From Fragilaria crotonensis (lineage: Eukaryota > Bacillariophyta > Fragilariophyceae > Fragilariales > Fragilariaceae): DNA of 49,680 bases. Positions 1 through 49,680 of this stretch are shown here, in pieces (the first letter of the stretch is position 1; each line of letters starts with the position of its first letter). The position numbers and the translations under genes were made by a program. Location: NCBI GenBank assembly GCA_022925895.1, contig JAKSYS010000476.1:1-49680 (forward strand). Direction: 5' to 3'. Below the pieces are notes generated by a model. The model made no database searches, had not been told where the DNA came from, and saw only the letters and a program-made list of their open reading frames with translations.

Positions 1-34
1 TAAGAAGCAAATTGTGGTTGAGGGGGACATTTAG

Positions 35-861
35 AGCGTCATCTTGAACTGCTCGACCAGCAAGCTGAGAAGCACTTCGTCTTTGATTTTCTCGATGACA
101 TTGAGGCCAGCATTGACGAATTGATTAGTATAGGAAGTCTGAAGAAATTGCGCTCCGCTTCGAAAGGGATCGACGACACATTAAAGCCCACACCAACCGA
201 GGCCGCCGAGCAACCACCACTTCCGGTCAAGAAGCAGGCATTCGACTTCGAGATGCCACCAGACCTTATCACAACGGCGCCGAAGTCGTCAATAGGTTGC
301 ACTGACACAGTTAATACAAACGATGACACTGTCAGCACGTTGAGCTACACCATTTCTGATAAAAAGACAAAGAAAGGTCCAAAAACTGATTTCGTACAGA
401 TGGAAAGTGTTGTCGAAGAGGGGTCATCTCTCAGATCCCGTGATGCATCAAGTACCGGCACACCGGTTTTGCACGTGACGCCGTCAGCGCGTGAAAAACC
501 TCTTTCGTCACATGCTTGCGATGAGGCCTGCGACTCGGACGTTTGGTGCGGAACCGATGACGAGTTATATCCGAAATCGCGCGAAGTAGGCAACGGGGCA
601 GATGCTGATTCAACTGTGATTTCAAACGACCAACCTCACAGTGTCGAAGGGAAGGTAGACAGTGCCCCCGAATTTCATATCTTCTTGGTAACATACCTGA
701 AGTCCCTTGCCGACGACATGTACGAGTGGGGTGCATCTCTCCAGGATTTTGATTTCGAGACTGTTGCCAGCCGAGCAATGCAGGCGATGATGATCACCGA
801 AGGTGATTTGGAGGGAATGATGACCATTCTGCGGACTGAAATAGATCAAACGCTTGTTTGA
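35..861 (+). CDS. Unidentified protein, last exon (5' part outside window)
   Basis: The frame is open from base 22 to a TGA at 859-861, but no ATG occurs in the first 100 bases. A ttAG at 31-34 could be a splice acceptor, so this is probably the terminal exon of a gene that begins left of the window. The translated part is acidic and rich in Ser and Thr. It has a Pro-rich stretch (EQPPLPVKK) and a more ordered C-terminal segment of about 60 residues, including YLKSLADDMYEWG, that looks helical. I recognise no family. An antisense frame over the same bases is shorter and shows no domain. The exon start is inferred; the stop is seen directly. Confidence 0.5.
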
Positions 862-1608
862 GTATTGACAGGCGACCAACGGAGCTACATGTTCACACGT
901 CGACAATGCGTACCGTACTGTTTTTGCTGGTTTCATTTGAGTAGAGAATGTACATGAAGTTGTTAGAAGGCGTTGTAGTATTTTTTCTTACGATGTTATT
1001 TGTAAATACTCCGAGCACTGCCTTACAACTATGCACCCCAGTATACTCCACGAAGTATGTAGTGAACGACGACGAAACAGGAGCCACAATGTTCCCAACT
1101 AGGGGGGAACGGTGCCACGCGGTTTAGGAAAGGCTCCCATTTAGAAACATAAACCGATGAGATGCGGTGATGCAGTTCAATGATGATGCTCACTATGGGC
1201 TCGAAAGATGGGAATTGTATAAGGGAGATTCATCGAGCACCCCAATCTTTTGCGATTGGTCCGAAAACACAAATAGCACACAGCATGCTTACATTATCCT
1301 GCACGCCGTCGTTATTGTCATACACCAACTTCACAATGCCAGAAATCCACCCAACACCAGAGGGAACGCTTGGACCGCTCACCGTCGGCCTGGTGCTTGG
1401 TGACGAATTTGGAATCAAGTTTACGAAAGGTGCTTCGCTGTGCTCGCGGGAAGGCACTGAGCCCACGCAAGAAGCGTACGAACCCCTTCATCAACAAAAA
1501 TGCTTCCAACACTGTCGCCACAGGTACACACGATTCGGGTCTCCTCTGCTACTGTCACGTCCGTGATGGGTCACATAGATTAGTATCGACCATGAACCAA
1601 CCATCTAA
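862..1608. other. Intergenic, no gene recognised
   Basis: Several short overlapping ORFs occur on both strands, but none has a recognisable domain or a splice pattern that extends it. The stretch may be part of a degraded retroelement continuing into the Copia remnant at 1609. Confidence 0.4.
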
Positions 1609-1797
1609 ATGTCCTATTGCACCACTTTTCGCGGTCACGTTGAGCACAAGGTTATAAGCATCCATCCCATCAGTATCAATGATCAGCCAGCAGATTACTT
1701 GACAAAGGCATTAAACGAGGAAAAATTTTCCCAGATTTGTCGTACGAACTGTGAGATCTTCCATACACCGTCGGGTGCACGAGGGATTGTGACATGA
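1609..1797 (+). mobile_element. Ty1/Copia retrotransposon remnant (end of RNase H)
   Basis: A 62-residue frame carries the signature that closes Ty1/Copia polyproteins: RGHVEHKVISIHPI followed by DQPADYLTKAL and a short C-terminal tail. In the intact family this lies at the end of the RNase H domain, where the reverse transcriptase product is processed. Integrase, reverse transcriptase and recognisable LTRs are absent from the neighbouring bases, so only the 3' end of an old insertion survives. Copia elements are abundant in diatom genomes. Identification rests on the DQPADxLTK motif. Confidence 0.75.
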
Positions 1798-1950
1798 CCA
1801 GATAACCAGGAAGGTCCGGCCAAAGTATGTTCTAGCCGTTGAAAGTCGTTATTGTCGTCATTTCAACGTAAGCCGGGCTTAAAAAAACATGTGTTGCGAT
1901 ATTTGTAGCCGGAACGGTCGCTCAAGCCGAGCCGGCAAGGCGTTCTCATG

Positions 1951-2080
1951 TAAGTGGAATTCCACTTAGGGTGAGTGGAATACCACTTAGGGTAAGAGGA
2001 ATTCCACTTAGGATAAGTGGAATTCCACTTGGGGTAAGTGGAATTCCACTTGCGAAGTGGAATTCCACTTACCCTAAGTG
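1951..2080. repeat. Palindromic 21-base minisatellite, block 1
   Basis: About six tandem units of roughly 21 bases, each centred on the 16-base perfect palindrome AAGTGGAATTCCACTT and joined by a TAGGGTA-like linker. Near 2052 the orientation of the linker reverses: TAGGGTA before, TACCCTA after. The block therefore contains an inverted junction. Confidence 0.9.
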
Positions 2081-2150
2081 AAATGCTTCGTTACCGAACA
2101 GGAGTCATACTGAAATCTGTAGGCGACACGTGTGTCGATCGGATTACGAG

Positions 2151-2292
2151 TAAGTGAAATTCCACTCAGGGTAAGTGGAAATCCACTTAGGGTAAGTGAA
2201 ATTCCACTTTGGGTAAGTGGAATTCCACTTAGGGTGAGTGGAAGTACACTCAGGGTAAGTGGAATTCCACTTAGGGTGAGTGGAATTCCACT
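2151..2292. repeat. Palindromic 21-base minisatellite, block 2
   Basis: Seven units of the same 21-base repeat as at 1951-2080, with the palindrome partly eroded in several copies (GTGAAATTCCAC, GTGGAAGTACAC). The period is a multiple of three, so a repetitive ORF (2132-2518) crosses it with heptads such as RVSGIPL. That ORF is an artefact of the repeat. Confidence 0.9.
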
Positions 2293-2656
2293 GACTCCGA
2301 ACTCCGAACCACACCATAAACGCGCCGGCCTCGCTTTTTATCTTTTGAAAACGACTCAGCGTGGAAACGACACTCTTACTATGACGTGTTACGTACTCTC
2401 GGTTTTTCCACGATTCCGACCGAGCGGCCGGACCTTCCAGTACTCGGAGTTCGGAGTACCCTGGTACCTGGTACCCGGTTCAAGTACTGCGAACGATGAC
2501 TATGCATCTACTGTATGATCTACTACTATATGCATGTATGCTTCACCGACGGGATTCACTGGTACAGACTTCGTACAAATCCGGCCTCCGGCCACATATC
2601 AAAGACGCAGTATCGTAACCAAACGATCGTAGGACATGGTGGTCCTTTGAGGTATG
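2293..2656. other. Intergenic, no gene recognised
   Basis: No coding signal is seen. It contains one of the many GTACCTGGTAC motifs of this window (2464-2474), embedded in GGAGTACCCTGGTACCTGGT. Confidence 0.5.
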
Positions 2657-2705
2657 TTCATAGTTCATAGTTCATAGTTCATAGTTCATAGTTCATAGTT
2701 CATAG
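2657..2705 (+). repeat. Microsatellite (TTCATAG)x7
   Basis: Seven tandem copies of TTCATAG, the last one slightly changed. It lies just upstream of the gag-like remnant. Confidence 0.95.
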
Positions 2706-2848
2706 TACATGGGATCCATGACTTTACAAAGCTTATACTTTAAAATTTTACTATAACTTGTTGATGCATACAATACGAGGTGTAAAATCACACTCTTCCA
2801 ATGTGCAAGTCAAAAAGAAATAAAGCAACACCACGGCTGGAAAGCTAG

Positions 2849-3250
2849 ATGTTGCCTTTGCATTCTCACCAGCACTTGATGCATTAAATACTGGTTAAAT
2901 GATACACTTACTATGCAAAAGTTAAGATGAAGATAAAGCAAAATCATGGGTTGCCTTTGCATTCTCACCAGTGATAGCGGTTCAAGGATTGCTCAATTTT
3001 ATGAAGAGCAAAACTCCAAGATCTACAAATCAGTCATCAGGGAAGTCCTCTGCAAGGAACCATTCAAATGCAAGGCCGAAGGACTCTACCAGTTTCTCAA
3101 AGACATCCTTGACAGAGCTGACGAGATGGGATGATCCAATGGCCTCCTGAACATCATGTTGGAGGTGATGGATGACAACCGGCCAGCCAAAGAGGTCCAA
3201 TTTCTTCAAACGATTAACAGAAAATGGAGTTTCATTTCATGTGATTCTGT
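2849..3250 (+). mobile_element. Degenerate gag-like retroelement fragment
   Basis: Translating in shifting frames gives AFAFSPVIAVQGLLNF, then a piece containing KCKAEGLYQFLKDILDRADE, a stop, then NGLLNIMLEV. This order resembles the gag-like proteins of diatom LTR elements (aromatic FxFxP start, a GLxxFLxxxxxRA segment, a GILxIP-like end). The frame changes and has a stop, so it is not functional. A 22-base segment (2851-2872) is repeated perfectly at 2950-2971, which suggests a local duplication. The family assignment is from memory of the pattern and is tentative. Confidence 0.35.
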
Positions 3251-4138
3251 TCCTTGTCACCGTAATTGGAATCATCACAACTGGGAGGGAGAATTGAATC
3301 ATAGGATGAAGATTCTCCTGATGATCTGATTGAACCATCAGATGGTGGTGACATGGTCGTGCAGGTTGTACAGTGGGTGCAAGACAAGTGGAGCACCCCA
3401 TTTCAGAACAGTGTCCTCTTTCATAAACTAGAACTACATGCTTGGGCACACCATCTGACATTCTGGTGCGTGTCCTCTGTCAGGGCAATCCAGAGAGTTA
3501 ATGAGAAGAGGGGATGTTTATACAATGAACCCACAACTTCTTTATTGTTATCCCTAACATCATCCTCGAATACACATTAACATGGGGAGAAGGCTCGGGG
3601 CTCGATAATCACTTTGTCCTTCGTACCAAAATTTGGAAAGTACAGCATACTAAAACGTTCAAAAAGTACAAAAGTACACATTGAATTCATACATAATAAT
3701 TCGGGACTTGCAAAAGACCATTCTCGGTTGGATTTATGATACGTACGAGGTACTACAGTACTTTTCTACAAGTTTTTCTCCTGTTTTTCGTAATGTACCG
3801 TTACTGGTTACAGGTTTGGATGAAATTGTTGGGCTGGCGAACTGGCGAGTTGAAGGCGGATCTTTCGGGTTTTCATTCACTCATGAGCGTGGCAACGTGA
3901 TAAGGTGTGCTGTCTCGAAACATTTACGTAGTCATCCCTGTGGACTGTAAAGTAGAGGGGATCCTACGTCTTGCCATCATTCGAAGATAATGTTTGATCT
4001 TGAAGGTATCTGGACACGGCCGTAGAGTGATACTGAAGAGGATCGTACGAGTAAAGGAGACATGAGGCCTGATGATGTCAAAGGATTTCAGGGCACTAAC
4101 TCGTCAGTAAATCGTTTTCCTGCACCCTTTGCCTGATC
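3251..4138. other. Intergenic, upstream region of the Psb31 gene
   Basis: Only short ORFs without domains (for example 3681-3950 on the plus strand). The last 150-200 bases should contain the promoter of the Psb31 gene, but no convincing TATA element stands out. Confidence 0.4.
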
Positions 4139-4960
4139 ATGAAGCTCTCCGCTGTCGTCTGCGCCCTCGCCGCCACATCCGCTGCTGCCTTTGCTCCTTC
4201 CACTGGCATGGTATGTCCCCTTACGTTTCGTTTTAGAGGGTGCTTCCGTGCTTCGTAATTGGCCTGAAGTTCATAGATCCGTTTGAATCCTCGGGCCTAT
4301 GCTGTCGTCGTAGGCGAACTGTAGTTCTGGTGTCTCCACTTGCTGAACCATGGATGCTCACCTTACATTTTTTGTCTTTATCGCTTGCTTATAGCGCACC
4401 AGCACTTCCTTGAATGCCGTTGACCGTCGTGCTGCTTTTGGACAGATTGCGACTGCTGCGGCTGTTGTTGCCCTTGTTCCTGGTGCCGCTCAGGCTGATG
4501 GTGCCGTCTCAACTGCCACCAAGACGAAGGCTAAGGTTGTTTACGGTGGACGTATCGCTGATTTGAAGAGTGCTGTCGCCGCTGGTGATTTCGACGCCGT
4601 TGCGGCCGAGAAGAACGCGTTCATCCTCTTCAACTCTGGTGCCTACCCAACGGCCAAGGACAAGGCAAGCAAGGCCAAGGCTATCGAGGGAACCAATGCC
4701 ATCTTCTCGGCTGTGCGCTCCAAGGATAAGAGCGCGCTCAAGACTGCCTATGACTCCTATGTGGCATCCAACTCCATCAAACCGATCCCAAACCTTAGCA
4801 ATACTCAGGGCCAGTCATACGCCTCAGACTTCAGCTACCTCGCCAAGACTCCTGCTGCGTAAGTTTTCCAATCCTCGAAACTGTAATCGTATTGCTCTGC
4901 ACATCATCGCCATTTCTAACATTTTTACCCCTGAATTTTAGTGCCATCTACCAACGCTAG
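4139..4960 (+). CDS. psb31: Psb31-like extrinsic protein of photosystem II, plastid precursor
   Basis: Three exons can be read: 4139-4210, 4395-4858 and 4942-4960. Introns are GTATGT...ATAG (184 bases) and GTAAGT...TTAG (83 bases). The 184-residue product starts MKLSAVVCALAATSAAAFAP, a signal peptide with the diatom plastid cleavage motif around Ala-Phe. After it come a transit region and a twin-Arg thylakoid signal (DRRAAFGQ, then a hydrophobic stretch ending AQA at about residue 58). The mature part of about 126 residues has the features of Psb31, an extrinsic subunit of diatom PSII on the lumen side that supports the oxygen-evolving cluster: a four-helix fold with KNAFILFNSGAY and the C-terminal segment SNSIKPIPNL. 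The last exon adds only AIYQR. The exon map keeps one frame and canonical splice sites. Confidence 0.85.
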
Positions 4961-5223
4961 ATGTTGATTTGTGATGCTGTGTCAAATAGCAATACTAACG
5001 ACTTTTTGGCCATGACAAGTAACCCGATCTTGCGGCGCCAGATTAGAGATTAGACTAATTGTTCTCGTACTAGCGTGGGCATTTGTTTCTCTTGCCCGAA
5101 TCAGGTATGGCATATAACTCGAGTATGACGGACAATTACATTGGGTACTCCACTAGACATCACACCAAAAGAACAATGGGAATCACATGGTACTTTCTGC
5201 TACAACAGCTCTTTGGATTGGAG

Positions 5224-6003
5224 TCAAGGGGGACTTGGAGAAGGACCATGCAGTTGCTGTTCGAGACCTTTGACATCGGCCAACTCCCACACCTTGATGA
5301 TTTTGCCATCTTTAAGAGTAAACTCAGTCGCTCCCATCCACTCGACCGGCCGGCCGGTCGGTGAATGACCAAGCAACGAACTGGTGTGCTTTCCGGTAAA
5401 GCGCACTCTGCAAAATGCCTTGTTCCCTTCCACTACCATGGAATGGATTTCACAGTGAAAATCGTCCAAGGCATCGCGGATCGTAGAAACCATCCTCGCA
5501 AACCCATCGTGACCCACACGATCCATTCCAACAGCACCGTTGAAACGGAGTCCCTTGCTACAGACGCGAGGGATGAGTTCCAAGTCTCCTCGGTTCCAAA
5601 TATCGGCAATGAATTTCTTGACTATCTCTCTCGTAACATCGTTGCGTCGAACTAATTCCAGGGCCTCCAGCTTCGTTGTGTCGGAATTCAAGGATGATGG
5701 AGGCGATACGTTGGATTCTGGTGGACGTTTGAGCTCACGATTAGACAAGATCGATGAGTTCGCTGAGCTGCTGTCGAGCGAACTCCTCTCTCTATTTGGA
5801 ATTGGAATAGCTGCCTGGTGAGGAGCAGGAGGAGTCACTCTCTGTACCTGAGGTAAGGGTGGTTGATACTGCGCTTGTTGTTGCTTCGCTTGATTCGCAT
5901 GGTTGTTCGGATCTTCACGCTGGCGCACTGCCATCGAGGACTTCGTCGCGACAACTCCAGACTTGTCGGAATTAGCTTTAGGTTTCTTGGAAAACAGTCT
6001 CAT
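5224..6003 (-). CDS. SnoaL-like (NTF2-fold) protein with disordered N-terminus
   Basis: A single 259-residue frame starting MRLFSKKP. Residues 1-115 are low complexity, with Gln, Pro and Ser runs (KQQQAQYQPPLPQ). Residues of about 120-245 form a SnoaL-like domain of the NTF2 superfamily: REIVKKFIADIWNRGD, DGFARMVSTIRDALDDFHCE, CRVRFTGKHT, and a GKIIKVWELAD end typical of the last strand. SnoaL-like proteins include polyketide cyclases and many small-ligand binding or isomerase proteins of unknown substrate, so the role cannot be fixed. The N-terminus resembles neither a plastid signal nor a membrane anchor. It converges tail to tail with Psb31, whose stop is 263 bases away. Confidence 0.75.
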   Translation of the reverse strand: MRLFSKKPKANSDKSGVVATKSSMAVRQREDPNNHANQAKQQQAQYQPPLPQVQRVTPPAPHQAAIPIPNRERSSLDSSSANSSILSNRELKRPPESNVSPPSSLNSDTTKLEALELVRRNDVTREIVKKFIADIWNRGDLELIPRVCSKGLRFNGAVGMDRVGHDGFARMVSTIRDALDDFHCEIHSMVVEGNKAFCRVRFTGKHTSSLLGHSPTGRPVEWMGATEFTLKDGKIIKVWELADVKGLEQQLHGPSPSPP

Positions 6004-6301
6004 TGTATTGGAGTATGATTTAATTGCGCCAGTCTCAAAGTCCCACGTTCAAACTTGCTTTTCTTTTTCCCTGGTACTAATACGTAATGACCGCAAAATG
6101 AAGATGTTTGAAAGATGTTAATGGCGTTGGTGCTGGTGTGATGGAGGTTTGCAGTCCAGGATTGCTACTCTTAGAACCCACAGCTCATTCGCGTGTGTCG
6201 AGCGTCGAACGTCGTGGTTCGAACCTCACGTCAGACTTCAAACTGTGCTTATAGCAACGAACTTCAGTGTTGCACCCAAGAATTTTTGCGAGATCACTAC
6301 T

Positions 6302-6337
6302 ACTAGAGACCATTCGGGCTCTGAACTTTGGCCTGAT
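6302..6337 (+). repeat. Left terminal inverted repeat of the 5.5 kb element
   Basis: 36 bases starting ACTAGAGACC. It pairs with 11752-11787 with a single T/C mismatch at position 33. Confidence 0.9.
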
Positions 6338-6537
6338 TTCTGGTTATGAGCTCAATGTCGGCCCAAAATTTAACGCCTTCCATGGAATGCAAACTTCAGC
6401 CACAAAGCAAGACATAAAAAAAAATCGTTTAGGAGAGTCGCTGGCCGTGCTCTGTATTTTTACGCGCGCATTTGAGTACCCTTGTGCTCCAGAAATCCTT
6501 TCTAGTGCAAGGGCTCTAGCTACAAGTGTGCTGCGCG

Positions 6538-8039
6538 ATGACTGCTGATGGTGATGATGACAATGATGGCTCGTGTTCAACAACGTGGGAATCGCTGATT
6601 CCTACATCATTCAATTTGACTCTATACATTCCTTCTCTGAAGATCTCTGTAACTGCAGGATCCTTCATAAGATACACCAGCTTGGTGGGTGAGGTGTCAC
6701 CATATCATGTCGGTCGGGTGATTGAAATTGTTGCATCTAAAGATTTGATTCCTGGTGGTTATGAACGCTATGAACTACTCCGTCATGAACCACCAGATCA
6801 ATTTAAAGATGAAAAGCTAGTTCAGTTCGCAAAGGTCAACATCTTCAAGGACAGTCAATTTTTGAGTGGGAGCAATTTCCAAGTGCGAGATGATCCTTGT
6901 CGGTTGGATGGATATCAAAGAATTGTCCAGCTCGACAAGTTTAACTGGATACCATCATATCTAGTTGTCGGGCTAGCATTTGTTGCTACGGAGGATGATG
7001 CCTATGATGATTGTCAAGGCATGTCTAACTTTTATGTTGCAACGTATCGCATCACAGAAAGCGGTAACATCTCAATCATCCCACGACACACATGTCCGCC
7101 GTTTCCTGGTAAAATCAAGAATTTCTACGATGTTTGGTCTGTCGATCACTGTGAGCTTATCTTCAATTCTATCCGGCATATAAGACAAGAAATTCAACGG
7201 ATTCTTTGCCGTGTAGCTCAATCTCAGGGTGACTTTGCAATGAGGAACTCGAAATTGCAGCTACCAAGTTGCTCTTGGTTTTCATCAAGAACACGATGAA
7301 GGCCAAAGGTATTGACAGTATTGCAGCTGTCAAATACACCCGACCCCAAATCCTGCTTTCATGGGGTCTTGTGTATCATTCTTGTCGGCATACTGGATAC
7401 CTTGAGGTGCTACGTTTTGACACAAGTAAGAAATTGGAAGTGTTTCGGTCGCTCTTTGGAAGGATGGCTGGCTTCGGGGTACGCAAGACGCGACCCAAGT
7501 ACAGTGATGGCCGTGTTCTCTTGAGCTTGAATGACGTTCTAAATGTTGTCTTGTGTCCTTCCAAAGAGGACAATGTAACTGCAGACGATGATACAAGCGA
7601 TACTTCTCTGTGTCCCTTTCAACGGTTTGGAATTACAGAAGATGGGATTGACCTGTCGTATGATTCATCGGATGGCACACTGTTGATTTCTTTGCGATAT
7701 CGAAAACTAATTGTGACAAATGAGTCGATGCAATCACTTGCTGGTGTCGGTGTTTCTGTTGGAGGTACTCAAACGCATCCCAGCATTGGAGCTTGTGTCG
7801 TGTCCGGCGAAATTGAGTCCGATGAGAGGTTAAGTACTAAAATTGTTGCAGGAATGGAGTTTATCGACCATACATATGTGATGCGAGTTCAAGAAGTCCG
7901 AAGGACTGAGATACACGCCAAGAAGGTTTACATGATCCATAATACTCGGATGACAACCAAAGTTAATGAATCCGAGGAGGTTGTTGTTTACACCGACATG
8001 GAACACGTTTATCAGAAAATTCAAGAAATGCTAGAATAG
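6538..8039 (+). CDS. Element-encoded accessory protein, frame broken near 7234
   Basis: Two overlapping frames read as one protein of about 500 residues. Frame 1 opens at ATG 6538 and ends at 7299. Frame 2 is open from 7233 to the stop at 8039 and contains NEELEIAATKLLLVFIKN directly after the break. A missing T in the TTT at 7234-7236 would join them (frame -1). The N-terminal half, with GSFIRYTSLVGEV and HVGRVIEIVASK, looks loosely like a BAH-type chromatin-binding fold. The C-terminal half is unrecognised. The ATG is preferred over a GTG 12 bases upstream. The gene lies within the terminal repeats and ends 36 bases from the oppositely oriented transposase candidate, so it travels with the element. 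Function unknown; the BAH suggestion is weak. Confidence 0.5.
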
Positions 8040-8074
8040 GACTATCAAATTTTTAATCGCTCGTAGAAGTGTCT

Positions 8075-10438
8075 TTATTCCCCGTCACTTGTGATGTATC
8101 CCATTTCAAAGCTCTCATCAACATCGCTGCCTGTGGTGCTAATGCTACTGTCGTCATCAATCTCCTCGTTAGCGTTGTCATTGTAGGAACTATCGTCTTC
8201 ATCGTCAAGAACCTCCTCGTCCTCTGCTGTAAAAAGAGTATCACCATTCCCGCTGTACCACATGATTCGACGCTGCAACCAGCGAGCAATACCCAAGAGC
8301 TTACTCTTCTTTGTTGCATTCTTTGATAGGCCACCTCGATTAGTCCGACGAAAAAAATAGGCTTTAATCAATGCGTTTAGTGCTTCCCATCCCTGCTGTG
8401 AAAAACGATGCAAACACTTCCACTCTTGCATGTACCTCATAACATGCGATGACGAGAGCATGTGGGTGTAGTTTGTACATCCTTCTCTCCCGTAAACTGT
8501 TACCCAATCTTGAAACCAGGCATCGATGTGATCCTGAAATGTACTGATCTCATCCAGTGTAGCATCGGTATCTTTCCGGAGAATAATCATAGCAGCTCTG
8601 TATCTTGGAAAGCATCGAAGCAAGCGCCGTTTGTTGTCATCTGAGTTAGGAAATGAGACTTCAATCAATAGCTCGATTGAATTCATGACTGACCGAGTTC
8701 GATTGTTGTCCATTGATAGGGTGCCAACATTCCCTTCCTCTGTCAGGGGAAACCGCCACTGCGAAGGTGCCATCAAAGAACCAAGAATTTGAGTTTGAAT
8801 GATCGTTGTGATGCAACCAATGTACTCTTCCTGTCGCCTTTTTGCACCGCTTGCAACAGTCCACTCCAAAATCCCTTTTCTTGCATTCGATAATCCTGAA
8901 CGAAGAATGCTCTCGATAGATTTGAGACCAACTCGATTCTCCAAGTGAAGAATGCAAACAACAGCCTGAAGTACGAGATACATTGCCTGGTCCTTGGGTT
9001 CGCTTTCAGAGAGCATGCGAGCTATGTGGTGAGCTCGTTGTTCATTTACAAGCTGCTCTCGGAGTCTTTGTTGCCGTTCACTAAGAGTTCCCATGACTTC
9101 CATTCCGCGACTTGCAAGTTCATCAGTAATGTGACGTGACCAAAGCGCCCTCATGTTTGGTTCACTCGGTTGATTGTCTATATCCATGGTATCGCCATCA
9201 ATCATCACCTGGCCTGACTGACGCACATACATCTTTTGCTGATTGTTATTGTTGGCATCATTCATGATGACATCTCGAAGAGAAGTCAAAACTCCAAGCT
9301 CGTCCACTAGCTCTTGTCGAACATTGGGATCCATGAGAAATGGATAGTGATAACAATGCCGTTCTTCCACCTCGCCATTTGTTGGTGGTGCCTTGTTCTT
9401 ACACAATGCACATTGCGACTTATCTTGTGGTACATGCAGAGTTGACGAGCGACAGGGACATATGTAACAAAACTTTTCTTTCACCTTTGCTGCGCCACCG
9501 TCGTCAAGTGCTCCCCACTGCAGTTTCATGTCTCCAGGGAAGGACATTTTGAAGGCGTGACATCGCAAGGCTCGAGACACCTCACCAGAATTAAACAAGT
9601 TGTACAGTGGCCGAAAACCGTCGAGAGTTTTCTTGCTGTCCTTTGCAATAACAATTCGGAGTGGAAAGCAGAGATTGCGACTCTGTACCAAAGAGTCAGG
9701 TTCGTGAAGTAAAAGTGGGCGCTTGGTTACTGGATTGCACATCGCCATGTCATTTAACTTTAATCCTGCAGCAACATGTGATATTGTGTTTGTGAGTTGA
9801 GCCCCATCGGACGTAAGTCCTAACTCAACTGGCCGCTGCTTGGCGATGTTCTGCAAACCAAATGCCTCAAATAGTGTATGAGTGACTTTGATCGAATCAA
9901 ATTCAAAGCCTTCTCCAAACGTATCATCATTATCAACACTAGTACCTTGCTGTCCTTCGTTGTCTTGATACATTCGCCCAATCATCGTAAAGGGGCAAAA
10001 CCTGTCGGCAGCTGCTTCAAGCTTTCTAGCCACTCGCAATATTGTTGATTTGCTTGTCAGTACACTTCGCACATACTTTCCCTGGACATCAACACCTCGC
10101 AACACTTCAATACCTGCAAGACTTAAATTAAATCCAGCAATATCCATAGCTCTTAGGATCTTCCATGGCGAGAAGACATGGCTGCGAAGGTACGAACGAA
10201 CTCTATTAATCATACATGCTTTCACTTCTCCGTCAAGGAAATTGTTGTCCCACATGCAATCTACGAGCAGTGCTGCCTTGCTCTTGTGACGGTATCGTTT
10301 CATCTTCACATTCAAAAATGTCGACAGGAGTAATACCAAAGAGTCACTATTCTCTCCTGGTGGTGCTGCTTGCATTGTTGAAGAAATGTTGGCGATTTCC
10401 GAATGACTCCACTCAAAGGAAAGGACGCTATCAATCAC
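8075..10438 (-). CDS. Candidate DDE-type transposase of the 5.5 kb element, main ORF
   Basis: A 787-residue frame, open upstream to about 10477 without an ATG, so the nominal GTG start at 10438 is probably internal. Visible landmarks are LGLTSDGAQLTNTI (an Asp in a strand context), LQWGALDDGG followed by a Cys cluster (CYICPC, then CALC and a paired His), and a late FSQQGWEALNALIKAYFFRR with a conserved-looking Glu. Together these suggest an RNase H-fold D-D-E transposase with a zinc-binding insertion. A strongly acidic tail (EDEEVLDDEDDSS) ends the protein. I cannot place it in a named superfamily; Kyakuja/Dileera/Zisupton-like or Plavaka-like families are possibilities. The ORFs at 10455-10823 and 10852-11310 are probably its N-terminal parts. 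Confidence 0.6.
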   Translation of the reverse strand: MIDSVLSFEWSHSEIANISSTMQAAPPGENSDSLVLLLSTFLNVKMKRYRHKSKAALLVDCMWDNNFLDGEVKACMINRVRSYLRSHVFSPWKILRAMDIAGFNLSLAGIEVLRGVDVQGKYVRSVLTSKSTILRVARKLEAAADRFCPFTMIGRMYQDNEGQQGTSVDNDDTFGEGFEFDSIKVTHTLFEAFGLQNIAKQRPVELGLTSDGAQLTNTISHVAAGLKLNDMAMCNPVTKRPLLLHEPDSLVQSRNLCFPLRIVIAKDSKKTLDGFRPLYNLFNSGEVSRALRCHAFKMSFPGDMKLQWGALDDGGAAKVKEKFCYICPCRSSTLHVPQDKSQCALCKNKAPPTNGEVEERHCYHYPFLMDPNVRQELVDELGVLTSLRDVIMNDANNNNQQKMYVRQSGQVMIDGDTMDIDNQPSEPNMRALWSRHITDELASRGMEVMGTLSERQQRLREQLVNEQRAHHIARMLSESEPKDQAMYLVLQAVVCILHLENRVGLKSIESILRSGLSNARKGILEWTVASGAKRRQEEYIGCITTIIQTQILGSLMAPSQWRFPLTEEGNVGTLSMDNNRTRSVMNSIELLIEVSFPNSDDNKRRLLRCFPRYRAAMIILRKDTDATLDEISTFQDHIDAWFQDWVTVYGREGCTNYTHMLSSSHVMRYMQEWKCLHRFSQQGWEALNALIKAYFFRRTNRGGLSKNATKKSKLLGIARWLQRRIMWYSGNGDTLFTAEDEEVLDDEDDSSYNDNANEEIDDDSSISTTGSDVDESFEMGYITSDGE

Positions 10439-10454
10439 AATCTTTGCAAGCCGA

Positions 10455-10897
10455 CTAGTTGGAAAGACTGGAACTTGTTATGAAGTCATGAATTCGAATA
10501 GAAAGCTCATGTGAAAGTTTGGCATTCTCTATTTGCACACGACGTTTTCTTCGTGCAGAGCTCTCCCGAACTTTTCCATCATTGTCATTGCCACACCCAG
10601 GGCTCACGGGGTCACACCTTTGTTGAAATTTGAGTTGTTCCAATTCAGCAGTAAGAGTCTCCACGGTCAGTGCAAGTTGGTCATGGCTGTCATCGAGGTC
10701 CTTGAGTTGCTTATTCAGCAACTCATTTGTCGCTTCAAGCATGTTGATTTGTTCCAAGAGGTTCCGTTCGTTAGAAAAGCCATTTTCATAGATGGCTGCT
10801 GGTGTGACACAACCAGTCACCATCGGTGTTGAGGTGTCGTGTTCAACCTCCTCAATTGTGACCGCTTTTCTTGTATTTCTTTTTCGTCGGCGGTAGT
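10455..10897 (-). CDS. Coiled-coil segment, probably the middle of the transposase gene
   Basis: The frame is open from about 10897 (YYRRRKRNTRKAV) to a TAG at 10455-10457. It includes a basic stretch and then a Leu heptad coiled coil (LLEQINMLEATNELLNKQL and on), ending with a second basic helix (SSARRKRRVQIENAKL). This basic plus Leu-heptad order is bZIP-like. The stop lies only some bases inside the open frame of the 787-residue ORF. Removing one T from the CTTTCC run just before it would run the coil directly into that ORF (LPTSRLAKIVIDSV). I therefore read it as an internal part of one long gene split by an indel, although a short intron or a separate small protein cannot be excluded. 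Confidence 0.45.
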
Positions 10898-11310
10898 ACT
10901 ACTACAAGCAAAAGTCTTCGGGGATCAGCACAATCTGGCATATCATCACTGACATCATCGTCCTCTTGTTCGGAATAATTGCAGATGTCAAAATGCAAGA
11001 GAGAATCTTGCTGTCGTCGAGGCTTTTTCTTGGTAGGACTTTTGCTCGGAGATTTCACTTCATCATTTTTGTCGGAATTGCCACGTGCAGAATCTTTTCT
11101 GCCTGTTGGTGCTGGCTTTACGTTTCGCTTCTGTCGATACTTTTTCTTGAGTGTGGTAGGGTTGCTCACATAAATGTGACCACCAGTGCACATGTACTTT
11201 TTCATCTGGCGATGTACTTGTTTGGTGTTTCTTTCCACGGCATCTTCTAACAGATCACACCCATGGCAAAAAGAAGTAATCAGGATACTCTGTCTTCCTT
11301 TCTTTTCCAA
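10852..11310 (-). CDS. N-terminal basic/zinc-ligand segment of the transposase gene
   Basis: A 152-residue frame with no ATG near its start; upstream it is open only to a TGA about 12 bases before the nominal TTG. It contains a Cys pair (FCHGCDLL), a second Cys/His group (MKKYMCTGGHIYV) and a Lys/Arg-rich stretch (TLKKKYRQKRNVKP). That is what a DNA-binding N-terminus of a transposase might look like. A weak GT...AG pair (donor near 10953, acceptor near 10899, about 55 bases) would join it in frame to the coiled-coil segment. The first exon or true start is not identified. Confidence 0.35.
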   Translation of the reverse strand: MEKKGRQSILITSFCHGCDLLEDAVERNTKQVHRQMKKYMCTGGHIYVSNPTTLKKKYRQKRNVKPAPTGRKDSARGNSDKNDEVKSPSKSPTKKKPRRQQDSLLHFDICNYSEQEDDDVSDDMPDCADPRRLLLVVVLPPTKKKYKKSGHN

Positions 11311-11751
11311 ACGTGAGACATGTCACTGGGCAACTCCTGGTTCGTTTGTAGAGGTCATTCCGCTGCATGTTGCTCATCTGCAAGATACGAGTGCTGCAAT
11401 CATGCGATTCGTTCTATGAATAAGGGGGTCTCGCATCGCAGCTGTGAAAAAACTCCTGTAGAGCGTACATGGGAATTAGTACAAGAATATCTTTCGTCCA
11501 CGTGGAAGGTCCATTCTCGACCACAAATCGACTTCACCAAAATGCCGAACTTCGAAACGTCCGTGCACATCAGGATGCAGCACCACTCAATGAGCATCAT
11601 TGTGCACGCTTTCATCGAAGTTCAAGGAATTGGTGGAGAAAACGTACATCATCTGAGCTCAAAAACCGTTATTTACTCTGTCATAATGACTTGATTTTTC
11701 ATCATACAAAATTAACAGTGGTAACGGTGGTATAACGAGAAGCCGGCGGGA
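11311..11751. other. Right non-coding part of the 5.5 kb element
   Basis: Between the minus-strand ORFs and the right terminal repeat. Short ORFs here (for example 11320-11694 plus strand) show no domain. The promoter and possibly a first exon of the transposase gene should lie here. Confidence 0.4.
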
Positions 11752-11787
11752 TCGGGCCAAAGTTCAGAGCCCGAATGGTCTCTAGTG
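11752..11787 (-). repeat. Right terminal inverted repeat of the 5.5 kb element
   Basis: Inverted copy of 6302-6337 with one mismatch. It is followed by GTGTCTACTCGAG. Confidence 0.9.
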
Positions 11788-12394
11788 TCTACTCGAGTAC
11801 GAGTCAAGCGTCAATAGGGAGAAGCAGTGTGAGTGCATACTATGTTACACTACCGGTAAAATACTTGTACCTGTAGGATGTCGTTTGTACTCCGTATAGC
11901 ATAGAGTACCGGTACCGGGTAATTGTACCTGGTACCTGGTACCTGGTACCTGGTACTAGTAGTACCTTTTCATGTAGAATGAGCACGGAATGATGCGACG
12001 ATGTGTCCAGTCTTCAGACTCCTATACCTAATACTCTGCGCACAGTACTGGTACTACAGTGACAGTTCGTGGCACAGTTGCCTCCTTCTACTGGTACTGG
12101 TAACTCCCAACTCCCAGTAAGGATTACTGATTAGACTACTGTACCGCAATGATGATAAACCAAAATGATACTCTTCGGAGTGTCGGAGTAGACTACGACT
12201 ACTACTTTGTAATCCAAGTATACTGTGTTTCATAGACGGAATTCTTGTTACGTTGAGCCCGGGCTGACCGAGCGGGATCATAACTGCGACGTCCCTTTAT
12301 GGGCTAATGGGTCATGTTGTCAGGCAGTGACTCGTATCATATTTGAGCGGATGAGCATTATTTGGGCAGCTGTGAGCACAACCGATCCCAGGTC
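11788..12394. other. Intergenic with GTACCTG tandem run
   Basis: No gene recognised. Bases 11925-11956 are four tandem GTACCTG units closed by GTAC. Many further GTAC and CCGGTA motifs surround it. Confidence 0.5.
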
Positions 12395-14413
12395 TCAAAA
12401 GCCTTCATCGTTCACCCATTCATCATCGCCGATATTTGGAACTCTCCAAACACTGCTGATTGTTCTCCGTTTCCGCCCCCAAGATCTCAAGCGTGCTAGA
12501 CTTCGTTCGTCAATACGAAACATCCAGCACATCGCCACGGTGGACACTTTCCCATTCAAGCACCCTTCAGCAACAAGTTCGTCGCACAGATTCTCTTCAA
12601 AGAATCGTGACACACTGGATGATTCAGTACGCATGATTAATTTTGATTGCGAAGATGCTGATTCGAGATTCACGTTGCAAGCCACCAAGTATTCCTGCTT
12701 TGGAATCACAATCCTGTGAGCGCCAAGCCAAGCCGCCATTTTCATGAGATAATCTTCCAAGGCAGAAACAGCGGTGTCGTAAGGATTCATTGTGTCATCA
12801 TCAGGCAGCAGCTCCTTGTGTGAGTTATTCCCTCCTCCATTTCCAGGCAGGGGGCTGACCATATTGGACTCCCGGGCCAAGGTATCATCAAGCTGTTTTT
12901 CCTTGTCATCCTTTGCCTTTTGCCTTGAGTTAGTTTTCTCTTCCTCCCTCGAAAAATGGATGTTTGTGATCAAGCGTTGCAGCGCCCCACCAACCAGCCC
13001 GATATCAATGCGTTCTCCGTCAACGAGCCTATTGAGCAACTGTTCTATAGTACAGCCCATCGTCAGTAAGCTCACGACGCAATGGATAGAAAGGAGGCCA
13101 AATACTTGCGAAAAAGGCAAACTTAGCTCGTTCATACGATCGATACAGCCTGGGAAGCAAGCAAGCGTACTGTCCTTTCTGATAACATGAGAGACGATGC
13201 ACACAGTGTTGCTTAGCAAATAGGAGGCCATCTCGATCACTGATGCCAATGGCATAGCGGCGTCAATCGATACCTCAGACAGTGACTTGGACGAGTCCAA
13301 GGTGGAGAGGAACTGCTTCATTCTGCTGTTGGAAGAGGTAAATGTATCTGCTAGCTCGGCAGCAGCGACCTGCGGAAACAAAAGTGTGTGATAAGGCCGC
13401 ACACCATGTATTAGGTCCTCAACAACATTTTGCGCGATAGAGTCAATGGGGACAGCAATGTGTCGATTGATAAACACAGTACAGTCTCTCGCACTGAGAA
13501 TTGCGGAAGATATTGGCGCAGAATCCTCATGCGTTCGCGACATGGCATGAAAGACTTGCAAAAGCTCCCTAGCAAGATTTCCATGTATGTGCAAGCCTTC
13601 TACTTTTGCTGCCAACATGAGATCAGTGACTTCTTGATGATGTCCCTGTCGTTTTCGTACTTCGTTTCCAGTATCATCCCAATCTAAAGCCATCTCTGTG
13701 AAAACTGCACCTTCTCCGATCGCACCGGCTGTCATTGTTCGTCGATGCCGCAATGATCCGATCTCGGACGTCGAAGAACTGACGGTAGTTGAATTCTTTA
13801 ATTTCAACGTTTTGTAGTCTTCGGCTATCTTCTGAAGCCGAGCAGACTGGATTGCCACATAACGACATCTTCGCTCTTCTCGTTCCAAAACTCTGCATAC
13901 TCTTGCCAGAGAAACATGTATTTTCCGTACTGCCAAAAACGATGTGGATCCCCTCAAATGCTTCCGTCTATTTTCATTGTCGTCGACCTGGGTGAGGTCA
14001 GATTTTTTCGCTTGCAGTTCTTTCTTTGAAACGATATCACTTGCAGGACCTTCAACATCCCCTTCGAACCATCCAGCAATAGGAAGAGCCGACGAACGTT
14101 CGGTAGGAACCAAGGAAACAATCACGCTAAACAGCACAAGAGCCGATGCATCCTTGACATGTTCCGCGCTCATCAATACCGCCCGACAGCAAAATACTGT
14201 CCCACCCAAGCTGATCGTCATTGGTTGATTGCATAATCGTTTTTTAGGTCTGAATATTTTGGCCATGATGCGATGAGGTAACGTGAAGAAAAGATTGTCG
14301 GCATCACAATCCTCTGGCACTGCGGGGTACCGAAAGACCAAGCGAGCTCCTTTGCCTCTTTCTTCAACCACAAGTGCAATTCCGAGCACGGAAAACGGAA
14401 CTGATTCGGACAT
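12395..14413 (-). CDS. NPRL3: NPRL3, GATOR1 complex subunit
   Basis: A single 672-residue frame from ATG 14411-14413. The N-terminus has the family signature: LGIALVVEERGKGARLVFRYP, then LFFTLPHRIMAKIFRPKKRLCNQP and LGGTVFCCRAVLM, which form the longin-like domain. After a low-complexity linker with basic and Ser runs (about 140-230), the middle part keeps further NPRL3 features (IDSIAQNVVEDLIHGVRPYH). The last about 70 residues (ENLCDELVAEGCLNGKV, then SLARLRSWG) fit the C-terminal winged-helix region. NPRL3 acts with NPRL2 and DEPDC5 in GATOR1, the GTPase-activating complex for Rag GTPases that shuts off TORC1 at the lysosome or vacuole when amino acids are scarce. No intron is needed. Confidence 0.8.
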   Translation of the reverse strand: MSESVPFSVLGIALVVEERGKGARLVFRYPAVPEDCDADNLFFTLPHRIMAKIFRPKKRLCNQPMTISLGGTVFCCRAVLMSAEHVKDASALVLFSVIVSLVPTERSSALPIAGWFEGDVEGPASDIVSKKELQAKKSDLTQVDDNENRRKHLRGSTSFLAVRKIHVSLARVCRVLEREERRCRYVAIQSARLQKIAEDYKTLKLKNSTTVSSSTSEIGSLRHRRTMTAGAIGEGAVFTEMALDWDDTGNEVRKRQGHHQEVTDLMLAAKVEGLHIHGNLARELLQVFHAMSRTHEDSAPISSAILSARDCTVFINRHIAVPIDSIAQNVVEDLIHGVRPYHTLLFPQVAAAELADTFTSSNSRMKQFLSTLDSSKSLSEVSIDAAMPLASVIEMASYLLSNTVCIVSHVIRKDSTLACFPGCIDRMNELSLPFSQVFGLLSIHCVVSLLTMGCTIEQLLNRLVDGERIDIGLVGGALQRLITNIHFSREEEKTNSRQKAKDDKEKQLDDTLARESNMVSPLPGNGGGNNSHKELLPDDDTMNPYDTAVSALEDYLMKMAAWLGAHRIVIPKQEYLVACNVNLESASSQSKLIMRTESSSVSRFFEENLCDELVAEGCLNGKVSTVAMCWMFRIDERSLARLRSWGRKRRTISSVWRVPNIGDDEWVNDEGF

Positions 14414-15091
14414 GTAATGGCTTGGTTTTAGAGTGAGGTCATGCGGACATTGTTGAGAGTTTCACTAATGCGCCAGCACCTTCTCGAGACGGAGTACAGT
14501 AGTATCTGTTGTGAGAGGAGAAGACGATGAGAGTTGAGGATGGGCTGGCGCAAGTTGTGTGGAGAGTTGTGAGGTGTGAGGTGGCCAGCTGCTACTGGCG
14601 ATTGGCGTACGGTCCTCAGCACAGAGTACCTGGTACTACTGTTACTCAAATACGGTCGATTATTCCTGCATAAACTCGTGTACAGAAGCGCACTGGACTA
14701 CAACTCCAAAAAGGTACTGGAGTACTTCAGTGCTACATACAAGTACCGTTCTATCTCTCCCTACAGTCCTGTCGTTGCCAATGGAATTCGGAATTTCATA
14801 ACCGTCGCCAAAGAATTGTGACCATTTTCGTGCGTAACTAAAAACTAAAGTAGAAATTCTTGTGTTCGTACAGGTGCGACGTACAATAATTACCATGGGA
14901 GAGTACCTCGTACTCAGTGAACGAGTAATCAGTGGTACAAGCAGTATATCGGCTATTGGACTTCTCGGACATCACGTCATGGTACGAGTATGACCTACCA
15001 GCGTACTACAGTACCTGGTACCAGGTACGAGTCAACTGAACAGCCAACTGCCGCATCATTCGAACCGCACAACAATATATATTCTGCGACG
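14414..15091. other. Intergenic between divergent NPRL3 and APH1 genes
   Basis: A shared divergent upstream region. It is dense in GTAC palindromes: GTACCTGGTAC at 14626-14636 and the 18-base perfect palindrome GTACCTGGTACCAGGTAC at 15011-15028, about 65 bases before the chosen APH1 start. Confidence 0.5.
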
Positions 15092-15967
15092 ATGACAGCG
15101 GCTGCACTCGCGTGGGGATCAGCCTTTCTGGCCTTCGGACCAGTCGCATCAACACTCTTTCTGATTGTGTATCAAAAGGCCCAGCTGGTGATTGTTGTAA
15201 CAACATCAGCCTTTGCGTTTTTACTTTCTTCTTTGGGTGCGTCATTGTTTTGGTACATGTTTCACGCGGCTGGTGTCAACCATCCAATCACCATCTTGCT
15301 TCCTGGAGTCATCTTCCAAGGAATCATGCGATGCGGTTTTGTGGCTTTATATCATAGGGTGGAAAAAGTTATTGAACTCAGCATCGCCAGACATGAGCAA
15401 CATCAAATTCAGCTCGGGGAAAGCGAAGAAGCCATGGCGGAATCGGCAAGACTGCGACTGGAACTCAACGATTGGGCCTGTGGTTTGGCTGCTGGAACCG
15501 GATTCGGTGGTATGCATGCCGTTCTTCTGTATGGAACGCTGCTTGCGAGTGAATCTGGAAATTTGGGAACGCTTATCCAAGATTCTTGTCCCAACATGCC
15601 AGGACTCCTGCTATCTGCAGTGAATGCTTTTCTCTTTACTATCCTCGATATGATCTGGATGCTATTCACCTTTTTTGGGATGAGACGAAGACGATCACCA
15701 GGAATGGATTGTTCACGTGGCGTTGGAGCTATGATTGGAAACAGTAGACAATCGGGAAACATCGCGCTTGCTATTTGTGGCATCACACATCTAGCAGCCA
15801 GTTTTGCCACGACTCCCAATGTGTTTGGAGGGGGATGCAGTGTTTCGATTCCCCTTCTCATAGGGATTGTGCTCCTGACCGTTTGTGCTTTTGTCATGGG
15901 TGTTTCAAAGATTTATTTGCCGGCTTATCAGCGACGACGCATGGTGGTCGGAGGTATCCATGACTAA
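15092..15967 (+). CDS. APH1: APH-1, gamma-secretase subunit
   Basis: A 291-residue multi-pass protein. The frame extends 34 codons upstream to 14990, but that part includes the GTACCTGGTACCAGGTAC palindrome, so ATG 15092 is the likely start; it places the first helix (SAFLAFGPVASTLFLIV) at the N-terminus as in the family. The AFGP motif of helix 1, the GTGFGGMH helix with small residues and a conserved His, and a later His (CGITHLAAS) match APH-1. About seven hydrophobic segments are visible, with loops containing LEL and charged stretches. APH-1 is the scaffold of gamma-secretase, which also needs presenilin, nicastrin and PEN-2 and cleaves membrane proteins within the bilayer. A short RRRR stretch ends the protein. 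Confidence 0.75.
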   Translation: MTAAALAWGSAFLAFGPVASTLFLIVYQKAQLVIVVTTSAFAFLLSSLGASLFWYMFHAAGVNHPITILLPGVIFQGIMRCGFVALYHRVEKVIELSIARHEQHQIQLGESEEAMAESARLRLELNDWACGLAAGTGFGGMHAVLLYGTLLASESGNLGTLIQDSCPNMPGLLLSAVNAFLFTILDMIWMLFTFFGMRRRRSPGMDCSRGVGAMIGNSRQSGNIALAICGITHLAASFATTPNVFGGGCSVSIPLLIGIVLLTVCAFVMGVSKIYLPAYQRRRMVVGGIHD

Positions 15968-16646
15968 GGGCTGATTAGGTTCAATGGAAACCCACAAGTC
16001 ACGACTTTCGTAAACCACACAGCACAAGAATCTAGTGTAGACGTACTTAAGCTTTCCGCAGGTGTATCTGAAATGCATGGGATCGACATCGGCATGCTCT
16101 GCACCCGATAGATTCTAGTGGACTCAACCTACCGGTAGATCGCTGCACTCACCACCCATCAACAATAGCTCCACATGCAGATACCCTGCGGCATTGACAG
16201 GTCATTTCAGTTGTGTGCGTTGCGACGGAAATTGACGCGTGACAGAATGCACAGGAAAGGGATCTGAAACCGTCATTTACCGGAGCTCCGTGGCTGATGG
16301 TTTCGTGTTCGAGTGTGTTGTTGAATGACAACTGCAAGACTTCATGACTGAACCCACTTGTGTGTTTTGTGCCTTGAACAAAGCTGACACGGGTAACGGA
16401 GATGCGTACATTCGATATGAAGCCTGTTCCAGTCGTGAAGGCGAGGAAAGGCGATGTTTCGCGTAGGTTCGAAGATTTGACATCCGTATTCTTCTTCTTA
16501 TCTCATCAGCTAATGACAGAAGGTCTCGCGACACGCCACGTACTAAACGTAACGAATCACTCACTGTTGCACACACGAACTGTAAGCTTCATAAATACTT
16601 CATTTCTTCTCCGCTTGGGTCTCAGAACGAAGTCTATCTCGCAGCA
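15968..16646. other. Intergenic, upstream region of the DUF1517 gene
   Basis: No gene recognised. A minus-strand frame (16277-16576) has no recognisable domain. A TATA-like CATAAATA lies at 16590-16597, about 50 bases before the ATG of the next gene. Confidence 0.4.
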
Positions 16647-18004
16647 ATGCAATTGATCTCTGTTATCCTGGTGGCTCTGACTGCCGTAAACCAAGTTTCG
16701 TCCTTTTCGCCCCTTGCTCGTCATCAAGGCACGGCTTTGACTTCAAACCTGGTACATCCAGCCTCTGGAGCAAAGCTCTTGGCTCATTTGGATCATGATG
16801 AAGATCCAATTGATCTTCGAGGCGCCTCTCACAGCCTACCGAGTGCGAAGAAGTCGACCGACCCAAAAAGTGCCCTGGAGCTCTTCATCCCTAATTTTCT
16901 CAAGAATGTCAAGGCCTCACAAGCCACATTCTTGGCGATATTGATGTTGGCATTGTCTCCATTTCCTTCGAACGCTGCCATGAGTGGAGGTCGCATGGGC
17001 GGGTCCTTCTCGTCCCCGAGGAGTTCCGTACCCGCCCGGAGCAGCTACAGCAGTCCAAGCAGTCGAGGGTACGGAGGGGGATACGGTCGTGGAGCGGCTA
17101 CCGGCTTTGCAAGTGGCTACGCCACGGGACTTGGAGCCGGCTACATGTCAGCACCGAGGATTGGATTTAGCCCATTCATACCGCCTTTCTATGCTAGGCC
17201 TTACTACGGTGGAGCTGGAATCATTACCTACAATCCTGGACCAAGTCTCGGGCAGCTTGTTTTCTTTGGTGGTGCGGCAGTTGCAATTTCCTTGGCGCTT
17301 CAGAGGCAATCCTTGGATTTGCCAACCTACGAAGGCTTCGATGAATTTGCTAGCGTGCTCGGACCTGGCACTTCGTTTGCAAAGATTAGTGTCGCTCTTG
17401 AAGTTCCCAACCGAGACGATCCATCATCGATTCTTTCGGTTTTGAATCGTTTGGGCCAAACCGCGAACACTGAGAGTCAGAAAGGAATGCAAAGCCTGAC
17501 CAGTCAAGGTGAGTATCACCGTATGGTACTTTAAACACACTGATATCGAAGAATTTGATTTCTTGCTAACACATTTCGCTTATGTTTTCTAAAGTCGCTC
17601 TCGAAGTTTTGCGCCGCAAGTCGTCAATCATCTCCGCCAGTACGGAATACCAACACTTCAAATCTAGATCTCTGGCGCTTCGTGAATTCAACAACCAGGC
17701 TACCAAAGAACGAAGCAAGTTTGAGCGCGAGAACACCAGGCTTCACCAGGCAGTCACACACGGTGACTCCAAAGCGACCATGGCTGTTGTCACCTTGGTT
17801 CTCGCCATTGACGGCGATAGCACCAAGATCCCCCGCATCGGAAATATTGCAGATGTGGAGGATGCTCTCCGCAAAATTGCTTCAGATTCCAAAATGGACG
17901 ATTGTCTCCAAAGCGTTGAGATCCTTTGGACACCTGAGGAGCGCATCGAGACTTTGACGCTGAAGGATGTCATTGCTGACTATCCAACACTCCGCTCTGT
18001 ATAG
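16647..18004 (+). CDS. DUF1517 (FLAP1-like) thylakoid membrane protein, plastid precursor
   Basis: Two exons, 16647-17508 and 17595-18004, join across a GTGAGT...AAAG intron of 86 bases to give 423 residues. The precursor begins with a signal peptide (MQLISVILVALTAVNQVSSF, cleavage near Ser-Phe-Ser-Pro) and has a second hydrophobic segment at about 90-112 ending SNAAMSGGRMGGSFSS. That Gly-Ser-Arg region, followed by GYGGGYGRG and a Pro/aromatic part, is typical of DUF1517. A membrane segment follows (GQLVFFGGAAVAIS). The C-terminal domain includes FNNQATKERSKFERE, AVVTLVLAIDGDS and the late VEILWTPEE ... YPTLRSV signature. Plant relatives such as FLAP1 adjust non-photochemical quenching under fluctuating light; a similar role here is inference. 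Confidence 0.75.
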
Positions 18005-18061
18005 ATGTTTGTCCGCAAGGTAGATATCGACGTTTGGATTACCACAGTATGAATAAACATA

Positions 18062-18729
18062 TTAGAACATGAATAAGAAATCCGCTGACGTTGCATCCGG
18101 GTAGGAGAACCAATGCGGCATTTGCACCCGACGAAGCTCGACATCACGAATGTTCTCTTGACTAAGTCCTCGCTTCAGCGGAGATGGTGCTTTCGGGATC
18201 ACAGATTGACGACAACAAGGACACGACTCGTGAATTTGGAGCCATTGGAGTAGGCAATGCTCATGGAACGAATGGCAGCAGCTTCCGTGTGCGATTCTTT
18301 CTCCAATATCTGTTCCAAAAAATGTCAGTCACTTGCCACACGAAAGGCCACCATAAAACAAAGAGACAGAATTGCAAAAATTCCGCTTACTATAGTTAAT
18401 CAACAAACATATGGGACAGCACGTATCAGCATTCTCTGCCACTTCATACTCCGAAAATGCAGCGCCTTTGCCAGGACTTCAACGTCTACCTTGACAAGTT
18501 CTCCAGGTAGATCCGAGTCGACATGTATCCAGTCCAAGCTTTCACGTGCATAGAACCTGATATCTGTGTACCATGCTAGAAATCTGCAAATGAGAAAGGC
18601 AACGAATTCACTTGCTCCCAGTGCAAGGATAAGCACTCCCAATGAACCCGTGCCGTTCGAATCGCCAGCGGGATCTGGAGACTCGGGAATCTGATGGCTA
18701 AACGTATCTTGTTCTATTGATAAACCCAT
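18062..18729 (-). CDS. Membrane-anchored RING-H2 protein with one frame break
   Basis: The start MGLSIEQDTF (ATG 18727-18729) leads to one hydrophobic segment (LGVLILALGASEFVAFLI). Downstream a different frame gives SEYEVAENADTCCPICLL, then a GTAAGC donor at 18390 and an acceptor at 18310 (81-base intron), then IGERIAHGSCCHSFHEHC and SCPCCRQSV to a TAA at 18062. The Cys/His spacing is a complete RING-H2 finger, typical of membrane E3 ubiquitin ligases. The first frame and the RING frame differ by one base; a missing A in the AAA at about 18467-18469 would join them (EVLAKGAAFSEYEV), and a very short intron is less likely. The cytosolic RING would face ubiquitin-conjugating enzymes; the target is unknown. 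It resembles the RING gene at 20873. Confidence 0.6.
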
Positions 18730-20058
18730 GGTTACTTTGATGGTATTTGTGTGATGAATGCTACACGGGTTGTGATTTCACAACTATTGAGAAGGCAACC
18801 GGCAAGACTGATGTGATCGAACGTCCGTTTCGCGAAGCGAAGCATCTATTGACAGCAACATATCTTTTCACTCATATACTCATCTATGCTGTTTCTGCTG
18901 TGAACAAGACTTTATTTGAGTGCTACTCCAGTACATTATACGCCGTCCTGGTACTCATGCCACTGACGGGCACCGAATGAATTCCGGAACAGGCGAGAGG
19001 TGTCAAGGAACAGTCATTTCAAGAGGTCGTCGGATCCCTTTGTTGCAGCTTGCCAGCGTCTTGTTTGTTCTATGCATTTCCGTTGATAATTTTGTATAGA
19101 AAAAGTTTTACCTGTACGTACAGTAAACCGCAAACATCGTCGTCAAGTAGGTCTACTTAAGCTGGCGATTGGTGAGCGACACAAATATGCATACTGTAGT
19201 ATTCAACCCGAAGCACAACTCCGAGTAGCTGCATCAGTGCAAGTACCGGTACACTAAAAAGTACAGGGCATCAATCATCAGAAGAATTGGAATACAGTAG
19301 AACGATGAAGGACAGCGAATTGAATTGATGTGATAGAGTATCTGATAAACATTCAAGAAGAGTTGAGGATATGCATAACTCCAAGAATTGTACGCCAGCA
19401 GTTCACGTACCGGCACATTAACTCGTATGATGGTATCAACTCGGAGTACTTGAACTCCATTCACGAAAGTGTCAGAGGCAAAGGAAGACATAAAACAATA
19501 ACATTGCAATAACTTTGTTCAGCCTGCCTCTTTTGTATTGCAAAAGATAGCATAAACAATTTTTGCTAGCTATTGTGCACCAAATACAACGTCTTGCATG
19601 CAGACGTCATCTCAAGAATGTTGAATATCAAGACTGAGTCCACCGTCCTCCTCACCATTTTCCCCTTAAGTTTTGGTTCCTCATGTTTCCAGCATGCAAA
19701 ATAAGATGCTGATTTGCTTCCTTCCTAACCGATGTTTACTCTGTCCACAGATCAAACAGTTTGTGAGCGCATGATGTTGGGCTCACCAGACTTGGTGCCG
19801 CTTGTTAGCTTCTGTTAAGCACCATCCTGCAACTGCCAAGAAGACTTTGTCATCATCATGCCAGCACAACTTTTCAAGGCGTATCATTATCAATTATCGC
19901 CAACATTCTCCTTGGACTAAATCAACTTTAACTTCTAACAGTTCAGAACAAATTAATCATGGATTAAGATGTGATCAATCAATAAACCCTGCACACTAGT
20001 AGAAATTATCAAGCCTTCCAATTAGTTCTTGAAATGCAACTCAGCATACAATTCATAC
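18730..20058. other. Intergenic, no gene recognised
   Basis: About 1.3 kb with short ORFs lacking domains on both strands. It contains scattered GTAC and CCGGTA motifs. Nothing supports a gene. Confidence 0.45.
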
Positions 20059-20180
20059 CACTCATACCAGCACTCATACCAGCACTCATACCAGCACTCA
20101 TACCAGCACTCATACCAGCACTCATACCAGCACTCATACCAGCACTCATACCAGCACTCATACCAGCAGCACTCATACCA
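20059..20180 (+). repeat. 12-base minisatellite (CACTCATACCAG)x9
   Basis: Nine perfect tandem copies, then an interrupted tenth. The period is a multiple of three, so ORFs on both strands cross it (HSYQ repeats on plus, WYEC repeats on minus). These are artefacts. Confidence 0.95.
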
Positions 20181-20872
20181 CAGTACCGCTTGTAAAGTAA
20201 TGGAAGACAATGACTGACACCAAAACAGTTTCAATGTTGATACTTTCACTTCTGCAATTGCCCCTTGACTCTGGGATGACACACCCTGGTTCCTCACCTC
20301 CTTCTTCTTCACTCTCTTAATCAGATTGTTGATCTGCTAGGTGATGCAGGCACAAGTTTGTCATCGTAGACAAAATCAGATAATAGTAAGAATTACCACA
20401 CTAGAGCAGTTTGGTTTTCTAGGACTACTTTTTTCAAATGGAGGTGAGCAAATCCCTCCCCTTTTCCCTGAATAGTTTGATGTTTGAAGTTTGAAGTTTG
20501 AAGTCTGGCTTTATCTTGCTTCAAAGCAACATGCGCTACTGCAGTACCAGGTACTAGTTACCAGCTACTGTACTCGAGTACTGAACTATTGTGCGGAAGT
20601 TGATGTTGAATCGTGCGAGTCGATCGTTTTTGGGCCGTGCCACTTCATCACGTCCAACACGTATAATAAGGCCATGACATCTACTCCTCAGAAGGTGACT
20701 CCCGTTCACGATTTGTGGTATTTGTTTTTCGGTTCCTGTCAAATTTCAACTGTCTTCGTTTGCTCGTCTCAGTTTTCAGAACAGAAAGAATCACATTCTC
20801 GACTTCGCTGGTGAAACGACAAACTCAACGCACAAGTTGTGGGTGATTGTGTTGCGTCTTGTGCTTGAGGAG
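20181..20872. other. Intergenic upstream of the second RING gene
   Basis: No gene recognised. It includes GTACCAGGTAC at 20544-20554. Confidence 0.4.
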
Positions 20873-21496
20873 ATGGATGTCGTTGGCGAATCTCATCAGA
20901 AGTCATGGTGTGCTTTCTTCTTCCTTTTTGCCCTTTTCTTCCTGGGGATTCACTTCATTTTCTTGGTCACGACCATCGTCGTGACCAGTTTTAAGTTCTT
21001 TTTGGCTTGGAACCATATTTTTCGACTTCAACGTCCAGCATCTCTACTCCAAGCGGCTGTTAATACATTTGTCTACCGTCGCTGCCCTCAGAAGAAGGAA
21101 GTGACTCTAGACGAATGTCCCATCTGCCTTTCGGAATACGGTACGTCAGTAACTCCGGCTGTCGTGGCAACGAGGAGAGAATGGCCCACGACGGCAAGCA
21201 CGCTAAACACTGAGACTTTGTGTGCGTGATGTAACTCTCGAAATCATTATCTCATACAATTTATTTCAGACGATGGAGATATTGTCAGTCGCGGGAATTC
21301 CTGCCGGCACACTTTTCATAGAGATTGTCTTCAGTGTTGGATGAAGAAGCAGCCTTCGTGCCCATGCTGCCGTCAGAATATAATGGAAGAAGCATCGTAT
21401 TGCGGTGAAGAGGACTCTCTGATTGAGAATGAAACGTGGGCCCGACTTTTGGAGTATCTGAAAGATTCTATGAGCATGTTGTCTATATCGCAGTAA
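20873..21496 (+). CDS. Membrane-anchored RING-H2 finger protein, putative E3 ubiquitin ligase
   Basis: Two exons (20873-21140 and 21270-21496) with a GTACGT...TTTCAG intron of 129 bases give 164 residues. The start is the ATG of MDVVGESH; an upstream TTG is not used. A long hydrophobic N-terminal segment follows (CAFFFLFALFFLGIHFIFLV and on). The RING-H2 finger is split by the intron: DECPICLSEY in exon 1, NSCRHTFHRDCLQCWM and SCPCCRQN in exon 2, giving the C3-H2-C3 ligand order. The C-terminus is acidic with no second domain. Membrane RING-H2 proteins transfer ubiquitin from an E2; the substrate is unknown. Same organisation as the RING gene at 18062, about 2 kb away on the other strand, so the two may be distant duplicates. 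Confidence 0.8.
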
Positions 21497-22200
21497 CGGT
21501 CTGAAACGACACTTTGCGAACTCAGCGGACGCCATCTGCCTTCAGTGTTTTCTTCCTCGCAGCTGGCAAACGTTTATACATTATGCACTTGTTTAATACA
21601 GCACACCATCACTGTACTAAGTTATCAGTTTATGTTTCTCACGTCGATGGGATCGCTGAAGATTACCCCTTGTAGGACAGCGTTACACGCTGAAACAGAG
21701 TCGTGTCCTGGTACTCCGAGTAATTCAGCACTGACATCAGAATCAATTTTGATGATGTCAAGCCAAAGCGGAAGATCTGGTTCATGATAGCAGTGTCAAA
21801 GCCAAGTCTGATCCTCAGTTGCACCTCGTTCTGGTTTGGATGGCGACGCCATTGTAGCTTAGTAACGGTAGAGCAGTTAAAAACCCACAACAGTAAATCC
21901 AGAGTTTAAAGGGCAGTATGACTTCATTACGCTGGCGCGTGGCGGCAGTTCGGCGGTATCTGGTACTCCAGTAGAATGAACTGTACTACGTAGTACTCGA
22001 GTACCAGCACTGCATTGCAGTGCCAAACAGAGAATCAAACTCAAGAGCAGACTTTTTTCTCTACCGGTACAAGTACCAGGTAGTACTACGTTACAGAACT
22101 CGTTGCTTTACAGCAGTATTGCAATAGCGCAGATGCAGATGTCGGACCACAGCAAACCTCAAATCGACAAGCGTTTTTCAATCTGCAATTCGATACAATC
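21497..22200. other. Intergenic upstream of the LAMTOR2-like gene
   Basis: No gene recognised. The stretch 21955-22090 is packed with GTAC motifs (CTACGTAGTACTCGAGTACC, CCGGTACAAGTACCAGG). Confidence 0.45.
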
Positions 22201-22587
22201 ATGATGATTCGTTCATCTCAGATACCTTCGCTGCTTCATCGCATAAGTGGAAATGGCATAACTGCAGCGATGGTGGTTACTGCTGATGGCGAGCTGCTTG
22301 GATCGAGCTATCGAAAACACTCGGATCGGATTGCCGACACAGCTACCTTAATTACGGATGTGATTCTGGATTACATTCGATTGGGAACAGAACTTCATCA
22401 ATTCAAGCTACAGTACGTGGAGATGGAAATGAGTCTTGGGACGATCGGAGTGGCGAGTGCTGGACCTGAGTGCTTCGTTATCGCGCTGGCGGAAGAGACG
22501 GTGGCATCCGGCCTTCTCAAATCGCGAGTTCTGGCGTGTGCAGCTCACGTGCAAGACTCCTTAATGCCAATGACGGATGCGTCGTAA
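22201..22587 (+). CDS. Roadblock/LC7 protein, LAMTOR2-like Ragulator subunit
   Basis: An intronless 128-residue frame, about the length of human LAMTOR2 (p14). It is a single roadblock/LC7 domain: an N-terminal helix, VTADGELLGSSY as the first strand pair, the central helix with ADTATLITDVILDYI, the strands LGTIGVASAG and CFVIALAEETV, and a final helix with GLLKSRVLACAAHVQD. The GLLK(S/A)(R/K) segment and overall spacing favour LAMTOR2 over dynein light chain roadblock. LAMTOR2 pairs with LAMTOR3 in Ragulator, which anchors Rag GTPases and so TORC1 on the lysosome. The start has two consecutive ATGs. An MglB or dynein-type roadblock protein is the alternative. Confidence 0.65.
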   Translation: MMIRSSQIPSLLHRISGNGITAAMVVTADGELLGSSYRKHSDRIADTATLITDVILDYIRLGTELHQFKLQYVEMEMSLGTIGVASAGPECFVIALAEETVASGLLKSRVLACAAHVQDSLMPMTDAS

Positions 22588-23099
22588 ATTCATGATGGAG
22601 AGGACGACAAAATTCTTGGGGCAACGTAATAATATGAAGGATCTCCAGCTCATTCTTTGTGACTTACCGCGTACCTAGTATTTTGGGTCTAAAAATGACG
22701 GATGATGGCCTAGCTATGCCCCTACCCAAACCTGTTCCCAAGACGGGATTGTCTCCCTTGGCGATCTAGTGTTTTTTCCCATATTATTCGGAACCGAGTA
22801 GCAGCTCCATGCACGCCAATCGGGCAAACTGTTTCGTCTGGTGGAAGGAGCGTGCGCGTCGTTGCTAAGGTCTCTAGTGCCCCATAAAATGCGAACAATT
22901 TCGCGAATCGTGAACATTTCAATTGAATGAATAGATCTGGGATTTTCCCCAGGCAACCTCATGCTGCCCTCTCGATGTTGGACACGTAGCCACCATCCCC
23001 AATGGACACCTCAATCTGGCGCAAGGCCCTCTCTCAAAATTCCCATTCAACCTTGAGCATGAGAACGAGACTTTAATCGTCCAGTGTTTTGGTGCTGTA
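22588..23099. other. Intergenic, no gene recognised
   Basis: It separates the LAMTOR2-like gene from the 3' end of endonuclease V. Two minus-strand ORFs (22714-22962, 22722-22922) overlap each other and show no domain. Confidence 0.4.
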
Positions 23100-24267
23100 T
23101 CAAATCTGCGAATTGCTCAACGCCTTATCTTTCTTGCTCTTCTGTCGGAGAAGTTCCCTGCCCCAAAGGTCAGCTTGACGCACTGGCTCCGGGATCCTTG
23201 CTTGTGAAAGTTCAACACAAAGAACAATCGCCTCGTCAAGACTAATGTTGTGACCAACGGACACATAGATTGGATTCTTGGTTCCACTTGTGGTCCTTCG
23301 CTTGGCACCTATCGCTCCCCCATGCCCTAGCAGGGCAGCACATAGGACGTGTCCAGACGCTCCTTCTAGCTTTACCGCAACGCCCCTGCACAAAGGCGCC
23401 AACTGCAGCAAAATTGCTTCTCTATCCACCAATGATGGGTCGCAAAAATCGTCTGGTCGGTGATTCATTGTGTCCATAAGAACGTGTCTACTCCGGTCGT
23501 CCTTGGGAATTTGCAGCGAAACATTGGCTAATTGATCTTGGAGGAGCGCCTGCAGAGTCCTATCAATGCTCGCTCGTATGGTTTCCTTATCCAGGCCATC
23601 TTCGCAATACAAGGTCTTTCCAATTCCAATGGTGGGGATACCAGTCCTGACACCCAGAAAGCATGCGATTCCAGCGCGACGCGCATGCAAAATGCCATTT
23701 CCGTCCACCAATACGACCGATGGAGTGAGATGTGGCGAATCACGCATTTGTTTCCGAACCAGGAATTCCAAGGAATCAATTTCGCGGAATGCTAAAAAGG
23801 AAGACACATATGGGATAGTTAGGTCGAAAAACATGAAATCTTGATAGACAACTGAAAGTGTCGTGGTTGCAGAAGTGGTTGTGGCCTCCAGAATGACGTA
23901 GGTCGCCACTGAGGGGAGCTGAACTGTCGTCTTGAGGGAAACTCACGTCTACACCGCCATACAATGCCCGTTTTGTCCCTACACGAGGAAGTCGCTTGAA
24001 TCGCGCCGCATGTGAGGTGGTTGCGTTTGTGTGACTGTCATCATTGCTGTTGTGCTCCTCTTCCTGTGACACAGCCTCGCGTGTATTAATCCAATCATCA
24101 TCGTCTCGAACGACAACTTGTGATGCAATGTGATGTTGTTCCAATATCCAGATTTTTAACTGCTCTTCACACGCTTCGCTCTCGAGGCCGCATATCTGCT
24201 CCCTGTGAAGGGATGGGGTTGGCGTGAGTGTCAACGACGACCGGCTATGTGGACATCGCCGATCCAT
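23100..24267 (-). CDS. ENDOV: Endonuclease V, with one frame break at 23913-23916
   Basis: Endonuclease V cleaves nucleic acid near inosine (in animals chiefly inosine-containing RNA). The first frame starts MDRRCPHS at ATG 24265-24267 and includes [13 protein letters not shown] and the catalytic-Asp motif YGGVDVSF. It then leaves frame. The second frame continues without a gap: VATYVILEA, then [10 protein letters not shown] (catalytic Glu), [16 protein letters not shown] (catalytic Asp), [15 protein letters not shown] and [14 protein letters not shown], ending at 23100. An extra C in the CCCC run (GGGG at 23913-23916 on plus) accounts for the shift: dropping one C gives SSAPSVATYV. All catalytic residues are present on both sides, so a sequence indel or a recent mutation is likelier than an old pseudogene. 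The C-terminal tail is Lys-rich. Confidence 0.8.
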
Positions 24268-24397
24268 AGGTGTCTGTTCTGTGCTAAAGATGTATTTGCT
24301 CTTCTTCTACGACGCGTACGGTACCAGGTACTTGTATTCGGAGTACTGATACCATTCACTGGTGGAGAGTACGGAGTACACAGCAGAGTCCTGCACT
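24268..24397. promoter_or_regulatory. Upstream region of the endonuclease V gene
   Basis: Short upstream stretch containing GTACCAGGTAC at 24321-24331 and GGAGTACT nearby. Any promoter role is inference from position only. Confidence 0.25.
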
Positions 24398-24550
24398 GGG
24401 TACCCATACCCAGTACCCACCCACTACCCACCCATACCCATGGTTAATGGGTGGGTATGGGCATGCCCAACCAGTGGGTGGGTGGGTATGGGTGGTCCAA
24501 ACTCCACTGAGCAAACCGTGGGTGGGTAATGGGTGGTCTAACCTGCCCAC
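24398..24550. repeat. G-rich TGGGTGGGTATGGG repeat, copy 1 with inverted arm
   Basis: It opens with the C-rich strand (ACCCACCCATACCCAT) and then switches to the G-rich strand (ATGGGTGGGTATGGG), forming an imperfect inverted repeat around GGTTAA. After it come GTGGGTGGGTATGGGTGGTC and GTGGGTGGGTAATGGGTGGT separated by a unique 18-base spacer. G runs of three or more recur often enough to allow G-quadruplexes. Confidence 0.8.
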
Positions 24551-24671
24551 ACGAATCGACCAGTGTGTACTCTGAGTATACAGTAGCTAGTAAGGAGTAG
24601 TAGAGTATAGTACACGGTGAGAGCAACTTTTAGAAAAATAGCCTGCGGCGGGCTAAATTTTTTGCAGGGAA

Positions 24672-24808
24672 AATGGGTACTGGGTGGGTATGGGTACGGC
24701 CTAGCGGGCGTGGGTGGGTACGGGTGGTCCAAGCGTGACCGCGCGAAGCGTGGGTGGGTCATGGGTGGTCCAAGCCTGCCTACCGGTAGCCTTGGGTACC
24801 CATGGGCA
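24672..24808. repeat. G-rich TGGGTGGGTATGGG repeat, copy 2
   Basis: A diverged copy of 24475-24548 with the same order: GTGGGTGGGTACGGGTGGTC, a short unique spacer, GTGGGTGGGTCATGGGTGGT, then an AGCCTGCC-like end. It closes with GGGTACCCATGGGCA. Confidence 0.8.
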
Positions 24809-25821
24809 CAGGCGTCATACCCGGTGCAGGACTCTGGTACACAGCCAATCCATCGAACTCTCCATGAGCAAGTGGAGCGAATATATTGCAAAAATAGCTA
24901 CTCCAGTACTGTACTAGATATAGCCGTACCAAGTATTTATCAGGTACTCAGTACAGGCACTACGTAGTACTTCTGCATTCATATGACATACGACGAATGG
25001 GTACAAGTATGACATAGTACGGTATCTCTACCGGTTATATCAAGCTCTCAGTTGAGCGTCGCGAGTCCACGAGTTGATGTAGGATTTTTGCCCACCAAAT
25101 GCTCTGACCCGGATTTTTTTTCGCGCACACCAAGCCTCTGGCGCGCGATCTTTACGAGGATACATACGAATCCAATGACGACAGGTGTACTCCGAGCGTA
25201 TGTCATACCGTGAGGCTTTCTGTCATTCTGTCTTTTTGTCGCTGCTGCGGTCTTGACGTCGTCTCGTTTCCATCCGGGAGTTTTGCTGGTGCTTCGACCG
25301 CCGCACAATGTGTCCCAATATCATGTCTACTCTTACTTGCACGTACATACATAGCGTCGTTCGGTACATACTACTTACTGCCTACAACGCGTAGGGTCTC
25401 TCCATACGGCGTCTAGAGAGTATGCATACCAATACCTACACCAAGAACCTGGTACTTGATACATGAGAATCGGGCATTTCGTCGATCCGTTGTCGTACAC
25501 CTATCAGATTTCAGGTTGCAAGATCGAGGTGAAGCGCCTGCAAAGGAGTACCTCGCAACTCGCAACTCGCAACTTGACGACTCGATTGGCCAGATCCATT
25601 CAGTCTTCTGGAGTACCCAGTGGTAGACGTAGCAGAGTAGCGGAAGAGCAGTACGTCGACAAAGTCCTAGACAAAAGGGAAAAGTTGGCATTATCAGCAA
25701 CTGGTGTACAAGTACTTGTACCGGTAAACACACTTGAATAACTTGTGACTTGGAACGCTCGTGTACGGGGCAATCTATGGTTGTGGTGAATATCAAAAGG
25801 TATCTGGAATAAAACAGCAGC
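24809..25821. other. Intergenic upstream of the G3BP-like gene
   Basis: No gene recognised in about 1 kb. GTAC motifs are frequent (for example GTACAAGTACTTGTACCGGT near 25707). CAACTCGCAACTCGCAACTT near 25557 is a small direct repeat. Confidence 0.45.
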
Positions 25822-27309
25822 ATGAGCTCCCCCTCCCCTCCTGTCATTTCCGCGACGCCGCTGACGATTGGCCGGTCTTTCGTGAAACAGTACTACCATG
25901 TCTTGACCACGACACCCGACATGATTTACAAGTTTTATCGACCATCGTCTGTCTTGTCGCACGGAGAAGGAAGTAACCCCACGGTACCCGCAACATTGGA
26001 ATCGCTAGGACCGAATCCGGCCACAAACCAAGACCTTAAGGAGAGGTTCTTTTCGTGGGCGGAGTCCTCCGGCGATACGGTTCGATTTGAGCTGGAGAAT
26101 GGTGCCATTGATGCCCAAGAAAGTGTCAATGGAGGTGTCTTGTTGCTCGTTACTGGCCATATGTACGTTGGCGAAGCGAGAAAGCCATTCTGCCACACAT
26201 TCTTCCTCAACTCGGTCTCAGTGGACAACTCTAACAAACGCCAATACTATGTCCATAACGATGTTTTGAGGTTTCTTCAAGAAGATACACCCCTGAAGGA
26301 AACGGAAACAGTCGTCACGGATCCTGTTTTAGAAGATGAGAAAGTCGCTGTGCCTGCTGCTGACGAAGAACCTGTGATTGAGGAGGAGCCAGTCAAAGAG
26401 GAGGAATCGGAGGTTGTGGAACAGGAGGCAAGCGATGCCGTTGAACCCGAGCCTGAACTTGTCCCTGAACCCGTTGTGGAACCAATTTTGCCTGAGGAGT
26501 ACATGGAAGGAGTCGAAGAGACAAAGGATGATGCGGTGGATGATATCGATGGCGTGACTGTTGCCCCTCCGGTTCCTGCTGCGGATGAGCCCGTTGCTGT
26601 TGAGAAAAGCGTCGTTCAGGCGGAGCCGGTAGCCAAACCAAAGCCTCCTCCAGGGTCATGGGCAAGTCTGGTAGCTAGCGGGAGAGGGAACGGGGCGACT
26701 GAACACGTAAAGGCAGCTCCAGTCAAGAAGCATGTCCCAGCTGTTGTCAAAAAGGAGAAGGTCACACCTGCAGAGGAGCACCCAGCCAAGAAGGAATTGA
26801 AAGAGGCCAAGAAGGGGTCGGAGCATACCGCTGCGAAGCCTGCCGATACTAGCAAGCCACGTGGAAGGAGGGATCCAGATTGTACGCTTGTCATCAAGAA
26901 TGTCCAAGACGGTGTGAAAGAAGCGGACGTCCGATTAGTGTTTGAGCCATTTGCCGTTCAGACCAAGAGCAACATTGTGGGCATCACTGTTTCACAACGT
27001 GGACTTGCGTTTGTCGACTATGACTCAGCTGCGCCAGTCTTGGCCGCACTCGAGAAGAGGGATACATTCAGCTTGAACGGAAAGCCAGTGAGTATCGATC
27101 AGAAGACGAACGACAGTAAGAACAAGGGCAGAGGAGGTGGGAACACCAATCCAAACCGTCCCAACGGTCAGCGAAGTGGTCGATCTGATGGCACTGGGAA
27201 TCGCAATAACAGTTCCGCAACCAACTCTACCGCAGCGGCGCGTAAGGATACTGGTCGAAAGGAAAGCAATGCAGGCGCCAAAGGTGGAAGCAGCGCCGGA
27301 GGAAGGTAA
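25822..27309 (+). CDS. G3BP-like RNA-binding protein (NTF2 domain + RRM)
   Basis: An intronless 495-residue frame. Residues of about 14-150 form an NTF2-like domain: IGRSFVKQYYHVLTTTPDMI, then FYRPSSVLSHGEG, a GGVLLLVTGHMYVG strand pair, FCHTFFLNSV and the closing YYVHNDVLRFL. A long acidic region rich in Glu, Pro and Val follows (about 155-265), then a Lys/Ala-rich stretch. An RRM covers about 353-430 (CTLVIKNVQDGVKEADVR; RNP1-like GLAFVDYDS). The tail is rich in Gly, Asn, Arg and Ser. This order, NTF2, acidic, RRM and Gly/Arg tail, is that of the G3BP/Rasputin family, which nucleates stress granules and binds mRNA. Cytoplasmic location is expected. No closer function can be read from sequence. 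Confidence 0.85.
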   Translation: MSSPSPPVISATPLTIGRSFVKQYYHVLTTTPDMIYKFYRPSSVLSHGEGSNPTVPATLESLGPNPATNQDLKERFFSWAESSGDTVRFELENGAIDAQESVNGGVLLLVTGHMYVGEARKPFCHTFFLNSVSVDNSNKRQYYVHNDVLRFLQEDTPLKETETVVTDPVLEDEKVAVPAADEEPVIEEEPVKEEESEVVEQEASDAVEPEPELVPEPVVEPILPEEYMEGVEETKDDAVDDIDGVTVAPPVPAADEPVAVEKSVVQAEPVAKPKPPPGSWASLVASGRGNGATEHVKAAPVKKHVPAVVKKEKVTPAEEHPAKKELKEAKKGSEHTAAKPADTSKPRGRRDPDCTLVIKNVQDGVKEADVRLVFEPFAVQTKSNIVGITVSQRGLAFVDYDSAAPVLAALEKRDTFSLNGKPVSIDQKTNDSKNKGRGGGNTNPNRPNGQRSGRSDGTGNRNNSSATNSTAAARKDTGRKESNAGAKGGSSAGGR

Positions 27310-27483
27310 TTATCCAGTCACGAGAATTGTTTGATTTACGTAATTCACGCGCCCGGACTAGGATTGACATCATAAGCTAAACGATGAAGATTGATTCCTT
27401 TGGAAGTTGCTGTGTCAACGTCAGTACTCGTGTATAAGTGTCAGCATTGAAAAGTGCTTTGAGATATCATAATCGCTAAACAA

Positions 27484-29052
27484 CTACGCCAGCGTTGCTA
27501 TGTAGTCGCAAACCGACTTCGCCGAGTTTACCCCGCTTAACAAGGCAGCATGAACACTTCCTTCAAATTCAGATACAGTGTGCTCCCCGGCAAATACGAG
27601 CCTTCCATTCCACTCAGGTTCCCGCAGTGCCGCAGTGTGTTTCACATCACACCCGATTCCGAACGTAGAATACGCACCTAGGCTGAACGGGTCCTCTTCC
27701 CATCTTGTTACGTGACATTCGGTGCATTTCGGCTCCACACCATCCACTGCATCAGTCAAAAATTCCAAAACAGCATCACAAATCATCTCATCCGACTTAT
27801 GGAAGGCCCATGCCGCTGATTCGGCTGTCAAAATCACTTCGAGACATGGAATTCCATCTCGCGCCCAAAGGTTGTCAGCCAACAGGTGCTTGCCCAAGGG
27901 ACTCGAAGACTGCGGTAGTAGAAAGCCAATAAAGGCCGGGTCAATAGGCCAGAAGATACTTTCAAAGGTCATAAAGACCTTTTTGTAGTCTCCGACTCGC
28001 AGAATGTCGAGCGACTCGAGCTTGTCTTCGGAGAGCGTCGGCAGGAACATATTGGCACAGTTGGCCTTAACGCAAGCAAGAGGCATTGCCATAATACACG
28101 CGTCAGCGTCGACGACGAGTCCCGACTTGGTCGTCACCACGACTCCAGACTGCTTATTATGCACTGTGACAACTTCTTGCTCCACAAGTAACTCTTCCCC
28201 ATGATTAGTCAACGGTTTCAACAACGACGTCATTCCACTTTTTATTGTGCAGTGAGGACCTAAAAAATCCCCTTCTCCAGTATAATCGGTATCTCCATCC
28301 TCCAAACTTTGATCAAAATCCATGAACTCACTGAGCTGCAAACCCTTGGCAGAACCTGCATACCACACTTCTATCAAATGAACAAAAAACTGTCGCAAGT
28401 GTTCAAGTTTTGAAGAATCCTTGACCTTTCTTTGGCGCTGAATATCCTTTCGTTTCAGCACACGAGTGATCGTGTCTTGCAAGCTTTGATTAATCGTCAT
28501 GACCTGTCGATCTGTTCGGAGAAGAATCTGACCGATGTCATCGACTTCATCCATTATTTTCCAATGTCGTTCGAGTGATTTGCGTAACATGTCATTGTTA
28601 ATCAATTTTCCAGTATGATAGATCGCTAGCTCATCGTCGTCGAGGAGGCAAGTCTTGGGTCGCATCCATGGATTTCCAGTTGGAAAGACGGGATTCAGTT
28701 CTTTTTCCCACAAGTTTTGTGGACCATCGAACGCTTCCTCCAAAAGCCCCAACATGGGATTTATTCGTGGGATTGAAACGGTGGGATCAGGAACCTCATG
28801 GCTATTTTCGGGCCACGCAAATCCGATCCCATGAACCCACGCCGCTCCTTCATCATGACGCACCGTCACTTCTTGTCCAGATATTGTCCGCTGTTTCAGA
28901 GTGGAGGTGTGAATGCGACCTCCGATACGATCCCGGGCTTCCAAAACAATGACGGAGATGGAAGCTTCTCGCAAAAGTCGAGATGCTTGCAGGCCAGCAG
29001 CACCAGCACCAACAATGACGACTTGAGTGGTTCTGCGATCTAACGTTGACAT
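27484..29052 (-). CDS. Flavin-containing amine oxidase (polyamine/monoamine oxidase-like)
   Basis: A 522-residue intronless frame starting MSTLDRRTTQ. The dinucleotide-binding fold is at the N-terminus: VVIVGAGAAGLQASRLL with the GxGxxG motif, then VLEARDRIGGRIHT, the second FAD-binding signature. Further family blocks are DEGAAWVHGI, the DADACIMAMPLACVK segment, and the C-terminal LVFAGEHTVSEFEGSVHAAL that contacts FAD. Substrates of this family are polyamines, monoamines or, in LSD1, methyl-lysine. The lack of a SWIRM or tower domain argues against LSD1 and favours a polyamine oxidase. No plastid signal is seen; the C-terminal DYIATLA does not match a peroxisomal signal. It converges on the G3BP-like gene, 174 bases away. 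Confidence 0.85.
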   Translation of the reverse strand: MSTLDRRTTQVVIVGAGAAGLQASRLLREASISVIVLEARDRIGGRIHTSTLKQRTISGQEVTVRHDEGAAWVHGIGFAWPENSHEVPDPTVSIPRINPMLGLLEEAFDGPQNLWEKELNPVFPTGNPWMRPKTCLLDDDELAIYHTGKLINNDMLRKSLERHWKIMDEVDDIGQILLRTDRQVMTINQSLQDTITRVLKRKDIQRQRKVKDSSKLEHLRQFFVHLIEVWYAGSAKGLQLSEFMDFDQSLEDGDTDYTGEGDFLGPHCTIKSGMTSLLKPLTNHGEELLVEQEVVTVHNKQSGVVVTTKSGLVVDADACIMAMPLACVKANCANMFLPTLSEDKLESLDILRVGDYKKVFMTFESIFWPIDPAFIGFLLPQSSSPLGKHLLADNLWARDGIPCLEVILTAESAAWAFHKSDEMICDAVLEFLTDAVDGVEPKCTECHVTRWEEDPFSLGAYSTFGIGCDVKHTAALREPEWNGRLVFAGEHTVSEFEGSVHAALLSGVNSAKSVCDYIATLA

Positions 29053-30209
29053 GAGGAGGAGGTTGAGGAGGAAATGAATGGTGGATGTGTACGAGGACAG
29101 ACTTGGTCCAATGATGCAGGAGTGAAGCTGGTAGAAATTTAAGATTGGTGACGACGCGACGACTGGTGAGACAAGAGGCGACGAATAGAATGGGATTCTT
29201 TCCCAGGACCGACTGAATTCTCAATCTTTGGCGGAATGTTGGAATAATGGAATGGTGAATCTCCGATCGTCGTTTGTTGGCGTTGAAATCGTGATTCGTG
29301 GTTTAATTGTACTCGGAGTATGTATGCTAATACTGTGCATCCGTTGTGGCACTACTGGGTACTGATAAATACGTCCTTGTACAGGTTGGACGTTGGACAT
29401 GATGTCATCGAGAAATTGTTGTGAATCTTGAATCTCCGGTTGTAGTCTCTAGCATATCGGCATATGGGAGAATGCGAGAAAATGCATTCGAGTCACAGAT
29501 TCACGACTAAGATTGGTATGTATGAGAGTACCACGTTCTGCTACCGGTATGTCATATGAGGCATACAACGCCTATCATTACTACCTGGTACTCCAGTACA
29601 ACCGTTGGGTACTGTAGTACTGTTTGCAACTCCGAGAGTTCGCTACTACATACCGGTAGTCTAGTAGTCTTATTTATAGAGAGTATGTCATGTCAATCAC
29701 ACAGCTATGTCATAGATGAATGTTTGGACCCACAACCAACTCCTGGACCAACCCTCCAAGCATTCATTCCAGTTCCCATTAGCCTCTGAACCTAGGATGC
29801 AGACACAATAGTCATAAATCGGGTGATCGATGGTCCTTCCTCCAACGCGAATACCTGCATCGTTTCTCGAACAGCTTGTCTTCTGTCTTCAAAGGACGCC
29901 AAAAACAACACCAACTCCAATTGTGATGGCGGAGGCTGCAACAAAGCGTTGCTACGAGATCCCAGAACACACACATTATGAGCTTTATGGAAAACGTGAA
30001 CTGGAAACTGTTGTGCATTGGAACGTGCGGATCAGCCAAACGTTGTTACAAAGAAAGTACAACGTGCCCACAACAGGATAGAACACGGCAGTCACATACA
30101 AAAAGCACTAACATTTAACAGCATAAAGTTGTCAATCACCTCGAACGCCTTCATGGCGGCATCTCACATCTTCTCCAAGTCACGGGGTTCTCCGCCATTT
30201 TTCGGGAGC
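29053..30209. other. Intergenic, no gene recognised
   Basis: About 1.15 kb with overlapping short ORFs on both strands and none convincing. The part near 29580-29670 is rich in GTAC and CCGGTA motifs (CTACCTGGTACTCCAGTACA). Confidence 0.45.
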
Positions 30210-31111
30210 TCAATTTTCTGGATCTCCCGAAGCAGCACCGGCGGCGGCATTGTCTTCTGCCACATAGGTCCCTTTCACCACTCCTGTTTCACTGACCGTG
30301 CCATCCGGATTCTTTGTGTACGTGACCGTCTGCATTTCGGGTGGTGGGCGTTCGGGAGCCTCGGCGGGTGGGATCAAAGCCACCATGAGGATTCCAGCGA
30401 GGAACCAAAAGACAACCGACGAAATGTTGGTGTTGGTGCCCCAGTCCCATTCGCAGGTTGAGTTGTAGAATATACCCTGGCTGTTGATCATATCATTATC
30501 GTTACAGGCAGACGACTCCAAAAAGAGGAGGGTGAGACCCTGAGTGATGGAGCAGAATAAGAATACGAAGCCCAACCCTTTCCAAACTCGAGGTCCGATA
30601 TTGAAGCATGGTGACAAGCAAGTCCAGAAAAGCGCGACCCCTCCAAAGATGGCAGTGATAATGGCAAAGGCTTGCGTCGTTACCCATTTTGGGTCAATGT
30701 ACACTGAAGAAGGCAGCTTCAAGCATTGCTGCCCAACGGCATAGGAAGTGCCCCCACTCGCCGTAATAGTAGTGGCAACAATCTCCATGGAGTAGAAAGG
30801 TCCAAAGGAGCGAATGGGCAAGACCAAATTCGTGCCAGAGCCAATTAATGGCACGAATTTGATGGTCTCACACCAAAAGTTCGATATAAACGACAGAGTC
30901 AGCGCAATAACGGCGACAATACCGGGAATAAAGGCAATTAGAAAATCTTTCCTGTCAGTCAATAGTTCGTGAGGAACGATGTGTGCAGCATCACATGTGT
31001 GCGACAAGGGTCATTTTGTAGTAATGACAACAATACATGGCGGTGTCAGTTCCATGGTCGCGTTTGACGCTACAAGCGACATATCCCTATCGAACGATTC
31101 ACGCACCTCAT
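30210..31111 (-). CDS. Four-helix membrane protein of unknown function
   Basis: The main exon (30210-30951) encodes four hydrophobic segments: FLIAFIPGIVAVIALTLSFI, a helix around FAIITAIFGGVALFW, one around KGLGFVFLFCSITQGLTLLF, and VVFWFLAGILMVALI. A Cys-containing loop (ESSACNDND and FYNSTCEWDWG) sits between the last two. The arrangement is claudin/tetraspan-like, but I do not recognise a named family. The C-terminus is Pro-rich, then YTKNPDGTVSETG. No good ATG precedes the exon; a 5-base first exon ATGAG at 31107-31111 with a GTGCGT donor and a GACAG acceptor (155-base intron) would give MRKDFLIAF and 248 residues. That microexon is inferred. A TTG at 31007 is the formal alternative. Confidence 0.55.
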
Positions 31112-32278
31112 GATGATAAAACGACTCTAACAATGCGGTAGAGTAACGGTGAATGGTCAAGAGCAACTATTGCGTACTCGGAGCACTCGTATGATAGGAT
31201 CGAACAGTCGCGATAGTTGATAGATCAATGTTTAGAACGATTGCAAACGGACGCAACTTCAAGTCGTTCGGATCAAGATTCTGGTCTCAATTTCTTGATC
31301 AGATCCAACAAGTATCAGGATTTTGTGCAGAACTCCATTGAATTATTGTTGGACACCAAGATTTCCACTCATTTTCAATAGAGATTTTCTGGTCTTTTAC
31401 GGAGTCATTTCACGTATTTTTTTTCTTCCGAACATACCAGAGATGAGGTGCCGCGGTGCCGCAGGAGGCGTCCCCGATCCCCACCATGCACCGGTCATGC
31501 AATTTTCCTGTGTTTCGGTTAAACTAATCCCATGAGGTTCGGGGTGCCTGGACTTTTTGATCACTCTAGACGCTAATCCAAACTTGACATCATGCCAACA
31601 TGATGACAACAGGTGTTGGATATTAGGAGCACTGACCAGCTACCTTCCTGAACCAAGTATGTGCTGGTATGCACTTCATCAACCAACTGCTAACAATTCC
31701 AATCATCTACCAGAGGGGGCATGGATGTAAGCAATGCTGGCAGTTAGACTGCACTCAAGTGTTGCACTTATCCACTTGGATGCGCATGTTCCAAGGTATC
31801 CACAAATATACTAGCTTTTCTCTGGCTAAGGTGTTAGAGGCAGGATTAATCAACAGCAACTGCCAATTCCAGCGTATCAATTTTGCTCCGCCCCAGCAGG
31901 AAGCACCCCCACCAATAATTTAAAATGTTCTATGATGCCATTCTCCTTCTTTTATGTAAACAACAGGAGAAGTGGAGCCTACCGGTAGTTGCACGGGCTG
32001 GCAGTTGGCACGTTGGCACTAGCGAAGTCTCTGGAACTCTTGGGGACCAAACACGACTCAGAGTACTGCGATCCGAACTCATTCAAATGGAACTCTATGG
32101 CACCGGTACCAGGTATGCATACTAGTCCGGTAATGCTACACGCGCACAGTCCCCCTCTGCGCAAGTGTCACCAAATTTACCGGTAGTCACAAGAATTTTC
32201 TTGACAATGAGTTTGTGTTCATGGTTTTGAATGCTAACAACTGTCAACTCCAACAACTGTGAAAAAAAGTGAAGCACC
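31112..32278. other. Intergenic, no gene recognised
   Basis: About 1.2 kb. A plus-strand frame at 31669-31923 has no domain. GGTACCAGGTAT (32106-32117) is a variant of the GTAC motif. Confidence 0.4.
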
Positions 32279-32776
32279 ATGGTCGAAACATTCAAGTTTG
32301 CTCACGCCGAATATCTTGGGCCTGCTGCGGATGACGATCCTGCCCCCAGGATTCGAGCAACCGAAGTCCCCATCGCTGTTCTCGTCACCAACAGCAATAC
32401 CGGATCCGTCACGATTCCCGCATCATCTCTGGGCACAAGACACTCACCATCTGAGGCAGTGCCACTTGTTCCAGCGACATCGCTCCCTGCTACGCCGATA
32501 GTGACGCGATACACAAGAACGTATACCATCACCCCTCCATTGGATCGTATGGCCATGAAGAAACGTCGAAAACGTCGCAAAATTATTGCCGGAGTCGTTG
32601 GGGGCACAATTGGTTTGGTGGCTCTCGGTCCACTGGGAGCTGTCGGAATTGGGATTGGGTCGGCATTGGTGGTCAAACATGCCGATAGGGCGCACGAACG
32701 AAGAGTTTTGAAAAAGTACGAAGCTCGCTGTGCCCAAGACGGAACTTCTCTTGTGAGAGAAGTCACCATCGACTGA
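32279..32776 (+). CDS. Glycine-zipper small membrane protein, copy 1
   Basis: A 165-residue frame with no intron. A variable N-terminus (MVETFKFAHAEYLGPAADDD) is followed by the motif TRTYTITPPLDRMAMKKRRK. A Gly-rich hydrophobic segment comes next (GVVGGTIGLVALGPLGAVGI and on) with GxxxG spacing typical of glycine zippers that pack helices in a membrane. A basic C-terminus closes the protein (HERRVLKKYE). The basic block before the helix suggests that side faces the cytosol. The paralogue at 33173 shares EYLGPA/KYLGPA, TRTYTI and the RRKR plus zipper order. No function is known to me for this family; it may be lineage-specific. Confidence 0.65.
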   Translation: MVETFKFAHAEYLGPAADDDPAPRIRATEVPIAVLVTNSNTGSVTIPASSLGTRHSPSEAVPLVPATSLPATPIVTRYTRTYTITPPLDRMAMKKRRKRRKIIAGVVGGTIGLVALGPLGAVGIGIGSALVVKHADRAHERRVLKKYEARCAQDGTSLVREVTID

Positions 32777-33172
32777 AAAGTCTATATACAATTAGTGTAC
32801 ATAACATTGTCGTCGAGGACGATTGCATTTTAGAGCTTCCTTCAGCCTGGTTCTGCAGAAACCAGCTCAATCGTGCACTCCACGGTACGAATTAGTCCTC
32901 GGTACCGTCAGCTTGAGTTACCATTCACACCACTCGGGTCGAGATGACGAAAAATCTCAGATCCTGGCATTATGTTGGTATGCTTTCTCGTCTTCAAGTC
33001 ACTCGCCTTTAGCCTGGATCGTGTCAAATCGAGAGAAGGTTCGAAACTGTTCAGCACGAATTAAAAAAAATCCATGGCAGGCACATGATGTTCCACACAA
33101 TGCCGAAGGAGCAGCAAGTCACCCAACGTTTTCTTCTTGTGCATTCGCACAACAGTCGCATGCATTGGAGCT
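32777..33172. other. Spacer between the two glycine-zipper genes
   Basis: About 400 bases without a convincing ORF. The promoter of the second gene should lie here. Confidence 0.4.
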
Positions 33173-33664
33173 ATGACTGTGTTGAATGGCAATCTGGTGG
33201 CGGATGCCAAGTACCTGGGACCCGCTCACAGTTGGGACGTTGACATTGTCATTGACAGTACAGTAGATGGCCCAACCTTTGCCTCGGCAATAGCCACACC
33301 CATCATGCCCAAGACAACTTCAGTTACAAGAACATACACGATTCCTCCTCCCCCAAATTCTTACGAGATGAAGAGACGACGTAAACGAGATGCTGTCCGA
33401 GCCGGAATGATCGGAGCCGTCGTGGGCTTGGTAATTTGTGGACCCGTCGGTGCAGTATTGATCGGACTAGGGTCTGCTCATATTTCGAAACGGATGAACA
33501 AGAACAAGGAGAAGCAGATATGGATGGCGTACGACTTGAAAGTGGCGCAGCAAAGCGACGTTGCTGTCACTATGGAACGAAAACCAAGCCAAATCGACAG
33601 CACCCATGGTGGGAACGGAACGAAGCGTCGATTGATGAACAAAGTCTCGCAAACGAAACCCTAA
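33173..33664 (+). CDS. Glycine-zipper small membrane protein, copy 2
   Basis: A 163-residue frame from ATG 33173 (MTVLNGNLVADAKYLGPA); the longer reading from a TTG at 33137 has no support. It repeats the layout of the gene 400 bases upstream: KYLGPA, RTYTIPPPPNSYEMKRRRKR, a Gly-zipper helix (GMIGAVVGLVICGPVGAV and on) and a basic, poorly conserved tail (TKRRLMNKVSQTKP). Identity is concentrated in the motif and helix and low elsewhere, so the duplication is not recent. The product is predicted to be a single-pass membrane protein. Its stop is 20 bases from that of the convergent PPAN gene. Confidence 0.65.
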   Translation: MTVLNGNLVADAKYLGPAHSWDVDIVIDSTVDGPTFASAIATPIMPKTTSVTRTYTIPPPPNSYEMKRRRKRDAVRAGMIGAVVGLVICGPVGAVLIGLGSAHISKRMNKNKEKQIWMAYDLKVAQQSDVAVTMERKPSQIDSTHGGNGTKRRLMNKVSQTKP

Positions 33665-33681
33665 TTCTATATCCTTAATCA

Positions 33682-35057
33682 TCAGTTTTCACTTTCGTCA
33701 TCGTCGTCTTCACTCTCATCGTCTTCATCCATATTTTGAACATCAGCTTGCTCGTCTTCGTCGTCCTCCTCGGGATCATCCGAGTCATCCGACTCGGCTC
33801 CCTTTCGCAAGCCATCCATGACATTGCGCTCACGGGCTTCCTTTCGTTGTCGTTTGGCCTCCAACTTGGCTTCTGCGGCCTTGCGCTTCCTCTCCACATT
33901 TGCATTTTGTTCCTCTCGTCGTTGCTTCTTGAGCATTTCCTCCTTCTCCTTGCGCTCCTTAAGTTCTCTAACTTCTTCGGGTGTCTTTTTAATAAGAGCA
34001 TGGTACATGACATCACCTTTACCCAAACCGCGTTCAACCTTGAGCAATTTGATAGACAATCGTGGCCCAAGTTCCACAAGTTTCAATGCCGACTTTTGGG
34101 ATTTCCCATTCCCCCGGCCACTGTATCGTTGTGGCAAAACAACATGAGATGTTTCGTCCTCGGGTTCTGAATCCGAGGCAGCCCCATGCAATGTCGTCGC
34201 CGACGGAGCCGACAGTCCAGATGCCGTCGTGCCGGTAATGTAATCGGCAATGTCATTTAAATTGCTGAGATTGGGTATTTTCGTTTGTACAATGCGTCGC
34301 ACCTTGCGATCGACACCCACGGGAGTCGCCTTGATGGCGTAATGACGCATTTCAACGACATCCTCGAGTAGATTGAACAAGACGACACGACGACATTCAC
34401 TCAATTTGACAGTTGCCACATTAATGGCTGGAAACATGTTTTGGAATGTAATTCTCATGAGTTTCACATGCGGCGGTGCGGTGGCATCACCAAAATTGTT
34501 CGTCACGACGATGGGTGAGTGCTGATGTATACCCGCAGACGTGTATGGTCGTCGTTGTATTGCGCGTACATGCTTCACCAATGAGAACTTGGTGACGCGG
34601 AATGTCATGGTTGGGCCCTCCGGAACACGGGCGAGGCGCAAATTGAGGTGCTCGGCGTTTTGGGAAAGTGCGAGAATGTGCGATACTCCCATGGGCATGG
34701 CAAGTTCTTTGGAGTATGCAGCCAAGGTGTGCTTTCGATTCTTTGGATCTTCCTGGAAATTGAGAGCCGTATACGGCAACATGACCTTTCTCAAGTCGCC
34801 AATCAGATCAGTAACTTCGGCTTCAACCTTTCCTCGCCGGATCTGGTGGAATGAAAAGTAGAATCGAGAATGTGTGAGGCACTGGTTTCACAAACAAAAA
34901 ATGAGGTACAATTCTGCGAACTTTACCATAACCTTCGACTCACAATCAGCGACTTGGGAACTTTAAGATTCTCATTGGAAGCCAAAGCGCTTTGGGCTCC
35001 TTCGTTGTCTACAACATGAGTACGGGTCTTCTTGCGACGGCTACCTGCCCTTGGCAT
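33682..35057 (-). CDS. PPAN: PPAN/SSF1, Brix-domain ribosome biogenesis factor
   Basis: Two exons, 35057-34944 and 34842-33682, with a GTGAGT...CACCAG intron of 101 bases in phase 0, give 424 residues. The N-terminus is basic (MPRAGSRRKKTRTHVV). Exon 2 starts IRRGKVEAEVTDLIGDLRKV and holds the Brix domain of about 250 residues: LRKVMLPYTALNFQED, GVSHILALSQ, EGPTMTFRVTKFSLVKHV, and MFPAINVATVKLSECRRVVL with FNLLEDVVEMRHYAI. This order, with LARVPEGPT, is that of Peter Pan/SSF1, a nucleolar factor for 60S assembly that works in 27S pre-rRNA maturation. A Lys/Arg/Glu coiled stretch and a long acidic tail (DDPEEDDEDEQ) close the protein, as in relatives. Confidence 0.9.
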
Positions 35058-35710
35058 GGTGAATTCGTTGTTTTGGTTTTGGTGTGTTGGAGGACTTCAA
35101 GAGTTCGTGTGATGTATGGCATAGTTTGTGTTAGTTACCTTTGATCCAATGAATTTGAGTTTTGGTGGCTGGAGAATCAACGGACGATGACAGGCGGATC
35201 GTCAGTACAGTACCAGTATTCATAGGAATCCTTACTTTTTTCGTTTTTCGGAGTCGGAGTCTTTAAGTGAAACAAGTCAGGGTTAGACAAGCAAGTCTTC
35301 TTGAACGATGTGCATTTGTTGAAGCTTCAAGGCAAGTTAGAACGAACTCACAATTAATCCGCTTGCACCTTGTACCAGGTACTTGTAGTACGCTTGTAAC
35401 TGTAATGCTGGGAAATGGATCATGTGGTCGTCTTCCTAGCCCTTTTTTGGTCCTTCCTTAGTCACAACCGATAGGTTTCTGATTGTGAGCCTGCAGTCTC
35501 CAGGGACCAGCACCCACCTTCTCCTTTCAGGTCAGAAAACAGAAGCAAGTTCTACTACATTTCCAATTGATCATCTCTAGTCCGGGGTAGGAGTACATGG
35601 TACGAACCCTTTGCAGTCATTACTTCAAAAGGCTATCAAAAGGAACGCTTATGCGCGTCCAAGAAATGTTGATAGATTTTACATATTTTAATTCCAACTC
35701 CATTTATATC
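35058..35710. other. Intergenic between PPAN and tRNA-Leu
   Basis: No gene recognised. GTACCAGGTAC at 35372-35382. Confidence 0.4.
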
Positions 35711-35788
35711 GACGACATGGCCGAGCGGTCTAAGGCGCAACGTTAAGGCCGTTGTCTTCGGGCGGGGGTTCGAATCCCCCTGTCGTCA
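35711..35788 (+). tRNA. tRNA-Leu, anticodon AAG
   Basis: Acceptor stem GACGACA pairs with TGTCGTC at 35781-35787, followed by discriminator A. The D-arm contains the A-box (TGGCCGAGCGGTC). Anticodon stem CAACG/CGTTG encloses TTAAGGC, giving anticodon AAG for CUU and, with inosine, other Leu codons. A short class II variable arm (TCTTCGGGC) precedes the T-arm GGGGG TTCGAAT CCCCC (B-box). A T5 run three bases after the discriminator would terminate RNA polymerase III. No intron. Confidence 0.95.
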
Positions 35789-35847
35789 ATATTTTTATAA
35801 ATAGCGTTTTACCCTGTCGTCAATATTTTTATGAATAGCGTTTTACC
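35780..35847 (+). repeat. 34-base tandem duplication of the tRNA-Leu 3' end and terminator
   Basis: Bases 35780-35813 (CTGTCGTCAATATTTTTATA and on) are repeated at 35814-35847 with one A/G change. The unit covers the last eight tRNA bases, the discriminator and the T5 terminator. Confidence 0.9.
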
Positions 35848-36067
35848 TATCTGGTATGCATGGTATCCTTGTAGCAGCATACCATTTTTTTCTGTACCAG
35901 GTACTCCTATCTGCCGTGTACTCCCAGTACTGGCGTATCAGAACGACCCAAATTGAATGTAGCAGTAGTATGTAGTACGTAGTATGCAGTATGCATAGTT
36001 CGAAATGAAATCTGGCCTGGGGCCTTGGGGGACGAAGATCCATCTCGTCCTGGTCACATCATGCTAC

Positions 36068-36087
36068 TACTAGTGTCTACCCACCTG
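36068..36087 (+). repeat. Left outer terminal inverted repeat (piggyBac-like element)
   Basis: 20 bases, perfect inverted match to 38836-38855. Confidence 0.9.
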
Positions 36088-36360
36088 ACGGGGTTAATTA
36101 ACCCCGTTTTTGCTCATATCGGTAATCGTTCCTGTTATCTTGTACATCGTCCGTTTGGATCCAAACTTGCTGAGCGTTGTAAGAACTGTATGAAGGAGCA
36201 TGGTTGAAACGGACAGTAGGCCAGTGTTTGTGGTTATTGAGTTATCAGTGTTGTTCTGCGCGAATTTTTTTCCCTCCCAATTTTTTGAAGTCGTGAGAAT
36301 TCTCGACGATGATATTGATGCGTTCACAGCTCATTGATATCATCATTAACTGAAGTGAGA

Positions 36361-38666
36361 ATGAGCAGCAACGATCCTCGTTACCAGGTGGGGGCATTAG
36401 TGCATGCAAAAGCCATGCATGTAACGGCTCTCATTGAGTGTCACCGACGCTACGGCAGCAACGCAAAAACGAAGCTTGTCAATGGTACGGTCACAGAGCT
36501 TAGAACGGTCCCATCATCTAACCAAAAGCGAACGGTGACTCTCATTACTGCCATCTACAGCCTTGGTGGGCAGTGCAGGAAGGTTGCTACCTTGAATTCA
36601 CGGTCAGTCAATGCTGGTCATGTTGCAGCCATCCCCAACGAAGGTAATGGACCCGGGACCGAACTCGTGACTCAAGTTTTGATTCCGATTGACATCGCAA
36701 ATGAAACCTCCACCGCCAATGAAGCAAATGATGTTGATGGAACGCCCTCAAACATTGACATGCACACTGAAAGTGAGACAATTGTACCTGATGGTTTGCC
36801 TGTTGCTCCAGAAGGAGGCCCTCAGGATGTTACACAACACGTGCTGGACACTGATAATAATGCTCCTTCTCGGACCGCAGCAACTGCTCATGGTATAGAA
36901 TGGGTCAGGGCATCAGTGAATGCATCACCATTGAATGGCAATTTCCCCAGGCGAATTTGGAGCATCCGTAATTCCGTTGGTGATGTGTTGGCTCCAGGAG
37001 GAAATGGTGTCGCGACACAAAACATGTCACCTCTCGAATTTTTGTTGTTGATGTTTCCTCCCAAGCAGCTGACTGACATGGTCCGCTGGACAAATATCCA
37101 GCTTCAGAAATCATCAATGAAAGAGACAACGCCCAGTGAGGTCCTCAAATTCTTTGGGATCCTAATCCTAACAACAACATTTGAGTTCACGACAAGAGCA
37201 TCCTTGTGGAATACGACGGCATGGTCCACGTATCGACCGGCACCTCAGTTCGGGTTGACCGGGATGTCAAAGAACAGGTTTGAAGACCTGTTTAGTTGCA
37301 TGAGGTGGAGTTTTCAACCGGCTGTTCCTACTTTTGAAGGGGAAGAAGAATCATCCAAACGATATAGGTGGAAGCTTGTTGATGATTTCGTTAAAAATTT
37401 TAACGAGCATCGAGCCAACTACTTCAATCCATCTGAGATGATCTGTGTGGATGAAAGTATGAGTTGCTGGTACGGACAGGGAGGCCATTGGATCAACCAT
37501 GGCCTCCCTCAATATGTTGCAATCGACAGGAAGCCTGAAAATGGCTGTGAGATCCAGAATGCTGCGTGTGGTATGAGCGGAGTCATGCTGCGACTCAAAC
37601 TTGTTAAAGGCGCTGATCTGCCGGGTTCAGAAGAAGAGCAGTTTGGAAACAACGATGATGATAGCTTGCTTCATGGCACAAATGTGCTGAAGCATGTCGT
37701 GTCACCTTGGTTTGGATCAAATTGGGTTGTGTGTGCCGATTCGTATTTTGCTTCTGTTGGAGCTGCAAAGGAACTGTTCCGTAATGGCCTCCGTTTCATT
37801 GGAGTGGTGAAGACCGCAACACGTGGTTACCCCAAATCATTCCTAACAAGTGTTGAGCTTCAGAACCGCGGAGATTTTGTTGCCCTTTGGTCGAATGCAA
37901 CAGAAAATAGTCCAGAACTTGGGGCAATGGTGTGGATGGATAGGAGCGCCGGTATTTCATTTCGACTGCGGGCAGTTTTGAATGGGGACTCCGTATCAAC
38001 GATGCCGCTGGAGGCAAGTTGACCCGGCACCAAATGCAGCTCCGCAACAAGTGGTGTTCACGATTCCCCAGCCAAAGATTGCTGAAATGTATTATACAAC
38101 TTGTGGAGCAATTGACAGGCATAATAGACTTCGTCAAGATGACCTTCGCATCGAGAAGAAGATCGAAACAAAGGATTGGTCTCGGCGTGTGAACTTGTCA
38201 ATTTTTTAGATGATTGTTGTGGACACCTGGTTGGTGTTTAATGCGATGAGGAACACACCAACTGTTCAACTAAATCAAAAAGAGTTCTATTCTGTCTTGT
38301 CAGAAGAGTTGATCGACAATTCCTATGGTAGCAGAGGCTGCCCCACAAGTCAACCCCGATCTTCACCAACAACGAATGCGGCGTCTTTTGTCCAGGATGC
38401 ATGTATGAGAGCATTGAAAAGTGGAGGACCACGTGCCGGTGTTCTGACACACTTGACACCTGTCAAGCGACTCAAAAATAGCAAGGGTGAGAGGACTAGT
38501 TTTAGATATCAAGGAAGGTGTAAGGAGTGCCAGAAGAAGACCACTTGGCAATGCTCAGACTGCGGCGATGGCGGAAAAACTGTCTACCTTTGCGCCACAA
38601 AAAAATGGAAAACGATGCTTCTTGGACCATCTGGCTCGCAATCATATGCACCTTAGTGAGTTATGA
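36361..38666 (+). pseudogene. PiggyBac-type transposase, two frame breaks and one internal stop
   Basis: The gene opens at ATG 36361 (MSSNDPRYQ). The DDE_Tnp_1_7 fold of piggyBac is clear: EMICVDESMSCWYG (first Asp), VVCADSYFASVGAA (second Asp), GAMVWMDRSAG (third Asp in W-x-D context) and CGAIDRHNRLRQDD. At the GGGG of 37984-37987 the frame shifts by one base into PYQRCRWRQVDP. A TAG at 38207-38209 interrupts VNLSIF / MIVVDTWLVF. At the A7 run of 38599-38605 a second shift is needed to reach the final zinc ligands (CFLDHLARNH). The C-terminal Cys/His cross-brace (CKECQKKTTWQCSDCG) is typical of piggyBac transposases. The three Asp survive, but the stop and shifts make this copy inactive unless they are sequence errors. 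Confidence 0.85.
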
Positions 38667-38835
38667 GCATAATTTGAGTAGTTGAACAGTGCATTCATTA
38701 GTGTCAACATGTTCATATTGACCGTCATGGTCGACACCATTTTGGAGTAGATGGCAGTATTTTTGTTACTCACGATCGCAAAAACATGATGGGATTAATT
38801 AAGGCACACGACGGGGTTAATTAAGGCACATGGAC

Positions 38836-38855
38836 CAGGTGGGTAGACACTAGTA
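38836..38855 (-). repeat. Right outer terminal inverted repeat (piggyBac-like element)
   Basis: Perfect inverted copy of 36068-36087. Confidence 0.9.
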
Positions 38856-39106
38856 TCAGGTACCATAGAGAGTACTACAGTATAAACACATGATTACTCG
38901 TAAAATTGACAACTGATGCCCACCTTCCTTCTTAATGTTAGTGTGTGAAAGCATATCTTTCCTTCTTTCTGACAACGCACACGCAAAGAATGATGCAGAA
39001 CGATATGGTGATTGTTAATTGTCAAGAATATAATCAGGATACAATCGTCATCCGCTTACGCGGACATGGCCATTTGGCTGTTGCTAGCGAGTTGTGACGA
39101 CTGGAC
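38856..39106. other. Spacer before the ankyrin gene, with an eroded ankyrin repeat
   Basis: The last about 50 bases read GHGHLAVASEL, then a TGA at 39095-39097, in frame with the ankyrin gene start. This is the trace of a further repeat lost from the N-terminus. Confidence 0.5.
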
Positions 39107-40859
39107 ATGGCAAACATGAACATCACTAGTTGCAGCGATGAGGCATCCCTCATCTCGGCAAGTCATGGTAGCCGTTTGGAAGTCATTCGTGAATTTATTG
39201 AAATACAACATGGTCGATGAACTTTGTGGCGTGGCCCTCATTTCGGCATGCACGTTTGGCCATTTGGAAATTGTTTGTGAGCTATTGAAGCACGACACGG
39301 TCGACGTGAACGTCGCTGATGAATATGATAAAACTGCCCTCATTGTGGCAAGCGCAAAGGGCCATGTGGAAATTGTTCGCGCGTTATTAGAACACGACAA
39401 GGTTGATGTGAACGCCGCTGATAAAGAAGGTGAAACGGCCCTCATTGTGGCAAGCGAAGAGGGCCACAAGGAAACTGTTCGTGAGTTGTTGAAACATGAC
39501 GTGGTAGACGTGAACGTCGTTAATCGATATAGTGACACGGCCCTAATGCGGGCAAGCACATTTGGCCTTGTGGAAATTGTTCGTGACTTATTAAAGCACG
39601 ACATGGTCGACCTGAACATTACTAATCAATTTGGTGACACGCCCCTCTTCAGGGCAAGCGCCTTTGGCCATCCTAGAGTTGTTTGTGAGCTATTGAAACA
39701 CGACACGGTCGACGTGAACGTTGCCACTCAATTTGGTGAAACGGCCCTCATTGTGGCAAGCGGTAAGGGCCACGTGGAAATTGTTTGCGAGTTATTGAAA
39801 CACGACAGGATCGATGTGAACGTCGCTGCTAAATTTGGTAACACGGCCCTAATGATGGCAAGCACAGAGGGGCACTTGGAAATTGTTTATGAGTTATTGA
39901 AGCACAGCATGGTCGACGTGAACGTAACAAATCAATTTGGTGACACGGCCCTCATCGTGGCAAGCACATTTGGCCATTGGAGAATTGTTCGCGAGTTATT
40001 GAAGCACGGCGCGGTGGACGTGAACGTTGCTAATAAAGTTGGTGAAACGGCCCTCATCAGGGCAAGCGAAAAGGGCCATATGGAAAGTGCTCGTGAGATG
40101 TTGAAACATGACGTGGTCGACGTGAACGTCGCTAATCAATTTGGTGACACGGCCCTAATGAGGGCAAGCTCGGTGGGCCATGTTGACATTGTTTGTGAGC
40201 TATTGGAGCACGAATTAGTCGACCTGAACGTCGCTGATGACGATGGTGAAACTGCCCTCATCATGGCTTGCCTTAATGACCATTTGGAAGTTGTTTGTGA
40301 GTTATTGAAACACGACATGGTCGATGTGAACTCCACTTTTGATCACGGCAATACGGTCCTTATTTGGGCAAGCACAGTAGGACACGTGGAATTTGTCTGT
40401 GAGTTATTAAAACACGGCATGGTGCACGTGAACGCCCTTAATGAATGTGGTGAAACGGCCCTCATTGTGGCAAGCAGAAATGACCGCATGGAAATTGTTC
40501 GTGAGTTGTTGAAACATGACATGGTCAATGTGAACGCCGCAGTTTCACATGGCCAAACTGCCCTTGTTTTGGCGAGCCAAAGAGGCCATTGCGATGTTGT
40601 CGATGAGTTGCTGAGACACGGAGATGTGGATGTTAATGCTCGTTGTTGTCGTGGTTATACATCGCTCATGTGGGCTTGCCTACGAGGTAGATGCGACATT
40701 GTTTCCTTGCTATTGAAACATGGCAATGTGGACACGAATCTGAAAAACAAAGCAGGATCGACAGCGCTTGATGTTGCCCGCAATTGCAAAATTCTTGACA
40801 TTGTCAGCCTTCTTAAAGAGCACGCCTATCAAAAGCGAAAGATCCGAAAATTTGAGTGA
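39107..40859 (+). CDS. Ankyrin-repeat protein, about 16 repeats, one frame break near the start
   Basis: From about 39290 to 40790 the protein is an unbroken array of 34-residue repeats of the type HDxVDVNVxxxxGxTALIxA, then S..GH.EIVxELLK. About 15 repeats end with a slightly different cap (KAGSTALDVARNCKILDIV) and a basic tail. Ankyrin stacks bind other proteins; no enzymatic or membrane domain is attached, so the partner is unknown. The long frame formally opens at 39138, but the bases from 39107 (MANMNITSCSDEASLISAS) read as a repeat in another frame. An extra T in TTT at 39194-39196 separates the two; without it the repeat would continue (RLEVIRELLKYNMVD). Repeats are very alike at DNA level, which suggests recent expansion or gene conversion. 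Confidence 0.85.
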
Positions 40860-41628
40860 GGGTTATTTCTTCAAAATATCAAAAGCGATTTTGGACCTTG
40901 GATCTGTGTTGTTGACAATCGTGGATTGAGCAAAGCTGCAATTCACGGTCACATAAACATTTGTTGCAATGTTAGCATTGGCACTGCTGCCGCTCTCTCC
41001 CATTGGCGTCCCTCCCCGTTCATTTCGTGGTGATGCTCTAAATGCTGTTTCGGATCAATGCCATCTGTGCTCTGAAGAAGGGAACGGACCGGGCAAAGGT
41101 ATTGTCTAATGATTTGTGAACGAACCCTCCTTCCTTGCGTCCATGGCGGAACTGGAAGCGAACATGTTCTCAATTTTACCCAAACATGTCTCAACTACTC
41201 TCCTACTACGAGAGTCCCTTTTGTTTGGTCAACGACTCTAAATGTAAACAATCCACTTATTCACTCTCAACCAGATTGACTGCTCAGTCAATCATCAACT
41301 ACATGAGATCAAAAATAGACTGTGTGGTGTCGAGTGTCGAACGTCTTGAATCGCGGCTCGTACGTAGCAATGACTTGGTGGTTCGTTCATGGTGTTCATG
41401 GACGATCTTGGACTTCGTAGTACTGAACTACCGCAGAGTTGACTTTGAAACAAATTCAACCTCCACAACTCTGCGCAGTGTACGGCCTTTATGGTTCCAT
41501 TCACTTAAAATCTCTGCTCTAGTACTCAGAGTAGTTGGCGTGTTGGCGTTTGCATGCTAGTATGAGCTACTGCTGTGGTAGACTGCAAACAAATGCTATA
41601 TTATCTTGATACTTTTTTCTTCGTTTCT
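40860..41628. other. Intergenic, no gene recognised
   Basis: Short ORFs only (41135-41560 on plus has no domain). It separates the ankyrin gene from the stop of the RIQ-like gene. Confidence 0.45.
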
Positions 41629-42552
41629 CTAATTGGTGAGCTTCCCAATCACGGCCGCTCCGGCCAGGGATGCCACAGGAACTGCCAAACCGAGAACACC
41701 GACAATCACTGTTTGTGTGGCAACTTCCAGCACGGTATCGTCTGGAATGATCCCAACGGCAGCAAAGGCAGCCGCTGCGGATGCCAATCCAGCGCCGGCA
41801 ATGACGGGAGCGGGGATGGTAATGGCGAGTGCGAGAATGGGAAGGAGGGGTGGAGCCAGATCGACCAAAGTGGGCAAGAGTGGGAGGAGTTCAGGTCCGG
41901 CGGCTTCGACCAAGACGAGGATGGATGGATTCTCCGCAGCCAGTTGCAACAGTGGTTCCAACTTGGAAAGGGAAATGCCAGCCTTCTGTGCGTTGGACAA
42001 GAGACCGGATGCGGCGACCTTTGACAAAAGTTTCGATTGCTCGACGTTGATGAGGAGATTCTTGACAGCAATGTTGTTTCCAAGGTTGTCGACTACGGGT
42101 GTGGAGGCTGACAGGGGTGTCTTGGCAAGGAATGCAGCCGGTTGCGGAGCAAAGGCGCTGGTGGTGGCAACAGCGAGGGCTATAAAACAGTATGGTAACA
42201 TGCAGTACGTGGTAGTGGATAGAGGGAGTGCATTGCACATGCAGATTGCAATGAAAAGCAGAGAGCCAAGGTTAGTGAAGAACAAACTTGAACAACAAAT
42301 GCATGTACGAGTGCGAGTGCAACTACCAGGAAACAATACTTGAACAGTGCATGTATTCATAGAAAACGAGTTCCGATTACAATGCAGTTCACAACAATCA
42401 GGTTCACATGCTCTGGTCTCCTTCCTTGCCCTCCGTACTTGTACTCCAAAGCGCAGTAGTTGTATTGCTAAAATCCGCAAACAGATGCAATAGATCCACG
42501 TTTACAACGAAAATCCGAACTTACCTGCAACGAAGACGGTAAGCTTGACCAT
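41629..42552 (-). CDS. RIQ/DUF1118-like plastid protein, precursor
   Basis: Exon 1 (42552-42525) encodes MVKLTVFVA; a GTAAGT...TATAG intron of 345 bases joins it to exon 2 (42179-41629), for 192 residues in all. The start then reads MVKLTVFVAALAVATTSAFA, a signal peptide with the diatom plastid AFAP cleavage motif. The mature part has SKLLSKVAASGLLSNAQKAG and LSKLEPLLQLA, a Pro-rich hydrophobic segment (PELLPLLPTLVDLAPPLLPI), then PDDTVLEVATQTVIVGVLG and VASLAGAAVIGKL. This pattern (LSxxExxGLLSxAxxAGLSL and two membrane segments) resembles DUF1118, which includes plant RIQ1/RIQ2, grana proteins that affect LHCII organisation and non-photochemical quenching. The family call is from memory and moderate. 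Confidence 0.6.
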
Positions 42553-43138
42553 GGTTGATGTCTGAGTTGACGATGGGATCGATTGGAGGGGATCTGTATG
42601 CTGTATCGAATACGGCAGTAGGCGGATCGACTGGACGATTTAAAGCTGCAAGATCACAGATGCATAAAACGCCGAGTGCGTAGTTCGTACTCCTCCTCTC
42701 AGCGTCCCCGCGTCCCGCGTCTCGTCTTCAAGGGCCAGAGGATCGCGAGCCAGTTCGCCACGCACGAAATCCTTGGGACGTCGTTTGGGGTTTCTAGTCT
42801 GTGTGACCGGAGTTGTGGGTGTGTTGTAACCGGATATAGTCCAGATTTATGAAGATGAGAGTGGTTGCTCCAGAGCATTTCCGTAGTCGTCTACTGTTGG
42901 TGCGTTGGTTCGTTGGTATACCATACCTGGTACACTCATACATGTGCTACTGTAATACCAGGTGCCCATGTACTTGTACCTCAGACGTATTTAGAATGTA
43001 CACTCACATGTTTATCATGGCAGTTCGTAGTTCGTAGGATACAGTACCACTACCTGGTACTTGTAGTCTACCTTTACTACAGTAAGCATGTTCTCTTTTT
43101 CATAGCGGTAGAGTTCAAGGATCAATATTAAATACACG
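42553..43138. other. Intergenic between divergent RIQ-like and PTH2 genes
   Basis: No gene recognised. Contains ATACCTGGTACAC (about 42923) and CTACCTGGTACTTG (about 43050). Confidence 0.4.
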
Positions 43139-43148
43139 TATATAAATA
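43139..43148 (+). promoter_or_regulatory. TATA-like element of the PTH2 gene
   Basis: TATAAATATC about 110 bases before the ATG at 43251. If it is used, transcription would begin near 43170, downstream of the in-frame ATG at 43155, which favours 43251 as the start codon. Confidence 0.3.
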
Positions 43149-43250
43149 TCTCATATGATGAATTTCTTGACTACTCCAGACTCCGGAATTTCCCACAACC
43201 CGCATCAGCCAACAACACAACTCATCCTCATAACTTCGTGTCCAATAGCG

Positions 43251-43959
43251 ATGGCAACGTCTTCCTCTCCGTCAACGTCGTCCTCAATATCTCAACCATG
43301 GATCTACTTCTTGTCTGGTGCGCTGCTACCCACACTTTCATACTTCCTTCTATTCCGACCGAAGAAACGAAACGACGACGACAATTCTGACGACGACGAT
43401 CATGATGATTCCGAGGACGATTCGGATGATGACGATCTCTTTGGTATTGAAACATCCGGACCTTCCAGCAAATGGAGTATCATGGATGCTCCTTACAAGG
43501 TGAGTGGTGATTTATTGTGGAACTGCGCAGACTGTTCATGTCACTCATTGACACTCAATGTTCCCTCATCCTCCCTCACGTCATGTCAAATTCAATTTCA
43601 AATCTAATCTCTCTAGATGGTCTTTCTCGTCAACATGGAACTTACCATGGGAAAAGGAAAAATCGCTGCACAAGTTGGTCACGCTGCCGTGGGGTGTTAC
43701 AAGCGTGCGTCCAAGCAATGTCCCCCGCGGTGTGGCGGCGTGGGAACGAACCGGATGTGCCAAGATTGCCGTCAAGTGTCCGACCCAAGTCGAAATGGAA
43801 ACCATTGCCGTGACCGCCTTGGAACGGGACATACCCCTGTATTTGGTAGAAGATGCCGGACGGACACAAATCAAGGCAGGATCGAGGACGGTCTTGGGGT
43901 TGGGACCGGCTCCTGTTCATGTCTTTGAGGGACTAACGTCACATTTGAAACTAATGTAA
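43251..43959 (+). CDS. PTH2: Peptidyl-tRNA hydrolase 2, membrane-anchored, one frame break
   Basis: Exon 1 (43251-43499) encodes a Ser-rich start, a hydrophobic anchor ([19 protein letters not shown]) and an acidic Asp run. A GTGAGT...CTAG intron of 117 bases leads to exon 2 at 43617 ([20 protein letters not shown], then [11 protein letters not shown]), the PTH2 core. The frame then breaks. An extra C in CCCCC at 43722-43726 would account for it, and the next frame continues [20 protein letters not shown] to [20 protein letters not shown] and LTSHLKLM, the standard end. PTH2 releases tRNA from peptidyl-tRNAs that drop off the ribosome; the N-terminal anchor matches the organelle-membrane form (human PTRH2). 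An ATG at 43155 is in frame, but 43251 is preferred because of the TATA-like element. Confidence 0.8.
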
Positions 43960-44152
43960 AACTATTCGACCCTACTAGTTGTAACCTTGTCTATTGAAAC
44001 TATACGTCTTGATCGTTTCGACATTAATGTACTGAGTATACAGTACTCGAGAAGTCGTTGTAGGTTTATTACATCACGAATTAACACCGCCATCGAAGCA
44101 ACGACAGCCAGCAATGAAGCGTACGACACTACTAATGCGAACGCCCCCCGGC

Positions 44153-45968
44153 TTATTTCTCTGCTGACTTGTCTTCCTCGGAAACTTGCAACGTACGTTT
44201 ACTCAAGTCCTCAAAACCTAATCTGGACAATTCTCTTCGTGTCTCTGATTGATCCGTGAGCCCCTTCACCCATGGGCTCCTCTTCAGCGTACTGATCCAG
44301 TCGATCGCAATCATCGCAGAGCGCAACTTCAATTTCGCATTGAATGTCTTGAGACGCTGAGAAGTACCAGTAAGCTTGATCATAGTCAAGCGAGCATTCT
44401 CCTGTCGCAACCATGGATGCTTCAACGCATCACTGGCCGAAATACGCTTGTCGGGATCCCTCACCAACATCTTGGACACAAGATCTTTGGCCTCGTCGGA
44501 AACACCCGCAAACGATTCCTCGTCGAATTCGTACTTGCCCTCGACAATCTTTCGGAACAGCTCCTTCTGTGAACGACCCATGAACGGCAAGTTCCCACCA
44601 AGTAGCAGGTATACGATGCACCCGCAGGACCACATGTCCGACATTTGGTCGTATGACTGCCTTGTGAGGATTTCAGGCGACACAAAGAATGGGGTTCCAC
44701 ACTGTTTGGTGAGTGACTTGGGTTCGTGCACGCGAGCAGCAAAGCCGAAATCTGCGAGTTTAATGTACGAGTCGTTGTCGTCACTCTGAGGAAGGAAAGG
44801 AGCGTTCCGTGAGTCAATGACACAAGGGGCGGCAATGACGCAATGGTCGATTATAAACATTTGTTCACAGAAAACTCACAACTAGGAGCAGATTCTTTGG
44901 CTTCATATCGCAATGCGCAATGTTCCTTGTGTGACAATAAGCCATGGCCTTGAGCATCTTGGACGACAAGTCTCTAGCATCTGCCTCACTGTAAGTTTTC
45001 TTCTTTCCGATTCGATCGAAGAGATCACCACCGCACATTAACTCCATGACAATAAAGTAGCAATCCTTCTCATCGAAAAAGTCAATAAGAGGCACAATAT
45101 GAGCGTGCTCCACCGAGGCCAGAATGGCAACTTCGTCGTAGATAGCAGCATCGTCTGAAGGAGGCAGGTCCTTCCTCAGCACACACTTAATGGCAACTTT
45201 CTTTCCAGTAGCACGGTGTGTGCCGCGGCAAACAGTCGCAAACGAACCTGACTTGAGCTGAATCGCAACACGATATTGATTGGTGAGCGTGATTCAAATC
45301 TGCGGTCATAATGAAAGAGTCATTCGTGAACGGCATCATCTCAATGCAACTTACCCTGGCATTCAACTGGTATACATCACGAAATGGGATTCCCTTGCAG
45401 CCCTCTGGAAACTCCGGGAACTCGCACGCGACGACGGCCTTGCGCACTTGAAGAGCGACGAGATCAAAGGCAGCCTTTGCATCCTTGAATCCAGAAGTAC
45501 TTGTGAAGCTCCCACCTTCTTCGGAACTAGACTCGTATCCACAATGTAGGTGTTTCCATTTCTCGAATTCTCTTCAGAACAGGCGAGGCACACGACTTCC
45601 AGCACGTGGCTGTCGGCTCGGAGGGAGGGGCTAAACTCCAATGTCCATTTGCAACCAGTCGCTAGGAACTTCAACGATGCAAGGTCCTTGCTTCCGGTGG
45701 TCCTATCGACAAGTTCTTCCAAGGTAGTTGCAACAGAATCAACAATCTTTTGCAATTCCTTCGAATCATCAACATCGACGCTGTTAACAACACTCACAGT
45801 CAGGTATTTGGATGATGTCTGATAGGACTTGGTAAGTGCTGTCTTTGGATCCTGAGGTTCTCGAGCGCTTAGTCTCAATAGAGACGGGGCAAGGCCATCA
45901 CGACGCTTCTGGAGTTGCGGGGTCATGTACACCTGGGGGGAATCTGGAGGAGGCGGAAGTTCTGACAT
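44153..45968 (-). CDS. CaMK-type protein kinase with N-terminal PH-like domain
   Basis: Exons 45968-45355, 45257-44880 and 44785-44153 are joined by introns of 97 and 94 bases (GTAAGT...TTCAG; GTGAGT...CTCAG). The N-terminus (MSELPPPPDSPQVYMTPQLQ) leads to a PH-like region (YLTVSVVNSVDVDD, LATGCKWTLEFSP, VVCLACSEE). A base is missing near 45570; past it the frame gives EFEKWKHLHCGYESSSEEGG, the usual C-terminal PH helix with its Trp. The kinase follows: LKSGSFATVCRG (Gly loop), KKVAIKC (Lys), EVAILASVEHAHIV (Glu), IAHCDMKPKNLL (catalytic loop, HCD in place of HRD), KLADFGFAARV (DFG), GTPFFVSPE and DMWSCGCIVYLLLGG. A helix follows the domain; no clear calmodulin site or EF-hand is seen. A divergent active site with intact Asp, Lys and DFG implies activity. 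Confidence 0.8.
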
Positions 45969-46994
45969 GGTTACGGTGTTATGGATTTGGTTCTCAGTTC
46001 AAATGCAATCAAAATGACTTTCCAGTACTGTTGTGTTTCGTCGCAGTATACGGTATCGCTGTCGCGGATCGCTCGAAGGACGATAAGGAATGCTTTCGCC
46101 TGAAACGTCCGCTTATATTCTTTCAAACAGGTTGATTGAATCCAGGGTCACGAGCAAGATCTGTCAAAGTGATGGATTAATTCAGTTGTTGTTGATGTTA
46201 ACAAGTTGGTGTCGGTTTATTTGGATGTGCTGCTTGGTGCTGTAGAACACCAAGGCGTTGTGGTCGCACCTACTCTTGTACTGGTTTGGAGTTTGGATTA
46301 TGGATCGCACCATGGGAGTTTTTGGGTCCGTAGATTCTCGTCGTGTTCCGTATTACGTAGCCCCAGTACGCTGCTTTGTTCCTCCCACCTTCAATGAGAA
46401 TGTCTCTTTCCGATGACTGATTTTTGGCTGCACGTATGACACGGTAAATCTGGTATGCGGTATGCGTATCTCGTATGTTGTTGTACTGGTACATGCACTC
46501 GGGTTATGTAGTGGCATGCTGCTTGCATCTGTTTTTTTTGGCGGAATCTTTGATGGGGGTCATGCTCATCGTGGAAGGACTGCCCCAATCACGAGGGTGA
46601 TAGGCAGAGTAAAACTCCGAGATTCGGATGCTGCCGAGAAGTTAAGATTCCGTCAGGTTGCTTTGAAATGCTGAAGCGTTGAAGCGAGCCGTCCGAGTCC
46701 GGGACACAGAGCAGGCAGTCCATGATGCGATCAAAGCGTATGACATAATGAGATATGATGATATGATATAGGATACAAAGAACTGAAGGAAGCCCAAGAC
46801 TAAACGGCAGGAAATCCTACATACAGTAGCTATAAAACGCCTCATACCTCATACACTCCTCATGGTACTCTAGTAGAGATCAGAATCAGCATGGCCGACC
46901 ATGATTCTTTGGTATGATTGCTTGTAGTACTGTTACCAGATACCACTATTCGCTACAGTAGACGGATGTGCTATTGTATTTACCGTTTCTTGGA
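45969..46994. other. Intergenic, no gene recognised
   Basis: Just over 1 kb. It holds the upstream region of the kinase gene and the 3' region of the membrane glycosyltransferase-like gene. Short ORFs lack domains. Confidence 0.45.
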
Positions 46995-48780
46995 TCAACA
47001 GTTCGTATGCATAGGCGGAAGCCCTCCGTTGTCCAGTTGGATGATACCTTCCTTGGTATACTCAAAATTCATGCCCCTTGCCTTGATGGTACCGTGTGGT
47101 CCATATATCTGTAGAATACGAACTCCCTCGCACTCCTATGAACGCCTTGGCTTCCGTCGCAATGTGAAAGTTTACAACAGACTGTAGCAGGGAACCATAA
47201 TCAGCCGAGTCTGGATTCGCCGCATAGTACTTGTCCATCAAGCGCTTGCCACATTCAAAGACGACATGATCTTTCCCCAACCCTTGGCCCACGGAACCCC
47301 GGCCGTCCCCCACTACACGATTCAGGGTTGCCAGATTGTCATCGGCATATGCCTTGTACTTTTGATACAACTTTCCAGTGGACAGTTCAATTCCAGATCG
47401 ACTGACTGCCACAAAGACACCACCCACTGAATCCATACGTTCCATTATGAATCCTTCCACATGCTCAAAGAGTGCTGTCAAATTCCGTTCCATGTTCTTT
47501 CCACATTTATGATCCATCATTTCCAATTCCATTCTGGCATGCAATGCAACATAGTCTCGATGCAGGTTACGGCTGTTGTTGCTATTTGTAGTTGCTTTCG
47601 CTGTCGCAGCAGCAGCAGAGTAGGCATCTGTAACACACGATTGTGCCAAATCACGCCATTCTTGTTTGGGTCGCAGTGCCTGAAGGAGGGCAGCATCGGC
47701 ACCGTACCATTTCTTTTGCTTTGATGCGGCTGAATTTGTGGTAGTAAGTGTGGTAGTTGAAGCACTGTTGTTGGAAGAAGAAGAACGAGTAGCGCCTTGT
47801 TTCTGCAGAGCAATGTAATCCTGCCATAAGCGACCAGCTCCCTTCCCCCCTCCATAGACTTGTGGGTGTGTACAGTGCGACACATTGGGATATAGGTCTA
47901 TTTTGCGTAGGTTTGGAATGATGATTTCGCGCGTTGTGAGGGAACGCGCCAAGGTGGCAATGGGAGTGAGGAAGCCACGGTCCAAAACGTGCCGGGTCAA
48001 CAAGGTTGAGTTCGCGGGAGCCGGTGAAGAATCGTGCGTCCAGCAATCGAGAGACGGCGAGTCTGGAACTAATTTGGGGAGGACATGGGAAAAGGAGTTC
48101 CAGTGGTCAACGTCGAAGATGAGGTCATGGGGAATCGGGACCCACTTTTCGAGTCCATCATTGATTTTAATTTGCGTTGTCCACATGAGTGAGGGGAGGA
48201 GTAGTGAGTGAATGTCGCGTTTGACTGCAGTGACAACGAGACTGAGCAATCGTATCACTTGGTTGCGGTAGCCACCCATGAGTCCAGGAGGATAGAGCAG
48301 AGCGAGGATGGACTCTTCTTTCGCAAGAGTTTCACCTTTCGTCGGACTTATTGTCGGAACCGTATCGTCATCCTTGATATCGTTTGCGTTGCCATTACTG
48401 TTTTGTATGACCGAAAGAGGGATAATAGGTCCTTGCCCACGATCAAGCCCTAATGCGTCCAGATCTGGTTGAAGTATGTCTTGCAGTGACTCTGTTTCCG
48501 GGCCAACGTGGAGGCCGAGTGCATCTTGAGATTCGGATGTGAATTTGTTTCGTGCCTTTGCAGACTTTGATTTGCTAATCTTGATGACGCGAGACACGAC
48601 GACAAAGACGATACACGTGCCCAAAACCACGATTGTCAGTAGACCAGTCGGAGAAATGGTTTCTTTCCTCCTTCGCTGCCTCGTTCTGCCAATATCATGG
48701 ACAGGAGATGTTGTGGGCAACGACAACGAGGCTTGCTGTAGCGTGCGTCGTCGTTGAGTTGTTGCGTCGCCGGCCCTCAT
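46995..48780 (-). CDS. Type II membrane protein, O-fucosyltransferase-like, one frame break at the end
   Basis: The 572-residue frame starts MRAGDATTQRRR with one hydrophobic segment at about 45-62 (GLLTIVVLGTCIVFVVV), basic before and luminal after: a type II Golgi anchor. The luminal part has PPGLMGGYRNQVIRLLSLVV, HSLLLPSLMW, a Ser/Thr-rich loop, DYVALHARMELEMMDHKCG and FIGVRGSSYSTDIWTTR. The GGYRNQ ... HARxE ... GSSYS order resembles GDP-fucose protein O-fucosyltransferase-like proteins, but I cannot assign donor or acceptor. The frame stops at 47062. With one G removed from the GGGG run (CCCC at 47074-47077 on plus) it would continue GKGMNFEYTKEGII and end at 46995 with PPMHTNC. A homopolymer indel is likely. 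Confidence 0.6.
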
Positions 48781-49334
48781 GGATCATGATTTTCAATTGC
48801 ATTGTACTCGGAGAAAGTTGGTACTGTAGTAAAATTCAGTCTGTCGCTCGTCGTCTTAGAGCGCAGAATCTGTGTGTCATCATTTCGTCATTTCGTCACT
48901 TCTAACCCCGCACTGTGCACTGTGGACTGTACTGTAGTCATACTACCGGTAGGCGTATGTAGAACTCGGAGTAATCGTAGGTGTAGTCGGAGAAATCGAG
49001 AACCGAAATGAGAAGGGTCCTTTCATCACTTGTTTGGAATTTGGAATGCCGTCGGCCAGACAGTGCACGGTGGAGCGAGGCGGAATCCAAACACGTGGAA
49101 AGAGTCGAGTTCAATGGGTGACAGGAACGTACGACAGAGACGCAAGTGTCGAGTGTCGTGCTAAAAACTGATGTTTGCTTCCAAGTTGCATACAACAGTC
49201 TTGTCTTGATTACCAACATTTTATCGCTCATCACACGATAGACGATAGTATCTGTATCATATCAGTATCTGCTAACTTGAACAAGGGTTGTACGTGAACA
49301 GTGAAAACAACGCAATACAACAAGAACAGCCGAA
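48781..49334. other. Intergenic between divergent genes
   Basis: No gene recognised. It contains GTGTCGAGTGTCGTGC and several GTAC or CCGGTA motifs. Confidence 0.4.
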
Positions 49335-49680
49335 ATGAGACTCTCCGCCTCCTGCACAGCCATCTGTGCTTCGACACTGGGAGCCTTCTCCTTCCTGACC
49401 GTTGGAGTTGTTGGAACGGTCCCAATCACAGGCTCAGTGGCGTCAATGTCAAAGCTGAACTCTCCTGTTGGCCATGGATGGGGTCTTGCTCATGACCTGG
49501 TTCAAACAATCGCTCGGGGAGGGTCTACTGGTAAGTCTAGTTGATGTTTCTTTTTGTGGTTATGTACCTTTAGAAATCACTCCTCACACAACTCACCATT
49601 GATCATCGACCGCTTATAGCCCACGCCGATGACGACGAAGAACAACTAGAAAAGCCTCTCAAGGACAAGAAAAAGAAGAA
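49335..49680 (+). CDS. Secreted or organelle protein, 5' part (runs off the window)
   Basis: Exon 1 (49335-49530) begins MRLSASCTAICASTLGAFSF, a signal peptide with possible cleavage near Ala-Phe-Ser, so endoplasmic reticulum or plastid delivery is possible. It goes on to GHGWGLAHDLVQTIARGGST. A GTAAGT...TTATAG intron of 89 bases (49531-49619) is followed by exon 2 from 49620 with ADDDEEQLEKPLKDKKKKK, an acidic then Lys-rich stretch. The gene continues beyond 49680. Too little is visible to name a family. Confidence 0.6.

Follow-up and report, generated by a model that had tools for sequence, protein, structure and literature searches.

We describe a mobile element at positions 6301–11787 of the analysed DNA (the window, 49,680 nucleotides of contig JAKSYS010000476.1, here C421, from the freshwater diatom Fragilaria crotonensis), which is very probably a cut-and-paste DNA transposon outside the named superfamilies, combining a transposase of predicted RAG1/Transib fold with a putative BAH-protein partner and an unusually small target footprint, mostly of 0–1 bp. 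This reading builds on the ends and copies of the element, on its past mobility and near-blunt target sites, on the predicted fold and on a linked gene under selection. A DNA transposon had already been proposed by an earlier, sequence-only reading of the region, and shared ends, copies and empty sites support this proposal.

The inverted repeats that had been seen to bound the element were recovered by a repeat search of the window as 36-nt sequences at 6302–6337 and 11751–11786 (97% complementary). The repeats stand as described, and their boundaries shift: comparison with other copies places the true ends one base outside the first repeat call, at 6301 and 11787, giving a complete terminal repeat of 37 nt that begins CACTAGAGACC. 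The outer parts of the element are:

6301..11787: whole transposon, 5,487 bp, delimited by the ends in other copies and by the near-identical C87 copy
6301..6337, plus strand: left terminal inverted repeat of 37 nt that begins with T, in contrast to the C of most copies
11751..11787, minus strand: right terminal inverted repeat, 37 nt, starting with CACTAGAGACCATTCGG
6301..6431, plus strand: left subterminal stretch, ~130 nt, retained by some short non-autonomous copies (matches to query positions 1–130 or similar)
11464..11787: right subterminal stretch, ~324 nt, whole or partial in many short non-autonomous copies
6300: left flanking base, C
11788: right flanking base, T, differing from the left flanking base in the window copy

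Over 37/37 nt, the right repeat of the window copy is identical to the left one in C87, and the right subterminal stretch has 42 matches in the genome, counting the window copy and the full-length copies. Of 38 paired copies, 31 have CACTA...TAGTG intact on both sides, and the termini are of the CA..TG type that marks the CMCT clade. When En/Spm-like subterminal repeats were looked for, only a few shared 9-mers were found. Neighbouring genes in the window are of host type (a SnoaL-like protein at 5224–6003, Aph-1 at 14990–15967). The same contig harbors a distinct transposon with a 562-aa ORF at 36334–38022 containing a DDE_Tnp_1_7 domain (PF13843, E 8e-33), which we take to be of piggyBac type, as well as a 573-aa ankyrin-repeat ORF at 39138–40859, with a DNA period of 102 nt across 39217 to 40740, and two adjoining arrays of a 21-bp unit at 1908–2335 that are mutually inverted repeats.

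The further genomic copies with the same ends, proposed earlier as a check, are abundant. In the searched genome of 62.1 Mb, the whole element yielded at least 55 DNA matches (best 40 of 73 candidates scored), comprising the near-identical C87 copy, diverged full-length copies of 5.5–5.9 kb and short copies; the end pattern, at ≤2 mismatches, was found 51 times in forward and 54 times in reverse orientation, with 0 and 0 for the reversed control. Four further full loci were searched for ends, which were recovered for L016 and L018 (left end damaged in L018) and not found for L014 and L017. Viral contigs gave 47 pattern matches and 0 relatives. Window and C87 copies differ by four substitutions, all transitions, over 5,483 aligned bases, and by eight indels, of which seven are single-base and one is of 17. 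This low divergence suggests that the window copy moved recently, and the excess of single-base indels indicates that part of its frame breaks may be assembly errors. Several short family copies lie within 10 kb at L029 (C613:11000-20999), one nested inside another. Two groups of short copies are distinguished by size and ends: 476–477 bp for those on C66, C120 and C437 (L047–L049) and 828–840 bp for those on C55, C279, C296, C314, C656 and C171 (L046, L050–L053, L055), with ends CACTACAGATC and CACTACAGAAC, respectively. Both were probably mobilised by relatives of the window element.

Target sites were analyzed in 38 independent paired copies, obtained from 41 pairs by removing L019 and L054, which are repeat records of counted insertions, and one L029 pairing (1581–4891) that spans an element into which another is nested. 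In 24 of these copies an identical base stands immediately outside the left and the right end, compared with a mean of 9.8 matches under shuffled pairing and 0/5,000 shuffles as high (binomial 7e-7); among copies with both CACTA ends intact the match is found in 22/31. Longer duplications are at chance level (2 bp, 3 bp and 4 bp in one copy each, 5 bp in none). The match is absent in 14/38 copies, including the window copy with its C and T, and two additional copies beyond the 38 contributed one match and one miss. Allowing for chance matches, we estimate that about half of the copies carry a true 1-bp duplication. A one-base extension of the inverted repeat in place of a duplication was rejected, as the flanks are complementary in only 4/38 copies.

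Empty sites, likewise suggested at the outset as a check, were found for 13 insertions, some of them examined in part (five of many candidate sites each for L009 and L036, two of seven for L038, one of two for L044). One duplicated base was identified at L009 (five sites), L010 (five sites, with a difference of ~8 bp close by), L036 (five sites) and L041 (one site), and at L012 together with other differences. No base is duplicated at L021 (two empty sites) or in the nested L029 insertion (three clean sites, two with a 1-bp difference nearby), and L056 and L044 also appear as 0 bp, with a nearby indel at the former and a diverged empty site at the latter. One base was lost upon insertion at L052, and two are duplicated at L051 relative to a diverged empty site. 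L023, with damaged ends, and L038, with a diverged empty site that is readable as a longer duplication, gave no definite duplication length. Blunt insertion at already doubled bases does not fully account for these data: at L009, L010, L036 and L041 the empty junction is one base shorter than the joined flanks, and the 1-bp duplication is therefore real. Three doubled bases were seen at 0/11 resolved empty sites. For the window copy itself, no junction-spanning match was present among the best 40 of 278 and of 400 candidates. From the outcomes over the 13 insertions we conclude that insertion is near-blunt, with 1 bp as the commonest outcome and 0 bp as a close second. The target duplication, which had been hoped to be fixed, is variable; its length is 0–1 bp in most resolved cases.

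Such footprints might also arise if the transposase only excised the element and host end-joining inserted it into chance double-strand breaks, without true duplication. The mixture of outcomes at the 13 insertions with an empty site, including four of 0 bp, one of 2 bp and one lost base, would be in line with such repair, but the frequency of the 1-bp match, which no shuffle reached, and the CACTA ends intact on both sides in most copies argue for a constant geometry over random repair. We therefore consider the end-joining account unlikely and retain near-blunt insertion by the transposase.

The 787-residue minus-strand ORF noted by the sequence-only reading is present, whereas the set of minus-strand proteins that it was thought to end proved to be a single, fragmented transposase gene, because the frame is open over 1,157, 1,162, 1,143 and 1,119 codons in the diverged copies C273, C120, C150 and C233. 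The start of the transposase maps to ~11368, and the smaller minus-strand ORFs at 10455–10823 and 10852–11310 constitute its N-terminal part. The gene and its key residues are located as follows:

8075..11368, minus strand: transposase gene, ~1,100 codons, several small frame breaks in the window copy
8075..10438, minus strand: 787-aa ORF with the catalytic domain
9806..9808, minus strand: first catalytic Asp, D211 of the 787-aa ORF, motif TSDGA, invariant in 20 relatives (D504 of P0004)
9530..9532, minus strand: second catalytic Asp, D303, motif GDMKLQW, invariant in 20 relatives
9458..9469, minus strand: CxxC pair C324/C327 (CYIC), candidate zinc ligands, both Cys invariant in 20 relatives
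8444..8464, minus strand: His pair H659/H665 (TNYTHMLSSSH), five residues between, both invariant in 20 relatives
8384..8386, minus strand: proposed third catalytic residue Glu, E685, motif QQGWEALN, invariant in 20 relatives (E983 of P0004)

Used as a protein query, the 787-aa ORF gave 69 matches including its own, many of them relatives of 1,050–1,233 aa. A dN/dS of 0.18 was obtained for one of six transposase pairs, the others being saturated at synonymous sites. The CxxC pair may bind zinc; the H(5)H spacing was found in 6/6 proteins checked. Residues 221–280 of P0006 form a coiled coil, which, together with a Cys/His segment in the N-terminal part, points to DNA binding and dimerisation.

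A structure model of P0006 (pLDDT 71, moderate) was compared with known structures, and RAG1 and HzTransib matched far above everything else, pointing at a RAG1-like fold of the catalytic region. In the model, a strand carries the first Asp, the second Asp follows the fourth strand, and a late helix contains the proposed Glu. Alignment ranges suggest a residue-level correspondence to RAG1, with model residue 1084 opposite RAG1 1008 and E1028 of the model close to the alignment end; E962 of RAG1, a catalytic residue, is named in PDB titles. The Glu of ILHLENR (E498 of the ORF) was considered as the catalytic residue and rejected: it lies ~240 residues before the end of the RAG1 alignment, and E685 was preferred because E1028 of the model is near that end. 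We take the TNYxH motif to resemble one in RAG1, and RAG1 was absent from the matches of a TNYxH-segment profile against solved-structure sequences. The earlier proposal, a DDE transposase that has an RNase H fold and contains an insertion with Cys and His residues, is supported, the fold itself being predicted.

Pfam searches with 43 transposase relatives (E ≤ 1) yielded no convincing match: the 25 of 36 weak families listed include many coiled-coil types, reach a best E of 0.008 and do not contain PF02992 (Transposase_21). Neither the transposase nor the accessory protein was tied to a named family by sequence profiles against solved-structure sequences and Pfam, in agreement with the superfamily having been left unassigned before. 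Searching proteins with a profile built from distant members retrieved six, four not obtained before, and led to no named family; the viral structure library gave no match at E ≤ 0.001, an absence that excludes nothing. These results bear on the possibility that the element is of the ordinary EnSpm/CACTA kind and that its target duplications of 3 bp were lost or misread. The ends would then be CACTA...TAGTG as observed, and EnSpm transposases have the CxxC/His-pair plan in common with Transib and RAG1, according to the available passages of PMC12730594. The missing PF02992 among the families listed and the 3-bp duplication in 1/38 copies nevertheless speak against it, hidden 3-bp duplications were rejected on the 11 resolved empty sites, and we regard an ordinary EnSpm/CACTA element as very improbable.

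The second gene of the element lies on the opposite strand and encodes the plus-strand protein of about 500 residues reported earlier, together with its single frame break:

6538..8039, plus strand: accessory gene (ORF2), ~500 aa, one frame break near 7278 in the window copy
6607..7110, plus strand: predicted BAH-fold domain in the accessory protein, with limits that are approximate, having been transferred by eye from residues 28–191 of P0071

ORF2 of the C87 copy is open over 506 codons. A structure search with a model of the accessory protein (pLDDT 78, moderate) pointed at a BAH fold in the N-terminal half, the C-terminal half being barely covered. The BAH profile was not among the nine Pfam families obtained for 38 members at E ≤ 10, a search in which HMMER filters drop most weak matches. 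The earlier suspicion that this second, unrelated protein may be a chromatin partner gains from the predicted BAH-type domain. The accessory gene is under purifying selection, with dN/dS of 0.17 and 0.21 in the two of three pairs giving usable values and saturation in the third.

Both genes are regularly paired. Among 32 transposase loci, a lower bound after merging (best 48 of 81 candidates scored), the accessory gene lies on the opposite strand in convergent orientation at 26, 162–627 bp past the transposase match; it was not detected at the other six. Conversely, no transposase match adjoins 5/31 accessory loci, among which is a fragment of 120 bp. A second clade is paired likewise, with accessory proteins 25–31% identical to P0071 (C38:98032-101315, C361:56253-59607, C1:42261-45863, C690:80216-83614 and C243:40307-43467), and several of its transposase frames are open. 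Captured genes are carried by some transposons, and the plus-strand gene could be such a host gene or passenger with no role in transposition, as the six loci without it might indicate. Conservation of the convergent neighbour even at such low protein identity, purifying selection and the small number of accessory loci without a transposase all argue against this, and a passenger appears quite unlikely.

We know of no second gene comparable to ORF2 in Transib. RAG-like transposons contain convergent RAG1-like and RAG2-like genes, have protostome ends of the form CACTWMCAAAC... and generate 5-bp duplications, and RAG2-like proteins consist of a kelch propeller with, in most cases, a PHD finger (available passages of PMC7204232). 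The diatom element has in common with RAGL/ProtoRAG transposons and RAG1-RAG2 the predicted RAG1 fold of its transposase, the pair of convergent genes between inverted repeats, the ends starting with CACT and a second protein with a chromatin-reader-type domain, here a predicted BAH. It differs from RAGL in its duplication of 0–1 bp instead of 5 (0/38 copies with 5 bp; the L038 empty site is readable as longer), in its partner, mainly covered here in the N-terminal half, and in its diatom rather than animal host, and no sequence similarity was found; Transib likewise has a 5-bp duplication in the passages of PMC7204232. Convergent layout and CACT-type ends, as described there for RAG-like transposons, would also be expected if the accessory protein were a true descendant of the forerunner of RAG2, altered past recognition. 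Given the BAH-like N-terminal half in place of the kelch propeller and, mostly, PHD finger, such a descent appears most improbable, with the fold search barely covering the C-terminal half.

The CMCT clade (Mirage, Chapaev, Plavaka, ESTA, Lanisha) is characterised, in the text of PMC12730594 available to us, by mostly CA...TG ends, C(2)C, H(3-4)H and 2–5 bp duplications. The element shares with EnSpm/CACTA and CMCT, as described in this source, the CA...TG ends and a C(2)C and a His pair between the second Asp and the Glu, but its His pair is H(5)H and its duplication is 0–1 bp (1 bp in 24/38). Harbinger relatives include a 0-bp duplication class, to which the 0-bp insertions are similar, and TET/JBP-carrying fungal transposons also contain an accessory gene of the chromatin/DNA-modification type, theirs encoding an enzyme acting on methylcytosine in contrast to the BAH-fold protein here (both from passages of PMC12730594). 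Since the layout and first end bases agree with RAG-like transposons while partner fold and duplication differ, and since C(2)C fits CMCT while the His spacing does not, we describe the element as working like a RAG-like transposon and do not file it under RAGL, Transib, EnSpm or CMCT. The Harbinger-related transposons with 0-bp insertions, named Spy, have a PIF/Harbinger-type transposase and not one of RAG1 fold.

For transposition, the transposase probably pairs two CACTA... ends, and the chemistry would proceed by exact nicking and cutting at both ends, in the manner of RAG1 and Transib. Joining at attack points opposite each other or one base pair apart would yield the 0–1 bp duplication of most resolved cases. 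The BAH protein may cooperate with the transposase on chromatin by binding nucleosomes, either picking target sites or permitting action in silenced chromatin, by analogy with the PHD finger of RAG2 acting for RAG1. Short copies would be mobilised in trans.

No published description of such an element was found in titles and abstracts of the open-access literature, nor did this literature return a single-base target duplication for a transposon superfamily, a BAH domain in a transposon-encoded protein (papers on BAH and DNA transposons were off-topic by title) or a RAG-like element with CACTA in a stramenopile. Judged against the literature passages compared, 0–1 bp integration appears new for RAG1-fold or CACTA-type transposons. 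RAG1 carries out the rearrangement of antibody genes, and RAG1/RAG2 is the classic example of how a transposase, together with a partner that reads chromatin, became an immune recombinase. The chances seem evenly balanced that diatoms possess an independent two-protein "RAG-like" recombinase, with a RAG1-fold transposase, a convergent BAH reader in place of RAG2 and near-blunt integration. If true, a 0–1 bp stagger would be a new geometry for the RAG1 fold, the range stated for the clade in the available part of PMC12730594 being 2–5 bp, and could be explained through comparison of transposase structures. The pairing of a transposase with a chromatin protein would then be a recurring solution rather than a chance event of animal evolution, and the purpose of the partner would become testable in a second system.
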